NCBI GenBank assembly: GCA_025558095.1
Contig: JAIVFI010000040.1
Span: 372,001-436,000, forward strand
DNA length: 64,000 nt
Reading direction: 5' to 3'
DNA from: Hyaloraphidium curvatum
Taxonomy: Eukaryota; Monoblepharomycota; Hyaloraphidiomycetes; Hyaloraphidiales; Hyaloraphidiaceae
Part shown: positions 1 through 64,000 of the stretch, one piece after another
How the letters are laid out: each line of letters begins with the position of its first letter
Position numbering within the stretch: the first letter of the stretch is position 1
Made by a program: the position numbers and the translations under genes
The notes under the pieces: model-generated
What the model was told of the DNA's origin: nothing
The model's database searches: none
Seen by the model: the letters and a program-made list of their open reading frames with translations, nothing else

Positions 1-450
1 ATAGTCCAGGTGGAGCGTGAGGCGGCGGAGCCTGTGCAGCCTGGAATCGCTCCTGATCTCGGAAAGATCCCGCGCTTCCTCGATCGACGGGAAGTCGAGA
101 TCCAGGTACTCGACGCCGTCGCCGCAGAGACGCACTATGAACTTGAGCACCTCCCACGCGACGCCTTTCTTCCAGCCCAGGGTGAGCTTCCTCACGAAGC
201 GAAAGCTGGAGTGCTTCATGCCCCAGTCCACGAAGTTGAGCATGCGGGCAAGGGTATCGAACATGGCCTCCGTGTCCACTTCGGAGATGAAGTGCGGCCG
301 CACGAGTTCCCGCATCGCCCGGCACGCGCACATCATCTCGACCAGGGTCCGCGACCGAGCCGGGAAGCATTTCACGATCTTGAGGATGAGTTCGGGGGGC
401 AGGACGGGCTTGTCCTCGTCCGCGGAAGGATGCTTCCACAGCTCTCTCAT
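1..450 (-). CDS. F-box/LRR protein, N-terminal part (runs off left edge)
   Basis: The minus strand is open for all 150 codons from the ATG at 450 to the window edge, so only the N-terminus is here. Residues 17-29 (LPPELILKIVKCF) look like the first F-box helix. Leucine-rich strand segments follow (VRKLTLGW, VEYLDLDFP, LRRLTLHL), the usual make-up of F-box/LRR adaptors that present substrates to SCF ubiquitin ligases. Established knowledge: the F-box binds Skp1 and the LRRs choose the substrate. The substrate cannot be inferred. The gene points away from a plus-strand LRR-like fragment that starts just beyond it, and similar F-box pieces recur elsewhere in the window, so this belongs to an expanding local family. 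Confidence 0.7.
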   Translation of the reverse strand, partial: MRELWKHPSADEDKPVLPPELILKIVKCFPARSRTLVEMMCACRAMRELVRPHFISEVDTEAMFDTLARMLNFVDWGMKHSSFRFVRKLTLGWKKGVAWEVLKFIVRLCGDGVEYLDLDFPSIEEARDLSEIRSDSRLHRLRRLTLHLDY

Positions 451-1006
451 CCACGCAATTTCTCGCGACCGTCCTTCTCTGGAAGCTGTGGAGTGCAACC
501 TGCGCAATCTTCCCAACGACTGGCACCTCTCCTTCCCCCCCGCGATCTTGCCAAAGATCACGAGCTGGTTCAATTGGATTGGAACTTCGCTTTCGCCGTT
601 GCTCCTCGACGCAGTGCCTGGATCCCCCGTGTTTGCTCCTTCTGAGCTGGTTTGCAAAGGCTTTCCATCCGAGGAGGATTGGGATGCGATCGCGAGGCTA
701 GTTTCCGTCCGCCGTCTTGTCTTGCGCACAATGGTCGAGGGTGAGGCGTTGCTCCGGAACCTGCCCCGCCATTTCAGTGTTTTCGAGGTGTATGGGCTCG
801 TGATCACTGGGTTGGACCTTTCTGTCTTGCAGGGCATCGGAGAGAATTTGGTCGGTACCGGAGCGAGGATCATCTTGCACATCATCGGCGCTCGGACGCC
901 GGAGCGGACAGCAGCTGCGGTGCAGGAGCTTGACTTTTGGCGGTCTTCTGGCCGGTGGGAGTGCATAGTGGCACCGTGGGTCGAGGACTTCATCCGCTCG
1001 GACTAA
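451..1006 (+). pseudogene. F-box/LRR-like C-terminal fragment, no start codon
   Basis: The plus frame ending in TAA at 1004-1006 has protein-like composition from about 470 on (for example EEDWDAIARLVSVRRLVL, HFSVFEVYGLVITGLDL), with leucine-rich repeats resembling the C-terminal half of the neighbouring F-box family. The only upstream ATG in frame (at 17) lies inside the opposite-strand F-box gene, and the first internal ATG is near 729. No promoter-proximal exon with an F-box is visible. The simplest reading is a decapitated family member left head-to-head with a complete 5' end. It could instead be a 3' exon of a gene whose first exon I failed to see. Confidence 0.4.
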
Positions 1007-1051
1007 TGGGAGCCGGAAAACGGGATCAACAGGAGCTGTACGCCAATGCCG

Positions 1052-2011
1052 CTATACATTGATCCCCGCCCTCGCCCACACCTCCTTGGTCGACTTCCAG
1101 ACCGCCTCCCTCGCTTCCTCGGTGTGCCCCGAGGACTTGCCCACGTCCTGCCCCGTCTTGCCAATCAGCACCAGCCCCTTCCTCGCGTCCTTGTCGTCCG
1201 CCAGCAGCGGCGTCGACAGGAACTCGGCCGCGTCCTCCTTCTTGGTCGCAAACACCATCATCGCCCGCGCCGCCTTGCGCGCCAGCCAGGGCAGCTCGGT
1301 GCCCCAGTTGGTGGCCACCACGCCCGGCGCGGCGTGGGCAAAAGTGATGTTGGCATTTGCGGGGTCCCGGGAAAAGGTGTCGAGGCAGAGGTCGGTGTAG
1401 AAGCCGGCGGCGTCGGCGGCATTCTTGAGGCTGTAGGTCGTCTTCAGCTCCGGGTCGGTCTTCCAACCTGCGTACGGGGAGTGCACGCCGGCAGAGAGGA
1501 CAGAAAGAACACGCGGGGAGGGAGATTGCCGCAGGAGGGGGAGGAGGAGTTGGATCAGCGCCATCCTGCCATCTGACCAAGGACGTGTCAGTGAAGAGTC
1601 GAGCGCCGATAATCCAATCGAGTGAAACCCACAGTAATGAAGCTGCATCTTCACGTCGATGCCCTCCGCCGTCTCCGTACGGCCCTGCATCGTCGCGATC
1701 CCCTGCGTGACGACGAGCACGTCCAGCTTCTTCCGCGTCTCGGCCAGCTCCTTGAGGTTCTGGAGAAGCGACGCGTCGACCTTGAGAAACTCGAGGTTCT
1801 GGCCCTCGCCCCCTCCCGCGGCCTCCTTCATCTCTTTGACCACCTCCTCGCCGGCCTCGACCGACCGCCCGGCGACGGCAACGTCCATTCCTGCGGCGGC
1901 GAGGCGCACCCCGATCGCGCGGCCGAGCCCGGAGGTGCCGCCGACAACCAACGCCGAGCGGCCGGGGAAGCGGCGCGCGTTGAGCGCGCGGGCGGCAGCG
2001 AGGGCCGACAT
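1052..2011 (-). CDS. Short-chain dehydrogenase/reductase (SDR), atypical active site
   Basis: NAD(P)-dependent Rossmann oxidoreductase of the fungal retinol-dehydrogenase-like SDR group; substrate unknown. Exons 2011-1633 and 1572-1052 flank a 60-nt GT-AG intron that happens to stay in frame; removing it restores LHYYGRMAL. The product is 299 residues. The cofactor motif GGTSGLG is at 24-30 and the strand-4 region reads DVLVVTQG. The usual YxxxK catalytic motif is FYTDLC here, so the lysine is missing. The first ATG is at 2011, but the same frame stays open upstream through a very hydrophobic stretch (LALPVAARAVLLFLALPALV) back to a TAG, just after a good splice acceptor (ttatttctag, near 2147). 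An unseen 5' exon may therefore add a membrane anchor. Confidence 0.8.
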   Translation of the reverse strand: MSALAAARALNARRFPGRSALVVGGTSGLGRAIGVRLAAAGMDVAVAGRSVEAGEEVVKEMKEAAGGGEGQNLEFLKVDASLLQNLKELAETRKKLDVLVVTQGIATMQGRTETAEGIDVKMQLHYCGFHSIGLSALDSSLTRPWSDGRMALIQLLLPLLRQSPSPRVLSVLSAGVHSPYAGWKTDPELKTTYSLKNAADAAGFYTDLCLDTFSRDPANANITFAHAAPGVVATNWGTELPWLARKAARAMMVFATKKEDAAEFLSTPLLADDKDARKGLVLIGKTGQDVGKSSGHTEEAREAVWKSTKEVWARAGINV

Positions 2012-2172
2012 GTCCGTTCCAAGGGCGCGGTTGAGGAGGAACGCTACGAGCGCCGGGAGCGCGAGGAACAGGAGCACGGCGCGGGCGGCGACGGGGAGCG
2101 CCAGCAGTCCGGCAGCAGCGCGTCTCCGAAAGAAGACGCGCTAGAAATAAGTCGGATCTGGCGCGCTGTCCC

Positions 2173-2178
2173 TTTTAT
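2173..2178 (-). promoter_or_regulatory. Possible TATA-like element upstream of the SDR
   Basis: The minus strand reads GCATAAAAGG here, about 160 nt upstream of the ATG at 2011. Spacing fits a TATA-like element, but the match is short and unsupported by other data. Confidence 0.25.
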
Positions 2179-2367
2179 GCTCCGACGCGTGTTTGCGCGA
2201 GAGAAACCGCGCTGCGGCCGCCGCGCCCGATCGCGCTACAGTATCAGTGCCCCTGGACCACCGCTCCAGCTCGGGAGCTCTCTGCTTTCCGAGCACTTGG
2301 TCTTCAGTACTTAGGGCAGCGGAAGTCGCCCTGTTGGCGGCATCGTCGTCCGAAGAACTCGAGCATC

Positions 2368-2553
2368 ATGCCCCCGCGGAAGCCGGCCTTCGCGGCCCGG
2401 CAGCTCTCCGACCTGCCTGCGGAGGCGCTGGGCTTCGTCGCTGAATATCTGCCGGACGCCGACTTGGCGGAGTTCTCGCTGGCGAACCGGAAGCTCCGCG
2501 CCCAGGTCCTGCCGGAGTTGCGACGGATGACACGGGAGATCGAGAAGAACTGA
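2368..2553 (+). CDS. Very short stand-alone F-box protein
   Basis: A 61-codon single-exon ORF almost entirely made of an F-box-like motif: LSDLPAEALGFVAEYLPDAD (from residue 12) followed by LAEFSLANRKLRAQVLPEL. Residues after the motif are few and charged. F-box proteins normally carry a substrate-binding domain after this region. None is present and nothing recognisable follows in any frame up to 2950, so it is either a truncated gene or a minimal Skp1-binding peptide. Similar short F-box ORFs are common in genomes with expanded F-box families. Confidence 0.5.
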   Translation: MPPRKPAFAARQLSDLPAEALGFVAEYLPDADLAEFSLANRKLRAQVLPELRRMTREIEKN

Positions 2554-2952
2554 ATGGTGGACGTTGGTGGCATGTGGCAACTTGCAGATTTGGAACATGA
2601 AGGCGTCGATGATATCCGGGTCGCGGGAAAAACAATGACTGCATGGTGTCTCTTGCGGACCCCGACAGTCTCTTGCGACGGTTTCGACACTCATGAGGGA
2701 GTACAGGTGGCCCCGCGAAGGAGCAGACAAGGGGAGCCCTTGCTTTCCTCAGTGCCGAAGTGCCATCCATGCCGCCCCCGGTCACATCGATGAAAGCTAT
2801 TAGCGTCTGTTGCTTTAATCCATTTGATATGGGTTGGCCTGCAACACTTTTGCCTGGTCGCCTCGCAGGGGGCGCCTCCAACGGCCGCATGACGCCATCT
2901 CCTGCCTCTTTGTCTCCCAACACGTCCGTCCTCCTGCCGGCCGCCACGAAAA
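2554..2952. other. Intergenic, no gene seen
   Basis: Between the small F-box ORF and the oxygenase start. Frames are short and of antisense composition. I see no RNA gene or repeat. Confidence 0.4.
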
Positions 2953-4375
2953 ATGGCCGCGGACCTGCAGCAAGCGTCGCTCGCCACCGGGCCTTCTCCC
3001 GCTGATGTACTTGACCTCCCGACCATCGACTTCTCCCTCTTCCGCGGACCGGCGGCCACCCCCGAAAGCCGGCGCGCCGTAGCGGATGCGGTCCACCGCG
3101 CCGCCACCGACCACGGCTTCCTCTATTTGCTGAACACCGGTCTGCCACGCGACGAAATCGACCGGCTGTTCGGCGTGGGGAAAGGGTTCTTTGCCGACGT
3201 GCCCGCCGAGGTCCGGCGGGACCCCCGATGTGCGTTGCTCCGCATGAGGGGCAAAGCGCGCTCAAACTGACGAGCTGCGCCGTTCAGGGGCTTTCGGAGG
3301 GGACTATGCCGGCTACCGGGACACCTCGTTCCCCGTTTCGACGCCCAACGGGCTCCCCGCGGACCCGAAAGTGGAAATCTCGATGATGCGGAGGCAGGGC
3401 ACGCGGCTCCCACCCTCGTTCAACGGGGACCGCGGTTTCTTCGGGTACGACTTCCTGAATGTGCCCGGGAAGTGGGGACCGGGCGAATTCGACAAGACTA
3501 GGGTCTGGGTGAGGCCTGTCTACGAGATTCCGACGAACGACCCGTGACGGACCGTTTCGCTCGTCAGCCGGACTATATCAACGAGCGCGGTCAGGAGGTT
3601 CGTCAGTTTACAAGGCGAATGTACGATCTGGGTCTCGACCTCTTGCGGTACGTCTCGCATGCCAATGTCCAAGTGTGGCCTGACAATACTCGCTGGATGT
3701 TGCAGTTGCTTCGCCATGATGCTCGAGCTGGACGACCCCGAGTGGTTCGTCAAGAAGCACCGCTAGTAGGCACTTGCCTGGCCGCGCTTGTGGAGAGCAA
3801 GCTGATCCGAGTTCCCGCAGCGACGTTCCTTCGCGAGACAGTTTCAGGTGGATCAAGTACGCCCCCGTGCCGGACCACGTGAAGCCAGGACCGGAGGGAA
3901 TCATCCGCACGGCGGCGCACTCGGACTACGGCAGCTTGACGATGCTGATCCAGCACGGAGAGCCGGGCTTGCAGCTCAACCTCCGCGGGCGTTGGGTGGA
4001 CATCAAGCCCAACCCGGACGCGGTCCTCGTCAACATCGCGGACTGTCTGCAATTCTGGTGGGTTCCTCACCCCTCAGTAAGGAACGTTCTGACCAACCGT
4101 TTGACAACAGGACGGAAGGGTACCTGGCGTCGACGCTCCATCGGGTGGTCAGCGACACGCCCGAGCAGCAGCGGCAGACGCGCTACGTCATGGCCTACTT
4201 CATGCGGCCGGAGCACGACTGCCTTCTTGTGGACGTGCCGAGCCCCGTGCTGGCAAAGTGGAAGGAACGGCAGGGGCTGGGTGCCCGCCCGCCGGAGGAG
4301 ATCGTGACGGCGGGCGAGTGGACGAACCGCAAGCTGAAGGCCGTATACGACGTGGACCAGAAGGCGAAGATGTGA
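2953..4375 (+). CDS. 2-oxoglutarate/Fe(II)-dependent oxygenase (isopenicillin N synthase-like)
   Basis: Cytosolic 2OG-Fe(II) dioxygenase of the DIOX_N/2OG-FeII_Oxy architecture; substrate unknown. Six exons (2953-3229, 3288-3508, 3568-3647, 3706-3765, 3821-4057, 4111-4375) join to 379 residues with every phase consistent. Introns are 53-58 nt, all GT-AG. The N-terminal domain begins LPTIDFSLFRG. The jelly-roll domain holds the iron-binding HxD in AAHSDYGSLTML and the distal histidine in LASTLHRVV, plus DIKPNPDAVLVNIADCLQFW between them. Only the fully spliced model reconstructs this order; none of the single frames is long enough. A second unrelated-length member of the family lies at 49.7-50.9 kb. 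Confidence 0.92.
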
Positions 4376-4579
4376 TGTAGTTTGTATTCAGTTGATGTGC
4401 ATCGGTGGAGGTGCTTTAAACTCGATGGTTGGTCCGCGGACGTTGGTGTCTGAGTTGGCATCTGTTCCCAATTCTCGGGCCGCCGCGTCTCGGACGATCG
4501 AGCCGGCTCCTGTGGCAGCGTCCACAGGGAGCCTTTTGCCTTTGCCCGCCCTCACCACGGCGGACCGGCCTTTGCTGCC

Positions 4580-6713
4580 ATGGACGCGACTCTGGACGCG
4601 CTCGAGTCACGGGCGCTGCTCCTCCTCCTCCTCGTGCTCTTTGCCAAGTCACTGGCCACCGTTCTCCACAAAAAGGGCCTGCATTGGCTCTCGGAGACCG
4701 CGATTTACATGCTGGTCGGGATCTTTGCGGCGTTCCTCTTCCAATGGCGGACGCTCTTCGGCGCGGAGCTCCGGTCGCCGACGGGCGAAGCCGAAGAGAG
4801 CGGTCATGTAGGAACTCCCGGTCCCGGAATTGGCGTTCGGTCTTTCTTACGCGATGTTTCTGCTCCGGCGACGCGTTCCTCGATAGCTTATCCGGATGAG
4901 CTCCAAGTTCTTCTACATGGTCCTGCTTCCGCCAATCGTCTTCGAGGTACAGCATCCGAATCCAAGCCAGACGTCGATCTGATGCTGACTACCACTCTTC
5001 CTTGATCAAGGGAGGATATTCGCTCCAGCGACTGCTGTTCTTCAACAACTTCACGCTCATCTTTGCCCTCGCCTGGTTCGGCGGCCTCTTTTCCACCGTC
5101 GTCACGTCGCTTCTCCTCTTCCTTCTGGGACGATTGGTCGTGCCATCGCTGACACTCACTTCCGTGCTCGTGTTCGGCAGTCTCATCAGCTCCACCGATC
5201 CTGTAACCGTGCTGGCGCTTCTCCCCGAGAACTTGGACAAGAAGGTGAAGATTGACCTCGTTTCTCGAGAACACTACTCATTCTCGATCTTGATCCAGCT
5301 CTACATGGTGATTTTTGGCGAATCCGCCCTCAACGACGCTGTTGCGGTGATCCTATACCGGTTCTTCTCTTCCCTTGCGACAGGATCAGGCGCTTTGACG
5401 CCCCTGTCATTCTTCTACTCTGCCGTTCAATCCGCGGGAGTCTTCTTTGGATCCGCCTTGGCAGGCCTTGCCGTGGCTGCGGTCTACGCCCTGCTCACAA
5501 AGTACCTCCGAGCACCGGGCCCCGAGCGGTCGGTCTTCGAGAGCTTCGCCTTCGTTTCCCACGCCTACGTTGGCTATTTGATCGGCGAGTTTCTCGGCTT
5601 GACGGGCATCATCTCGGTGTTCTTTTGCGGGCTGGGGATGTCGCACTACGCCGACGCCAACATGGACGAGCTCTCCCTCGTCGGCACACGCGTGATGCTG
5701 CGCGTCTTCTCGACCTTTTGCGAGGGCTTCGTGTTCATCTACCTCGGGACAGGACTGCTTGCTTTCGGACGGGAGAACACCGCGTATCACGCCGGCTTTA
5801 CGGCAATAGCGATCGTGAGTGACGGGGCGGAAGTTGGTTGTCGGATGCACCAAGTCAACTCTGTCCGTCGCTCCAGCTCGCCATCCTCATTGCGAGGTCG
5901 CACGTCTTCATAATCTGCTCCCTTTCCAGCCTTCTGAAGGGGCCGAAGATCCCGTGGAAGCACCAGGTCCTCGTCTGGTGGGCCGGCCTCCGCGGAGCCG
6001 TGGCTTTCGCCCTCTGCGTCACGCTCCTCGAGGGCAACGCCTTCCCGCTCGAGGTCCGCCGCATCCTCTTCAGCACGGGCGTCCTCGTGGTCAGCTTCAC
6101 GGTGCTCGTCTTTGGCGGCCTCACCCCCGTGGTGCTCAAGTTGCTCAAGATCGACGCCCCGGGTGCCGAGGCCGAGCTCGACACGGGCGGCGGCGACGGC
6201 GAGATGCCGGGCTGGGTGCGCATCCTCAACACCGCGGACGACCGGTTCTTCAAGCCGCTGCTGTCGGATCCGCCCAAGCGGCCCGTGATCCTCGCCGATC
6301 CCGTCGTGCGGCGGCCGCACGAGGTGGCCTACGGCGGCCCGATGTCCGCCGCGGACCTCGGGCCGAACCTGCCCACGGCACTCGGTTCGAGGATGTCGTT
6401 GGCCGGCGCGGGCACGGGGAAGAAGGAGGGTTACGACGACGTGCCGCTGACGGTGCGGACCGCGCCGATCGGACGGGGCGAAGTCGTTCGGACGCCGGCT
6501 GGATCGTTCACGGCCAACCCGTTCCGGGATCCGCTCCCCCCGATCCCTGCGGCTCAGGCCAATGGGGGTAGCAACGGCTCGCTTACCCTTTCGTCGCCTT
6601 CTTTGTCGTCGCTGGTGCTCCGGGCATCCAACTCCAGCCTGAATGGGGCGGGCAGGAGGGACATCCGGGACCTGAGGTTGCCTCCGGCGGGCCAGACGCA
6701 GACGATGAGATAG
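4580..6713 (+). CDS. Sodium/proton exchanger (NHE/NHX, CPA1 family)
   Basis: Polytopic cation/H+ antiporter, probably endosomal or vacuolar by analogy with fungal Nhx1. Exons 4580-4807, 4887-4946, 5011-5244, 5299-5814 and 5877-6713 give 624 residues. Family hallmarks are all present: FFYMVLLPPIVFE (amiloride-region helix), LISSTDPVTVLALLP, the transport-site motif FGESALNDAVAVILYRF, and WWAGLRGAVAFAL near the end of the membrane domain. The cytoplasmic tail after about residue 460 is Ser/Pro/Gly-rich and low complexity. Introns are 52-79 nt. Localisation and ion preference are inference from the family. Confidence 0.93.
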
Positions 6714-7021
6714 AAAATGCGTGCGAGCGTGCTGTGGAGCAGTTGAATGAATGCCTGTCGTTGGCCTGGCCTGCGACGTGCTTGCGGGGAAGCCCGCGGA
6801 CACGGGACGTGGGACGCCGAAAGGTGCCACAGATCGCCTGAAACAGCCCTCGTTGACGTCTCTACATCCCAACGACCTATCGATCCAGTCCTTGCGTGGT
6901 AGGAAACAGTGGGTATCGTCGCGGCCGCACCGCGATTGCATCGTTCAAAGTCCTCAGCAGCCCTCGTCCCGCATCCCTCCTCCCGCCCCTTTTGCCCGGC
7001 GTCCGCCCCCGGCGAGCACGC
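6714..7021. other. Convergent 3' intergenic region
   Basis: Lies between the 3' ends of the exchanger and the FHA-RING gene. No coding frame or repeat is supported. Confidence 0.4.
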
Positions 7022-8407
7022 CTACTGCTCGTTCTCCCTCTCCCCCGCGAACCTGAACCCGAGCCCGTCCCCTCCGTCCCGCTTGGGCGTGCCTTCCCCC
7101 CCGGCCCCGTTGCGCGGCGCGGGGCACGGCGTCCCCTGCGCCGGCCCCGCCTCCGCCTCGGCCTCGGCCACCGACTCTGCGCTGCCCCGCACCTCCCCCG
7201 CATCCACCTCCATCCCGTCCTCGGGGTCCGCGTAGACGACGTGGTTCTCGCCCTCGGCGACCGGCACCGCCGCGGCCGCCGCGCCCGCCGCCGCCAGCGC
7301 CTCGGCCGCCTCGACCCTGCCCAGCGTCTGCCCGTCCCCGCCGCCCCTGGCCTCGCCCTCGGTGTCCGACTCCTGCGTCGTGGACCCCTCGTCGAACCCC
7401 TCGAGAAGGTTCTCGCTGCTCACGCTGGCCTCGAGGTTGGCAACCTGCCGGCACATGGGGCACAGGAACATGACGCCCTGCTGGTCGATGAGCGGCTTGA
7501 TGCACTTGAAGTGGAAGCAGTGCGAGCAGGGGGCCAGGAAGAGGGCCTGGAAGGGGGCGATGCAGTTGAGGCAGATGGCGCAGTCGACCGTCGAGGCGGG
7601 GTCGTCGCTGCGGTTGGTGAGGGGGGAGGCGGCGGCGATGAGGGACTTGAGGGCGGCGTGGAGCCTGCGAAGGGCGGGGGGGATGGTCAGGGGGACGCAG
7701 GCGCCGCCGCACCGCCCGACCCACTTGACCGGGTTGACCTGCTTCTTGGTCCCGTCCGGGTGCTGCACCAGCACGCGCATCACGATCGCCTTGTAGATGT
7801 CCTCGGGGCGGTTCTGGTAGTCGACGCCGAGCTGGATCACGTCGCTGTCCTGCAAAGAGAAGGGGAGGGTGAGCGCCGTGGCAAAAGGCGGCCGCGCGCG
7901 GTTGACCTTGAGCGGGTACGGCCTGCTCTCGCGTCCCGACGGGCTCAGCCGCATGCGGTTGAGGAAGGTCCCCGACGAGCTCCCGATGTCCTTGAAGTAC
8001 AGCTGCCCGTCCTTGACCCAGATCTCCGCGTGGCTACGCGACACGACCTTGCTCTTGTACCCGATGAACCCGTCCTCCACCGTCACGAACGGCCCGTCCT
8101 CCCTGCGCTTGCCGTCCTCGCCCTTGGGCTCCACCCGGCGGCCGATGGTGATCCTGCTGCCGTTGCCGACGGTGCGCACGATGGGGTCGAACATGACGGG
8201 CTTGGCGGAGCGCGAGGGGTCGACGAAGGGGAACAGGGTGACCTTGAGCGTGCCCTCCTCGTCGGCGTCGTCGGCGGGGGGGAGCGAGGGGTCGGCGGCG
8301 GCGCGGTCGAGGCCGGCGTCGGCGCTGGCGCGGAGGCTGCCGGGGACGGAGTTGTCGGCGGTGCCGAGGTCGGCCATGGAGGCCGCCGCGGAGGCGCGCG
8401 AGTCCAT
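7022..8407 (-). CDS. FHA-RING E3 ubiquitin ligase (Dma1/Dma2-like)
   Basis: Mitotic-checkpoint-type ubiquitin ligase family (yeast Dma1/Dma2, related to CHFR/RNF8). An FHA phosphopeptide-binding domain (ITIGRRVEP, SRSHAEIWVKDGQLYFKDIGS, SGTFLNRMRLSPSG) is followed by a C3H2C3 RING (CAICLNCIAPF, CSHCFHFKCIKPL, CPMCRQ). Two introns lie inside one open frame and would be missed by ORF calling: 7906-7850 (57 nt), whose removal joins YPLK to DSDVIQLGVDYQ, and 7712-7665 (48 nt), joining WVGR to LHAALKSL. Spliced product about 426 residues. The long acidic Gly/Ala-rich tail is not conserved in the family. The role in septin/spindle checkpoint ubiquitination is family knowledge. Confidence 0.92.
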   Translation of the reverse strand: MDSRASAAASMADLGTADNSVPGSLRASADAGLDRAAADPSLPPADDADEEGTLKVTLFPFVDPSRSAKPVMFDPIVRTVGNGSRITIGRRVEPKGEDGKRREDGPFVTVEDGFIGYKSKVVSRSHAEIWVKDGQLYFKDIGSSSGTFLNRMRLSPSGRESRPYPLKVNRARPPFATALTLPFSLQDSDVIQLGVDYQNRPEDIYKAIVMRVLVQHPDGTKKQVNPVKWVGRCGGACVPLTIPPALRRLHAALKSLIAAASPLTNRSDDPASTVDCAICLNCIAPFQALFLAPCSHCFHFKCIKPLIDQQGVMFLCPMCRQVANLEASVSSENLLEGFDEGSTTQESDTEGEARGGGDGQTLGRVEAAEALAAAGAAAAAVPVAEGENHVVYADPEDGMEVDAGEVRGSAESVAEAEAEAGPAQGTPCPAPRNGAGGEGTPKRDGGDGLGFRFAGERENEQ

Positions 8408-9253
8408 TTTCGGGGAGGAGGGGGTGTCGGGAGTGCTAGCGACGACTGCGGGAACAGGGAGGGGGAAAGACGGTCAGCCGGTTCCGGCAGACGGAGGACT
8501 CCGCCGGTGCGGTGCGAGCGGTGCACGCGAACCCCCCGAGGTGCCCAGCCAAGGCCCTCGGCGCACGCAGCACAGCCTCAGCACCCCGAATAGGGGTGTT
8601 TCGGGCGGGTTCCGGGCACCGCCGGCCGCCGCTGGGGCCGACCGCTCGCGGCGCCCGCGCGGCCCAAACACCGCGCGCCGTCCTTCCTCCGCTCGGGGCG
8701 CAACGCACCTGCGCTGTCGCCTGCCGGCAATTCGCGGCGCGGGATGCGCGGGGCTCGATGGGCGGGCCGCGGGGAGGGCCGCCGCGGAATTGGAGGGGCG
8801 GGCGGAGCGGGAGGGCGGGGGGAGCGCGGCCGGGGGCGGCGCGCGCGCGCCGCGCTCGGGTCGTCGGGAGCGCCGCGCGGGGGGGGCGCACCGGCTGGCG
8901 GGCGCACGGGCGGGGGATTCGGGAAGTCAAACAACGGTGGTTGCGAAGCGAGGTGGACAAAGCGTCGCGCTCACAAACCGTCCCCGGGCTCGGCAGGCCC
9001 GGCACCCGGAAACATCGGAAGCTGGACGACCGCCCGGCAAATCATAATCTTCGGCAGCTTCTTGATGAGATGCGCGGGACGATTGGCCGCCGATCACGGG
9101 AGGACACTCCGCCGCCGGGCCGGACCGTCCCCGAATCACGACGCGAGATCTCCGCATTCGCAAACACCGGGCACGCCAAACAACGGGATCCCAATCCACT
9201 GCCAGCTCCCAAAGTCCGATCGAGCCTCGGATCGACGCGAGGCCCATCCGAAA
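8408..9253. other. GC-extreme intergenic region
   Basis: About 850 nt of very high GC with G- and C-runs. The long frames here translate to Arg/Gly/Pro/Ala low complexity and are compositional. It probably holds the promoter/5' leader of the FHA-RING gene and the 3' end of the GST gene. Confidence 0.4.
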
Positions 9254-10285
9254 TCACAGCTTGGCCAGCTCCCCCTTGACCTTGTCGGAAGCCAGGTTGC
9301 CCGCGACCCTCACGAACTCTGCCGGCTCCGAGAACCGGATGTTCTTGTCCTCGAGCCCCTTGGCCACGATCTCGAGGCCGCCGGCCCGGATCATGAACTC
9401 CAGGCGGTGGTCGCGGTACTGCCGGCGGAACACCCCCTTGGAAAAGTTGCCCACGGCGGCCTTCATGGTCTGCGCCTCCTCCTTGTTGGCCTGCAGGGCG
9501 CACCGGCTTCGTCAGCAGCCGACGGCGCCGGAACGTGCCACCGCAGCCGACCTTGAGCACCCCCCTGACGCTGTCCCGCTCCCTCACAGCCGCCCACCAT
9601 TTCCCCAGCCTGCTCCCCGGCGCCGGCACCACCCCGTACCCCACCGCCCCCGCCATCACGCTCGCCGCCGCCGCATCCGCCACCGAGAATCTTTCCCCGC
9701 ACACGAACGGCCCCTCCACCTGCGCCTCGAGCCACGCCTGCCACGCCCGCAGCTCCTCCTTCGCCTTCCCGATCACCGCGGCCCGCAGCGGGCTGCCCTC
9801 GGGCCCGGCGCGCCCGAACGCGAGGACCTCGTTCAGCGCCCACGTGCACGCCTCGAAGTGCGTGTCCATCGCGTCCTCCACCGTCCTCGCCCTCGCCCTC
9901 CGCACCGCCCCCTCGGGCCGCATCGGAACATCCGGGTACGCGTCGTCGAGGTACTCCGCGATCACCGTCGAATCATGGAGCACCAGCGCGCCCTGCCCCC
10001 CGGGGCCGGGGGGGCGGGTGTCGACGAGCACGGGCACCTCCCCGCGCGGGGAGACGGAGGCGAGGAGCGCGCGGACCGCGGCGGGGGCGGTGCCGACGGT
10101 GTGGCGGACGTAGGGGAGGCGCTTCTCGGCGAGGAGGATCTTGACTGCCGCCGGGAGGGGGGAGGGAGACGGGGAAGGGCGGTGGAGGACGGGTCAGGCC
10201 GGCGCGGGGATCGCGGGGGAACGGCACGGGGCGTGCCTTTGTTGGCGTAGGGGGAGAGCGAGGCGTCGATGAGGATCAGCGTCAT
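9254..10285 (-). CDS. Glutathione S-transferase-like protein with C-terminal extension
   Basis: Soluble GST fold. Exons 10285-10237, 10144-9552 and 9490-9254 give 292 residues. The thioredoxin-like half begins MTLILIDASLSPYANK|VKILLAEKRLPYV and includes RGEVPVLVD and LHDSTVIAEYLDDAYPD (the GSH-contacting cis-Pro and Glu/Ser region). The helical half has VEGPFVCGERFSVADAA, the N-capping motif. The exact SPYANK|VKI join requires a GC-AG intron (10236-10145, donor AAAG|GCACGC). A GT donor 10 nt further in would insert an extra Thr-Pro-Leu. About 80 residues follow the normal GST end (VRGVLK|ANKEEAQTMKAA...), a lineage-specific tail. Substrate unknown. Confidence 0.88.
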
Positions 10286-10722
10286 CGCGAGGCTGCCGAT
10301 AAGGCGGTCCGGGACGACGGCCGGGGATGAATGATTTGGCGGGGGATCTGCCGGCGCCGGCCGCCCCGTCTGGCGAGGCGCTGTCGCGATGTCCCCATCA
10401 GAATCCGATCGGATGACCCAGTGACGTTGCTTTTCTGCTCAAGTACAGGCGCCTATCGGCCTCGCTGGGTGTTCGCTGTCTTTCGGTGTTGGGCTGCCCT
10501 CGCGGCAAGTCAAACATCGGGGGGGAGGACGGCGGATCAAGCCATCCCGGCGTCCGATCGGCCGTCCGGACTGGAAAAGAAACATCCGACAATGCCCTGC
10601 CTGCGGAATCGGTGATGTCTTTGGCATCCTGGGCGACGACGGGGGCCGTGTTTTCGGGGCCGGCGAGATCCCTGAACCGGCCGGACCTCCAGCTCACCGC
10701 CCGCCACCGCGCGCCCCGGGCC
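10286..10722. other. Divergent promoter region GST / transcription factor
   Basis: About 440 nt between two outward-facing starts. No coding frame is supported. It must hold both promoters, but I see no clear TATA box. Confidence 0.4.
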
Positions 10723-13051
10723 ATGCCGGGGTCGCCGCCCCCCGACGAGGCGCGCACGCGTGTGCGGGCGACCAAAGGTGCGTCGCTGTCGGGCGCGGGA
10801 GACTGCCGCCGGCTGACTGGGGCGGAACCCCGCGTCCCCTCCGTGCCCTGCTGCCTGCCCCCCGCGACATCTCAGCGTGCAACACGTGCTACAAGCACCG
10901 CGTGCGCTGCGAGGTGCCGGAGCACGTGGCCGACGGCGAGACGGTCGTCTGCAGCCGCTGCGCGCGGCTCGGCCTGACCTGCGACTGGAACCGCGAGCAG
11001 AAGAAGCGCGGGCCCAAGGCGGCGGCCGCGGCGGCGGGGGCCCCGGGCGCGGAGGACCGCAAGCGGCCGCGGCCGGACGACGACGGCGAGGCGGTGGCCG
11101 ATCTGCGCCACCGCAACGCCGTGCTCGAGGGCATGCTGCGCAAGGTGCTGCTGCAGCAGACGCCAGACGGCCTGCCGCCGGACATGCTGGCCGCCGGCAT
11201 GGACCTGCTCGGCTCGGACGCCGCGGACTCGCCCCCGGCCGGCAGGCGCGCCGGCACGCCGCTGTTCGCGCCGCAGCAGCAGCAGCCGCACTGGCCGTCG
11301 TCGCAGGGCGCCCTGCCCGGCCACTTTCTGCAGACCGCAGGCTTGGGGGCGCCGCCGGGCAAGCTGCCGCCGCCGCGCTTCGGCACCTCGTCGTCAGACG
11401 GCACCTCGGAGGAGGCCGCGCGGGCCATGGCCTCGCTCGCCGCCGGCCCGCGCCCGGCCGAGGGCTTCCCCCCGATCCAATCCTTCGACTTTTCCCCCGA
11501 GAACATGCCGTCGCCGCAGATGACCGTGGGCATCTACTCCCGCGTCCTGCAGCTCATGTCGCGGCAGCAGTGCGTCCCCTTCCCCGTGCTGCACACCCAG
11601 AGCCTGCTCTCCAACCCATACGCCTCGGCCCCCCTCGCCCACGCAGTGCTGGGCCTCTCCTTCCGCAGCCCCGTGTTCTACGCCGCCGCGCGCGCCGCCA
11701 TCCTCGAATCCCTCGTGGACCGCTTCGCCACCCCGGCCCCGGAGCTCCTCGTCGCGGCCTACATCGCCATGTTCGACATGATGTCCACGGGGTACGACTA
11801 CCGCTACCAGGCGCGGATGCTCTCGATCCTCCGGCTGGTGGGGCACGAGGTGATCACCATGGACCAGGTGGCGCGGGAGCAGGACCCCGCTGCGCGGGTC
11901 CCCGGCCGCGTGCTGCCGGGGGTGCAGAGGGAGATGGTGCGGCGCGCCATGTGGGCCGGGTACGTGATGGACAAGTTCATGCTCTCGGCGTCGCGGCGCG
12001 CCCCCTTGGTGCCCCGCACGGACGTCGTGGACGTCGCGCTGCCGGCGCCCGACGCCGTCTGGACGGCGCCGCTCTACGCCGAGGACCCCGAGGCCGAGGA
12101 ACACCGCTGGGAGAGCGCCAAGCAGATCTCGGGGCGGGAACTGTTCCTCTGGAAGGAGCGCCCCGGCCTCCTGCGCACCCTCGCGCCCACCCTCACCCCG
12201 CTGCACCAGCACATCGTGGTGGCCGACCTGCACGAGTGGCTGTGGAACGCCAAGGCCGCCGCCGGCGGCCGGATCGGGCCCGAAGCCAGGGCGAGGATGC
12301 TGGCGGCGCTCAGGGACTACTTTGCCGTCTTCCTGGCGCCCTACGCCGCGCCGGCGCAGAGGGGCGACGCCGGGGGCATGTTCTCGACCGACATCACGGT
12401 CGAGGGGGAGGACTACGTGCTGACGGCGCCGCGCAACAACGGGCTGGCGACGACCATGATGCTCTTCTACAAGTGGGTCGGCCCCGCGGGCCCGGAGCGG
12501 CACCGCACCGGTCTCACATCCCCCCCGCGCCGCGCAGCTACTTCCAGATGTACATCCACTCGGCCGTCGACATGCCCGAGGCCTTCTCCTCCCCAGATTG
12601 GTACCAGTCCGCCGACTTCCTCGTCGCGCTGCAGCACGCCTTCTGCATCTCCCTGCTGCTGGAGCAGACCATGGTCTGGGACCCCGAGCTGGAGTCGCTC
12701 GATCCATCCGTCTTGGTGGTCATCGGGCACGCGGCGGCGTGCTACGTCGGGCTGATACGGAAGCTCGCGGCCGCGCAGCGCGAGGGGGCGCGGGCCAGCG
12801 GGAGCGAGCTCCTGGTGGTCCGCTCGCGCATCTCGGTGACCCTCGAGGCCGCCAGGAAGCTCTCGCGGTTCATGGTCTCGAGCAAGCAGCTGATCGCCAT
12901 CATGGAGCGGCTGCTCGGGGACAGGGTGCTGGGCGAGGGGTCGCCGGGGAGCGATTCGAGCGGCGGGCTAGAGGGGAATCCCTGGCTGGAGAGGTTCGTC
13001 GCGGAGCAGCTGTTTGGCAAGGCGGCGTCGGGGGAGGCGGGTGCGTACTGA
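10723..13051 (+). CDS. Zn2Cys6 transcription factor with fungal MHR domain
   Basis: Nuclear fungal regulator. Exons 10723-10777, 10876-12472 and 12538-13051 give 721 residues. The 98-nt first intron splits the zinc cluster: only after splicing (ATK|ACNTCYKHRVRC) do the six cysteines at 20, 23, 30, 44, 47 and 54 line up as CX2CX6CX13CX2CX6C, followed by basic KKRGPK. An Ala/Pro/Gln linker leads to the fungal-specific middle homology region (LMSRQQCVPFPVLHTQSLLS, YIAMFDMMSTGYDYRYQARM, WAGYVMDKFM). The target pathway is not indicated; the only close neighbour is the divergent GST, which could be co-regulated. Confidence 0.93.
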
Positions 13052-13275
13052 ACGCGGCGGGTCGGCAGGTGTACGGTCTTGGATTTGGTTCCGGGAATCT
13101 TTGTCGTGGAACGAGACGTTCGTCTCCTGCTTTCGTCAGTCGTCCCCCGCCCGGGTTCCTTTCGGAACGCAAGCCGCCTTGTGCTCCTTCCAGTGCTCGC
13201 GGTGGCACCGCTCGGCGCCGTCTTGCACCGCGAGCAGCTGTGCAATCGAGCGATCGGTAAGGGAAATGGCCCGAA

Positions 13276-14938
13276 ATGAAAATCAAGTGGTGGCTCGAGT
13301 ACTTTTGGAACTCCTTGATCGTTGTCGAGCCGCTCGGCGTGCAACACGGACGTCTATCTGACGACGGACATCCGGGTCTACTGGATCCTTGGCTTGGTCG
13401 ATCATTGTGGACCGCTGTCGCCATCGTGTGCGCTCGCCGTGCTCCTGTCTTCCCGCCCTCCTCCTCTACCAGGGCCCGTGGCATCTTGCACGGGGACCGC
13501 TTTCAGTCTTTTCCGGGTGGGAACCACCCCGCCCACCGTCACTTCGAAGTGTTCCAGCTCGTCGGGTACCGCAAGTGAGTCTTGGCCCGCTCGGTCAGTC
13601 CCGCGCACGCTCACATTCGTTGAAGGTGGCAGCTGGGCGATCCGGCCTTCGACGTGTACGACGTTGGTGGGGCAAGGCAACCCGAGCCCGGCGATGGCCC
13701 CCAGTGACTCCTCACTCGTGCCACAGGCATCTGGTTCATCCCATCAGACTCTACGAGGGACCCGTACGAGGCTGATTTCGGCACCACGTGCACCGCGTAC
13801 AGCTACGGCCCGATCAACACGGGAAGCGACCTCGACTCGGACGAATGCGGGGATCTCCAGCAACTGGGCTTCGGAAGCACCGTCATCAAAACGGACTTGA
13901 CCACGATTCCCTGCGACCGAGCCGGCCCAACGTCGCTCAGCTTCAGGGCGTGCGTGACGTACAAGACCGCGTCCAACGACGCCACGTGCACGATCAACAC
14001 CCCGAGTACATTCGGGGCCGGCGGCGATCAGTACTGCCAGTGCACGACGTTTACCGTGCCCGGGGCCTGGGCTGATCCGCCGCCGGCGCCGACGACCACG
14101 GCCGCGGCGGCGACAACCAGCCTCACCCGGACGTCGAGCTCGCTTACGCGGAGCTCGACGAGCCTGACGGCAGCACCTTCAACCTCGAGCTTCACCCCGT
14201 CCACCTCGAGCTTCACGCCTTCCACTTCGAGCTTCACACCTTCCACTTCGAGCTTCACACCTTCAACGTCTAGCTTCACGCCATCCACGTCGAGCTTCAC
14301 GCCATCCACCTCGAGCTTCACGCGTTCCACGTCCAGCCTCAGCGTGACCAGCTCCACTACCTCGGCCAGCCGCACCGCGACCTCCAGTTCCAAAAGCCTG
14401 ACCAGCTCGACGTCGAGCTTCACGGCGACGACCTCGACGCTGTCTCTGAGTAGCTCCACAAGCAGCGCCACGGCGACGAGCTCCACGACTTCGCAGACGA
14501 CGCAGAGCAGCTCGACTATGTCCGAGACGCAGACCAGCTCGACGGCATCCGGGACGCGGACGACCTCAACGGCCGTCCAGCCGCCCACGAGCTCGACGGC
14601 GGCGCTGGCTCTGACCGGTCCGGCGACTCCCAGCGCGGTGAGCACGGACGGTACCCCCGCCTCCCTACGATCATCCACTGATCGCACGTCTTGGTGCGTG
14701 GCCACCCCCGACACAGACGGCCACGCAGACGCCAGCGGTGGTCATCCCCGTGTTCGCCTACAATGGTGGGTCGGCCCCCAAGGCGGTCGAATCTCGTTCA
14801 TCTCACCGACCCTTCCCAGACGCCAACAGGAACAACGTGTACGACAACCCGCCCGACACGCCGCAGAGCGGCGCCCGCGTCACCCTTTCCGGCGCTACGG
14901 CGAGTCGTGCCTTGCTCGGCCAGTGCACCACCGGGTAG
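13276..14938 (+). CDS. Ser/Thr-rich surface protein with SdrD-B-like domain; frame stops at internal TAG
   Basis: Probable secreted wall protein. The well-supported exons are ..13574, 13626-13666, 13727-14637, 14717-14765 and 14820-14938. They join GYRK|WQLGDPAFDVYDV|GIWFIPSD, then a cysteine-bearing domain (GTTCTAY, DECGDLQQ, YCQCTTFTV), then about 190 residues of Ser/Thr-rich stalk including seven 7-residue repeats, then an SdrD-B-like beta domain (VFAYND|ANRNNVYDNPPDTPQSG). The frame meets TAG at 14936-14938, yet the next codons read DGFCTIFLSVPLVPGGTYTI, clearly the rest of that domain. The gene is thus either interrupted or read through. The 5' end is unresolved: 13276 is the first ATG in frame but no signal peptide follows it. 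Confidence 0.65.
14182..14328 (+). repeat. Seven tandem 21-nt coding repeats
   Basis: Units of 21 nt start at 14182, 14203, 14224, 14245, 14266, 14287 and 14308 and encode Thr-Ser-Ser-Phe-Thr-Pro-Ser (last unit Arg for Pro). Differences are almost all synonymous third positions, so the peptide is under selection. They form part of the extended stalk of the surface protein. Confidence 0.9.
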
Positions 14939-15258
14939 GATGGCTTCTGCACCATCTTCCTCAGCGTCCCGCTGGTCCCGGGCGGGACCTACACCATCAC
15001 GATCGAAGGGCAGCCCGGTGCGCTGGTTTTCAACGCGACCTCGGAAGGGAAACCACCCCCGCCCACGTCCGGCGGCAGCGAGATCGCGATCCCGATCGCT
15101 GTGGGTGTTCGATGCTTGCCTCGCTTAGGAGGCACACCTCTGAGCACGAGTGATGAAGGCTTGTCGACTGTAGTGGAGAAAACGCAAGGTGTTGGATGTC
15201 TCTGTCGGCAGGCGCATGCTGATTCTCTGGCTATTATCTAATGTAGACCAAGCCGTGG
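14939..15258. other. Post-stop continuation of the surface-protein frame
   Basis: After the TAG at 14936-14938 the same frame stays open to a TAA at 15239-15241. Its first about 50 codons look like the end of the SdrD-B-like domain; the rest is non-descript. The 3' end of the opposite-strand GNAT gene begins at 15259. Confidence 0.5.
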
Positions 15259-16098
15259 CTATGAATATGCTATACGATCTTCAAGATCGGGTCTCCACTC
15301 AAACTGCAGCCAATCCCCTCCCGTCGGACGAAAGCCCAGCCTCGAGTAGACCCCCTGGCCGCCCGGGGAAGCCTGAAGCACCGCCGTCCGGTAGCCTTCC
15401 GCCTTGGCTTCCACAAGCATGGCCACAACCACCGCCGACGCGTATCCCCGTCCCCTGGCTTCGCGGAGCGTGCCGATCGTGAAGATGCCGGCCAGGCCAT
15501 TGGTGAGGCAGAGCTCCCCCGAGCACACCACGCGTCCCGAGGCGCGACCGACGAACATCCGCACCGACGCGTCCCCATGCGTCGCGTCCCAAGTCCTGCG
15601 GTAGAAATCCGGCACGTACGGATCCGGCGGGTCCCAGTTTGCCGCGACGACCGCGGCGTAGCCCTCGAGGTCCTCTCGAGACTCCACGTGCGCAACCTGG
15701 AAGCCCGCAGGAGGGGCGACCGCCGGTGGATCCCAGGTGGAAAGATCGAGGACCATTTCCACGTCGTGCTCCGCTCGGCGGAGGCCGGCTTCGGCGAGGA
15801 TACCTGGCAGGTCCGCCGGCGTGTCGACGGGGGACACCCAATACGCGAAGGGCCTCTTGGCGTCGCGAAATCGCGCAATCATGCTCCTCACGGCCTCTTC
15901 AGCGTCATCTTCCGTTAGTTTCGAGAGCGTCACGGTGTTGAAAGTATCGCAGGGGAGACCCGTGTCAACGAGGCAGAAACGCGTCGTGCGGACGACAGCA
16001 TCGGGAAGCCGTGCCGCCAAGACGCTGCAGTGCGAGGCAAAGTTCGATGCGATTGCCTCGGCGAGTTCCCCCGGTGACGATTCGTCGAGTGACAGCAT
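15259..16098 (-). CDS. GNAT-family N-acetyltransferase
   Basis: Single-exon 279-residue protein. The C-terminal half is a GNAT domain using acetyl-CoA: the pyrophosphate-binding motif A is IGTLREARGRGYASAVV (R-x-x-G-x-G), then LVEAKAEGYRTAVLQASP and a final YSRLGFRPTGGDW, the motif B/C signature. The N-terminal half (DTGLPCDTFNTVTLSKLTED) resembles the two-domain GNATs of fungi and bacteria. The acceptor substrate is unknown. It starts 132 nt from the first of two tandem SDRs transcribed the other way, so the two share a promoter region. Confidence 0.88.
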   Translation of the reverse strand: MLSLDESSPGELAEAIASNFASHCSVLAARLPDAVVRTTRFCLVDTGLPCDTFNTVTLSKLTEDDAEEAVRSMIARFRDAKRPFAYWVSPVDTPADLPGILAEAGLRRAEHDVEMVLDLSTWDPPAVAPPAGFQVAHVESREDLEGYAAVVAANWDPPDPYVPDFYRRTWDATHGDASVRMFVGRASGRVVCSGELCLTNGLAGIFTIGTLREARGRGYASAVVVAMLVEAKAEGYRTAVLQASPGGQGVYSRLGFRPTGGDWLQFEWRPDLEDRIAYS

Positions 16099-16230
16099 TT
16101 AAGTGGACCCCAGTTGTTTGGACCCTGGCCCTCCGCGAACACGGCAGATCTCCAAACACGGCGGGCCTCACTATATTGCGGCGAATCTCCTCGTCGGCGA
16201 AATAGATACTTGATCCTCCTCCGAGTCGCG

Positions 16231-17267
16231 ATGTGGCCGTTCAGCTCCCACCCTGTGCCCGCACCCCCGAAACGAGTGGACCTTGCTGGGAAGCTCATTG
16301 TCGTGACCGGAGCTAATTCGGGGCTCGGTCTGGAGTCGTGCAAGTACTTTGCCGCCAATGGAGCCACGGTCGTTATGGCCGTGCGGACGCCGGCCAAGGG
16401 GGAGGAAGCGGCCAAGACCATCGTTTCCGCGACGGGCTGCGATCCGGCGCGGCTCGTCGTCATGAAGCTGGACCTCACGAGCCTCGAAAGCACGCGGAAG
16501 TTCGCCGACGAACTGAAAGCATTGGGAAAGCCCATAGATGTCCTGGTACGTGTCGGTGGCAACAACTGCAGTTGTATGCTCACTGCCTTGTGCCTCCTGA
16601 CAGATGTTGAACGCTGGTATGATGGCCGACAAGCGCGAGGTCACGGCGGACGGCTTCGAGACCACCTTCCAATCCAACCACCTCTCCCACTTCCTGCTCG
16701 CGAACCTGCTCTTGCCCGCCATGTCCTCGGACGGGCGGATAGTCGTCCTCTCTTCGGCCCTGCACTTCAACGGCAAGATAGAGCTCGACAACCTGAACTA
16801 CGAGAAGCCCAACACCTTCGGGCTCCGCGTCTACGCGGACACGAAGCTGCAGAACGCGCTCTTTGGTAAGGAGCTCGCCCGGCGGCTCAAGCAGAAGCCG
16901 GCGCTCGCCGGCATCGTCGCGCACAGCTGTCACCCTGGGCTGGTGGCCACCAACTTTGGCAACGGCACCTTCGGATGGCTCGGCGCCTACTTCATTCGGC
17001 CTCTGGTGTGGCTCGTCGGTCGCGGTCCAGAACAAGGAGCCCAGTGCCAGATCTACCTGTCGGTTGCCGACGAAGCGGGACCGGGCAAGCCCGACGGCCT
17101 GGTAGGTCCTTCCGCTTGACTGGATGTCGAAATGCTTACCGTCCTCACAGTACTGGGACGATTGCAAGGTCCTCCCGCCCAAGGAGCCCGAATGGAGCGA
17201 CACGGAGCTCCAGCGCAGATTCTGGGAGGTTTCTGCCAAGCTGGCGGGCCTGACAGAGACCATTTGA
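16231..17267 (+). CDS. Retinol-dehydrogenase-like SDR, tandem copy 1
   Basis: NADP-type short-chain dehydrogenase of the RDH/WW-oxidoreductase-like group. Exons 16231-16545, 16604-17101 and 17151-17267 give 309 residues. Cofactor motif TGANSGLG, the LNAGM motif at the exon 1/2 join, FQSNHLSHFLL, catalytic serine in IVVLSSALH and YADTK as YxxxK are all intact; SCHPGLVATNF closes the active site. Substrate unknown (a lipid, retinoid-like or xenobiotic carbonyl is typical). It is paralogous to the next gene: exon lengths 315, 498 and 117 nt are identical in both copies. Confidence 0.93.
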
Positions 17268-17563
17268 AGGCCGATTCCCCTGTTGACTTGCTGCTGGTGC
17301 CGCCGCCGTGCCGCGTGACGACCAGCGCTCGGTACCGCGCGAACCACTTGTGTAGCTACTGCGGCAGCTTTTCAAATCAAAGCCGATCATTCTCTCCATT
17401 TTGCCCGTCCGGCGTGTCCGCTTCGGCAGCTTCTATGGACTGCCTCGATCGCAAGCATGTGTTCTCGATCGCCGTGGGCCGCCTGTCCCGCCGTCGGACC
17501 TGACTTTTGGCGATCCCGCGACAGATCTCGAAACGCCGCGGGTCCAGATACGTTGCGATTTTC

Positions 17564-17631
17564 TTTCTCGTCAGAGCACATCTCGGTTTCCTGCGGTTTT
17601 ATTTCTCGTCAGAGCACATCTCGGTTTCCTG
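17564..17631 (+). repeat. Two direct 30-nt repeats before SDR copy 2
   Basis: A 30-nt unit beginning TTTCTCGTCAGAGCACATCT occurs perfectly at 17564-17593 and 17602-17631, period 38 nt. It lies in the 5' leader/proximal promoter only 14 nt before the ATG of SDR copy 2. Copy 1 has one diverged version of this region. It may duplicate a regulatory or translation-start context. Confidence 0.9.
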
Positions 17632-17644
17632 TTCCTGAATCGCG

Positions 17645-18687
17645 ATGTGGCCGTTCAGCTCGGAGCCCGCGCCCGCACCGCCCGAACGCGTTGACCTCGC
17701 TGGGAAGCTCTTTGTCGTGACCGGAGCCAACTCGGGGCTCGGTCTGGAGTCGTGCAAGTACTTTGCCGCCAATGGAGCGACGGTCGTTATGGCCGTGCGG
17801 ACGCCGGCCAAGGGGGAGGAAGCGGCCAAGACCATCGTTTCCGCGACGGGCTGCGATCCGGCGCGGCTCGTCGTCATGAAGCTGGACCTCACGAGCTTCG
17901 AAAGCACGCGGAAGTTCGCTGAGGAGCTCAAGGCATTGAAGAAGCCGATAGACGTTCTGGTAGGTGTTCGCGCCTGTATTCGCCTTCCTTGCCCCTCTTC
18001 TAATGGCTGGCGGCCGCTGAAAGATGCTGAACGCCGGCATGACCGTCAACAAGCGCGAGCTCACGACGGACGGCTTCGAGACCACATTCCAGTCGAACCA
18101 CCTCTCCCACTTTCTCCTCACCAACCTGCTTCTGCCAGACATGGCGCCTGACGGCCGGATCGTGGTTCTATCCTCGGGCGCCCACTACGGCGGCAAGATC
18201 GACCTCGAAAACCTGAACTATGAGAAGCCCAACACCTTCGGATTCCGTGTCTACATGGACACGAAGCTCGAGAATGTGCTCTTCGCAAAGGAGCTCGCCC
18301 GGCGCCTGAAGCAGAACCCCGGGCTCGCGGGCGTCGTCGCACACAGCTGCCACCCGGGCCTCGTGGCGACCAACTTTGGCGCCGGCGCCCTTGGATGGCT
18401 CGGCGACTATGTGTTCCGGCCCATCGTTTCGGTCATCGGACGGGACGCCGCCCGCGGAGCACAATGCCAGATCTACCTGGCCGTGGCCGACGAGGCGGCG
18501 TCGGGCAAGCCTGATGGCCTGGTGGGTGATTCCGCCACCTGGGCGTGAAAGATGCTTACCTTTCTTCAAGTACTGGGACGATTGCAAGGTCATGGCACCG
18601 AAGGAACCTGAATGGAGCGACGCGGAGCTCCAGCGCACTTTCTGGGAGGTTTCCGCGAAGCTCGCGGGCCTCACCGAGACCATTTGA
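17645..18687 (+). CDS. Retinol-dehydrogenase-like SDR, tandem copy 2
   Basis: Same family and architecture as the preceding gene. Exons 17645-17959, 18024-18521 and 18571-18687 give 309 residues. TGANSGLG, LNAGM, VLSSGAH and YMDTK are present, so the enzyme should be active. The first about 100 codons are nearly identical to copy 1, while exon 2 and especially the introns differ more. This unevenness suggests partial gene conversion after duplication. The homology extends some 100 nt upstream of the ATG, so the duplicated unit included promoter DNA. The 3' end converges on the kinase gene. Confidence 0.93.
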
Positions 18688-18851
18688 ACGCCGATACCCC
18701 TGTCATGGCTACCAGTTCGTCGCACAAAGATCCGTATGCAAATCGTGCAGTGCATTGTTGAAAGTGCTGCCTTAGATACAAATAGAGAGGGCTATATCTA
18801 CATTGTCCCGTTGGGCGATGCCGCGTGTCTAGAGCTTTTGCCGTTGGATGA

Positions 18852-21551
18852 TCAGAGGACCAAGGCGTCCAGCACCTTGCCCGCGATCTTGCGGTCTGTT
18901 TTGTGCCAAGTCAGAAACCCGCGATCGGCGCACTCGAACGGCAAGCGCACTCACAGTTCCAGTTCCCGCCTGCCACCCTCCTCGTGTGCAGCACATGTCC
19001 ACCTCCGGACCCGCGCGGTGCCGGTGCGATCCCCACCGTGAAGCATAGCGCCTCCCTTCCCTTGAGCGCCGCCGCGATCCGCTTCGCCGGGCTGGGCGGC
19101 CTCACGCTGCCCACCGACGACGAGGGCGAAGCGGGCAGCGTTCCTTCGCTACCCTCGACCGAGGACGCCGACGACGGGCGGCGCAGGTTCTCGAGCACCA
19201 CCTGCACGTCGGGGATGTCGCACTCGAAGCCGTCCTCGGTGCGGCGGTGCGGGATGCCGTGCAGCTGCAGCACGCGGCGGAGCTCGGCGGCGATCTTCTC
19301 GGGTGGGAGGCGCGACTGGTAGACCGAGGTCGAGAACCACGAGGAGAGGGGGCGTCGGGTGGGGCTGGCGGGCGGGCTGGCGGCGGCGACGGGGGCGGAA
19401 GTGGGGGCCGCCTTTGTGGGCGAGCCGGGGGCGGTGGGGAGGTTGGTGGTGATTGCAGGGGGCTTGAGCGAGGGGGATGAAGAAGTGCGCTGTTGCTTGC
19501 TGGGTGGGGCCAGCATGGCCGCAGGCGGAGGAGCTGGAGCGGCAAGAGCTGCCCGTGCCGGCTCCGCAATAGGCGCAGCCTTTACCGGTGACGCCGGTGC
19601 GGCAGAAGCCAAAGTCTGGGTCGACGCTGTGGTGGCCCCGGGCCCGGAGGTCGAGTCCTTGGAAGGCGACGCAGCCGCCTGCGATCCCTCAGCAGCGATC
19701 GGCGTGCCGGCCGCCGAAACCGCCGCAGATCCCGGCGCCGCCGATCCCGCGACGGCCCAAGCACCACCGTACGGATCCGTCCTCGACGCTTTGACCGGGC
19801 TGGTCGGGATCCTGCTCGCCGCCCCGGTCCCGCCCACGGTCGCATACTTGGCCGGCTGGTACGCCGGCGCGGTCCTCGCCGCACGGTCCACCTGCATCAT
19901 GGCCGCCTGCGTCGAGTACCTCCCCTGCGGGGTCTTTGGCCTCTCCGGCACGGCAGGCGGGGGCCGGGGCTGCACCGAGAAGCTCTCCGAGTGGCCCGCG
20001 GCGTGAACACGTGCGTTCTTGGCCGGTAGCGGCGGCAGCTTCCCCTGCGCGGCCTCGGCGGGGGCCGCCGCCTGCTCCCTGGCGCGCATCCGCTGCTCCT
20101 CCCTGGCCACCATCTCCTTGAGCAGGTAGTAGGTGCACCGCAGCGGCGCCCCGTGCGGGTCCTCCGCGTCCGCCTCGCCCGGGCTCCCCCACGGCTCCCT
20201 CAGCCTCCACCTGTCCCCATCCGCAGCCTCCCCCCCCGCCGCGGCCGCCTTCCCTCCTTTCTCGAAGGCCGCCCGCACCTCGCCCTCCCCATAGTTCAGG
20301 CACGCCATCCTGCGCACCAGCCCCTCCTCCAGCGCGGCGATCGGCGGGCGGGGCGGGGAGTAGTCCGGCACGGGGTGCGAGTAGCCGTGGTTGACCCAGG
20401 GGTGCGAGAGGACCTCGGGGAGGGTGGCGCGGCGGGAGGGGTCGACGGTGATGAGGCGCGAAATGAGGTGGCGAGCGTCTGCGGGGACGCGGGTCAGCCG
20501 AACGTCGCCGGGCAAGGGCGACTCGGATCCAACCGGGCATGAGGTAGTCGGGCACGGTGTACGACCCCTGGGCGATCTTGCGGTACAGCTCCTTCATGTT
20601 GTCGTCGTCGAACGGCAGGTGCCCGCACAGCAGCGCGAACAGGATCACCCCCAGGCTCCACATGTCGACCTCGGGCCCCTCGTACTTGCGGCCCAGGATC
20701 ATCTCGGGCGCGGCGTAGAACGGGCTCCCGCAGAAGGTGTCGAGCAGGTGGCCCGACCCGGGGCCCTTGAACGAGTTGCCGAAGCCAAAGTCGATGATCT
20801 TGATGGTCTTGACGGGCTCGCCGCCGCCGGGGGAGGGGGAGATCTGGAGCAGCAGGTTCTCGGGCTTGAGGTCGCGGTGGATGATGTGATTCTGTGCCGG
20901 GCGGCGGGGTGAGAATGGTTCCGTCGCGGGCACCCCGAGCTGCAGGCCCACCCTGTGACAGTACTCGACGGCGCTCAGCACCTGTCGGAAGAAGTTTCTC
21001 GCCTCGTTCTCCTTGACCCTCTTGTTCGCCACGATGTAGTCGAACAGTTCCCCCCCGCCGACGTACTCCATGGCGATGTAGATGTGGTCCGGCGTTTCGT
21101 GCACGTCGTGCACGCCGACAATGTGCGGGTGGTGCAGGAGCTTCAGCAGCGAGACCTCGCGCTCCAGGCGCATGCGCTGCCGGGGGGAGGAGATGTGCGA
21201 CTTGTCGATGATCTTGACGGCGACCTGCGCGGCGGGGAGGGGTGAGCGGAACGCGGACTGCACCGTCGCCGGCAGGCCCACCTTGTTGTCCGGCCCCTCG
21301 GCCTTGAGATCCGTCGCCAGCTTCACCTTCCCGTAGGTTCCCTGCCCGATCGTCTTTTCCAGGCGGAACCGGGCACCCGTGCCCACGCAGGTCCCGTCGG
21401 GCGGGATGGGCACCTTCTTCCGCGCCGTGGGCCTGGGCGGGGCCGGCGGCGGGTTCCTCGGCCCTGCATTCGCCGCAGTCGCCCCTCCACCGGCCGCATG
21501 AGATTCAGGCGAGGTCGGAGAGGGGTACGGCGAGGCAGCAGCCGACGCCAT
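18852..21551 (-). CDS. KIN1/MARK-like Ser/Thr protein kinase with C-terminal KA1 domain
   Basis: CAMK-group kinase of the KIN1/MARK/SNF1-related type, probably acting at the cell cortex in polarity. Exons 21551-21282, 21224-20952, 20891-20534, 20478-18955 and 18895-18852 give 822 residues. Kinase motifs: IGQGTYGKVKLA, VAVKIIDK, HRDLKPENLL, KIIDFGFGNSF and CGSPFYAAPEM. A long Ala/Pro/Ser linker follows. The C-terminus is a KA1 domain (LPPEKIAAELRRVLQLHGIP) whose last strand and helix come from the tiny 44-nt final exon: GGNWN|YRKIAGKVLDALVL. That exon is easily missed. KA1 domains bind acidic phospholipids in the family. Start chosen at the ATG of MASAAASPYP; an in-frame upstream ATG at 21656 has a basic, unconserved leader. 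Confidence 0.93.
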
Positions 21552-22148
21552 GGTCCTGCGATGGCGCGGGGTGTCAGCCGCGTGTTTGCGCGGTCCCGCG
21601 GCGCATGCACGGCACCCCTGCGCCCGATCGGCGGCCTGCACGATCCCGACGGCCACCTCCGATGTTTATGGGGCCGGCCGCGGGGCGGTGTGCGCGGCGA
21701 CGGGGGGTGCGGTGCGTGCGCCCGGAATTGCGGGACGCGGCGAACCTCGAGTGCGGGCGGCGGGCGGGGCCGGCGGGGCCGGGCGCGGGCGAATCCCGGC
21801 CTGCGAGAGCGGGAAGTGGCGTGCGAGAGGGGGATGGCAGGCCGGAGACGTCCCTCGAGATGTTTGGCGTTGTTTGGCTTTGCCCGCTAGCTTTGGCGAT
21901 TCGGCGCGGCGGGGCGGTGCAGCCGGATAGCCGACAAACAGGACACACCGGCGGAACACCTTCGGCCGCTGAGGCCGCAAATAAGCTGCGGCGCTTGAAG
22001 CGGGACAGTCTTGCTTGTCACTCGGCGGCGGCTGTGCGCAGCGGCGGACAGCAGAGGCCGGAGGACTCACCCCGGCTGACTCGCCGGCGGACGCCATCGC
22101 GGACAGTCTACCGCTGCCGTGGCAATTTCCCCTGCGGACTTTGACAAA
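21552..22148. other. Divergent promoter region kinase / F-box-ankyrin gene
   Basis: About 600 nt, GC-rich, between two outward starts. Frames here are compositional. No clear element is identified. Confidence 0.4.
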
Positions 22149-24509
22149 ATGGACTCTGATGTGCGGGATGCCGGAGTCGGCGATGCCGCGTCGGAGGGTG
22201 CGGAGGGGCCTTCCAACCCCGCAGCGGATCTGGCTCCGGTCCCCGCCGCACGCGACGTTGCGACGCTGGCCACGCTGCCGGCCGAGCTGCTGCCGCCCAT
22301 CTTTGCCCGCGCAATGTGGCCGCCGCTGAGACGGGCCTGCCGCGCGCTGTGGGCCGCCTCGCGGTCGGCCGATGCCCGCGCCGGCTGGATCGTGGCCGTC
22401 AAGGGCGGCGTGCGCTTCGTCTTTTCTCCGGGTGCGCCCGGCGGGACCGCATTTGGTGCGGCGCTGCGCTGCCACCCGCTGCTGGACGACCCCGTCGTGC
22501 TCGATCGGTTGCTGCGCCTGGGCGCCCCGCTAGCCCCGCCCGTGCTCGCCGACGCCGTGCTGGCCGGCCGACGCAGGATGGTCAGCTGGTTCCTCGACAC
22601 GTACGGCGTGCAGGGGCCGCCGCCGGACATGGCGCTCATCGAGCGCCTCGCCGGCCACTTCAGGCGCCTGGCCGTGCCCGCCGACCCCGATTTTGCCCAG
22701 GACGCCGACCCGGAACCGCTGCCGCTGGCCGATGACCCGGACCCGGCGCACGATTCGGACGCCGACCACCTGGTATCGCCCCGCTTCCTCTGCTCCCTCG
22801 TCACGCTGCGTGCCGCCGCCGCCGACGACGTGCGCACGATGCTTCTCCTCTTCCTCCACCCGATCCTCCGCCACGCTTTCCCCGGCGGGCCCGCCCGCGG
22901 CATGCGCATGGACCTGACCGACCCGCTCCTCGCCTGCGGGCGCCGCGGCTCCCTCGCCTGCCTGGAGCTCCTCCTCGCCCTTACCCTCCCCGGCCCCAAC
23001 CTCCCCCGCGAGCTCGCCCACCTCTCCGCGCACTTCTTCCTCCCCGAACCCGCGCTGCAATCCGCCCTCCGCGCCGCCTGCGCGCGGGACCGCCCCGCCG
23101 CCGCCGCGCGGCTCCTCGCCGCCGGCGCCGACCCCAACTCCGACCTCGGCGGGACCGACAACCCGCCCCTCTCGCACGCCTCGTGGCGCGGGCACGCGCG
23201 GTGCGCCCTGGCCCTGCTACGGCACGGCGCCCGCCCGGATCCGCTCAGCCTGTTCCTCGCCAGCTCGCGGGGGCACGTGGCGTGCATGCGGCACATCATC
23301 GCGCACGGCGGGCGCGCGGGGGAGGACCTGCTGTGGTACGCGGGGAGTAGGGGCGAGGAGGGGGTGGTAAGGTTCCTGGTGGGAGAGTGCAGGGTGCCCG
23401 TCGAGGGGTGCGCGGGGATGTGGAGGGTGGGCGGGAGAGCGGACGTGGCGTCGTGGGTGGAGGGGATCGCGAGGCAGGAGGGGGGCAAGGGCATGGGGAG
23501 GCTTGTGGGGGCCGAGGCGGCGGTGCCGGATTCGGCGACGAGGAGGAGGAGCGGGGAAGGGGCGGTGCCGCTGGACGCCATCATCGATTCGCTGGTGCCG
23601 GATGCGCCGAGCGGGGTGCCGAGCGGGATGTTCGATCCGGGGAGGCACAGCGGATGGTTCGGCGGTGGTTACGGCAGTCTGGCTCCGGTGCCGCACCAAC
23701 CCGTCGCCGGGCCTTCCGGGATCTCGTCGGTTTCGGCGTCGGTATCTGTGTCGGCCTCGTCATCGGCGGCTACGTCGGCGTCTTCGTCGACTTCCTCAAG
23801 CCCTGCACCGTCGCTCGCACCGAGTGCACAGCGCCCGGCGGCCTCCAACGCCACCGCCGCCGCCGGCCTCCCACCCCTCCCCTCCTCTTCTTCGATCACC
23901 CCCTCCGTCCTCGCCCAAACGCACCCTCACCTCGCCCCCGCCGCCGTCACCACCGTCTCCCTCAGCGTCACTGAATCCGGCCCCGTCTCGGATGGCCCCA
24001 AGGTGATGGTCACCGCGCCCACGCCCACCTCGGGCACGCGGCACGAGGAGCCGCCCCCGCCTTCGCCGCGCACGCGCAGGTCGCGCCTCGCGCCGCCCGA
24101 TCCGTCTGGCAGGACGGATGCCGGCGCGAGGATGCACGATGCCGCAGCGGGGGGGAGGAAGCGCGGGTCGGTGGTCTACTACGACGACGAAGGGGACGAG
24201 ATCGTTGCCCCCGAGCCCGCGCCGGCCCCGCGCGCAGCGGAAAAGCCGGCCTGGGGCGCTTGGGAAGACGGCTGGGTGGACGTGAGCGACGAGCCGCCCA
24301 AGGGCCGGTCGGCCAAGGGCAAGGAGAAGGCGGAGCACGAGGCGGCGAGGAAGGACGAGGGGCAGGGGACCAAGAGGCCGGGATCGTGGTGCGAGACCGG
24401 GGCTGGGACGAGGGAGGGGATGAGGAGGAGCGCGAGCTACACCTATGGTGGCGGTGCTGGGCACGCGGCGGGGGGTTGGGCGGGGAAGGACAGCTGGGGT
24501 GGGTGGTAG
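22149..24509 (+). CDS. F-box-like protein with degenerate ankyrin repeats
   Basis: Single-exon 786-residue protein. An F-box-like helix near the N-terminus (LATLPAELLPPIFARAMWPP) is followed by weak ankyrin-type helix pairs: DPLLACGRRGSLACLELLLAL, ARLLAAGADPNSDLGG, PLSHASWRGHARCALALLRHG, LFLASSRGHVACMRHIIAHGG and GSRGEEGVVRFLVGE. The second half is low-complexity Ser/Pro/Ala, ending in a Gly/Trp-rich tail. F-box plus ankyrin proteins usually recruit a target to SCF ligases; the target is unknown. I start at the ATG at 22149; the frame extends 10 codons upstream without an ATG. Sequence similarity to the other F-box genes in the window is not obvious. Confidence 0.8.
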   Translation: MDSDVRDAGVGDAASEGAEGPSNPAADLAPVPAARDVATLATLPAELLPPIFARAMWPPLRRACRALWAASRSADARAGWIVAVKGGVRFVFSPGAPGGTAFGAALRCHPLLDDPVVLDRLLRLGAPLAPPVLADAVLAGRRRMVSWFLDTYGVQGPPPDMALIERLAGHFRRLAVPADPDFAQDADPEPLPLADDPDPAHDSDADHLVSPRFLCSLVTLRAAAADDVRTMLLLFLHPILRHAFPGGPARGMRMDLTDPLLACGRRGSLACLELLLALTLPGPNLPRELAHLSAHFFLPEPALQSALRAACARDRPAAAARLLAAGADPNSDLGGTDNPPLSHASWRGHARCALALLRHGARPDPLSLFLASSRGHVACMRHIIAHGGRAGEDLLWYAGSRGEEGVVRFLVGECRVPVEGCAGMWRVGGRADVASWVEGIARQEGGKGMGRLVGAEAAVPDSATRRRSGEGAVPLDAIIDSLVPDAPSGVPSGMFDPGRHSGWFGGGYGSLAPVPHQPVAGPSGISSVSASVSVSASSSAATSASSSTSSSPAPSLAPSAQRPAASNATAAAGLPPLPSSSSITPSVLAQTHPHLAPAAVTTVSLSVTESGPVSDGPKVMVTAPTPTSGTRHEEPPPPSPRTRRSRLAPPDPSGRTDAGARMHDAAAGGRKRGSVVYYDDEGDEIVAPEPAPAPRAAEKPAWGAWEDGWVDVSDEPPKGRSAKGKEKAEHEAARKDEGQGTKRPGSWCETGAGTREGMRRSASYTYGGGAGHAAGGWAGKDSWGGW

Positions 24510-24958
24510 GCGGCGAGAGGCGGTGGGGCGCGACTTTCGGCATTAGAGCGGATTCGTGGCATGGATTTTGGAATCCCCGTCGCATAGTCCAGCTGCAGTT
24601 CAGTTTGCCCTCCCGACGAGCGTCCAGGATGTCGGCACCGGCGTGACGATGTGCTGAGGACCCGTCGAGGTGAGGTGCTGTGCCGCTGCGCCACATCCTC
24701 CCGCCCCCTTTCCCAGAGGAAGTCCACAAACGGAACGGAGACTGACGGAGCGGAAGTCATCCGCGGCGCAGCATGGACGGTACCATATAGTCCGGAGGCC
24801 ATCGACTCGTCGAGAAATATCAAACCAACGCACACGGGATCTACAGTTCGTCGCCTCCCTCAAGGCGCAGCGAGCGCCCATCCCGCCCGACCACAGAAAG
24901 CGGTCGCCCACCCAACATTCCCGTTCCTGTACAGCGCATACCGCACGCGCGCCCTAAA
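24510..24958. other. Intergenic, less GC-rich
   Basis: About 450 nt, somewhat AT-richer near 24780-24840 (ccatatag, gaaatatcaaac), which could hold the promoter of the GPI protein. No gene seen. Confidence 0.4.
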
Positions 24959-25624
24959 ATGCTGCTCCTCGCCGTTTTCCTCTGCGTCGCTGCCGCCGCC
25001 GGCGCCGCGGCCGACTCCATCGTGGTTCCCGTGCGCGTGTCTCCCAACACGCCATACCTCTTCACGCCGTCCGCCGCATCCGGTTACTGCGCCTCCTTTG
25101 CCTTCAACATGCCAGCCAACGCCTCGGGCCGCATCCGGGTGGCCTGGGCGCCGGCGGTCGCCGGCGCCGTGACGATCGCGTGGGGCGACACCGTCCCCGC
25201 CACGAACGGCACGCCGAGCACGCCGTGCCGCACGCCCGACTCGAAGGTGGACAAGATCTCGGCGTCGTCGGTACCGGTGGAACCCGTGACGGGCAACGGC
25301 ACCGGCTCCCAGATAATCGAGACGACTTTGGACTGTTATCTCGCCCCCGCAACCATCTTTGTCTCGTTCGCCACGCAATGGGACGTGCCCAACCCGAACC
25401 TGTTGAACTCGACCACGCCCCGCACACTGAGCTTCAACCTCACGACGGAGGCGCCGCGCAACCCGTGCCTGCAGTTCGCAGGCACGAGCACGACGTCGAC
25501 ATCCGCGACGGCCACGGCGACGGCCACGGCGACCAGCTCCAGACCGGCGGCGGCCGGCAGGATGGGATTCAGCGTGTGGACTGTTGCCCTGGGTGCCGCG
25601 TTGGCCGTTGCATCCCTGGCCTGA
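24959..25624 (+). CDS. GPI-anchored cell-wall protein, unknown function
   Basis: Single-exon 221-residue protein with the full topology of a fungal GPI protein. Residues 1-19 are a signal peptide (MLLLAVFLCVAAAAGAAADS). An about 150-residue beta-rich ectodomain carries several cysteines (SGYCASF, TPCRTPD, LDCYLAP, NPCLQFA) and N-glycosylation sequons (NAS, NGT, NST, NLT). A Thr/Ser/Ala stalk and a hydrophobic C-terminal tail without charged end (VWTVALGAALAVASLA) follow. I do not recognise the ectodomain family. It is unrelated by eye to the cysteine ectodomain shared at 48-54 kb. Confidence 0.88.
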   Translation: MLLLAVFLCVAAAAGAAADSIVVPVRVSPNTPYLFTPSAASGYCASFAFNMPANASGRIRVAWAPAVAGAVTIAWGDTVPATNGTPSTPCRTPDSKVDKISASSVPVEPVTGNGTGSQIIETTLDCYLAPATIFVSFATQWDVPNPNLLNSTTPRTLSFNLTTEAPRNPCLQFAGTSTTSTSATATATATATSSRPAAAGRMGFSVWTVALGAALAVASLA

Positions 25625-25685
25625 TTGATTCTATGCCGAAATTGTATGCGAGGCAAACGTGGTATTGCTTATCTATCCATCGTCC

Positions 25686-28253
25686 TCAGTCGCCAGCAGC
25701 AGCAGCTTCAACAGCATCCTCCATGTTTGAGTGGAAGAAGCGCCCCGCGAGGGGCGCCGCGGCCTCGATCACGTCCTCCGCCGACGTCGGCTCGCCCTCA
25801 TGCACATCTTCCCCGTGCACTGCTGAAGCCTGCAGATCGCCTGCAGACCCAGCTCCAGGAAGTTGGTCCATCGCCGTCCCTGCCTCCATGTCCGTCCGCG
25901 CCTGCGCCTCCTCCTCCACCTGCCCCTCCCTCCGACCGAACCGCAGCACGGGCACGGCCCTCCACAAGCGGAAGCTCGCGCCCCCCTTTCCATCCTTCCC
26001 ACCAGCCACCTCCATCTCCGGCCTCTCCGGCACCTTCTCCATCCTCCGCTCCTCCACCACCGGCACCGGGACCTGCGCCGCGACCAACCCCGCCCGCACG
26101 AGCACCCTCCTCACCCTCCTCCTCGCATGCACAAAGTGCATCCGCGCGCCCGGCGGGCCGGCGCGGCGGGAAGCGTCGGCGAGGAGGTCCAGGAGCGCCT
26201 GTGCGCCGGTGGAGTCGACGGCGTTGACGGCGGAGAGGTCGAGGATGATCGCGCGGAGGGCGGGGAGATCGGGCTGCTCGTACGAAGGGGAGGGGAGCGG
26301 TGCGGGGGATGGCGAAGGGGAGGGAGCGACGGCGGTGGAGACGAGGGAGGCGGCGCCGGAGCTGCGCCGGGAGTCCGGGGCATCGGGGGGTGCCGGCACG
26401 CAGAGAGATCCGTCGTCCGGGTCCTTGGTTCCGGGCACTTCGCTCTTGGAGTCCGAGTCGGCGACCACCACCTCGATCTCCGGCATCCCCGCCCCGCCGG
26501 CCCGCGCCGCCGCGTTCCACTCCGCCACGATCGGCCCCACCATGCCCGCAAACTCCCCGTCGACCTCCCACCGCCTGGCTTTGCCGCCGTACCCCTCCCA
26601 CTTCCTCCCCCTCGCCGCCCTCCCCCCGACCTCGCCCTCCCGGGGCGCCAGGTCCCTCGTGCACGCGACCACGGCGTCCCACACCTCCCCGCGGATCCGC
26701 TCCGAGTTGGCGTACACCAGCGACTCCTCCGGCCGGAACACCAGGATGCCCGGCGGCGGCGCCCCGGCCTGCGTGCGCTCGCGGGCCGAGATCCATTCCC
26801 CCGTCGCCGAGTCGCGGACGAGGATCGAATACGGCGGGAAGGCCAGCCGGAGGAGGAGGAAAGCGAGGGCAAGGAGGATGGAGACCTGTACGGCGAGCTC
26901 GATGGTCATGATCACGCAGAGGAGGACGGTCACGAGGGTGACGGTGAAATCGGCGGGGCTGATGCGCCACAGACGGACGAAGAAAGCGGGGGGGCTGACG
27001 AGCTCGGTGATCCCGTGCATGATGACCGCCGCGAGCGTCGAAATGGGTATCCAGTAGAACACGGGTCCGAGGACAAAGGCGGCGAGGAGCACGATGCAGC
27101 CCGCGAGGATCCCGCTGAGGGGCGTGCGCACCCCGGCCTGGCTGTTGATGGCCGTGCGGGAGTAGCTCCCCGTCACCGGAAACGAGCCGAAGAAGCTGCC
27201 GGCGACGTTTACCGCCCCGACGGCGAGCGATTCCTGGCTCGGCGAGATCCGGTACCCGTTGATGCGCGCGAAGGATTTGCCGACCGAGATGTGCTCGAGC
27301 AGGGCGAGCAGCACGATGACCGGGACGCCGGAGAGGGCGGCGGAGGCGATCGCAGGATCGGAGAGCGGCGGCGGGCCGACGGTGGAGAAACCGGTCGGGA
27401 CGCGCATGAGAATGCCCATGGCGGGGGAAGCGGGGGTGGCGCGGTTGATGAGCCACGAGATAAAGGTGGCGACGAGCACGACGAGGGCGAAGCGGGCGAC
27501 GCCGAGGAACCACCAGAACAGGCTGCGCTTGGCGTACCGGCGCGCGGCGTACTTGGTGCTCACCAGCGCCGCGGCGGAGACCAGGCCAAAGACGCAATCC
27601 ACCCAGTTTGCCGTGCCGATGTTGCGGAAGATGCTGACGACGACCTGGTAGGTGTTTGCGCGGTTGCTGACGCCGTTGATCCCGAAGAGGGCCGGGATCT
27701 GGGAGATGACGACCGTCACGGCGCCCCCCGTGGTGAAGCCCGCGACCACCGGGCCCGGGAGGAACTCGAGGACGAACCCCAGGCGGAGCAGGCCGATGCC
27801 GAGCATCACGATACCGGCGAGGAGCGCCATGGTCGTGGCCACGGCGACGTTCATCTGCGTCGACCCGCTCGGGTTGACCCGCGCGAGGATCTGCCCCGTC
27901 GCGAGGGCGTTGACGGCCGTGGGGCCGATGGTGAGGTCTTTGGAGGTGGCGAAAAGGAAGTAGAGCAGCACGCCGGCGAAGGACGAGTAGAGCCCGTACT
28001 CCGGGGGCAGCCCGGCCAACCTCGCCAGGGCCAGACATTGGGGAACGACAAAGAGGCCGATCGTGAATCCGGCGGTGGCGTCGCCGAGCGCCCACTGCGC
28101 ATCGTAGCGCGGCAGCCACGCCGCGAACGGGAAGAGGGCGGAGAGGTACCGCGCCGTGCGGCTGGGCAGCGACCGGGCGAACCGCGACAGGTCGTCCCGC
28201 GTCCACGCGTCCCGCTCGTCGTCCTCCGCTGCGGAGCCCTCTGTGCCGCCCAT
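25686..28253 (-). CDS. SulP-family sulfate/anion transporter with STAS domain
   Basis: Plasma-membrane or vacuolar anion transporter, 855 residues, apparently one exon. The membrane domain has the SulP signatures GLFVVPQCLALARLAGLPPE, GLYSSFAGVLLYFLFATSKD and IGPTAVNALATGQIL, about 12 hydrophobic helices, and GVNVAGSFFGSFPVTGSYSRT-like residues in the middle. The C-terminal STAS domain has the anti-sigma-antagonist motif ILDLSAVNAVDSTGAQALLDL. A long acidic/Ser/Pro insertion splits the STAS region, as in eukaryotic SulP proteins. The frame is open 126 codons upstream, but the ATG at 28253 (MGGTEGSA) is the sensible start. The long frames opposite this gene are shadows. Confidence 0.92.
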   Translation of the reverse strand: MGGTEGSAAEDDERDAWTRDDLSRFARSLPSRTARYLSALFPFAAWLPRYDAQWALGDATAGFTIGLFVVPQCLALARLAGLPPEYGLYSSFAGVLLYFLFATSKDLTIGPTAVNALATGQILARVNPSGSTQMNVAVATTMALLAGIVMLGIGLLRLGFVLEFLPGPVVAGFTTGGAVTVVISQIPALFGINGVSNRANTYQVVVSIFRNIGTANWVDCVFGLVSAAALVSTKYAARRYAKRSLFWWFLGVARFALVVLVATFISWLINRATPASPAMGILMRVPTGFSTVGPPPLSDPAIASAALSGVPVIVLLALLEHISVGKSFARINGYRISPSQESLAVGAVNVAGSFFGSFPVTGSYSRTAINSQAGVRTPLSGILAGCIVLLAAFVLGPVFYWIPISTLAAVIMHGITELVSPPAFFVRLWRISPADFTVTLVTVLLCVIMTIELAVQVSILLALAFLLLRLAFPPYSILVRDSATGEWISARERTQAGAPPPGILVFRPEESLVYANSERIRGEVWDAVVACTRDLAPREGEVGGRAARGRKWEGYGGKARRWEVDGEFAGMVGPIVAEWNAAARAGGAGMPEIEVVVADSDSKSEVPGTKDPDDGSLCVPAPPDAPDSRRSSGAASLVSTAVAPSPSPSPAPLPSPSYEQPDLPALRAIILDLSAVNAVDSTGAQALLDLLADASRRAGPPGARMHFVHARRRVRRVLVRAGLVAAQVPVPVVEERRMEKVPERPEMEVAGGKDGKGGASFRLWRAVPVLRFGRREGQVEEEAQARTDMEAGTAMDQLPGAGSAGDLQASAVHGEDVHEGEPTSAEDVIEAAAPLAGRFFHSNMEDAVEAAAAGD

Positions 28254-28490
28254 TGCCGCGATCTGCGGTGCCGGTGGCCGGGCGGCGGTGCCCCTGCGCT
28301 GGGCGCTGCAGCGTGCAGCCTTCGACTCCGATTTCGATCCCGGTCGGGCGCGCCGCCTCAAGCATTGATAAATACAGACTGCGACAAGCAGCCACTCGAC
28401 AAGCAGCTGCTCCGCTGCCGCGGAGTTACCCCGCTGCCTCGGCGGGCTTTGCCACAGCGGGCGGCCCGCGGTAACTCCGACCGCTTCTCC

Positions 28491-29413
28491 ATGGAGCCGC
28501 CGCCAACACCGTCGGGGCGCCCTCCGCCGCCCGCGGGTCCCGGCCGGCCCGGCACAGCCGCGCTGTCGCTGCTGCAGGGCGCGTCGGGCCTCGCGTTCGC
28601 CGCCTTTGCCGCCGCGCACTTTGCGGGCCACCTCTGCGTGCCCTTTGCGCGCTCGATCGCCGACGCCGACGCGGCGGTCGCGATGCTGAGGTGCGCCGGC
28701 CCCCCCGTGGCGCGTGGCATCCGCTGAACGGAGGCTGGGCGGCAGGCGCTTCTACCAGCACCCGCTGCTCGAGCCCGCCCTCGTGCCGCTGGCGCTGTCG
28801 GTGCACGTGGGCGCCGGCGCCGCCCTGGCGAGCCGCAGATGGCCGGCCGACAAGATCGCCCCCGACGGAGGACCCCAGCCCAGCGCACGCGCGATCGACG
28901 CGTGGTCACGCGAGCGCCAGCGCGCCTCGGGATGGCTGCTCGCCCTCCTCGTCCCCTTCCACGCCGCAGGCAGCCGCGGCGTGGCGCTGGCGCTCTTCGA
29001 CGATCCCAAGCGGATGGGTGGGCCCCTTTTCGCTGGGTCTCACTCGGCCGCGACCAACTGTTCCCAACCCGCCAGGCTACGTCTACCCCCTCTCCTACAT
29101 GTCCCGCCTCCCCGCACTCCTCCTCCCCGCATTCTCCTCCGTTTTCCTCCTGCTCGCCTTTCCGGGCGCGTACCACCTCTCGCACGGCGTCCGCCTCGCA
29201 CTGGCCTCCCTCCGCGCGCGGTTCCCGTCGATGAGGGCGCTCCCCCAACCGAACGACATAGCGTCGACGTGGACGGCAAGGGTGCTAGCGTTCGGGACCG
29301 CGGGGGCGCTGCTCACGATGCTGGGATGGGCAAGGGGCTGGTTCGGCCTGCTGGACGCCCGGACGGCGGAGGGCGTGGCGTACGTCTCGGAGCGCCTACC
29401 GCTCCCTTTCTAG
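28491..29413 (+). CDS. Mcp1-like transmembrane protein (formerly DUF1691)
   Basis: Mitochondrial outer-membrane-type protein; yeast Mcp1 is linked to mitochondria-vacuole contact and lipid homeostasis. Exons 28491-28690, 28734-29017 and 29076-29413 give 273 residues. Intron 1 is only 43 nt, yet joins AML|RLGGRRFYQHPLLEPALVPL exactly in the family pattern. The family hallmarks are LLQGASGLAFAAFAAAHFAG, the RRFYQHPLLEP motif, LSVHVGAGAA and GYVYPLSYMSRLPALLLP. Three to five hydrophobic helices are visible. It starts 237 nt from the divergent SulP gene. Confidence 0.88.
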
Positions 29414-29427
29414 TGCCGGCAAACACG

Positions 29428-30874
29428 CTACTTGGGTTCGAATGCGCCCACGTTGAACATGACCTTGACCGCCCCTACGTCCTTGTCCCGACCGGCGCGG
29501 TCGCAGTGCTCGAACTCCTCGTTCCCCTTGGACAGGTCCGAGATGCGGTGCGAGACGAAATGCTTGCAGTCTGTCCGCCGGTCGGCCTGCAGCTTGAGCG
29601 CGTCACCGTAGCAGTTGACCTCCCTGTCTGGAACCCCGATCAGACAGGCCAGCAGGTCCGCGGCGGGCGACCCACAGGCGAAGCAGCCCCTCAAATCGAT
29701 CTCCTTGTGCGAAATCTCCAGCATCGGCGTCGCCGGGCTCGTCGAGCCCATCCCCACGACCGCCACGACACCCCTCGGCTTCACGATCCTGACGGCCGCC
29801 GCGAGCGTCGACGGGAAGCTGGCGGCATCCAAGACCACGTCCACGACCCCGTTGGCAAAGGCACCGCGGGCTTTTTCAGCCAGGGCGGGGAGATCGTTGG
29901 CCAAAGCCTGGTCGATCGCGAGGCCGCCGATCTTCTGCTGCGATTCGGAGGGGTCGATCACGCCCTCGGGCGGCCTGTAGTCCCTCGCCGTCTCCATCCT
30001 GGCCCTGCTGAGATCCGCCGCGATTATCTGCTTCGGCGGGATCCCCAAGGCGAGCAGGCACGCGACCACCGCCAGCCCGACGGGGCCGCAGCCCAGCACC
30101 ACGACGTTCGACTTCTTGCCCTCGGGGGAGTCCAGCCCGGCGCGCCGGCACGCGTTCAGGCCGACGGCGAGGGGCTCGTTGTACGCGGCTTCCTCGTCCG
30201 AGACGTGGTCCGGGATCGGGTAGCAGAGGGCGGCGGGGTGGTTCGCGAACCTGGGAAGGGTGGATCAGCGGCTGTGTCGCAGGGTCGCCGGCGGACCCAC
30301 TTGACGAGGAGCCCGTAGTACGTGTAGCTGCAGGGTGTTACGTGCAGATAGCGAGGAGAAGGAAGCAGGAGGGAAAACGAATGGAGAAGATTCAGATGGA
30401 AAGAGGCAAGTGCCGGGGCAACCACTCACGGATGAAGCGCCACCCTGCCACCTTCACGTTCGTCAACCCCGGCCCAACCTTCAGCACCCGCCCCGATGCT
30501 TCATGACCCATCACGACTCCTAGCGGGATATCCAGCCCTCCCCATTGCCCGTCGTGCCAGCAGTGAAGATCGCTCCCGCAGATGCCGCAGAACGACACGG
30601 CCACCTGCACCTCGCCCTTCTTCGGCTCCAGAGGATACGCCCGGGCTTCGGCGCGCAGGTCGTGCTTCCCGTGCAGCACGTGCTTCCCGTGCAGCACGAT
30701 GGCCCAGTTTTTGGGCGTGGGGCCGTCGGCGCCGGCGTTGGCGACGAACGGGCCGGGGGGGAGGATCGCCGTCGACGGGTTGTCGGGGGCGCCGAGGCGG
30801 ACGTCTGCGTGTGGGATCGTCAGCACGCGAAGAATGGAAGGGAGAAGGAGGTACGGACAGTCCGCGAGCTCCAT
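29428..30874 (-). CDS. Polyol (sorbitol/xylitol-type) dehydrogenase, structural-zinc lobe missing
   Basis: Medium-chain zinc alcohol dehydrogenase. Exons 30874-30444, 30327-30301 and 30250-29428 give 426 residues in this model. Catalytic zinc ligands are present: CGICGSDLHCWHDG, MGHEASG and YNEPLAVG. The Rossmann motif is VVVLGCGPVGLAV. After GLTNVKVAG the protein jumps directly to YTYYGLLVKFANHPA. The expected GDRVAIEPG loop and the four-cysteine structural-zinc lobe (about 45 residues) are absent, and no frame in the 116-nt intron encodes them. The 5' end is uncertain: the first 60 residues contain little family sequence and may hide an intron. It overlaps no neighbour and diverges from the aminotransferase. 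Confidence 0.8.
30661..30696 (-). repeat. In-frame 18-nt tandem duplication in polyol dehydrogenase
   Basis: The 18-mer cgtgcttcccgtgcagca is repeated perfectly at 30661-30678 and 30679-30696. It doubles a six-residue segment of the protein (VLHGKHVLHGKH on the coding strand). Perfect identity indicates a recent slippage event. Confidence 0.9.
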
Positions 30875-30956
30875 TTTCGAATGCGGATTCTGGGCGGGAG
30901 ACGGTCGACCTTTTGAGAGCCCGCGTTCCGCTCCGGGCCGCCACACTCCGGGAGCG

Positions 30957-32347
30957 ATGGAACACGAGCGGTCGAAGCAGCTATACGAGGAGGCGAAGCA
31001 CCATTTGGCGGGCGGCGTGTCGTCCAACGTGCGCTATGCCTCGGTGCCGGTGCCGCTGTTCTTTGCCCGCGGCGAGGGCGCCAGGTTGACGGACGAGGTG
31101 CGTTTCCAGGCGTGCCGCGCTTTCGTCGTATGGAGCTAATTTTGCTTCAGGACGGGAACGTGTTCATCGACTACATCCTCGGCAACGGGCCCGCCCTCCT
31201 CGGCCACGCACCCCCGCGCGTGCTCGCCGCCGTGGCCGACTCTCTCGCGGACGGGCAGACCTTCGGAGGTCAGCACCGCCGTGAGCTCGAGCTTTCCCGC
31301 AGGATCACGGAGATCGTCCCGTCGGCGGAGCTGGTGCGGTTCGCGAGCTCGGGGACCGAGGCCGTGCAGATGGCGCTGCGGATCGCGAGGGCGTTCACGG
31401 GGAGGCGCAAGATCGTCAAGTTCGAGGGCGGGTACCACGGCTGGATGGACAGCGTGTACGTGTCCAACCGCATCGGCGACCATTCGGGGCCGGTGGAGGC
31501 GCCGAACACCGTGCCGGACACGCCGGGTGCTGCGCCCGGTGCGTCGGCCGACACCGTCGTGGCGAGTTGGAACTCGATCGACCACCTGCGCGCCGCGTTC
31601 GACGCCCACCCCGGCGAGATCGCGGCCGTCATCATGGAGCCGATGATGGTCAACGCGGGCGTCGTGCTCCCTCTGCCGGGCTACCTCGAAGCCGCCAAGC
31701 AGCTCTGCCACGAAAGGGGGGCGCTGTTCATTCTCGACGAGGTGATCACGGGTTTCCGGCTCGGCCTGCGTGGCGCGCAGGGCAGGTTCGGGGTGAAGCC
31801 GGACATGTCGGTGTTTGCAAAGGCCGTCGCGGCCGGGTTCCCGCTCGCCCTCGTCGCGGGCCGCCGCGACGTGATGGAGATCCTCCACAAGGGGGTGATG
31901 CACGGGGGTACCTACAACGGCAACGTGCAGAGCATGGCCGCCGGCCTGGCGACGCTGGACATCCTCACCGAGGACGACGGCGCGGTGTACAGGGAGATGG
32001 AGGCCCGCGGGACCGAGCTCATGGACGGCCTTAAAGCGCTGGCCGCCAAGCACGGCCTGGAGGTGCAGGTCAACGGCGTGCCGACCATGTTCCAGACGAT
32101 ATTCTGCAAGGAGACGCCGCGCAACGCCCGCGAGACGGCCGCGGGGAACGCCGACCCGAGGACGGTCGCCCTGCATGCCGCGCTGCAGAAGAGGGGGGTG
32201 AGGGTGACCACCAAGTGCTCGTGGTTCTTCAGCGCCGCGCACGACTCAAAGGTCGTGGCGGAGACGCTGAGGGCTGCGGACGGGGCCATGGAGGAGGTGG
32301 CGGCGATGGGGAAGGTGGCCAACGGGGCAAACGGACATGCCCACTGA
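30957..32347 (+). CDS. Glutamate-1-semialdehyde 2,1-aminomutase-like class III aminotransferase
   Basis: PLP enzyme. Exons 30957-31097 and 31151-32347 give 445 residues. The class III pattern is complete: GNGPALLGHAPPRV, the cofactor-phosphate motif FASSGTEAVQMALRIAR, FEGGYHGWMD, the LDEVITGFR aspartate and SVFAKAVAAGFPLALVAG with the Schiff-base lysine, then HGGTYNGN. Best resemblance is to GSA aminomutase. Fungi make tetrapyrroles from glycine through ALA synthase, so a true GSA role is unlikely and another amino-carbonyl substrate is probable. The start lies only 82 nt from the polyol dehydrogenase ATG on the other strand, implying co-regulation. Confidence 0.9.
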
Positions 32348-32435
32348 TGAGGGTCTTTTGCGGGACAACAGTTTGTGGATTGCACTGGTACCTTTGGATC
32401 AGTGCTTGGATCATGTTTCCTTGGAGAAGATGGAG

Positions 32436-33716
32436 TCATTGTGTCGCCGCGAGCGCCTCTGCCAGCAGCTCGTACTTTGCCAGCGTCGCCGCCGCACGCT
32501 CGGCCCGTCCCGGCTCGCCGTCGACCGCGCGGACGAACTCGTCCAGTACGAGCGGGAAGTGGGCCTCGTGACCGGGGTCCAAGCCCTCGGGGATGACGAC
32601 CTCGAAGCCGGCAGGGGCATGCTGGACGGTCACGCCTTTGAGGTCCGGTCCCCAGGACTCGACGGCCGAACGGAGTGCGCTTCCAACGCTCTCGCGCTCC
32701 TCCTCCAGCAGGGGCACCACCAGCACGCGGGGCCGGAAGCCAGTCTTGGGGCTCACGACCACCCGCAGCTCCGACCTCGTCCCGCGCACCGTGGTGGCAT
32801 GCAAGTCCCCGCCGCCTTGAGGCTGCGTGAGCTCCCACCGCGTCGCGGTCTCCACCTCAACCCCTCGCAGCCGGAAGTGCAGGTCCGAGTTGCACAGGTA
32901 GCGCAGCGAGCCCCCCGCGACCTCACGGTGCACGGAGGGTGGAAAGTCCGGGGCGCCGGTGACGCGGCGGAAGGCCGCGAGGGGGACCTCGGTCGGCCAG
33001 AGGCGTGCCGAAAGCAGGTCCAGCTTCCGATCGTCATGGTTGCCGTGCCCCGCCAGCAGCCGTTGGGCTTCGTCGACGAGGTGGGTGGGAATGTCGGCGA
33101 CGCCGTTGCCCTGGGCGCGGACGTCAAAGTACCACGGCGGGCGGCGGAGGGGCGCGCCGTTGACGGTCTTTTCCAGGTGGTGCACGCTCTCCAGCCGGAT
33201 CACGGGGCCTGCGTCGGGGGCAAAGTGGCCAAAGACGTCTGGTTCGCCGACGAGCCGCTCCGTGAGCTTCGAGGAGACCGCGTGGCGACCTGTCATCATC
33301 TCGAACACGACCGGTCCTCCTGCGAGAGCCGACCGCACGTCGGAAATGCCGTCCGCGCTCGTCAGCCATGGTTTGTCGGCGAGCACGTGGAATCCCTCGG
33401 CATGAAGCCGCCGCAACCACGGCGCCTTGCGGTCGTTCCGGCCCGCGAGGACGACCGCGTCTGCGAGTCTGTCTGCGACCAGTTGCTCCAGCGCGTCGTC
33501 AGGCGCAACGCCCGATATCCGCACGTCCGGTTTCCATGCCGTCGGTCGGTCGGTCCGGGTGTTGAACGCCTCGACGAGGTCGAGGAAGGCGCGGAGTTCC
33601 GGCCCCTCCGGCGCGTAGACGAGGATCCGCTCGTCCACGGCGGGGTGAGGCTCACGCAGGACGAGCGCCGCGTGGAAGTGACCCGGCTCGAGGAAAGCGA
33701 GGACGTGTTTCCCCAT
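32436..33716 (-). CDS. Gfo/Idh-type putative oxidoreductase with Oxidoreduct_C-like C-terminus
   Basis: Single-exon 426-residue protein. The N-terminal opening VLAFLEPGHFHAALVLREP is the hallmark of a group of putative bacterial oxidoreductases (Rossmann NAD(P) half plus a dedicated C-terminal domain). ADAVVLAGRND and GFHVLADKPWL match the second and third Rossmann strands; DKPW is the Gfo/Idh EKP-type lysine motif. ADIPTHLVDEAQRLL carries the conserved C-domain helix. The substrate is probably a sugar derivative. The intron-free structure and bacterial look suggest horizontal origin, which only a tree could show. It diverges from the CoA-transferase gene, ATG to ATG about 100 nt. Confidence 0.8.
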   Translation of the reverse strand: MGKHVLAFLEPGHFHAALVLREPHPAVDERILVYAPEGPELRAFLDLVEAFNTRTDRPTAWKPDVRISGVAPDDALEQLVADRLADAVVLAGRNDRKAPWLRRLHAEGFHVLADKPWLTSADGISDVRSALAGGPVVFEMMTGRHAVSSKLTERLVGEPDVFGHFAPDAGPVIRLESVHHLEKTVNGAPLRRPPWYFDVRAQGNGVADIPTHLVDEAQRLLAGHGNHDDRKLDLLSARLWPTEVPLAAFRRVTGAPDFPPSVHREVAGGSLRYLCNSDLHFRLRGVEVETATRWELTQPQGGGDLHATTVRGTRSELRVVVSPKTGFRPRVLVVPLLEEERESVGSALRSAVESWGPDLKGVTVQHAPAGFEVVIPEGLDPGHEAHFPLVLDEFVRAVDGEPGRAERAAATLAKYELLAEALAATQ

Positions 33717-33818
33717 CGTAAATGCAGATCCCAGGCGCCGATGCGGTCAGACGCGCCGCGGAGGTCTCGGCGCGAATCGCGACCTCTCAGAGGTGCTCGG
33801 ACTTTTGCCGTTCCCGCG

Positions 33819-35745
33819 ATGGAGGCTACTGCGCGCGAGGTAGCCCTCCGCTGCCTCCGATTCCTCGATCTCTCTCCATCGGATTATGCGATTGCCTCGG
33901 ACTCCGTAGCGCGGACCGGCCTGGTCCCGACAGAGGGCCTGGTGGTCCCCTCGCCCTTCAAGGTCACCGAGCTGTCGTCGGGAATCCTTGCCGCGATTGG
34001 CGCCGTCTGCAACCTCATTTCGAAGGAGCGGATAGCGAAGGAGCAGGAGATTACCGTGGACATGGGCCACGCGACCGCAACCATGAGTTCCCACTTCACG
34101 TATCGGTGGATGTCTCCCACCCCGTACCTCGACGGTTCGCTGACGGTCCGGACGACAGGGTCGACAATCTCTCCGCTCCGGAATCCGCCGGTCTCCTGGC
34201 GCGGCACCACTCGGATCCCAACGACCGGTTGCGGGGATGGCGCGGGATTGTCGCGAGCGCTTTCCGGTGCGCGGACGGACGCTACATCGTCTTTGTTCCG
34301 CGGCCTCTGGACACGCCGGAAAAGCTGCTGCCCGCCATCGGCTTCGAGAGCAAAGAGGTGGATGAGATGGTGAGCTTGCTGGGCACCCCGGACGGCAGGT
34401 GAAGATCCTTTGGCGGAGCGCTTCGTTGCTGTTGCTGATTGGCTCCGGCAGACGGGAACACGCGAAGCGGCTCACCGAAAAGATCGCGTCCTGGAACTCG
34501 TCGGACCTCGAAAAGAGCATCATATCCCGAAGCGCGACCGCGGGCATCGTCGGCCTGACCGAGGATGATTTTCTGGCCAGTCCGCACGGCCGTGCCGCCA
34601 AGATGGCACCCGCCTTCGAGATCCTTCCCGCCAAGCCGTCACCCGCGTGGCAGCCGACCCCCTGGACGAGGATCTCGAAACCCCTACACGGCATCCTGCA
34701 CGGCATCAAGGTGGTCGAGATCAGCCGGGTCCTCCTCGGCCCGAGGACCGGCTGCCTCCTCGCCGCACTCGGTGCCAGCGTGGTCCGCGTGAACCCGCCC
34801 AACATCGACGAGGGCCTGGGCGCGGTGGACGTCAACCTTGGAAAGCTCTCGCTGCTGTTGGACCTCAAGAAGCCGGACGACAGGAAGAAGTTCGAGGAGC
34901 TCCTGGACGAGTGCGACGTCTTCATCACCAACAACACGCCCGGCGTGGCGGAGAAGCTCGGCGCGGGGATCGAGGACATGTGGCGCCGGATCGCAGGGAG
35001 AAGCAGGGGCATGGTCTATGCCCAGGCCAATTGCTTTGGCTTCCGCGGTCCGTATTCCGGCGTGGGAGGCTACGAGCAGCTCGCGCAGTTCTTGTCGGGC
35101 GTCGCGAGTACCCACGGTGAGTATCACCGCTATGACGGGCCCGTCGAGAAGGGGCGGCCGACCTTCATTCCTACGAATGGTGGGTATCAGCTTGCTTGAT
35201 CTCGTCCTCCTTTTGGCTCATCGCCTGCCTGTTTAGTGCTCGACATCTGCACGGGCCACTTTCTCGCACTGGGCATCATCGGAGCTCTCAACCGCCGGGC
35301 TCGAGATGGCGGCTCCTGCGTCGTACAGAACTCGCTGCTACAAACCGCAATGTTCCTGCAGACGCTGGACCGGCTTCCAAGGCCCGAGGTCGAAAAAGCC
35401 TGGGCTCGTTTCGCACCCGAGCCGGCGACCATCGATTCCGAGCGCGGCGGCGGCACCGTCGGCTGGTTCTGCGCGTTCCAGTGCGCGCAGCTCCCCGTGG
35501 GCAGCCCATGGGCGTTCAAGGAAGAGTACTACCTGCCCATCGAGGACTCCCCGTGGCTCCCGCCGGGACACGTGCTGCACGTGGTCAGGCCCGCGCTTTC
35601 CATGGATTCGACGCCGGTGCGGCACCGCATTTCGACGCGGCCGATGGGATGGGACTCGGTGGCGTCGTTTCCCGATCTCGAGGAAGGGGGCGATCTTGTC
35701 TTCGAAGAGGGCGGGCGGGCTAGATATGTTGGCCACAGGAAGTGA
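33819..35745 (+). CDS. Family III acyl-CoA transferase (CaiB/BaiF-like)
   Basis: CoA-transferase of the CaiB/BaiF/alpha-methylacyl-CoA racemase fold. Exons 33819-34099, 34159-34398, 34452-35179 and 35237-35745 give 585 residues. The N-terminal domain (SGILAAIGAVCNLISKERI, ITVDMGHATATMSSHFT) precedes the core: LHGIKVVEISRVLLGPRTGCLLAALGASVVRVNPP, LDLKKPDDRKKFEELLDECDVFITNNTPGV, the ALGI-type VLDICTGHFLALGIIGALNRRA, and LLQTAMFLQ. The canonical catalytic aspartate region (usually NPRLIYASITGFG-(Y)GPY...D) reads GMVYAQANCFGFRGPYSGVGGYEQLAQ, with Glu where Asp is usual. CoA donor and acceptor unknown. Confidence 0.85.
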
Positions 35746-35943
35746 AATTCGAAGAACATCCGTGTCCGTGGACTTGAGTAACGACGATTACGATTATTTG
35801 CGGAGCGTCGCGGATCTCCACACGCGGCGGGGAATCGCGATGGGTGTGCTCGGATCGATCGATCGAGCCCTGTCGGCCAGGGCCTGCTGGGGGGACAACC
35901 CCGTCGCCGAGGTGATTCCCTCTCCGGACGGTCGGGGGACGCG

Positions 35944-38721
35944 ATGTCGTCCACGAAAGTGTGGGACGACGACCTGAAGGACTGGGTCGACGCTCCTGCC
36001 TCTGCGGGAGGGAGTTCGGGGCCCGGAACCGCCACGGACGCCATCGCGCCCTACGGCGTCACCGTCGCGTCTCCGGCGACGCTGGAGAATGCCGGGGATG
36101 TAGAGACGCGGGGGTTGTCGGCGGTGAACGGCACGTCATCGCCGACGGACGGGGATGCCACGGCCGCGCCGTCGGCCGTCGAGCTCGAGGTGCTCCCACC
36201 TCCCAAGGGCAGGACGGTCGAATTCGACGCTCTCCTTCCGAATCCTTCCTCTTCGGGCGCCAAGTCGCCCTTCTCCTTCCCCCTCTTTGTCGAAGGGGAC
36301 TACAACGACGTGTTCGAGGAGCACGTCGGACCTCTGGTGGAGGATGTGAACTACGACACGACCTTCAGGGTCCTCCAGATCCGGCAGCTGGAGCGGAAAC
36401 GGACCGGAGTCTATGAAAAGGGCGGCTGGCTCAAGCTGTTCGCCACATTCATTATCCTTATCCTGGGGGCCACGCTCATGGTTGTCTGGGCGGCTGCGGG
36501 CGCCCCTCCCTTGACTTTGAGTATCATCGTTGTCATGGTCTTTGTGCCGGTGAGCTTGATCATTATATGGTTGACCGTGAGTGGTGTCTGGGGCACCCGT
36601 ATCGGGTCATGCTGACACCGTCCCCAAGTCGGCAAGGTTCAAGCTCCTCATTTGGATCTTGGTCGCGGCGGCCATCGTCTACTTTATCCTGATCTGGGTC
36701 TACGGCAGCAGCCCGGAATCGGACTACATCTACGCGCGGAACGTCTTCTTCTGGGTCTTTGTAACCGTGTTTGGCACGCTGATGCTCGGCTACGTTTTCT
36801 TCTTCTACGTCTGGCCGCGCGTCCTCATGGGCGACCTGAAATCCATCCAGCTGGACGTGCAGATCAAGGACCAGTGGGACATCGAGCCCGCCTTGGGGCC
36901 CAAGGGGGAGCCGACGGGGTTCTTCAAGTACAGGACGTACGACGGCGGCCTGACAAGGAAAACGCGGTATTTCAACTACCGGGGCCAGGTCAACGAGAAG
37001 AAGCAGCCGCATGGGCTCGGAGAATGGCACGACGACGCCTACATCGGCGAGTGCATGAGGGGATACTTCGACAACGGCATCCCGGTTGGGCCATGTGAGG
37101 GGACCCCCGTCCGAGGTTGCGCCTCCCAACTCACCCCGTGCGCTCCTTCCAAGTCATCTCGCGGGAATTCGGCACCTCCAACCAGTTCGCCGCCGTCCGG
37201 CTGGTGTACTGGCGCAACGTGCGCGACAAGTGGGACGAGTACTGCTACGTCCGGAACCCGGGCGGACCGGCGTGGGGCGCCGCGAGGGGGGAGTGCTCGG
37301 TGGGCGGGAACTTCTTTTCCATGTGGGTCGGGCGGGCGGCGTGGACTTTCAGGGGCTGATCCGGCGGCACAGGTACCCGCTCGCGGAGCAGTTGATCGCA
37401 CCGACGTTCCCCGCGGACGAGCCCGACATCGTGAAGAAGGTGTTTGATTGCGTCGCCGTCGGTGGGCAATGGGCGCGGTTCCTCCCACCGCACGCCTCCT
37501 CACCGCGCCCCGCCCGCCAGGTCTGCCGCCCGTCCCCGCGGGCGTCAAGCGCGAAGCCCTCATCATCCTCCACGGCATGAACTCTCCTCTAGGTGAGATC
37601 GGCACGACGTGCATGCCCCGATGGGCATCGCCTAACAGCAACCTCTAGAGTACGCGTGCGGGACGTACTCGCAGCTCATGACGCTCGCCAAGTTCCCCAC
37701 GCACATCATCGTGCCCATCATGTTCAGCTGGCCCGGGGGCAACCTGTTCAGCTTCAAGAAGGCCCAGGAACAGGCGCTGGACCCGGCGTGGAGGGAGGAG
37801 TTCAAGGCGTTCGTCAAGACGCTGCACGACGAGCAGGGGTTCGAGATATTCCACATCATCAACCACAGGTTCGCGGGCGAACACTGCGATCCTTCGCGAC
37901 CTGACGTCCGTCGTTCTTCCGGTCTTCAGCATGGGCGCTAGGGTGACGGTCAACATGAGCGCCGTGTTCCCCGAGATCTTCGAGCAGGTCGGCCCGTACG
38001 GGGAGCTGCCCGACTTCGACACCGACCCGACCAAGCCGGACCTGCCCATCCCCGAGGGGCCGCGGAAGCCGCGGCTCATGAGCATCACCTTCCTCAACGG
38101 CGAGGGTTCCATCGAGGAGTTCCGGCGGATGTTCCCGGCCATGCGGTCCGTGTGCCCCATCATCACGGCCTACGGGGACACCGGGGACTGGGCGCTGATG
38201 TTCAGCCGGATCATCACGGGAGAGAAGATGATCGGACGGCAGCTCGACACCCTGTACGTCGAGCCCGGCGACCCGGACTACGCGGCGCTGGGTGCGGACC
38301 GGGAGGGCACGCTCAAGCGGCTGAGCCCGAGCCAGATCCCGCCGTCGCACCGCGGGGGGAAGGCGGACGATATGGCGTTCCTGCGGCGGTTCAACCGCAA
38401 GTACTTTGACATGGTGGGTGGGCCCGTCGTTGAAGAGGGTGCGCGGCTCACCACTTTTGTGCGGCAGGACGTGATTTCGACCGACTGCCTCCAGACAAAC
38501 GTCCAAGCACTGCGACACGTCTACTTGTAAGTGGCGTCCGACACAATCAGCTCCCATCTCTGATTGCCCTACCGCTTCGCAGCCAGTTCAACCGGCAGTT
38601 CATGGACGACCTGCGGGAGATCATCGTCGACAAGCGGCGGGCGAGGTACCGGCAGAACGTCTCGCTGAGGGAGGGCAACGTCTACGGGTTCTTGAACGTG
38701 CCTCCCTACGTGACGCTGTAG
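35944..38721 (+). CDS. Four-TM membrane protein with MORN-like segment and DUF900-type alpha/beta hydrolase
   Basis: Nine exons (35944-36576, 36629-37094, 37154-37299, 37353-37461, 37521-37592, 37649-37868, 37930-38413, 38468-38526, 38583-38721) join in phase to 775 residues. Order: disordered acidic N-terminus; two hairpins of hydrophobic helices (about 160-275: LFATFIILILGATLMVVWAA, LIWILVAAAIVYFILIW, VFFWVFVTVFGTLMLGYVFF); a MORN-like stretch (QPHGLGEWHDDAYIGECMRG); then a hydrolase with ALIILHGMNSPL, PIMFSWPGGNLFSFKKA and the nucleophile elbow INHSMGARVTVN. The serine codon is itself split by an intron. The elbow has Asn for the usual Gly. DUF900-type hydrolases are known mostly from bacteria; substrate unknown. 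I know of no named protein with this combination. Confidence 0.85.
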
Positions 38722-39106
38722 GGGCGTTTGTCTCGAGTGTTTATTGGCGATTGGCGGGATGTTTGTCACGCCACCAGGCTCAGTCGGTGGGGTGATCGGC
38801 GGTGGAGGGTCGTGCGAGGAGAGCACGAGTAAGGGTGATCGAGCGGAAAGAAGGCAGTTTCGGGCCGGAGGCGGCCTTTGCAGAGCGCGGATGGCGGTTG
38901 CGCAGAAGGAACGCGATCTGGCAACGCAGGGACGATGTTATTTGGAGGAATCTGTCCCGCGATCTCGCTATGTTGACCATGTTTGGGCAATCACATGCGT
39001 GGGATACAACGGGTCCAGGCACCGCCTCTTCCAAAGCTCGCACCCGGCGCCGCGCGTCCAGAGACCGCAGAGCGCTCCCCGCATTCCTCAGCGCGCCTTC
39101 CGAAAC
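38722..39106. other. Intergenic / 5' leader
   Basis: The acyl-CoA oxidase frame extends open through here, but the translation is unconserved and Arg/Ser-rich, and the family N-terminus begins at 39107. Probably promoter and leader. Confidence 0.4.
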
Positions 39107-40531
39107 ATGGCGCTCGTCCCCGGCCCGGTGGACCCGGCGTGGCGCCAGGCGTGGGCGGCCCACGTCGCCGACATCCGCTCGGACGTGCCCTTCGAAGAGG
39201 GCGCGGCCCGCATGCGTCAGGTCGTCCGCTCCAAGCTGCTCCTGCACACGGACATCTACTCGGATCCGGCCAAGTTCTTCGAGGCCCACCGGCTGATCGT
39301 CGACCCGCTGAAGCGCGGGCCAGGGTCGGGGATCCGGCTCACGGTGCACTTCAACCTGTTTGCCGGGACGGTCCTCGGGCTCGGTGGGCCCGAACATGCC
39401 GAGGTGCTGAAGGGGATGCAGGACAGGGGGGAGCTCGGGTGCTTCGCCCTCACGGAGCGCTTCGCCGGAGTGAACAGCGGCCTCGTTGTCAACACAACGG
39501 CAACTTGGCTGCCGGAGAAGCAGTGCTTCGTGCTGCACTGCCCCGACGACGGCGCGGTCAAGAACTGGATCAGCCAGGCGCTCACGTCCACCAAGGCCGC
39601 CGTCGTCGCCGACCTGCGCGTGGCCGGCAAGAGCTACGGGCCCCACGCATTCCTGGTCGACCTCCGCAACAAGGACGGGCATCTCGCCCAGGGCATCACC
39701 ATGGGCGACATGGGGATCAAGACGACGGGGAACGACCTGGACAATGCCTGGGTGCGGTTCGACGGCGCCGAGGTGCCCAAGTCCGCGCTGCTCAACAGGT
39801 TCGCCGACATACGGGACGACAAGTACGTCCAGACGACCAAGGAACGGATGCGGATCGAGATCATCGGCGGCCGCCTGCTCACGGGCCGCGTGGCCATCGC
39901 CCAGGCCTCGCTGGTGTTTGCGCGGAAGCTGTTCGAGAGCACGCGCAGGTTCGCGTCGGGCAAGCAGTGCTGGATCCCTGGCGGCCGCGTGCCGCTGGGC
40001 CGGGTGCCGCACATCGCCGCCGTGCTTGCCGAGGCCGACAAGAAGCTCGGCCGCATGGACGCGTACATGGCCGCGGTCGAGGCGGCCCTCTCCAAGTGCC
40101 TCGTCGCCGGAAAGATCCCCGACGCCCGCCTCGTGGAGGCCATCGCCGTGGGCAAGATTGCAGCGGTCGAGACGGCGATCGCGCTGTGCGACGAGCTCAA
40201 GCACGAGGTCGGGTCGTACGCCCTCATGGCCGGCACGGGCTTCGAGCACCTCGAGTTCCTGACCATGTGCAAGTTTGCCGAGGGCGACTCGAGGATACTG
40301 GCCATCAAGATCGCGCGGGACAGGCTGCGGGGGTTCCAGCACGCCAAGGTCGACAAGGAGGGCGCCGGGAAGGGTGCCGAGACGGAGGAGGATCGGCTGT
40401 GCGCGAAGATCGCGTCGGCGGGCAAGGACGGGTTCGAGAGGGAGTACAAGACCGTGTTTGCCCTCGCAGAGAGCGTGATCGAGCGCACGATCACCGAGTG
40501 GACGGTGTGGCCGGCGAAGGCGAAGATATGA
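39107..40531 (+). CDS. Acyl-CoA oxidase/dehydrogenase-like flavoprotein
   Basis: Single-exon 474-residue enzyme of the acyl-CoA dehydrogenase/oxidase fold. ELGCFALTERFAGVNSGLVV matches the flavin-binding middle domain (FALTE/TE-x-G), followed by ITMGDMGIKTTGNDLDNAWV and the start of the C-terminal helical domain, KERMRIEIIGGRLLTGRVAI, with RFASGKQCW typical of acyl-CoA oxidases. It is about 200 residues shorter than peroxisomal ACOX proteins, ending inside the second C-terminal domain, and lacks an obvious PTS1 tripeptide (ends AKAKI). It may be a specialised short oxidase. The catalytic Glu cannot be placed with confidence. Start: ATG of MALVPGPVD. Confidence 0.8.
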   Translation: MALVPGPVDPAWRQAWAAHVADIRSDVPFEEGAARMRQVVRSKLLLHTDIYSDPAKFFEAHRLIVDPLKRGPGSGIRLTVHFNLFAGTVLGLGGPEHAEVLKGMQDRGELGCFALTERFAGVNSGLVVNTTATWLPEKQCFVLHCPDDGAVKNWISQALTSTKAAVVADLRVAGKSYGPHAFLVDLRNKDGHLAQGITMGDMGIKTTGNDLDNAWVRFDGAEVPKSALLNRFADIRDDKYVQTTKERMRIEIIGGRLLTGRVAIAQASLVFARKLFESTRRFASGKQCWIPGGRVPLGRVPHIAAVLAEADKKLGRMDAYMAAVEAALSKCLVAGKIPDARLVEAIAVGKIAAVETAIALCDELKHEVGSYALMAGTGFEHLEFLTMCKFAEGDSRILAIKIARDRLRGFQHAKVDKEGAGKGAETEEDRLCAKIASAGKDGFEREYKTVFALAESVIERTITEWTVWPAKAKI

Positions 40532-41228
40532 GGGACGGATCAAAAAGCTAGTGAACAGTAGTCGCACTACCCTGGTTGTTGGGAAGAACAGTAGAAGCAG
40601 TTGGCGGTGGTGGCATGCTAGTGGCGGCAAAGTGCACATCGCGACGAGGTCTCCCGTGAGCTGGAGCGCCGAATCGCGGCACAAAAGCTGGCGCGTATGC
40701 CTCTTGGTCTCTCTCTGCTGCGGAAACCTGAGCAGGAAGATTAGTCCCGCACGGCCTCTCCCCTCCCATAAGCTTTGCCGGGGAGCTGAACGTCTTCTCC
40801 GGCGGAGGAGCCGGTTCGGTTTTCGAACTTGTCGCGCAAAGAGACCCTGAGAAGAGCGGGGTGTTTTGGCGGGGGCTGGTGAGCCGAGTAGTAGGGGCCG
40901 CATCGGAGACCGTGGGGCCCAGAACCGGGCTGACGGCCGGCGGTCCGATCCCGCCGCGGCAGACGATCGGGTCCTGGGGGGCGGCGACAGGAGCCGGAGG
41001 TCGAGCCAACGGGCATGAACGGGTCGTGCCGAGCCATCCGATCCTCTGGCTGTCCTGTGGTGTCTAAGATCGGCAGAGGCTCAGTTGCGGGCGGGCGGGA
41101 TCTAGGTCAGGGTCCACGAATCATCATCGCCGCTGGTCCCTCCCCAACCCCGATCTTCACGAACCGGTTCTCGCGGCGGGACGAGGACCTCAGCGCTCAC
41201 CGAGGTCGCAAGGTCAATCGTCGCCCCG
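40532..41228. other. Intergenic, no gene accepted
   Basis: About 700 nt. A 153-codon Pro/Ala-rich minus frame (41009-40548) has no ATG at its head and no recognisable motif, so I do not call it. The rest contains no supported element. Confidence 0.35.
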
Positions 41229-42443
41229 ATGTGCCGCCTGCTTGCGTTCCAGTCGGTCGAGCCCGTGCCGCTCGCCGACCTCCTTCTCCGCCCGTCCAAC
41301 TCGCTGCGGCAACAGGCCTCGGACGCGGTCTGCTTCACGCCTTGGCTGCCCCCCAACCCCGCGCGCAACCGCGCCGTCAACCCCGACGGGCACGGCTTCG
41401 GGTACTACGCCGGGGGCGCACCACCCACCGTGTACCGCTCGCCGCTGCCGGCGTGGACGGACCCCGGCCTGGAACCGGCAGTGGGTGACGCTTCCACGGC
41501 CATGTTGTTGGCGCACGTGCGGGCTGCGTCGCCGGGGCTGCCCAAGTTCGCCCCCGACTGCTGCCAGCCCTTCCGTTTCGGCCGCATGCTCTTCACAGAG
41601 AACGGAGGCATCGGCGGCTTCAAACCCGGCGGCGAGCTTCAGGCGGCGCTGCAGAAGGAGATGGACCCCGACGTGCTCGCCTGGCTGGGTAACTCGGTCA
41701 GCGACACCGCGCACGTGTTCGCGATCTTTCTCACCGTGCTCCGGAGGCGCGGCGGGCGACCCGGCGAGGCCTGCAACCCCCCCGCGCTGCTCGCCGCGGC
41801 CCTGCGGGAGGCCGTACGCTGGATCGGGCTGATTCAGCTTGCCTCGGACCTGCCCCGCGAAAAGCTGGCGAGCAGCTTCAACCTGTGCCTCGCGGACGGC
41901 GCCTGCATCTTGGCCACACGGGGCAGATGCGCGTTCGGCCCCGAGGGATTCGAGCTGCAGGAGGCGCCGTCGCTGTACTTTGCGCACGGGACGAGGGTCT
42001 GGTTCGACGAGGGGGCAGGGGACCTGAGGCTGAAGCACGACGGGGGCCGCGCCAAGGTCGCCGTGGTGTCGTCGGAGCCGCTCGTCATGGGCGACGTCGA
42101 GGGGTTCAGCGACTGGGGTTTCGAGGTCGTCGATGACAACTCAATGGTCATTGTGGAGCGCAGGACGTACAGGGACGGGTCGGACTACCTCCACGTGCAG
42201 CGGAGCGAGCTCTTCCTTCCCCTGCAGGTCGAAGGCCTTGGAGGATTGCCCTTGGACCTCCTCGGCGTTCGCCGCTACCTATCTTGCGCGGAGTTTTGCG
42301 CGCTCTGCGAAGCGTCTTTCGAATCCCTCCTCGCTGCAGCCATCCACCGCACATTAGGACACACGGACGACCTCCATTTCTTTGGCGAGCAGGCGGATCT
42401 GCGGCCTCCGGGACTGCTGCAATGCGTTGCCGGCGAAGGATGA
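41229..42443 (+). CDS. Class II glutamine amidotransferase (Dug3/EgtC-like)
   Basis: N-terminal-nucleophile amidotransferase. Cys2 directly follows Met (MCRLLAFQSVEPVPLADLLL), the signature of family members such as yeast Dug3 (glutathione degradation) and EgtC. NPDGHGFGYYAG, LLAHVRAASPG, and ENGGIGGF (oxyanion/HNG-like, with ENGG in place of HNG) follow in the right order; LASSFNLCLADGACILATR and VVSSEPL complete the fold. It is a single exon of 404 residues. The last about 70 residues (after SELFLPLQ) are not family-like and could be a read past a missed intron or a local extension. Nearby biosynthetic partners (Dug1/Dug2) are not present. Confidence 0.82.
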   Translation: MCRLLAFQSVEPVPLADLLLRPSNSLRQQASDAVCFTPWLPPNPARNRAVNPDGHGFGYYAGGAPPTVYRSPLPAWTDPGLEPAVGDASTAMLLAHVRAASPGLPKFAPDCCQPFRFGRMLFTENGGIGGFKPGGELQAALQKEMDPDVLAWLGNSVSDTAHVFAIFLTVLRRRGGRPGEACNPPALLAAALREAVRWIGLIQLASDLPREKLASSFNLCLADGACILATRGRCAFGPEGFELQEAPSLYFAHGTRVWFDEGAGDLRLKHDGGRAKVAVVSSEPLVMGDVEGFSDWGFEVVDDNSMVIVERRTYRDGSDYLHVQRSELFLPLQVEGLGGLPLDLLGVRRYLSCAEFCALCEASFESLLAAAIHRTLGHTDDLHFFGEQADLRPPGLLQCVAGEG

Positions 42444-42881
42444 ACATGGCACCCCTGGAGACGTGCGAAAAGCGCTCCACGCAAGCATCAGGCTGGAGCC
42501 CCTCCAATCTAAGAATCCTGCTATCATACTGCTTTGGAGAGTAGCGTGCTGGCTGCACGCGGCCCCTATGCACGGCAAGTGAAAAAGGCGGAGGGAGCGA
42601 ACCGCACCGCCACTGCTGCGAGAGGCACCCCGGGTATATGGAATTAGTTTTCAGGCCGGGACCGGACAGCCCAATTGTCAATTGCGAGAATATACTGCTG
42701 CTCATTCCTGCTGGATGGATGAGATCCGCGTTTGGTGTGAGTCGGTGGCGAGGCTTGCCGACGCGACAAACCTCTCCCCGAAGCGTCGACCTCGGAAGCG
42801 CAACGACGACGGCCGGGAACCGGGATCCGCTGCTTTGTCCGCAGCCACAGAACTTGAGCGGGTCGCCGTCCGAGATTGGAC
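42444..42881. other. Intergenic, no gene seen
   Basis: About 440 nt of mixed composition with AT-richer patches (gaatatactgctgctc near 42687). Presumed 3' region of the amidotransferase and promoter of the SDR. Confidence 0.4.
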
Positions 42882-43917
42882 ATGAACTTCGCCGGGAAGC
42901 TCGCCGCCATCTCCGGCGGGGGCGCCGGCATGGGCCGCGAGCTCGTGCTGCGGCTGGCCAAGGCCGGCTCGCGCGTGGCATTCTGCGATTTTCTGCCCAA
43001 AAATATCGGAGAGACGCTGGAGATTGTCGGGAAGGAGGTGCCCGGGGCGAAAGTTACGGGCCACCGGGCCGACGTGACGAAGGAGGAGGACTGGAAACGA
43101 TTTCGGAAGGAAACACTGGAGCAACATGATTCGGAGCACGTGAGATGGGCCGCCGAGGACGACAAGCGGCTCCCTGACAAACTGCGTGACCCTCTCTGCT
43201 CCTTGGGACCTCTCGGCCCCCAACCGACCCTCCGAACCGCTCTCGTTCGACTAGCTGGACCTCCTATTCAACAATGCGGGCATCGGGATCCCCACCAGCA
43301 TGGTCACCACACCGCGGGACCAGTTCGACAAGGTCTTCGACGTGTGCTACAACGGCGTCTACCTGGGCTGCCGGACCTTCATGGGCGACCTCGTGAAGTC
43401 GCCCGAGGCACGGATCGTCAACACCGCGTCGGCAAACGCGTTCCATGCCGTGCTGGGGATCCCGCCGGGGTGGCCGCACGTGTCCTGTGGGTTTCGTCCG
43501 GCGCGGACTTCGATCCACCCCTGATCGTCAGTTTTCTCAGACTCTGCCGCCAAATTTGCCGTCCGCGGACTCACGGAGGCCCTAGTCGTGGACCTTCGGA
43601 CGAACGCGCCCAATGTCAAGGCGCACCTCGTGATGCCCGGCCACATCGGTACCAAGATCGGCTCGCACACCTCCCAAGTCATGGGGGGCGACAAGGTGCC
43701 GGACGAACTGATGGACGGGTTTGTGAACAAAGCGGCCACGTCGCCGAAACAGGCCGCGGAAATCATCCTGAAGGGGGTTAAGGAGGGGAGGTGGAGGATC
43801 CTGGTGGGGCCGGACGCAGAGTTCATCGACGCCAAGGTGCGCGCGGATCCGGAGCGGGCGTACGAGCCAGAGTTCATGGCCGAGATTGCGGCGGCGGGGA
43901 TGGAGGTCAAAGTCTGA
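42882..43917 (+). CDS. Classical short-chain dehydrogenase/reductase
   Basis: Exons 42882-43139, 43255-43486 and 43541-43917 give 288 residues. The first intron is 115 nt, long for this window. Motifs: SGGGAGMGRELVLRLAKAG for the cofactor, DVTKEEDW, LDLLFNNAGIG (NNAG), IVNTASANAFHAV with catalytic Ser, and YSAAKFAVRGLTEALVVDLR with YxxxK created exactly at the exon 2/3 join. HLVMPGHIGTKIG is the usual PG motif. Substrate unknown. Its last 20 codons have a decayed copy 2.1 kb downstream (46004-46060), evidence that this gene or a relative was once duplicated here. Confidence 0.92.
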
Positions 43918-44535
43918 CGGCGAGGCTATGGGCTGTATTCGGCGCCGGCTTCAGACGGGACCTTGTAGATCTCTTGGATCTCGCGTTCTCTCCGGATCAC
44001 CTATAGAACATCTATTGAATCTCCCCGCTCCGACGCAACCGCATAACATCGCATTCCAAGCGGCAGTCGGGAGGACGCAAACCCGCCCGCCGCCGACCGC
44101 CCGAGAGCCACACAGATGACTCGCATTCCGCGCTCTGGTCGCATGCTGCGCCAGATAGCTGTCCGCGACTCCATGACTCCTGCCTAGCTCAGCGTGATTG
44201 GCTGCCAGCTTTAGAGGACGGTGTCCGATTACCATTCCGGGAGGACTGGTCACAAAGAGTAGCGGACCCTACGACGCCGCAAGTTTACGCCTTCCGAGGC
44301 GGTGGAACGCCGGTTGCTTCAAGCTCCTTCAGAAGTCGCACGAGGAGGAAAGCATTATGCCGACACACCAGGAGTGCCTCGACGCCAAACCTTTTGGGGC
44401 GCGGACGGCCTTGACTCATCACCGGCATCGGCCAGTCGGAGGTTCGTTCTAGGCCCGCCGAGTCAGCCTCGAATTGTGCCGCCGTCCAGAAGAGAAAGAG
44501 AAAACGGCCCCTCCATCAGTGCCCTTACTGGAGCT
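43918..44535. other. Intergenic, no gene seen
   Basis: About 620 nt, lower GC than average. Short frames only. It contains the promoter of the EGF/CBM14 gene by position. Confidence 0.4.
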
Positions 44536-45698
44536 ATGCGGCTTCTCCTCGTTTTGACCCTGCTGGCAGGCTCTGTGGCTCGTGGCCCGCCGGTGGCGTC
44601 GGCGCCGACAACGAGGTGGGGGGCGAAGTGCACGCAACGCAGCGAAAGCTGACCGACCTCGGTGCCCGTGCGCGGTGCGCTCCTCTGTACATCCTCAGCG
44701 TGGAGAGCCTGCGTGCCGCCCCCGCGAATCCGGTTGCTCACGCAGGCTCGGCGCCCGGGGCGGGCGGCCGCTTGCCGAGGCGAGCGGGGGACGATGACTC
44801 GGATTCGGCTCGGGGAGCGAGCACTGGTTTCGGCCGAGGCGCGGCGGGCGGCATCGTATTCCGGCGCTCGTGCGAGGAATGCCAGGGCTACTGCGAGTAC
44901 GCGTACCCAGGCGCGCCGCCCGACCACGTCGCGTGCACGGACGACGGAGGCAGCATGCATATCCTATACGAGCGCTACGGAGGCGTGGGTTTGCCGCTTG
45001 CACCGGCCCCGGCAGTTAAGGAGATTCTAACGGTGATGCCAAGGCCGACGTCACAGCCGACCCTTGCTCCGCTTCGCCTTGCAGAAACGGCGGCACATGC
45101 AGTGCTACAGGCGAGGCAACCTTCAATTGCGCGTGCACGGAAAGTTTCACGGGCCCCAGTGGGTGCGGCTGTCAGAAGCATGGCTCGTTTGCTGATCCCG
45201 AGGACCTCAGCGTGCGAGAGCATAGTCAACTTCTGTCTGGTGGGCAAGTGCCAGAACGGAGCGTCATGCACCTTCCTCCCGCTCACGTCGCCATATTTCT
45301 TCTGGTACGGTGGAGCCCAGGTCCTCTGTGACTTGCACATCTCAGCATGTAGCGTAACTGCACCCTCCGATCCACGATTCTACGGACGCTCAGCACTTGC
45401 TCTCCGGGCTTCAACGTTACGACCTGTCAGAACGCGTACTTCAAATGCTCGGCGAGCGGCTCCGAGGCGGACCCAGACAAGTGCTACAAATACTTTGTTT
45501 GCAGTGGTGCGGGTGGGTCCTTCACCCAAAAGAGCTGCCCCAAGCTGGGCACAGACCAGGTGGGCCGCCGCGCTCCCACAACGGTGCGGCGTTAATGCTC
45601 CCGATCCACTTCGTCAGTACTTTTTTGACCTAGTCACGAGACAGTGCAAAAGCTCCAAGAAGAACCCAACTGTGTTTCCCGGCTGTTCCTTGACCTAG
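44536..45698 (+). CDS. Secreted protein: two EGF-like domains plus CBM14-type chitin-binding domain
   Basis: Six exons (44536-44615, 44699-44984, 45044-45158, 45211-45304, 45394-45559, 45618-45698) give 273 residues, and the cysteine spacing confirms every join. Signal peptide MRLLLVLTLLAGSVARG. A cysteine cluster (CEECQGYCEY) precedes EGF 1 with Cys at 130, 135, 141, 151, 153, 162 (CRNGGTC, CACTESFTGPTC) and EGF 2 at 169, 174, 180, 192, 194, 203 (CQNGASC, CTCSPGFNVTTC). The C-terminus is a peritrophin/CBM14-like module with Cys 210, 222, 228, 240, 257, 270 (CYKYFVCSGAGGSFTQKSC). CBM14 binds chitin in animals and in fungal Avr4. EGF domains are uncommon in fungi. Likely role: binding own or foreign chitin at the cell surface. 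Cys192 and Thr161 codons are built across introns. Confidence 0.88.
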
Positions 45699-46280
45699 GC
45701 CCCACTGCGGATTGCTGTAAAGAAACTACCTTCGTCCGCTTCGTCTCGAAAACCAGGTTGGGGATAAGGACCATCTCATAGAACCTAGATCGAGCTATTG
45801 TGAGGCAGAGCTTTGACTAAATGTCAGTGTGTTTGTGGCGTTTGCGGAGCAACATCTTGCCAATGCAATGTGCGCCCCGTGGCGGCACGGATGCGCCGCG
45901 GCTTCTGACGCCATCAGACCATGATGTAGATGATGCGTTTCGGTCCCGTGCTGCCCTGAAGGACATGAAACCCTGGAAAATTCCGATCTTGTAGACGATC
46001 TTGCGAAGCCGAGTTCATGGCGCCGATATCGCGGATGCGGGGATGGAGGTCAAGGCCTAACAGCGGAGGCAATAGAACGATATCGATCAATTATAATCCC
46101 GATTGATTAGTGCATGAGGGATGGCGATGTCCAGGCTCTCGGTGACTCGATGAGGAGGGTGACGTGGCATCCCTACTCAACCGCGACTCAGCAAACAACC
46201 CTGTTTCGCCCACGGCCGCCGTCGCAAACCTCTTCCACGACTCTTTCACGTCACCCGCTACCCGCGTAGAACCAAGCACA
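45699..46280. other. Intergenic, AT-richer, with SDR relic
   Basis: About 580 nt of clearly lower GC than the surroundings. It contains the decayed SDR tail (46004-46060) and an inverted repeat ATCAAT...ATTGAT around a TATAAT core (about 46086-46106). No intact gene. Confidence 0.5.
46004..46060 (+). pseudogene. Relic of an SDR C-terminus
   Basis: Reads gaagccgagttcatggcgcc and continues to ggggatggaggtcaaggcct, matching the last codons of the SDR at 43862-43915 (gagccagagttcatggccga ... ggggatggaggtcaaagtct) at roughly four of five positions, with indels that break the frame. No upstream part of the gene remains. Confidence 0.7.
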
Positions 46281-47162
46281 ATGTCGGCTCGCCGCACCGA
46301 CCCCCTCGAAAGCACCACCTCGTCGTCCGGCATCACCGGCGTCCCCACCAGCGGTGCCGGCGTCACCTCTTCTTCCATGCCCGGTGCGAGCCTCTGCTCT
46401 CCCGCGCTCAGCCTGTCGCTTACCTTTCGGAGCAGCGGCGGGCACCGACAGCCCCATCCGCATGATGGAGAGCACCTCCGGCCACCCGACCACCGAGCAC
46501 GGCATGCCCGGGGTGTCTTCGGGCGCCACGGGCGGGTACGGCAGCATTGCTGGCACCGGGTACTCCAGTACCGCCGGCACGACCGACTACGGCACTACCG
46601 GGGCCGGCACGGGCCTCGCCGGGGACACCAGCCGCGGCTTCTCCGAGAGCGGCGTGGGCTCCGTCCCCGGATCGACCGGATACGGCTCGCACGGGATCAC
46701 CGCCGCCGGGGTCACCGGCACGGGCACGGACGCGTACGGCCAGCCGACACCCGTGGCGCACGAGGCGGCCAAGCCTTCCAAGGTCGGCGGGGCGATGGAC
46801 AAGATGATGGGGTCGGTCAAGGTGGGGCGTGGCCTGCCCCATGGGCGGAAAACGGCTACTGATGCCTGTTTGTCTGCAACAGGAAGGGCTCGGGAGTATG
46901 ACCGGCTCGCACGGCATGCAGGCCGCCGGGCACGAGCAGAAGCTCGAGGGGCAGGCCAGGATCGACGCCGCCAAGGTACAGTCCCCTCCTTCCGTCCCCT
47001 CCAGCGAGCTGCGCTGACCCCAGATTTCCATAGGCGGAGAAGGAGATCAAGGGCACCCAGAAGGTCGCCGAGGGCGACATGAAGCAGCACTACGGCACCA
47101 TGGGCCAGGGGGTCACGGGCACCGCCGAGGAGGCCGTGGGGCACACGCGGAGGATGCACTGA
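46281..47162 (+). CDS. CsbD/Hmp1-like stress protein, long paralogue
   Basis: Exons 46281-46383, 46436-46821, 46883-46975 and 47034-47162 give 236 residues. The N-terminal about 125 residues are Gly/Thr/Ser/Tyr low complexity. The C-terminal module (KVGGAMDKMMGSVK|EGLGSMTGSHGMQAAGHEQK, EKEIKGTQKVAEGDMKQHYG, GQGVTGTAEEAVGHTRRMH) is the amphipathic CsbD-like/‘cruciform DNA recognition protein’ (Hmp1) family of small fungal stress proteins. These are usually induced by stress or stationary phase; molecular function is unclear. The last two exons (93 and 129 nt) are exactly the same lengths as in the next gene. Confidence 0.85.
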
Positions 47163-47475
47163 TCAGGCAGAGGGGAGATCTTGAAGCTGCTTCGTTTCCT
47201 TTTCTTCGCGCGATGGCGCTGTACATGTCTTGATGCGTCCTGCTGAATAGCTTACGTCGCTTCCACCCCCGTTCTGCCTCCCCCTCGTCCAGCCTGTCCT
47301 CATCACACCTCATCGCCAGTTCCTCCAACACTTCCTTACGAGCCTCTTCCTTTGGTTCCCGACTCGCTGGGACTCCGCTCAGAGGGAAGGCAATTCGGGA
47401 GTGCGGTGCAACGGGCCTGTCACATGCTGCGGCTTCGGGCTTCGGTCCTCCGGGCTTCGCTTCCTGTCCGGATTG

Positions 47476-47501
47476 GTGGTTCGGGCTTGTGGTTCGGGCT
47501 T
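47476..47501. repeat. Tandem 13-nt repeat in promoter
   Basis: GTGGTTCGGGCTT occurs twice in perfect tandem (47476-47488, 47489-47501), with further TTCGGGCTT-like copies just upstream. It lies about 120 nt before the TATA box and could be a regulator-binding cluster. Confidence 0.6.
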
Positions 47502-47619
47502 CGCTCCTCGTCCGCATTGGCGGAAACTGGGGGGCGGCGGTGGCTGTGGGGAGGCTTTCGGGTGCGGTGTCCCAGCGCGAGGGAGACGCAACGCCACGGG
47601 GCTTTCCGCCGCAAGTCGA

Positions 47620-47626
47620 TATATAA
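47620..47626 (+). promoter_or_regulatory. TATA box of the short CsbD-like gene
   Basis: TATATAA, 86 nt before the ATG at 47712, in otherwise GC-rich DNA. TATA promoters are typical of strongly inducible stress genes in fungi. Confidence 0.6.
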
Positions 47627-47711
47627 GCTCGCTCTCCGACCTTCCGGCAGTATCACCACCGCTGCGCAATCAACCATTCGCACGTCTACGCAGCCGCCAT
47701 ACCGCATCGCC

Positions 47712-48132
47712 ATGTCGTCGCACACCACCACCTCCGGCAAGCCTTCCACGGTCGGTGGGACTGTGGACAAGATGGTCGGGTCCGTGAAGGTGGGACATTC
47801 CTTGCTGCGCGGGGTGGGAGCGGGGTTCTGACGGCCGCTTTCCGTTCGACGTAGGAGACCGTCGGGAACGCGACCGGCTCGCAGTCCCTGCAGGCCGAGG
47901 GCCAGCTGAAGAAGCTCGAGGGGGAGGCCAGGATCCAAGCCGCCAAGGTGCCGCGCCTCCTTCTCCCCCGACTCGGGCCGCGCTGACAAACGTTCCCGCG
48001 CAGGTCCAGAACGAGATCGAGGGCACCAAGAAGGTCGTCGAGGGCGACCTGAAGCAGCGATTCGGCACCGCGGGGCAGGGCATCTCGGGCGCCGCCGAGG
48101 AGGCCGCGGGGCACATCCAGAGGGGGCACTGA
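47712..48132 (+). CDS. CsbD/Hmp1-like stress protein, short paralogue
   Basis: Exons 47712-47789, 47855-47947 and 48004-48132 give 99 residues, entirely the CsbD-like module: STVGGTVDKMVGSVK|ETVGNATGSQSLQAEGQLKK, EIEGTKKVVEGDLKQRFG, GQGISGAAEEAAGHIQRGH. It lacks the Gly/Thr-rich N-terminal half of the upstream paralogue. This is the normal size of the family. Tandem arrangement and conserved introns show local duplication. The protein is highly charged and probably unfolded alone; a DNA-binding role has been proposed for fungal relatives but is not visible in the sequence. Confidence 0.88.
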
Positions 48133-48345
48133 GGCGGGAGCGTGGTCTTCAAGCAGTAGCTCTCCTTTATCATTAGGCGGTGAAAACGCGCGCATCTTAC
48201 TACAAGTCGATTAACTTAGCGTCGCGTGGTCCGTTTTTCCTCTGTTGTCCTCCCGGTCCCTCCCTGGCGCTCCTTCTACCCCGCCCGGTAGCTCCCGCCC
48301 CAACGAAACTTGCCCGCATCCGGCACGTGAACACCGTGGCCGCCT

Positions 48346-49425
48346 TCAGAGGGCCACGAAGACCGCGCCGACGGCCGCCACGGCGCCGATCACGCCCGCC
48401 GAAACCCTGCCGGCCGAGGCGGGGCGCGAGGTCGTCGTGGGGGCCGCGGTCGTCGGGGCGGCGCTGCTGGTGGCAGGAGCAGATGTGGTGACAGTAACAA
48501 AGGACGTGCGGGTGGTGGGGGCCACCGTGGCGGTCGCGGTGGCGCTGGTAGCCGGGACGTCGACCTTGGCGCACTCTGGGGCAAGGAGGAAGGAGCACGA
48601 GGTCAGAAAAGGCGAACGGGACCGCGCGTAGGCGGGCACCCACTTCCTTCAGCGCTGAAGGTGCCGATGGGGATGACGCTGCAGTTGCCGTTCAGGACGA
48701 TCTGGATGCCGGGGATGGGCGACGCGCAGGCGGTGTCGGTGAAGGCGTCAATCACGCCGGTGCCATTGGCGTTGCAGGTTGCCTTGCCCGAGCCGGGGAT
48801 GCCGATGGCGCTCAGCGAAGTGCAGGAGCCGGCCCTGACCGCGGTGACGCCGAGGGTCTGGCTCAGGTCCGTGGTGTTGCAGTTGGTGTTGAGGAAGATG
48901 CGGCCCTCGGCAAAGTCGCCGACCGTGCCGGGCGGGTAAACGGGGGCAAAGGTTGTCGAGCACGTGGTGATGTTGGAGGCGGCGCCGTCGACGTTGCACT
49001 TTCCGGTCTGCGCGATGACGATGGGGTCCGTGCACGACGGCACGCCCTGCACGGGCACGACGGTGATGACCTGAGCCTGGCCTGCAAGTAAACTGGTCAG
49101 AACGTGCTTGAAAACACGATGACCCCGTTACGAGCAGCCTTTCTGGCGCAGGCCGCCCGCCGACGAATGGGGGACGGGACGCGGGGACGCGCCACCGCTC
49201 ATAACGCGCGCGGGCAGGGCCACAACGCGACGCCCCGTTGCGGGCTCAATCTCCGTCCTTTTCTCGGCAGCCTGCCTCCCAAGACGCGTCGCTTTCGTGC
49301 TCACCGCTGCAGTTGGCGTTCGGGAATGTGGCGAACGAGAAGTAGAGGAGGTTCTGCGCGGCAGCCGGGCGCGCGCACGCGGCGACGACGAGGGCGGCAA
49401 GGAGAACGAGCGCGGCACGGGACAT
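48346..49425 (-). CDS. GPI-anchored protein with ectodomain shared with the TKL kinase gene
   Basis: Exons 49425-49305, 49081-48644 and 48575-48346 give 262 residues. Signal peptide MSRAALVLLAALVVAACARP, then QNLLYFSFATFPNANCSG across a 223-nt intron to the ectodomain: SCTDPIVIAQTGKCN, CSTTFAPVYPPGTVGDFAEG, NTNCNTTDLSQTLGVTAVRA, GSCTSLSAIGIPGSGKATCN and CASPIPGIQIVLNGNCSVIP, with even cysteines and N-glycosylation sites (NIT, NTT, NGT). A Thr/Ala stalk and an uncharged hydrophobic tail ending in VGAVFVAL indicate a GPI anchor. The ectodomain is nearly the same as in the receptor-like kinase 3.5 kb away; intron positions around it are the same too. The family is not one I can name. Confidence 0.88.
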
Positions 49426-49732
49426 GGCGCGGGAGGGTTCCAAAGGCGCGTGAAAACGGGGGGACGAAAAACTGATGGGGACGGTGGAGACGTTGCCGCC
49501 GTGCCCAACACGCCGTGTGGCCAGACCACACGAACATTCGACGGGGCGCAGCAGGCTCTTTAAAGCTCAAGGCGAGAGACAAGAAGAAAAGATTCGTTGA
49601 CTGCAATCCACAAGTCTTTGCGGGTTGGATGGCCCTCACGCCCGCCGACTCCTTGCCCAGGGACAAGGCGGATCAAGACGACACACACGACCGCCAACAC
49701 GACGCCGTTCAACTTGCAGCCACGGCATCCGA
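49426..49732. other. Intergenic, no gene seen
   Basis: About 300 nt between the GPI-protein start and the oxygenase stop. No supported element. Confidence 0.4.
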
Positions 49733-50875
49733 TCAATCCGCCTCGGGCACCCCGAACCTCTCCACCAGCTCCGGCCAGAACCGCCTCGCCACGCTCGGGT
49801 ACTGCCTCGTCCTGTTGAGCATCCACCTCTCCGCGTCCCCCGCGAGGTCCTGCCCCGTCCAGCCCGGCTCGGCGTCCGTCCGCGCGTTCAGAGCGAGGGG
49901 GTTGCGCTCGGCGGGCAGGACGGATTCCGGAAGTGGTTCGACGCGGGTTTCGAAGGATGGAGAAAGGAAGTAAGGGAGGCTGATGCGTCCGCCGCGGACG
50001 AGGAGGGTGTTGACGCGGTGGGTGGTAGCCGGGCAGCGCCCTCGACTAAAATGGTCAAATGGAATTGCTAGGTTGACGGCGACGGTGCCGGGAATGTGAG
50101 GCACGTCCGTCCAGTCCCCGCTCCAGTTCTGCACCTGAAGCCCCGGTCCATCCGAGACGACCAGGGTGATCCAAGAGGCCGCGTCGCGGTGCGGGCCTAG
50201 TCCCTGGACAAAGTCCTCGTCCCCCTGCTCGTCCGCCCCGAGTGCCGGATAATGCGACAGCTTGGCGAAGAGGAACGGCTCGTTCCGCACAAAGTGTTCG
50301 TCCATGTAGACCTCCGGCAGCCCCAGCGTCCGCATCATGAGCGCGTTGACGGCGTGGAACGTCGCCCTGCAAGCGTCCCAGTACCGCTCCATCGCGGGCC
50401 TGAAATCGGGCAGCGCCTTCTCGTCCGGCCACACGTTGGGCCCCTGCAGCACCCTCTTCCACAGCGGCGCCTCGGGGTCCGTGCACGGCGGCCGGTCGAA
50501 GCCGGCGTCGAAGTTCTCGCGCCGGTTGGGCCGCCACATGGTGCGCTCCTCGCCGAGGGGCATCCACCCGCGGAAGTGCGGCGAGAGGCGGCAATCCACT
50601 TTAGCTTTTTCCTCCTCGGGGAGGGAGAAGAAGAAGCGGGCCTGTTGAATGGCCTCGGCGGCGATTTCCTCTGTGACGGGCGAGCCGGCGACGAGGAAGA
50701 ACCCGACGTCGAAGAGGGCTCGGTGCATGGTGCGGAGGAGCTCGGGTTCGCGCGGCGTGCCAAGGAGGGAGAGGTCGGCGATTGGGATAGCCGGTTCCCC
50801 GGGGGCAGGGGCGGAGGGGTGCTTGGAAGGGGCAGTGTCTCCCGCGGCTGCGGGGGCGGCGTCGCCGTCGGGCAT
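49733..50875 (-). CDS. 2-oxoglutarate/Fe(II)-dependent oxygenase
   Basis: Single-exon 380-residue enzyme. DIOX_N begins IPIADLSLLG and contains ALFDVGFFLVAGSPV and RFFFSLPEEEKAKVD. The catalytic half has GLGPHRDAASWITLVVSDGPG with HxD, QVQNWSGDWTDVPHIPGTVAVN, and ATTHRVNTLL with the distal His and 2OG-binding region. It is not closely similar to the six-exon oxygenase near 3 kb. The frame extends upstream without ATG, so the start is the ATG at 50875 (MPDGDAAP). Substrate unknown. The ferredoxin gene lies just upstream on the same strand, but 2OG oxygenases do not need ferredoxin, so no link is implied. Confidence 0.9.
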   Translation of the reverse strand: MPDGDAAPAAAGDTAPSKHPSAPAPGEPAIPIADLSLLGTPREPELLRTMHRALFDVGFFLVAGSPVTEEIAAEAIQQARFFFSLPEEEKAKVDCRLSPHFRGWMPLGEERTMWRPNRRENFDAGFDRPPCTDPEAPLWKRVLQGPNVWPDEKALPDFRPAMERYWDACRATFHAVNALMMRTLGLPEVYMDEHFVRNEPFLFAKLSHYPALGADEQGDEDFVQGLGPHRDAASWITLVVSDGPGLQVQNWSGDWTDVPHIPGTVAVNLAIPFDHFSRGRCPATTHRVNTLLVRGGRISLPYFLSPSFETRVEPLPESVLPAERNPLALNARTDAEPGWTGQDLAGDAERWMLNRTRQYPSVARRFWPELVERFGVPEAD

Positions 50876-51310
50876 CGTGCGCCTTCGTTCCTCGGAGTAC
50901 ACGACGTCGACTCGGTGCTCGGGAGGAGAGGAGGAAGAAAACGGTGTGCCGATGCTGCCCACCCTGGGCTCAGGGGATTTGGAGGCGAAGATGGCGCAAT
51001 GGACGCGGGCCGTGCGTGGTTACGGTTGTTTGCGGCGCCTCACCACCGCCAGCGAAAACGAACTTCGGCAACTTCGTCAGCATGCCGCGCCCGCGCCCTA
51101 GGCCCGGGGCCAACCAGTTCATTCCGCCGCCTTCGGGGGACGACGAAAACGACGATTGATGATGCGCAGGGATCTGATGCGCACGGAGGGAAAAGACGAT
51201 TCCTGAAAAGCAAGGAGGCGCGCGACCGAGGGAAAAAGAATGTGTCGCATGTAATGGTGCAGAATAGTCCGCGAATCTCGAGCCCAGCCCAATCTCAATG
51301 CCATGGTGGA
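50876..51310. other. Intergenic, no gene seen
   Basis: About 430 nt between the oxygenase start and the ferredoxin stop. Short frames only. Confidence 0.4.
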
Positions 51311-51950
51311 TCACTCCGCGTCTGCAGCCAGCTCCGATGCCACGTTCGTCCTCAGCTTGATGTCGTTCCGCGGGTAGGCGACGCAGGCCAGCACGTATCC
51401 CTCCCTGATCTGATCCTCGTCCAGGAATCCCTGCCCGCCCTGCTTCACGTCCCCGGGCTTGCTGCCCCCGACCAGCTTGCACGCTGCTCCGCGCGTCAGC
51501 ACCGAATGCCGGCCCCGTGGCGCGCGGGGCCCACCGCACTGGAGGCATCCCCCGTTCCGGCACCCGTCGTCGAACGGCAGGTCGATCCCGGCCTCCTGCG
51601 CGGCGTCGAGGATCGAGTGGTGCTCCGAGATGGGGATGGTTTGGGCGATGTCCTTTGGCGGGGAGGGGATCAGGAGCGGCGGGGGCGAAGATGCGTCCGG
51701 GGCACCTCGTCCTGGATCAGGGTCACTGAAAGACACATCGGGCGTTCAGCAATCACGATGGGCGCGGACGGAGGGGCGTCCCACCGCGGTACACCTTCGG
51801 CACCCTCCTCGCCGGCTCCGCGTCCTTCACCGCAGTCTCCGGGCCGACAAGGCCGTACGCCGCCGGCCCCGAGCCCGTGGCTTCGGTGGGCACGGAATCG
51901 GCGGGCAGCGCGGGGCGCTCGCGGAGCGTGCGGACGTCGACTTCCTCCAT
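51311..51950 (-). CDS. Plant-type [2Fe-2S] ferredoxin
   Basis: Four exons (51950-51785, 51725-51706, 51652-51535, 51483-51311) give 158 residues; one exon is only 20 nt. After splicing the C-terminal about 100 residues read as a photosynthetic-type ferredoxin: YRVTLIQDE, SILDAAQEAGIDLPFDDGCR, then FLDEDQIREGYVLACVAYP. Iron ligands are Cys93, Cys98, Cys101 (CX4CX2C) and Cys135. The gap to the last cysteine is four residues longer than usual, with an extra Cys103. The N-terminal 55 residues are acidic and do not look like a plastid or mitochondrial targeting peptide. Most fungal [2Fe-2S] ferredoxins are adrenodoxin-type mitochondrial proteins, so this one is unusual. Electron partner unknown. 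Confidence 0.9.
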
Positions 51951-52054
51951 TGGGGGACCGAGCGGGGATTCGGGAGGGGTGCGGAGAAAGCGGGGCTGAC
52001 GTCCCGCGCAAACTTCAACTGTCCCTTCTAGTTCCGCTGCGAGGTTCTCCTCCG

Positions 52055-54360
52055 TCACCCTTCCTTCATGGCGCTGAGTTCGTTGAAAACGGCGATGAAA
52101 GCTGGTCGCATGGAGGGGTCGTGATCCCAGCAACGCTCCATCAAGGACCACAGCCGGTCGTCGGTTCCTGGCGGCTTCTCGGGCCTTTTCCTGAGGACCG
52201 CAACTTGGTACATGAGCTGGTGTGGAGAGACTTAGGGCGGGGCCCAACAGCTCCGGGATGCCGTGCCACTCACCGCTGGAATGTTGGTCGCGTTCTCAAA
52301 CGGATACCTTCCCTTGCTGACGACCTCGTACATCAGCATGCCGAACGCATAGACGTCGGCGGGAGCCCGCAATGGCTGTCCCTCTAGGATCTCGGGCGCG
52401 ACGAAGCCGGGGGTCCCCGAAATCCCGCCGGGAGCCGTGGTCGCCTTGGAAGCGTGGTGCCGCATCCGCGATAGTCCGAAGTCCGCAATGACGGCCCTTT
52501 CGCCGTCCACGAGGACGTTTGCCGCCTTGATGTCGCCGTGCAGGATGTTCCGGGTGTGCAGGTAGACCATGCCCGCCGCGGCGTCGCGGAGATACCGAAT
52601 CCCCGTTTGCGGATCCCAGTTCTTCGCGGCAATAGCTTTCCGCAGGTTCCCGTCCGGCATGAATTCCGAGATGAGCATTGGAGGCGACTGGCAGAACGCC
52701 ATTAGGGGCAATACTGTTCGAGTGCGTGTCAAAAGCGCAAGCAGACAACGCTGGTCATTACGCACCGTTCCGATGGATGAGACCGTGCCACGTGCGTGCT
52801 TCCTTCAAAAACACGGCCCAGCCTTCCGCATCCAAACCGCCCCGGAGCGTCTTGACGGCGACTCTAGTCGTGCCAAACAGGATCCCTTCGTAGACCGTGC
52901 CGAAACCCCTTTCTCCGACAGGCTTCGTCGAGTCCACAACGATCTGGCCGGGCTCGATGAGAAGCTTGTGAAGCGGATCGGATGTTGCGACGAGGTCCGA
53001 GGGCTCTCCCGGGGAGCTAGACGGAGAGATGGCCGCCGCAGCAAGAATGCCCGAACCAGCTCCCAGTGGGGATTCTGGAGCGTCTGTGACATCAACCGGA
53101 AGGACAGCTGGGGATGCTCCGGCGGGAGTGCTGGAAGATTCCGACCCTGGCTCCTTCTTGGGAGGCAAGGCGACGGCGGTGTTCTGCGTCTCCTTCGAAA
53201 CAACGGTGTTCTGCGAGAGAAGAAGTTGGCTGCGTTCCGCCATCGTCTGCGAAGGTGCTCACCATGGCAAGTGTAGGCACATCCGATGATGCGGAGTCCG
53301 GAACACTTGCAACAATGGCCATAGCTGGTCTAGCAGTAGCGGTTGATGTGATATCTTTGGCCGTTCCCTTATCCTGTCCTTGAAACCTAGCAGGCGCCGC
53401 AGGTGGTGGGGCGCCTCCTTTCTCAGTCTCCTTAGAAACGGTGGCGGCAGCAGGAGCCTCGGATTTCCGGCGCCGCGACCAGAGAATGAAACCGAGGATG
53501 GCTCCAACCGCCGCGAGGCCTCCGATGACACCGCCAAGTATCGCTCCGATCGGCGCTCCACCTCCGCCCGTATCGGGGGGCGGCACCACTGTAGGAGTCG
53601 CGGTTGTTGAGGTTGTGGTTGTTGTCGCGACCGTCGTCCTCGAGGTTGAAGTCGCCAAGGCTGACGTCGTGACGGGGTCGCTAACTCTCGCGCAGTCTGT
53701 ATTGATCCGGTAAGCGGCTCGTCACTGCCCGCAAGCCACTGTGAAAACGCCTACTTCCGATGGCGCTGAAGCTGCCGACGGGAATGACGCTGCAGTTGCC
53801 GTTCAGGACGATCTGGATGCCGGGGATGGGCGACGCGCAGGCGGCGTCAGTGAAGGCGTCGATCACACCGGTGCCGTTGGCGTTGCAGATGGCCTTGCCC
53901 GAGCCGGGGATGCCGATGGCGCTCAGCGAAGTGCAGGAGCCGGCCCTGACGGCGGTCACGCCGAGGGTCTGGCTCAGGTCCGTGGTGTTGCAGTTGGTGT
54001 TGAGGAAGATGCGGCCCTCGGCAAAGTCGCCGACCGTGCCGGGCGGGTAAACGGGGGCAAAGGTCGTCGAGCACGTGGTGATGTTGGAGAATGGGCCGTC
54101 GATATTGCACTTTCCGGTCTGGGCGACGACGATAGGGTCCGTGCAAGAGGGAACGTATGGGCACCACGGTGATGACCTGCGCCTGACCTTAGGGCGACCA
54201 GGCCTTAACCAAAGGCCAGGCCATAGAACAACGAAGGTTTGCCCCACCAGCGCAATTGGGGTCCGCGAAGGTCGCGAACGAGAAGTAGAGCAGCGTCCCC
54301 TGAGCCGCCGCGGGTCGCGTCAAACAGGCGAAGGCCAAAAGAACGATAGCACGCTGCCAT
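52055..54360 (-). CDS. Single-pass transmembrane TKL-type protein kinase (receptor-like), signal peptide out of frame
   Basis: Six exons (54360-54248, 54176-53755, 53696-53263, 53210-52766, 52713-52274, 52216-52055) form an uninterrupted 671-residue model. Ectodomain SCTDPIVVAQTGKCN to NGNCSVIP matches the GPI protein. TM helix 227-251 (PIGAILGGVIGGLAAVGAIL) is followed by RRRK. Kinase: GERGFGTVYEG 422-432, VAVK Lys443, HGDIKAAN 530-537 (HGD instead of HRD, as in many fungal TKL kinases), ADFG 548-551, GTPGFVAPEI and a last exon LMERCWDHDPSMRPAF. In exon 1 the DNA of the ancestral signal peptide (RAIVLLAFACLTRPAAAQ) is in another frame than the ATG at 54360, and the homologous acceptor at 54188 would break the frame; using the AG at 54177 keeps it. 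Membrane topology is therefore uncertain. Confidence 0.78.
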
Positions 54361-54603
54361 AGCGAGGAAGCATCGTCCCGAGACTGCTGCCGGCGAGGTC
54401 TTGGCGAGGTGGGGACCCTGCCACCTCCCGAAAGTGCCGGCGGGGAGACGGGAATCCTGCGCCGTGGAGAGGTGGGGCAGCGCGGCGGAGGCGCGGTCGA
54501 GGGTTGTCGCATTCCTCGGAGTGAGATTCGACCGGCGTTTTGGACAGTGGGCGCCGTCGGTGTCTGAAGGCGAGAGAGACGGAGGCGGGGCACGATCAGC
54601 ATC

Positions 54604-55133
54604 ACCTCGTCCGGGTCGACGGGCCGGCCGCAGGGGAAGGTGATCTTGAGCGCGCGGACCCATCGGGCGTTGGAGAGCAGCCCCTCGGCGGTTTTGATCC
54701 AGAAGACCTCGGCCGGACAGCTGATCTATGCGGGGCGCACGCGCGGCTGCGTCAGCGCGGCGGCCCAATCGCCGGCGTCGGCAGATCGCAGGTCCAGCTG
54801 GTCGAGCGCGGCGGCGTCGCGCGGGTAGGCAGAGAAGTCGGGCATGTTGCGGCCGAACGTAAGGCAGAGATGGCGGAGGCGCGGGCAGCAGCGGTCGAGG
54901 AAGGCGATCAGCGGCTGGAAAGCCTCGCCGTCGGGGCCGCCGAGGTGGAGCTCATCCAGGGTTGCTGCGGTCCCGACGGCGTCCTCCATGCGGCGTGCAA
55001 AATTAGTCGCCCCGTCGAGGTCGTGGGCGGTGGCGTAGAACACCTTCAGCTTGCGCGCAGAAGCAGGGAACTTCCAGAGGTCGGGGAGGTGACCGCTGCC
55101 CGCAAAGGAGAGCGAATAGCTGCTTCTCGACAT
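54604..55133 (-). pseudogene. F-box/LRR-type fragment with in-frame stop
   Basis: From an ATG at 55133 the frame encodes leucine-rich segments (ARKLKVFYATAHDLDG, LDELHLGGPD, CCPRLRHLCLTFGR, ALDQLDLRSADAGDW) to a TAG at 54726-54728. The same frame then continues convincingly (VFWIKTAEGLLSNARWVRAL, PCGRPVDPDEVMLIV) before dissolving into Pro/Arg-rich sequence that runs into the first exon of the kinase gene. No F-box is present. It looks like a decayed LRR half of the local F-box family, cut into by the kinase gene's 5' end. A short intron over the TAG is possible but no good acceptor exists. Confidence 0.55.
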
Positions 55134-55167
55134 CGATCGTCTCTTCAGTTGCCGTGTGATCTGCTGG

Positions 55168-55953
55168 TCAAGAGTTCACTCCTTGCCAAGGCCGCCAAGA
55201 GCGGATAGTCGCGACCACTGACGAAAGTGGCCAGGTCCGTCCGAATACACCGTCCGAGGGGGATGCGCTCCTAACCTCCGGAGCAGGTAGCTCGCGCCTG
55301 CGATAGTACTTGCTGGTCCGTCCGAGAATGTAGCAGCCGTGCACGAGACCCCTCTCCCTGTCCGGCACCGGATCATCGTCCCGGATGACTGGCAGCGCGT
55401 CCCAGACGTTCGGTTGGAGGGCCCTCTTCATGCTCTCGTGCGGCCACAACGGCCCCGCGAGGCGGAGCTCCAGCGTCCCGCGCCGCTCGGCGGAGAGGTT
55501 GAGCGTTTTGGCGGTGGCGTTCTTCAGGCCGGCACCATCCGTGGCGTGCCCGAGGAGAACGCCCCCAAAGCTGGGGCCGTCCTCGGGGAGGAGCACGTAC
55601 ACGTGCGGCTTGTCGAGTCGCCCGTACTTCTGGAAGACGGTTTGGGGGGGCGGTGCTGGTGCGGCCGGGCCGTGAAAGTCGTGCGTCCGCCCGACCACGA
55701 ATCCGGGCTCGGGGACGTCCCCGTCGCCGATAGGCGCCGCGGCCGCCCAGAGCACGTCCGAGCCGCCGTCCGTCGGGCGGAGCGGACCGGCGCTTCGGAG
55801 CTCCAGCGTAAGGCGGCGCGACGGGGACAACGAGAAGGCGTCCCCAACCGCCGCAGCGAGCTGCGCGCCCGTCGCGGCCCCGGGGACGGCGACGGCGACA
55901 AACTCCGGCCCTGACTCAGGCAAGCATACGGAGAACACGGCGCCGGTCGCCAT
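55168..55953 (-). CDS. Protein with two ubiquitin-fold (Crinkler-N-like) repeats
   Basis: Single-exon 261-residue protein built of two related halves. Half 1 has VFSVCLPESGPEFVAVAVPG, LTLELRSAGPLRPTDGG and EPGFVVGRTHDF. Half 2 has HVYVLLPEDGPSFGGVLLGH, GTLELRLAGPLWPHE and VHGCYILGRTSKYY. Each shows a beta strand, an alpha helix (LAAAVGDAFSLSP / LKNATAKTLNLSA), the LxLxxxxP strand and a closing strand, like the ubiquitin-like N-terminal module of Crinkler-type proteins. That assignment is a pattern judgement, not a database hit. No toxin or nuclease domain follows. The first ATG of the frame is at 55953. Confidence 0.6.
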   Translation of the reverse strand: MATGAVFSVCLPESGPEFVAVAVPGAATGAQLAAAVGDAFSLSPSRRLTLELRSAGPLRPTDGGSDVLWAAAAPIGDGDVPEPGFVVGRTHDFHGPAAPAPPPQTVFQKYGRLDKPHVYVLLPEDGPSFGGVLLGHATDGAGLKNATAKTLNLSAERRGTLELRLAGPLWPHESMKRALQPNVWDALPVIRDDDPVPDRERGLVHGCYILGRTSKYYRRRELPAPEVRSASPSDGVFGRTWPLSSVVATIRSWRPWQGVNS

Positions 55954-56071
55954 TTGACGCAAGGGCGGGCAGGGAAGGCCGAAGCTGTTCACCGCTCCAC
56001 CGCTGATCACCCTTTACCTCCTACGTCGCCCTCATAAAAGGACGCGAAAGCCAGGGCGCAACCCGCTCGAT

Positions 56072-56587
56072 CTATTTCGTCCAGACTTTCTCGATGACGA
56101 CGAGAAGGAAGCCGGTGCAGAGAGTGGTTACAATCGTCCGCCCCCACAGCTTCCACAGTCTCTTGGCCTGCGCCCAAACTTGAGATGACCAAGGCACTTC
56201 GACAGCTGGAAAGGAGTGAGATCGAAGCAATCGTAGGCCATGGGTTCACGCACCTGTCCGGACTTCGCTCTCGTTCGGCGCCGTCGTCGCCAGCACCATG
56301 AAGCCAGGCTCAATCAGCCCAGCAAGGGAGTCGAAATCCGGTTCCGTCCACATCGACCGACCAGCATTGGCGAGTTCAAGAATGTGCGTCTGATGCTCTT
56401 GATCGAATCGCAGATTGCCGTTCACCATGGGCGGCATCGGCACCTTGTGAAGCGTGACGCGAGCGAGCGGAACGCTCAGTTCGTCCGCGCACCGCCTGCG
56501 GAGGTCACCAATCGAGTTGAATTGGTTCCGATCCAGTTCCAGACGGCGGAAGGGGTCCGTCGCCAGCGCAAGGTGAAACGACGACAT
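56072..56587 (-). CDS. Small ubiquitin-fold (Crinkler-N-like) protein with C-terminal membrane anchor
   Basis: Exons 56587-56254 and 56178-56072 give 146 residues. The N-terminal about 100 residues follow the pattern of its neighbour: FRRLELDRNQFNSIGDLRRR, LARVTLHKVPMPP (Crinkler-type LxLxKVxxP) and IEPGFMVLATTAP. After a 75-nt intron the second exon encodes a Trp/Lys helix and one hydrophobic segment (GRTIVTTLCTGFLLVVIEKV) close to the end, so the protein is probably tail-anchored with the ubiquitin-fold facing the cytosol. The neighbouring two-repeat protein lacks such a tail. Function unknown. Confidence 0.65.
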
Positions 56588-57882
56588 GTTGTTGACGTGG
56601 CGATCACGACAATTGACCGCGAGGTCCTAATCGGACCACTGGACAACGACACCACTCGTGACGAGATGTTGTACTGCCTTGGTATTGCGCCGGGGTGGTT
56701 GGCCGCCTTCCTCGCAGACGGCCGTTGCCGGTGCACGCTTGACTGTGGACGGGCCCCCCTGGACATGGCTGCCTTTGTCCATCCGCGCGTCTGCTCGAAG
56801 GTCGGCACCGGCCAGCGGCACAAGCGTTACGTGACGCACCTTGCGAGCGGCTTCGCCGAGGGGCTGACGCCTCGCGGCGCTCACGTTGCCTGCCATCATA
56901 CGGAGTACCTTCGCCACGCATGGACTTATCACTATCCAACTTCAACCTGCGACCGTTCGTGACCAAGGTCGGGATGCTGCTGACAACGTCATCCTCCAGG
57001 TCTGCTGGCGCCCTGTGCTAATCGACCCCACCGTGGTGACTCCAGCTATGCTCCCGCACAGCACGCACGACCGGCCTTGTCGCTTCCAAAGCCGAGGCGG
57101 ACAAGATCACGCCGCTGCACCAGCGGTTGCTATTTCCGACCCCTCCCCTGTCGACTTTTAACCGGCGGCTCTGGAAACCTTTGGTCTGCTTGGCCCCAAG
57201 GCCAAGGCTCTTATTCAGGCCGCCGCTTGGCGCGCCATCAGATCCGGCAGGGTGCCGAGGGCAAGGACGTAGACGGTGACGAGCTGATGGCCCGCTACAC
57301 GGGTCGGTTGCGCGCCCTCGCAGGGGTGGGGCGTATGGGATGCCAGGCTCAGATGCGGAAGTTCCGCGAGGCTTGCCTTGTCCGCGGCCATCTTCCCGCG
57401 CCTGCCCTCAGCGGTGGAGAGATGTGTAGGCCCGGGAGAGTAGAAGTGATCAGACCCGGTCGCGGCATGGAAAGCAAAGGCCGGGTCTGGGGACCGGCAA
57501 ATGGGCGATGGGTGCACTGGTTCCTTGCCAAACGCATCCCGCTAATGTCAATGATGAGCCACCGATTTCTCCTCTATACTTCCAACTACAGCTGGCGCTC
57601 AGGGGAGCCGGTGGATGGGCTCCATTGGAGCGGACATTCCGACTCGGCTCAGCAGGCGCTCGGCGGCCGCCCCGGCCGGATTTCGGCGCTTTGGTTATGC
57701 GGGAGAGGGCCTATGAAAGGCGGCGTCGAATCGAGAGCTTTCTCTTCCGCCATTAGCTCTCACGGGTCGCTCAATGACGGGCTTTTCCGCCGGAATTGAG
57801 GATTCACCTCCGCGAGTCCGCCGGACAGGTAAACCTACATTACGAACCGCAATTGGCAATGTAAGCGGAGACATGAGCAATT
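56588..57882. other. Long stretch without a supported gene
   Basis: About 1.3 kb. Several 60-240-codon frames occur on both strands but change protein-like character every 100-200 nt (for example ETFGLLGPKAKALIQAAAWR near 57177-57236, ASKAEADKITPLHQRLLF near 57080). This patchwork suggests a decayed gene or transposable element, but no motif of a reverse transcriptase, transposase or other family is recognisable. Confidence 0.35.
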
Positions 57883-60171
57883 TCACCGGTAATCCAGCAG
57901 GTTCGGCATCCCCGGCCCCACCGCCGGCCCCGTAACGCCCCACTCCCCCAAGACGACCCCCAGGGACAGCTCCTGCACCTCCCTCTCCTCCTCCTCGACA
58001 TGCAGCCCCGACCGCGCGGGGTACTCCTCCGCCGAATACGTCTCGCACACCTCGACCTCCTCCGCGAACCTGACCCTCCTCCCGGCCTTGCTCCCCGAAG
58101 ACACCGACGCGCTCGCGATCGACCCAAAAAGCGGGCTACCCCCGGCCCCGGCATGCTCGTCCCCGCGGTGCGCCGCGCAGACCCAGCAGTGCCCCTCGCT
58201 CCCCCTCCCGGCATGCTCGCACCCCCTCGCCGCTTCCTCCCGCCGCGCCATGACGAGCATTTGCACCTCTGCCCGGCCCAACCGCACCTCGTCCCCTTCG
58301 AGCATCGACCTCAGCAGCACACGCACGGCCTGCGTCTCGGGCTGCCTGCTCCCGTCCAGGAGATCCAGGCACGCCGAGACGTCACCGACGATGCGGGAAT
58401 GCAGCTCCAGCGCCCTCGCCCGGTCCGAAAGCGGCGCCGCCGAGACCATCGCCCGGAACCGCTGCAGCACCGCCAGCATCAGGTAGGCGGCGTAGCACGC
58501 CGCGAACCCGGCGTGGAAAAAGAGCATCGAGTTGCCCAGCTCCGCGGGGGTGAACTCCGCAGACAGCTCGCGCGCGGAACGGGCGGCCAGCATCGCCGCG
58601 CGGAGGGCGGTGCGGAAGCTCGGGGTGCGCATCCACGCCCCCGCCAGCGGGTCGGCGGCGGCGTCGCTCGCGAGGCAGGTCCCACCCCCGGGGAACAGTT
58701 CGGGGGCGTTCAAAAGGATGAGCCACAGCCTGGCTCGGGAAAAGTGCCCGTGCACGATGAGCTGCATCGCGCGGGGGACGGGCACGGCGAGGGCCATGGC
58801 GCGCACGGAGGCGGAGGAGGCGGCGGCGGCCACGTCGGGTGGGAGGGCCGAGGTGAATGCGTGGTGGGCGTCGAGGAGGAAGGCGCGGCGGCGGATGGCT
58901 TCGGGGAGGTGTGGGTTGGAGAGGAGGCGCGGGCGGTAGTCCGATGGGAGGAGATCGTCCGGGAAGGGCGGGGCGCCGGGGGCGAGGATGGCGTCGGCCA
59001 CCAGCACGTCCGTCATCGAAAGGCCGGCCTCGGTGCGCAGCCACGCGGCGTACTCGGCAACCTTGACGATGGCCAGGGAGAGGATCTTGGAGACGTTGTG
59101 CGTGCCGTCGCGCTTGATGTTGCCAACGGTGAATGCCAGGGCCGATGCGCGGGCGGCGCGGTCGAGGGGAGGATCGGCGCACGGGTCCAGCCAGCGGAAG
59201 AAGCCGCCGGATGTGGGGCGCACGGCGTCGGCGGCGAGGAGCTCGGGCGGGATGCGGTCGTCGGCGGTGCGGCGCGAGGGCGGGGGAACGCAAGCGAGGA
59301 GGGACATTGGGAGGCCCACGGGCAGCGTGGGGAACTCGTTGACGGGGTCGATAACGGGCCGCGAGAGGGTGGATGCGGCGACGACGAGGTCGAAGTTGAC
59401 CGCGACGCCGTAGGCGCCGATCCAGTGCTCCCGGATCAGAAAATCGTCCAGCGTGCGCACGGGCCTGCCGACGCCGCGCTCACCGGGGACTCCCGCGCGG
59501 CGCCACACGGCTGCCACGCGCTGCGCCCCGGCCCGTGCGACGGCCGAGTTGTTGAGCACGATGTGGGCAAAGGCCAGGTTGGCGGCGAGGCAGATGGTCA
59601 GCATGAGGGTGTCGAGCGTGTGCAGGTCCACGTCCTCGCCGCGGTCCGCGCGGGCTGCCGCGGCCCAGAAGTTTGCGGCATAGTCGTTGAACAATTGTTC
59701 GAGGCGCTTTTCCAGGCGGGCGGCGAGGGCGGGCAGGGGATGGGGCGAGAAGCCCGGGTGCCATGCGGCGCCTGCGGGCAGCACGCCGGCCGCCTGGGCG
59801 CGGAGGGTGGCCAGTGCCCCGTAAAGCAGGGCCAAGGATTCCAGCAGCGGGTGCGAATAGAGCTCCGCGACCCGGCCCCCGTTGGCCGGTGTGGCCCCCC
59901 GCGCGGCGCCCGAGCCCGCCCCCGGCCCCGCCCCGGCCGGCCCCCCGCCGGCGCCGCCCAGCGCGACCTCCTCGAACGTGTCTCTCAGGAACGGCGACGA
60001 CGCCTCGGCCGGGAACGACGCCATAAAGGCGCGGAGCAGGAAGCCCCGGCCGTGCGGCGACAGCGCGGCATCGCCGCCGTCCGCCGCCGGCGCGGGCGAC
60101 CCCTCGCCGCCCCTCAGCGCCGCCGCGGAGGGCGCAAGCGGCGGCGACGGCGTCGCCACCCTCGCGGGCAT
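57883..60171 (-). CDS. Putative fungal regulator with MHR-like helical domain, no zinc cluster
   Basis: About 760-residue single-exon protein. The central region resembles the fungal transcription-factor middle homology domain: SHPLLESLALLYGALATLRA, LEQLFNDYAANFWAAAARAD, LHTLDTLMLTICLAANLAFA, and late helices such as GNSMLFFHAGFAACYAAYLM. No Zn2Cys6 motif occurs in the frame or clearly upstream, so it may have lost DNA binding or use a missed first exon. The C-terminal 150 residues are acidic and Ser/Gly-rich (EEVEVCETYSAEEYPARSG), suiting an activation region. The start is uncertain: ATG at 60171 (MPARVATP) is the first before convincing protein; the frame is open further upstream. Confidence 0.6.
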   Translation of the reverse strand: MPARVATPSPPLAPSAAALRGGEGSPAPAADGGDAALSPHGRGFLLRAFMASFPAEASSPFLRDTFEEVALGGAGGGPAGAGPGAGSGAARGATPANGGRVAELYSHPLLESLALLYGALATLRAQAAGVLPAGAAWHPGFSPHPLPALAARLEKRLEQLFNDYAANFWAAAARADRGEDVDLHTLDTLMLTICLAANLAFAHIVLNNSAVARAGAQRVAAVWRRAGVPGERGVGRPVRTLDDFLIREHWIGAYGVAVNFDLVVAASTLSRPVIDPVNEFPTLPVGLPMSLLACVPPPSRRTADDRIPPELLAADAVRPTSGGFFRWLDPCADPPLDRAARASALAFTVGNIKRDGTHNVSKILSLAIVKVAEYAAWLRTEAGLSMTDVLVADAILAPGAPPFPDDLLPSDYRPRLLSNPHLPEAIRRRAFLLDAHHAFTSALPPDVAAAASSASVRAMALAVPVPRAMQLIVHGHFSRARLWLILLNAPELFPGGGTCLASDAAADPLAGAWMRTPSFRTALRAAMLAARSARELSAEFTPAELGNSMLFFHAGFAACYAAYLMLAVLQRFRAMVSAAPLSDRARALELHSRIVGDVSACLDLLDGSRQPETQAVRVLLRSMLEGDEVRLGRAEVQMLVMARREEAARGCEHAGRGSEGHCWVCAAHRGDEHAGAGGSPLFGSIASASVSSGSKAGRRVRFAEEVEVCETYSAEEYPARSGLHVEEEEREVQELSLGVVLGEWGVTGPAVGPGMPNLLDYR

Positions 60172-61071
60172 CCGGTGGAATCCGGGATGGTGACTTCGCG
60201 CGGTCCCCACCAGCCGCCGCGGCCCGCCCGACCAGGATCCCGCGCAACGCATCCCCATCCCCGACGGCCGCACGCGAACAAGTGATCGCCGCATGCGGGC
60301 ATGATCCTCGCTGTGATCGCCTGCATCTGGCCTTGTTATCCCGAGCCTTCCGCGCTCTGCCTGCCGGCAGGACGCAACCCGGCAGATCCTGGTCCCCTTC
60401 CGGGACTCGCCACCACCGCCCGCGCCCCGCACTCCGCGATCCGCACCGGCGGAATGCAGCCACGTCACAGCCCACGTCCAGGTCACCATGTTCCCTCGGA
60501 GCGGCCCCGACTTGCCACCGGCGGCTCGGCCGCACCCATCCGTGGGGGCCCAGGCCCAGCGGACCCGCGGGACACCGGCACTTTCGCCCGCCCTCGGCAG
60601 CTTGCTCCGTGGACCCCTCTGGGAAAAGGGAGGCCGTGGGGATGGAATGCTGTGCACGGTCCGGGCGGGGGCGGGTACGACGATGCCGTGTCCTGGAAAG
60701 GGGGGAAACGATCCCCGCGTGAGTCACCGCGGGTCTGCGGCGATGCGATGCGATGGTCGGGGATCCGACGTCCGGGACGGGGCGATCGGATCGCATCCCC
60801 CGACCTCGATGCTCGCCCGCGTCGCGACTTGACCATTGTATTCGGGAAAGGAAGGAGGGGAGGGTGTCGCCGAGCTGCCGAGCTCGGGTTCTCTCGGACC
60901 TCAACACCGTCTGTGGCAGGTCGCCGCTAAAAATAAACGGAATCAGAGCAGATTGCCCCAGGGCGTCGGCCCGATGCATCGCGCTCCGTGTATCTCTGGG
61001 CTTCGACGGGGACAACGACGCTGGCCGCGCGTTACTCGCGTTGGTGGCTCTCGACTTGATTCCCGCACACT
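60172..61071. other. Divergent intergenic region
   Basis: About 900 nt between the MHR-like gene and the membrane-protein start. Open frames are Arg/Pro/Gly-rich and compositional. A zinc-cluster first exon for the left gene was looked for and not found. Confidence 0.35.
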
Positions 61072-62665
61072 ATGCCGCCCGACGATCCCCCCGCCGGCGG
61101 CGGCACGCCCCTCTTCACCGCGCGGGAATGGGCCGCGCTGTTTCCGACGGCCGCGGAGCCGGCGCGACTGTGGTGGCGCGATGCGGCGCCGGCCGCGGGG
61201 CAGGCCGCCCTCGAACACGCCGCCGCTTTCCGCGCGGCCGAGCAGCCGGACCATCGCGCCGTGCTGGGACACATCCGGAAGGAGGGGCGCTTCCTCCAAT
61301 ACGCCCTGTACCGTGCCAAATTCCTCTCGCCGGCCGCGTACATCTGCTTCCTGCGATTCATGTGGGCTCCAAACACCGCCGCCGCCGTGTTCATTGCCGC
61401 CGTGCTCGCGTTCGGCGCCGCTCTCGCCGCCGCACTCGGCGGCACCGCGTTCTCGGGGCCGTCCGCCGCCATCGGCGCCGTCGCCGCGTGGCTGCCGTTC
61501 GCCTCCCTCGCCGCCCTCTACATCCTGTACACGCGGCGCATGAGGTCGCATGCCCTGCCCAAGGAAATCGCCTTGCAAAGCGGGATCTTCGGCGCCCTGG
61601 CGAGCGTCCGCCACGACCAGCTCGTCGCCGCCGAGCCGTCGTCGCGGCTCCTCGCCCACATCCCCCCCCGCGGCGCGGCACCCTGCCCGTGCCCGAAGCC
61701 CGGTTGTGCCGGCAGGCTCATGGCTTCGGAATCGCTGACGAGGTTGGGCGATGTTGCGGCGTGGATGCTGTTCCAGCTCGCCCTGCTGGTGCTCGCCTGC
61801 TGGACCCCCTTGGTGACCTATGCCGCGACCTTCTGGGCGACGCCGTGGATGGCCGCCCTTGGCGTTCTCGCAGGTGGGCGCACCATTCCTTCGTTGCACC
61901 CCTGCTCAAACCCCCGCGAAAGCCGCGCTGTTCTTTGCTGCCGTCGCCGCCATCGGAGTCGTCCGGGCGACGGCGATCCCCGTCCCCGCGGGGCTCGCCC
62001 TGGAGACCGCGCTGCGCGAACGCGCCGTCGCCGCCGCGCTTTCGGAGCTGCTGGACCGACTGCACGCCGGGGCCGAGTCCCCCGCGCCCGGCCCCCCACG
62101 GACCGTTCAGGCGGGCCCGGAGCACTACATGATCCTCCACTCGCTCCTCATGAGCTCCTGGGACACCCGCTTCGCCAGGCTGTATCCCATGGTCAGGTAA
62201 TTCCTCCTCGTCTTCCCCGCCTCTCTCGCCGCCGCGTTCGTCATGAACGCCGCCGCCGGTTCCTGCGTCGCGGCATGGCAGCTCGTCTACCTCGGCTTCG
62301 TGCTGTGCTGGTCGTTTGCCGAGCTGGGAATCTACGCCAGCGCAAACGCGCAGATCGCCGCCGTGCAGCGGCTTTACGCCGACGCGCGAGGGGAGATCCG
62401 GGCGCTCGCGGCGCGCATCGCCGCGGACCCCGATCCGGCGCTCTGCGCGCTGCGGAGGCAGCTCGCCGCGCACGACGCGGTGCTGGAATGGTCCACGGGC
62501 GAGGCGGAAAAGGCCGGGGCCAAGATGTTCGGGTTCCCGATCACCGGCGGCGTCATCCGGGGCTTGCTCATCACCCTCTTCACCCTGGGCGTCGGCCTGT
62601 GGACGGTGCTACGCGGCCTGGGCATCTTCCTCACGGTCGAGACGATGTGCCCCCTCCGGGCGTAG
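61072..62665 (+). CDS. Polytopic membrane protein of unknown function
   Basis: Model exons 61072-61873, 61923-62191 and 62282-62665 give 484 residues. Hydrophobic helices: NTAAAVFIAAVLAFGAALAA, AAIGAVAAWLPFASLAALYI, VAAWMLFQLALLVLACWTPL, AALFFAAVAAIGVVRATAIP, LVYLGFVLCWSFAELGIYAS and IRGLLITLFTLGVGLWTVL. A cysteine-containing loop (PCPCPKPGC) may bind metal. The second junction is doubtful: the uninterrupted frame reads LYPMVR, TAA (62198-62200), then a further TM-like stretch FLLVFPASLAAAFVMNAAAG. My model removes the stop with a weak GTCAGG donor at 62192; a better donor at 62197 breaks the frame. Family not recognised. Confidence 0.6.
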
Positions 62666-62732
62666 CTCCGATCCGGAATCCGCCTCGCTGCCCGGGCCCG
62701 GCGTCTATTCCTCCCGCCCACGCCGCGGCACA

Positions 62733-64000
62733 TCACCCCGCGTGCTCGCCCCTGAACTGCACGTCGCTCGCCTCCGAATCCTGCAGGTATATCTCGCCCG
62801 CCTCGATGATCACCGAGAGGCCGGCGGCCCAGAGGCAGTCGATCGAGATGAGGCCGCCCGAGTAGGTCGCGTGGGTCTCGAAGGGCCGGGGGAGGAGGAA
62901 GACGTCGTCGAGGCGGGCGCTGCGGGTGAAGAGGTGCAGTTGGACCGGGGACAGTCTGTCGTGGGGCGGGGGGCAATCGTCAGCCCGGATGCGCACCGAA
63001 ACCGCGTGCCTCGGGGACCGCCCACCTGTCGACCTCGACTCCCCACTGCGTCCCCGCCCTCCCCACCACCCGCAGCCCCAGCTCGTCCGCCACATCCTTG
63101 CGCAGGAAGATCCCCAGCGTCTGCCTCCCCGCGTCGATCCACGGCTCTATCCTCACCGACGGCCTCGAGTGGAGCCCCCTCGGCACGGACTTGGGCGAGA
63201 ACGGCGCGTCGTCGTCCGATTCCGCGCCGTCGGCCTTGGCCGCGGCTTCCCGCGCCGAGTCCCACACCGCGGAGACGTACATCGGGTGGCGGAACGGCGC
63301 GCGCGGGCGGACCCGCGGCGGGCTGGAGGAGTACTCCCCCGGGCGCAGCAGGTCCCCGGGCAGCTGCAGCACCAGGGGGTGCTCGTCGTGCTCCTCGTCG
63401 TCGAACGAGGCCTCCGAGGGCCGCAGGGGGCGCGGGGGCGCGGTGTACGGGTTCAGGAGGTGGTGCGGGGAGTTCTGCCTCGGCGGGGTGCCGTGCGCCG
63501 AGGGGAAGGCGGAGGTGGGTTGGTTGACGGCGGTGAGGCGGGGGGAGAGGGAGGCGTCGGAGGCGGCGAGGGAGGGCGGGCGGGGCGGGGGGTGGTCCGA
63601 GGCCGGGGGAGGGAGCTCTGCGGCATACACGGGGGCGAAGCAGCCCATCCCAAGGCAAAGGGTTGTTAGGTTCCAATGACGAAGATTCGAGCCCGAATAA
63701 ATGGTACCCAGAAGGGGTTAAGCAGGGAGCGGGATGTCAGGGACCCCGCGGAGCAGATACCTGTGGCGACACCCACCCAGGCCGCCCTCCGCCGGCAGCT
63801 CGCCGCCCGCGGGCACGACGTCCGGCGAGAACGTCGGCGACGCGATGTCCGCCGCGCCGCCCCTCTCGGCCAGCGACCGCACGGTGTGCCGCCGCGGCTC
63901 GTCGTCCGCGGCGTGCGGGCGGTGCGCGCGCCGCGCCATCGCCGCGGCACCCGCGCTGATGGGCAGCGACGACGAGGCGGACGGAGCCGCCGCGTCGCCC
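62733..64000 (-). CDS. Unidentified Pro/Ser-rich protein, C-terminal part (runs off right edge)
   Basis: Exons: >64000-63777 (tentative), 63617-63026 and 62955-62733. The junction 63026/62955 is solid (VEVDR|LSPVQLHLFTRSARL). The C-terminal about 120 residues are a folded beta-rich domain: SVRIEPWIDAGRQTLGIFLR, DVADELGLRVVGRAGTQWGV, DDVFLLPRPFETHATYSGGL and IIEAGEIYLQD. The preceding region is disordered and Pro-rich. An ATG at 63648 (MGCFAPVYAAEL) could start a 281-residue protein alone. However, the DNA beyond 63777 reads as a natural N-terminal continuation (RRHTVRSLAERGGAADIASP) with a fitting GT-AG intron, so I favour a gene that extends past the window. Family not recognised. Confidence 0.55.

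Follow-up and report, generated by a model that had tools for sequence, protein, structure and literature searches.

The window analysed here, a 64,000-nucleotide stretch of the genome of Hyaloraphidium curvatum (a chytrid-like fungus of the Monoblepharomycota, a zoosporic lineage), carries on its minus strand two genes that share a cysteine-rich ectodomain exon. One is a GPI-type gene and the other encodes a transmembrane kinase, which bears out the description "one ectodomain on two carriers" given by an earlier sequence-only reading. Their features are as follows.

49305 to 49425, minus strand: GPI-type gene exon 1, signal peptide and N-terminus (MSRAALVLLAALVVAACARPAAAQ...); splice model as in deposited P0124
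48644 to 49081, minus strand: GPI-type gene exon 2, cysteine-rich ectodomain; shared SCTDP stretch 49037-48645, core 48965-48669
48346 to 48575, minus strand: GPI-type gene exon 3, S/T-rich stalk, then a hydrophobic tail at the C-terminus; stop at 48346
54248 to 54360, minus strand: kinase gene exon-1-like stretch; signal-peptide-like reading frame from about 54347, not shared by ATG 54360
53755 to 54187, minus strand: kinase gene exon 2, cysteine-rich ectodomain, with 5 bases fewer than the GPI copy ahead of SCTDP; shared stretch 54148-53756, core 54076-53780
54182 and 54176, minus strand: kinase gene exon 2, alternative acceptors
53263 to 53696, minus strand: kinase gene exon 3, S/T stalk, transmembrane segment (53559-53464) and start of the cytoplasmic part
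52766 to 53210, minus strand: kinase gene exon 4, juxtamembrane part and kinase N-lobe; VGERGFG at 52919, VAVK at about 52862
52274 to 52713, minus strand: kinase gene exon 5, catalytic loop HGDIKAAN (52540-52517) and DFG (52483-52475)
52055 to 52216, minus strand: kinase gene exon 6, end of the kinase domain (CWDHDPSMRPAF) and stop

The three exons of the GPI-type gene (49425-49305, 49081-48644 and 48575-48346) encode 262 amino acids, and the deposited protein P0124 (DFJ74DRAFT_439157) is identical to this splice model. Its hydropathy peaks at 2.13 from residue 4 and at 2.37 over residues 244-262, 262 being the last residue. The protein has a signal peptide and a hydrophobic C-terminal tail without cytoplasmic residues; judged from that tail alone, it appears to be membrane-anchored at its C-terminus, most likely through GPI.

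For the kinase gene, a predicted chain of 624 amino acids is open from SCTDPIV, running through the exon that ends at 53755 and then through exons 53696-53263 to 52216-52055, and the four introns 3′ of the ectodomain exon are all GT-AG and 52-58 bases long. A single transmembrane segment (GAPIGAILGGVIGGLAAVGAILGFILWSRRRK, 53559-53464), called by eye and from its resemblance to other loci that hydropathy and searches had brought up, lies between the ectodomain and a kinase domain of TKL type (PF07714, E 6e-50; VAVK, HGDIKAAN and DFG all present). The 5′ end is abnormal: the signal-peptide-like stretch (VLLAFACLTRPAAAQ) is read in a different frame from ATG 54360, and exon 2 lacks, near its start, five bases that the GPI gene has. 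Starting at ATG 54360, an open path can be followed through the shifted acceptors (54182 or 54176), and it encodes no signal peptide; as assembled, the window kinase gene has no in-frame signal peptide. Listing one-intron paths from the signal-peptide frame to the ectodomain frame (GT or GC donor, AG acceptor, intron of at least 35 bases) gave 21 candidates for rescue by alternative splicing, three with a GT donor (GTTCGC, weak) and 18 with a GC donor, none of them convincing. Two in-frame upstream ATGs lie 56 or 86 residues ahead of the hydrophobic stretch. If not errors of assembly, the lesions would be recent. The deposited kinase protein P0004 (368 amino acids) starts downstream of the transmembrane segment, omitting both it and the ectodomain, and serves as a warning that deposited gene models can lose an ectodomain.

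The segment from SCTDPIV to NGNCSVIP was confirmed in both genes, both on the minus strand, and the earlier count by eye of about nine differences over about 130 residues proved accurate: between SCTDP and the exon end the copies differ at 9 of 131 residues and at 27 of 393 bases (6 of 123 residues over the exact span). Genome-wide DNA matches of the shared exon fall at these two places only, far beyond chance. The flanking introns agree, as had been claimed, in that they lie at the same place and in phase 1 in both genes, but on the 5′ side this agreement concerns the homologous splice sites rather than a working frame; the intron sequences of the two genes do not align, and intron 1 measures 223 bases in the GPI-type gene versus 60 in the kinase gene. 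Across the shared exon the two copies have dS 0.17 and dN 0.04, falling to 0.13 and 0.009 in its 99-codon core, whereas the exon-1 blocks (26 codons) have dS 1.16 and dN 0.13 (Fisher test on the synonymous counts, p 2e-5). The core shows little divergence of either kind, synonymous or amino-acid; both are greater in exon 1 and at the two ends of the compared stretch, its first 24 codons and its last eight. A tandem CsbD pair in the window, used as a control, has pS 0.11 with dN 0.22, which makes dS a poor clock here, and the argument therefore rests on the contrast among modules within the same gene pairs.

The out-of-frame ATG, the five missing bases and a deposited model that starts past the transmembrane segment would all fit a window kinase that is decaying or truncated, with the cytoplasmic kinase P0004 as its sole product and the ectodomain as a relic, a state compatible with a functional pair on contig C30 (described below). 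We regard this as unlikely. The 131 compared codons contain neither a frameshift nor a stop, and the copies differ at only two amino acids in the 99 codons of the core, where about 14 differences would be expected under drift of the kinase copy during half of the divergence (P 1e-4) and seven under drift during a quarter of it (P 0.03); the core of the kinase copy looks, on these counts, to be under constraint. The nine codons ahead of the five-base lesion also differ synonymously alone (two synonymous versus no amino-acid differences), and in two other kinase genes, C30b and C24, a signal-peptide-like stretch shares its frame with an ATG.

A second pair lies on contig C30, where a GPI-type gene (C30:49160-50498) and the kinase gene C30b have ectodomain cores that are 98% identical. 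In the core exon common to both, one of 64 residues differs and DNA identity is 97-100%, compared with 62-92% in most windows flanking it; dS between the cores is 0.06. A neighbouring kinase gene, C30a, has kinase exons close to those of C30b (dS 0.027) but a very different ectodomain core (dS 0.82). C30b therefore resembles the GPI-type gene in its ectodomain and C30a in its kinase exon, and the modules have been exchanged separately; two kinases with a near-identical kinase exon and different ectodomains amount to a natural domain-swap experiment. The ectodomain exons are more alike than the exons and introns that flank them, although dS, as noted, is an unreliable clock in this setting, and the homogenised tracts of both pairs include the C-terminal cysteine-rich half.

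The stalk/transmembrane cassette is joined to a kinase at no fewer than 21 loci of the H. curvatum genome, so the earlier statement that receptor-like kinases are rare in fungi does not carry over to this species. A kinase match lay within 3.2 kb downstream of the stalk/transmembrane match in 24 of 44 cases and upstream in one of 44; judged from sequence, kinase and transmembrane segment are one unit. The earlier reading's own refuting condition, an absence in relatives of any link between the kinase and this domain, does not hold: there are kinases downstream of related ectodomains on C25 and, twice, on C30, and the C24 kinase follows a weakly related ectodomain (E 0.003 to C30). A third C30 ectodomain copy (67882-68088) is followed by an exon matched in its first part only, with no kinase nearby among the matches listed. 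A tree of 10 ectodomains splits into two clades (100/99) with both carriers in each, and therefore requires at least two carrier changes. Carrier labels show no more clustering on this tree than shuffled ones do (204 of 500 shuffles gave as low a value), so support for a direction of transfer is weak. The kinase/GPI pairing is not general in the family, as the three sibling kinases tested had no near-identical twin, their best non-self matches being 45% (C25), 34% (C24) and 44% (the C6 ectodomain searched).

None of the 10 ectodomains matched a Pfam family at E 0.2 or better. The sole Pfam hint, CxC3 (E 0.25-0.32), falls below the Pfam cut-off, and the best hit of the PDB profile search, eIF2 gamma (E 0.067), was taken as chance. 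Protein searches, which require shared 5-residue words and similar length and could miss distant or much longer relatives, found no convincing relatives outside H. curvatum. Residues 1-240 of the kinase chain, with 7999 candidates scored, matched three Aspergillus proteins, with 14-18% of the query covered and 33-37% identity, a likeness probably due to low complexity, and a further ectodomain search (140 candidates) returned P0124 as its single match.

Near-identical ectodomains in the window, together with the same pairing elsewhere, suggest paired receptors that repeatedly swap their binding domain. We consider it somewhat probable that these are paired surface receptors, in which a type I receptor-like kinase and an anchored neighbour with the same ectodomain stay matched through ectopic gene conversion with its centre in that ectodomain. 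The kinase partner would comprise the cysteine-rich ectodomain, an S/T stalk, one transmembrane helix and a cytoplasmic TKL kinase; its neighbour would have no kinase and would hold this ectodomain at the membrane through a C-terminal anchor, most likely GPI. For the window kinase, the probable history is capture of a GPI gene's 5′ half at the phase-1 intron, followed later by renewed homogenisation. Both ectodomains may bind one ligand, with binding leading to signalling by the kinase form and the anchored form tuning it, either as a decoy or ligand reservoir, which we slightly favour, or as a co-receptor. The parts of this explanation read directly from the DNA are the shared exon, the mosaic identity, the recurrence on a second contig and the at least two carrier changes on the tree. 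More tentatively, H. curvatum may possess a fungal paired-receptor system in which receptor-like kinases, expanded as a family, and non-signalling GPI twins draw on a common pool of cysteine-rich ectodomains, with two-way transfer, selective matching and an anchored form that decoys or presents ligand; we are doubtful of it in this full form.

Neutral homogenisation would require no such partnership: nearby paralogues would convert through closeness, the GPI form being a wall or adhesin-like protein functionally unrelated to the kinase. The ectodomain exons are indeed close in both pairs (separated by about 5 kb in the window and by about 8 kb on C30), and the kinase exons of C30a and C30b are homogenised too, so exchange is not restricted to ectodomains. 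Nevertheless, C30a and C30b are closer to each other (about 5.5 kb) than C30b is to the C30 GPI-type gene, yet their ectodomains have diverged; the C-terminal cysteine-rich half is inside both tracts, and the core of the kinase copy appears constrained. We regard neutral homogenisation as unlikely. The earlier suggestion of a recent duplication or conversion stands as regards homogenisation, with the core alike, exon 1 diverged and C30 behaving likewise; its other half, a single simple tandem duplication of the ectodomain exon without conversion, would suit the high exon identity and the restriction to two genome places but is very unlikely, since exon 1 is homologous too and far more diverged, intron 1 differs in length, identity declines toward the exon ends and modules diverge oppositely within one gene pair on C30.

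Sensing in fungi is usually ascribed to GPCRs, histidine kinases and nutrient receptors. The general design has a vertebrate counterpart in TRAIL-R3/DcR1, a GPI-anchored decoy receptor that is an ectodomain paralogue of a signalling receptor, although it belongs to the TNF-receptor family and involves no kinase. Our literature search, whose coverage excluded most subscription journals, found no named fungal receptor-kinase/GPI pair. According to the available text of a 2010 survey, LRR-receptor kinases were lacking in the fungi studied (PMC2939053). Fungal TKL/FslK kinases, which lie near the tyrosine kinases and include Chytridiomycota, have a CW(X)6RPXF motif that we also found in the window kinase, but the word "transmembrane" is absent from the main text of that paper and the parts available describe no ectodomain pairing (PMC3937382). 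The TKL receptor-like kinases of Phytophthora infestans are alike in having a signal peptide, a transmembrane helix and a TKL kinase and in forming expanded lineage-specific families; they differ in belonging to a stramenopile (an oomycete) and in their short, long or LRR extracellular parts, and the accessible portion of the account describes no matched GPI twin (PMC3019232). A zoosporic-lineage fungus in which one type of receptor-like kinase occupies at least 21 loci, a few of them accompanied by near-identical anchored twins, would offer a new setting for studying the origin of paired receptors outside animals and with an unrelated domain, and the matched pairs at two loci, in the window and on C30, provide material for tests. 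The closest precedent is the mammalian CEACAM family, comprising CEACAM1 with ITAM-type relatives such as CEACAM3 and GPI-anchored members (PMC2832619). As far as the available text of that paper goes, its paralogues combine a near-identical ligand-binding exon with differing cytoplasmic or membrane parts, similarity in most pairs peaks in that exon and scarcely extends into the flanking introns, gene conversion or recombination has been proposed and a decoy role discussed; CEACAMs differ from the H. curvatum pairs in their unrelated Ig-like domain, in having ITIM/ITAM partners rather than kinases, and in that their ligands and cell types are partly known (PMC2832619).

Two genes predicted in the window from Hyaloraphidium curvatum, which is placed in Monoblepharomycota, carry near-identical copies of one ectodomain exon. 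They and the other features discussed here lie as follows:

49425-49305, 49081-48644 and 48575-48346, minus strand: three exons of the GPI-type (putatively anchored) gene, from splice logic, encoding 262 residues
SCTDPIV to the stop at 52055, minus strand: the TKL kinase gene from the rest of exon 2 through four more exons, 624 residues
49733-51019, minus strand: 2OG-Fe(II) oxygenase (DIOX_N, 2OG-FeII_Oxy), between the two ectodomain genes
51311-51745, minus strand: 2Fe-2S ferredoxin-type domain (Fer2), also between them
19689-21665, minus strand: another protein kinase frame (Pkinase 8e-56)
46300-48130, plus strand: two adjacent CsbD-like genes, the second matching PF05532 at 2e-14, the first alike by eye

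The modelled GPI-type protein is identical to the deposited H. curvatum protein P0124 (DFJ74DRAFT_439157). In the kinase gene, the introns from exon 2 onward are GT-AG and measure 58, 52, 52 and 57 bases; the product matches PF07714 (E 6e-50), with no significant Pfam match in its ectodomain. The sequence-only reading had proposed that one ectodomain exon is common to a GPI-tailed protein and a transmembrane TKL kinase, with agreeing flanking intron positions, and alignment bears this out. From SCTDP to the exon end the copies differ at 9 of 131 residues and 27 of 393 bases (6 of 123 residues over the span from SCTDPIV to NGNCSVIP named in that reading), and both introns are phase 1 and lie at the same place in both genes. 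The intron sequences are unalignable between the genes, intron 1 being 223 bases long in one and 60 in the other, and a genome-wide DNA search matched the exon at two places only, both in the window. Divergence within the pair is mosaic: dS is 0.13 and dN 0.009 in the shared core, against 1.16 and 0.13 in the exon-1 blocks, and dN reaches 0.30 in the last eight codons of the shared exon. The core holds two amino-acid differences in 99 codons; had the kinase copy been drifting, about 14 changes would be expected for half the divergence (P 1e-4) and 7 for a quarter (P 0.03).

A signal-peptide-like stretch resembling that of the GPI-type gene occurs upstream in the kinase gene (VLLAFACLTRPAAAQGTLLYFSFATF). 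The ATG at 54360 is in a different frame from this stretch, and relative to the GPI copy the kinase copy lacks five bases near the start of exon 2. From this ATG the path to the ectodomain frame is open with an acceptor at 54182 or 54176, but lacks a signal peptide. In all, 21 one-intron paths would link the signal-peptide frame with that of the ectodomain, three of them through a GT donor and none convincing. The nine codons ahead of the five-base lesion carry synonymous changes only, and the 5′ frame lesions may have arisen in assembly or be of recent origin. P0004, the deposited window kinase, begins at MAIVASVPDS, past the transmembrane segment and within the same exon and frame. Both P0004 (368 aa) and a second deposited H. 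curvatum kinase, P0007 (346 aa), are without a transmembrane segment ahead of the kinase, and the annotation of other receptor-like kinases may be truncated too.

A protein search of the genome placed matches to the GPI-type gene's ectodomain frame at nine loci, including the two in the window. The GPI-type genes on contigs C38, C12 and C13 comprise a signal-peptide exon, ectodomain and hydrophobic tail, with no kinase found by eye. The proposed linkage of kinase to ectodomain recurs on contig C25 and in two genes on contig C30 (C30a and C30b), each running from related ectodomain through transmembrane segment to kinase. On C24 a weakly related ectodomain (34%, E 0.003 to C30) precedes a transmembrane segment and kinase, and two C6 loci have a different cysteine-rich ectodomain, 44% identical between them. 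None of the C25, C24 or searched C6 ectodomains had a near-identical twin or any non-self match above 45% identity, so a twin is absent for some kinases of this type.

Among 23 kinase loci examined (the 20 next-nearest and three earlier), 14 have a conserved transmembrane motif, a count excluding three hydropathy matches judged by eye to be unlike it. A search with the stalk/transmembrane cassette gave 44 matches at E 1e-3 or better among the 68 listed. Scored against 177 kinase matches taken from those listed, at least 24 of the 44 are followed within 3.2 kb by a kinase match on the same strand, the other 20 have none there, and one of the 44 has a kinase match upstream. Dropping three loci on C48, counted as redundant with C30, leaves at least 21. 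C48 (30.6 kb, compared with C30:49000-69000) contains a repeat of part of the C30 receptor cluster, with two C30a-type ectodomain copies in opposite orientation; it may represent a haplotype, a duplication or an assembly artefact. The same cassette also occurs with ectodomains that we take to be RCC1-like and Stig1-like (Pfam entries of deposited proteins P0009 and P0008). Related kinases from other sequence sources (P0006, P0010, P0014 and P0020) have a hydrophobic segment ahead of the kinase; in P0020 there is also a hydrophobic stretch at the N-terminus, together with RCC1-type domains, and the architecture may thus occur outside the H. curvatum genome.

A second matched pair lies on C30, where two copies 98% identical to the C30b ectodomain core are found at C30:49861 and C30:67882. 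The gene of the former (C30:49160-50498, the C30 GPI gene) opens with a signal-peptide-like stretch, has exons that match and a long S/T stalk, and closes with a hydrophobic segment (AMAGLVPALAAAAALAAMC) before the stop; it carries no kinase. In 60-base windows the two genes are 97-100% identical in the core and 62-92% in most flanks; by exon, dS is low in the core exon (0.06) and in exon 4 (0.05), against 0.18 in exon 1, 0.38 in exon 2 and 0.70 at the start of exon 5 (core against rest, Fisher p 0.004). For the copy at C30:67882, the third near-identical one (C30:67612-68088), the next exon matches in its first part only, and there is no nearby kinase among the matches listed. The kinase exons of C30a and C30b are nearly the same (dS 0.027, dN 0.003) while their ectodomain cores are not (dS 0.82, dN 0.16), and the C30b core is nearly identical to that of the C30 GPI gene (dS 0.06); ectodomain and kinase modules thus evidently move separately.

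As a control, the CsbD-like pair gave pS 0.11 with dN 0.22 (last exons, dN 0.22 above dS 0.12), which suggests constraint on synonymous sites in this GC-rich genome. dS alone is a poor argument here, and the control speaks against it; the contrast between modules within a gene pair is independent of any clock.

In a tree of 10 ectodomains two groups separate (100/99): one with the C38, C12, C13 and window GPI copies and the window kinase, the other with the C25, C30a, C30b and C24 kinases and the C30 GPI gene. Both carriers occur in each group, which requires at least two carrier changes; on the simplest reading, the ectodomain of the window kinase belongs to the GPI clade and that of the C30 GPI gene to the kinase clade. 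Carrier switching is thus well supported. Its direction is weakly indicated, since carrier labels cluster no more strongly than shuffled ones (204 of 500 shuffles were as low), support is weak at most of the inner forks, three of the branches are long, and for eight of the 10 rows the exons were joined by eye.

At the level of predicted genes, the shared exon, its mosaic identity, the recurrence of this pattern, carrier switching and the kinase with its transmembrane segment as one unit are established. We propose paired receptors whose ectodomains would stay alike through ectopic conversion. The ectodomains would bind ligand, the kinase form would signal, and the anchored form could act as decoy, reservoir or co-receptor; a decoy or reservoir is our tentative preference, since the anchored forms lack any cytoplasmic part.

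A literature search on Hyaloraphidium combined with kinase, receptor and transmembrane found no papers, and among the papers listed by searches on fungal or chytrid receptor kinases none describes such a paired arrangement. TKL receptor-like kinases are known in oomycetes (PMC3019232), LRR-receptor kinases are reported lacking in the fungi surveyed (PMC2939053), and fungal kinases close to tyrosine kinases are described, Chytridiomycota contributing 6 of 241 (PMC3937382). The best precedent is the CEACAM family. There, most receptor pairs are most similar in the N-domain exon, with similarity barely entering the flanking introns, a pattern ascribed to gene conversion or recombination, and decoy roles are discussed (PMC2832619).
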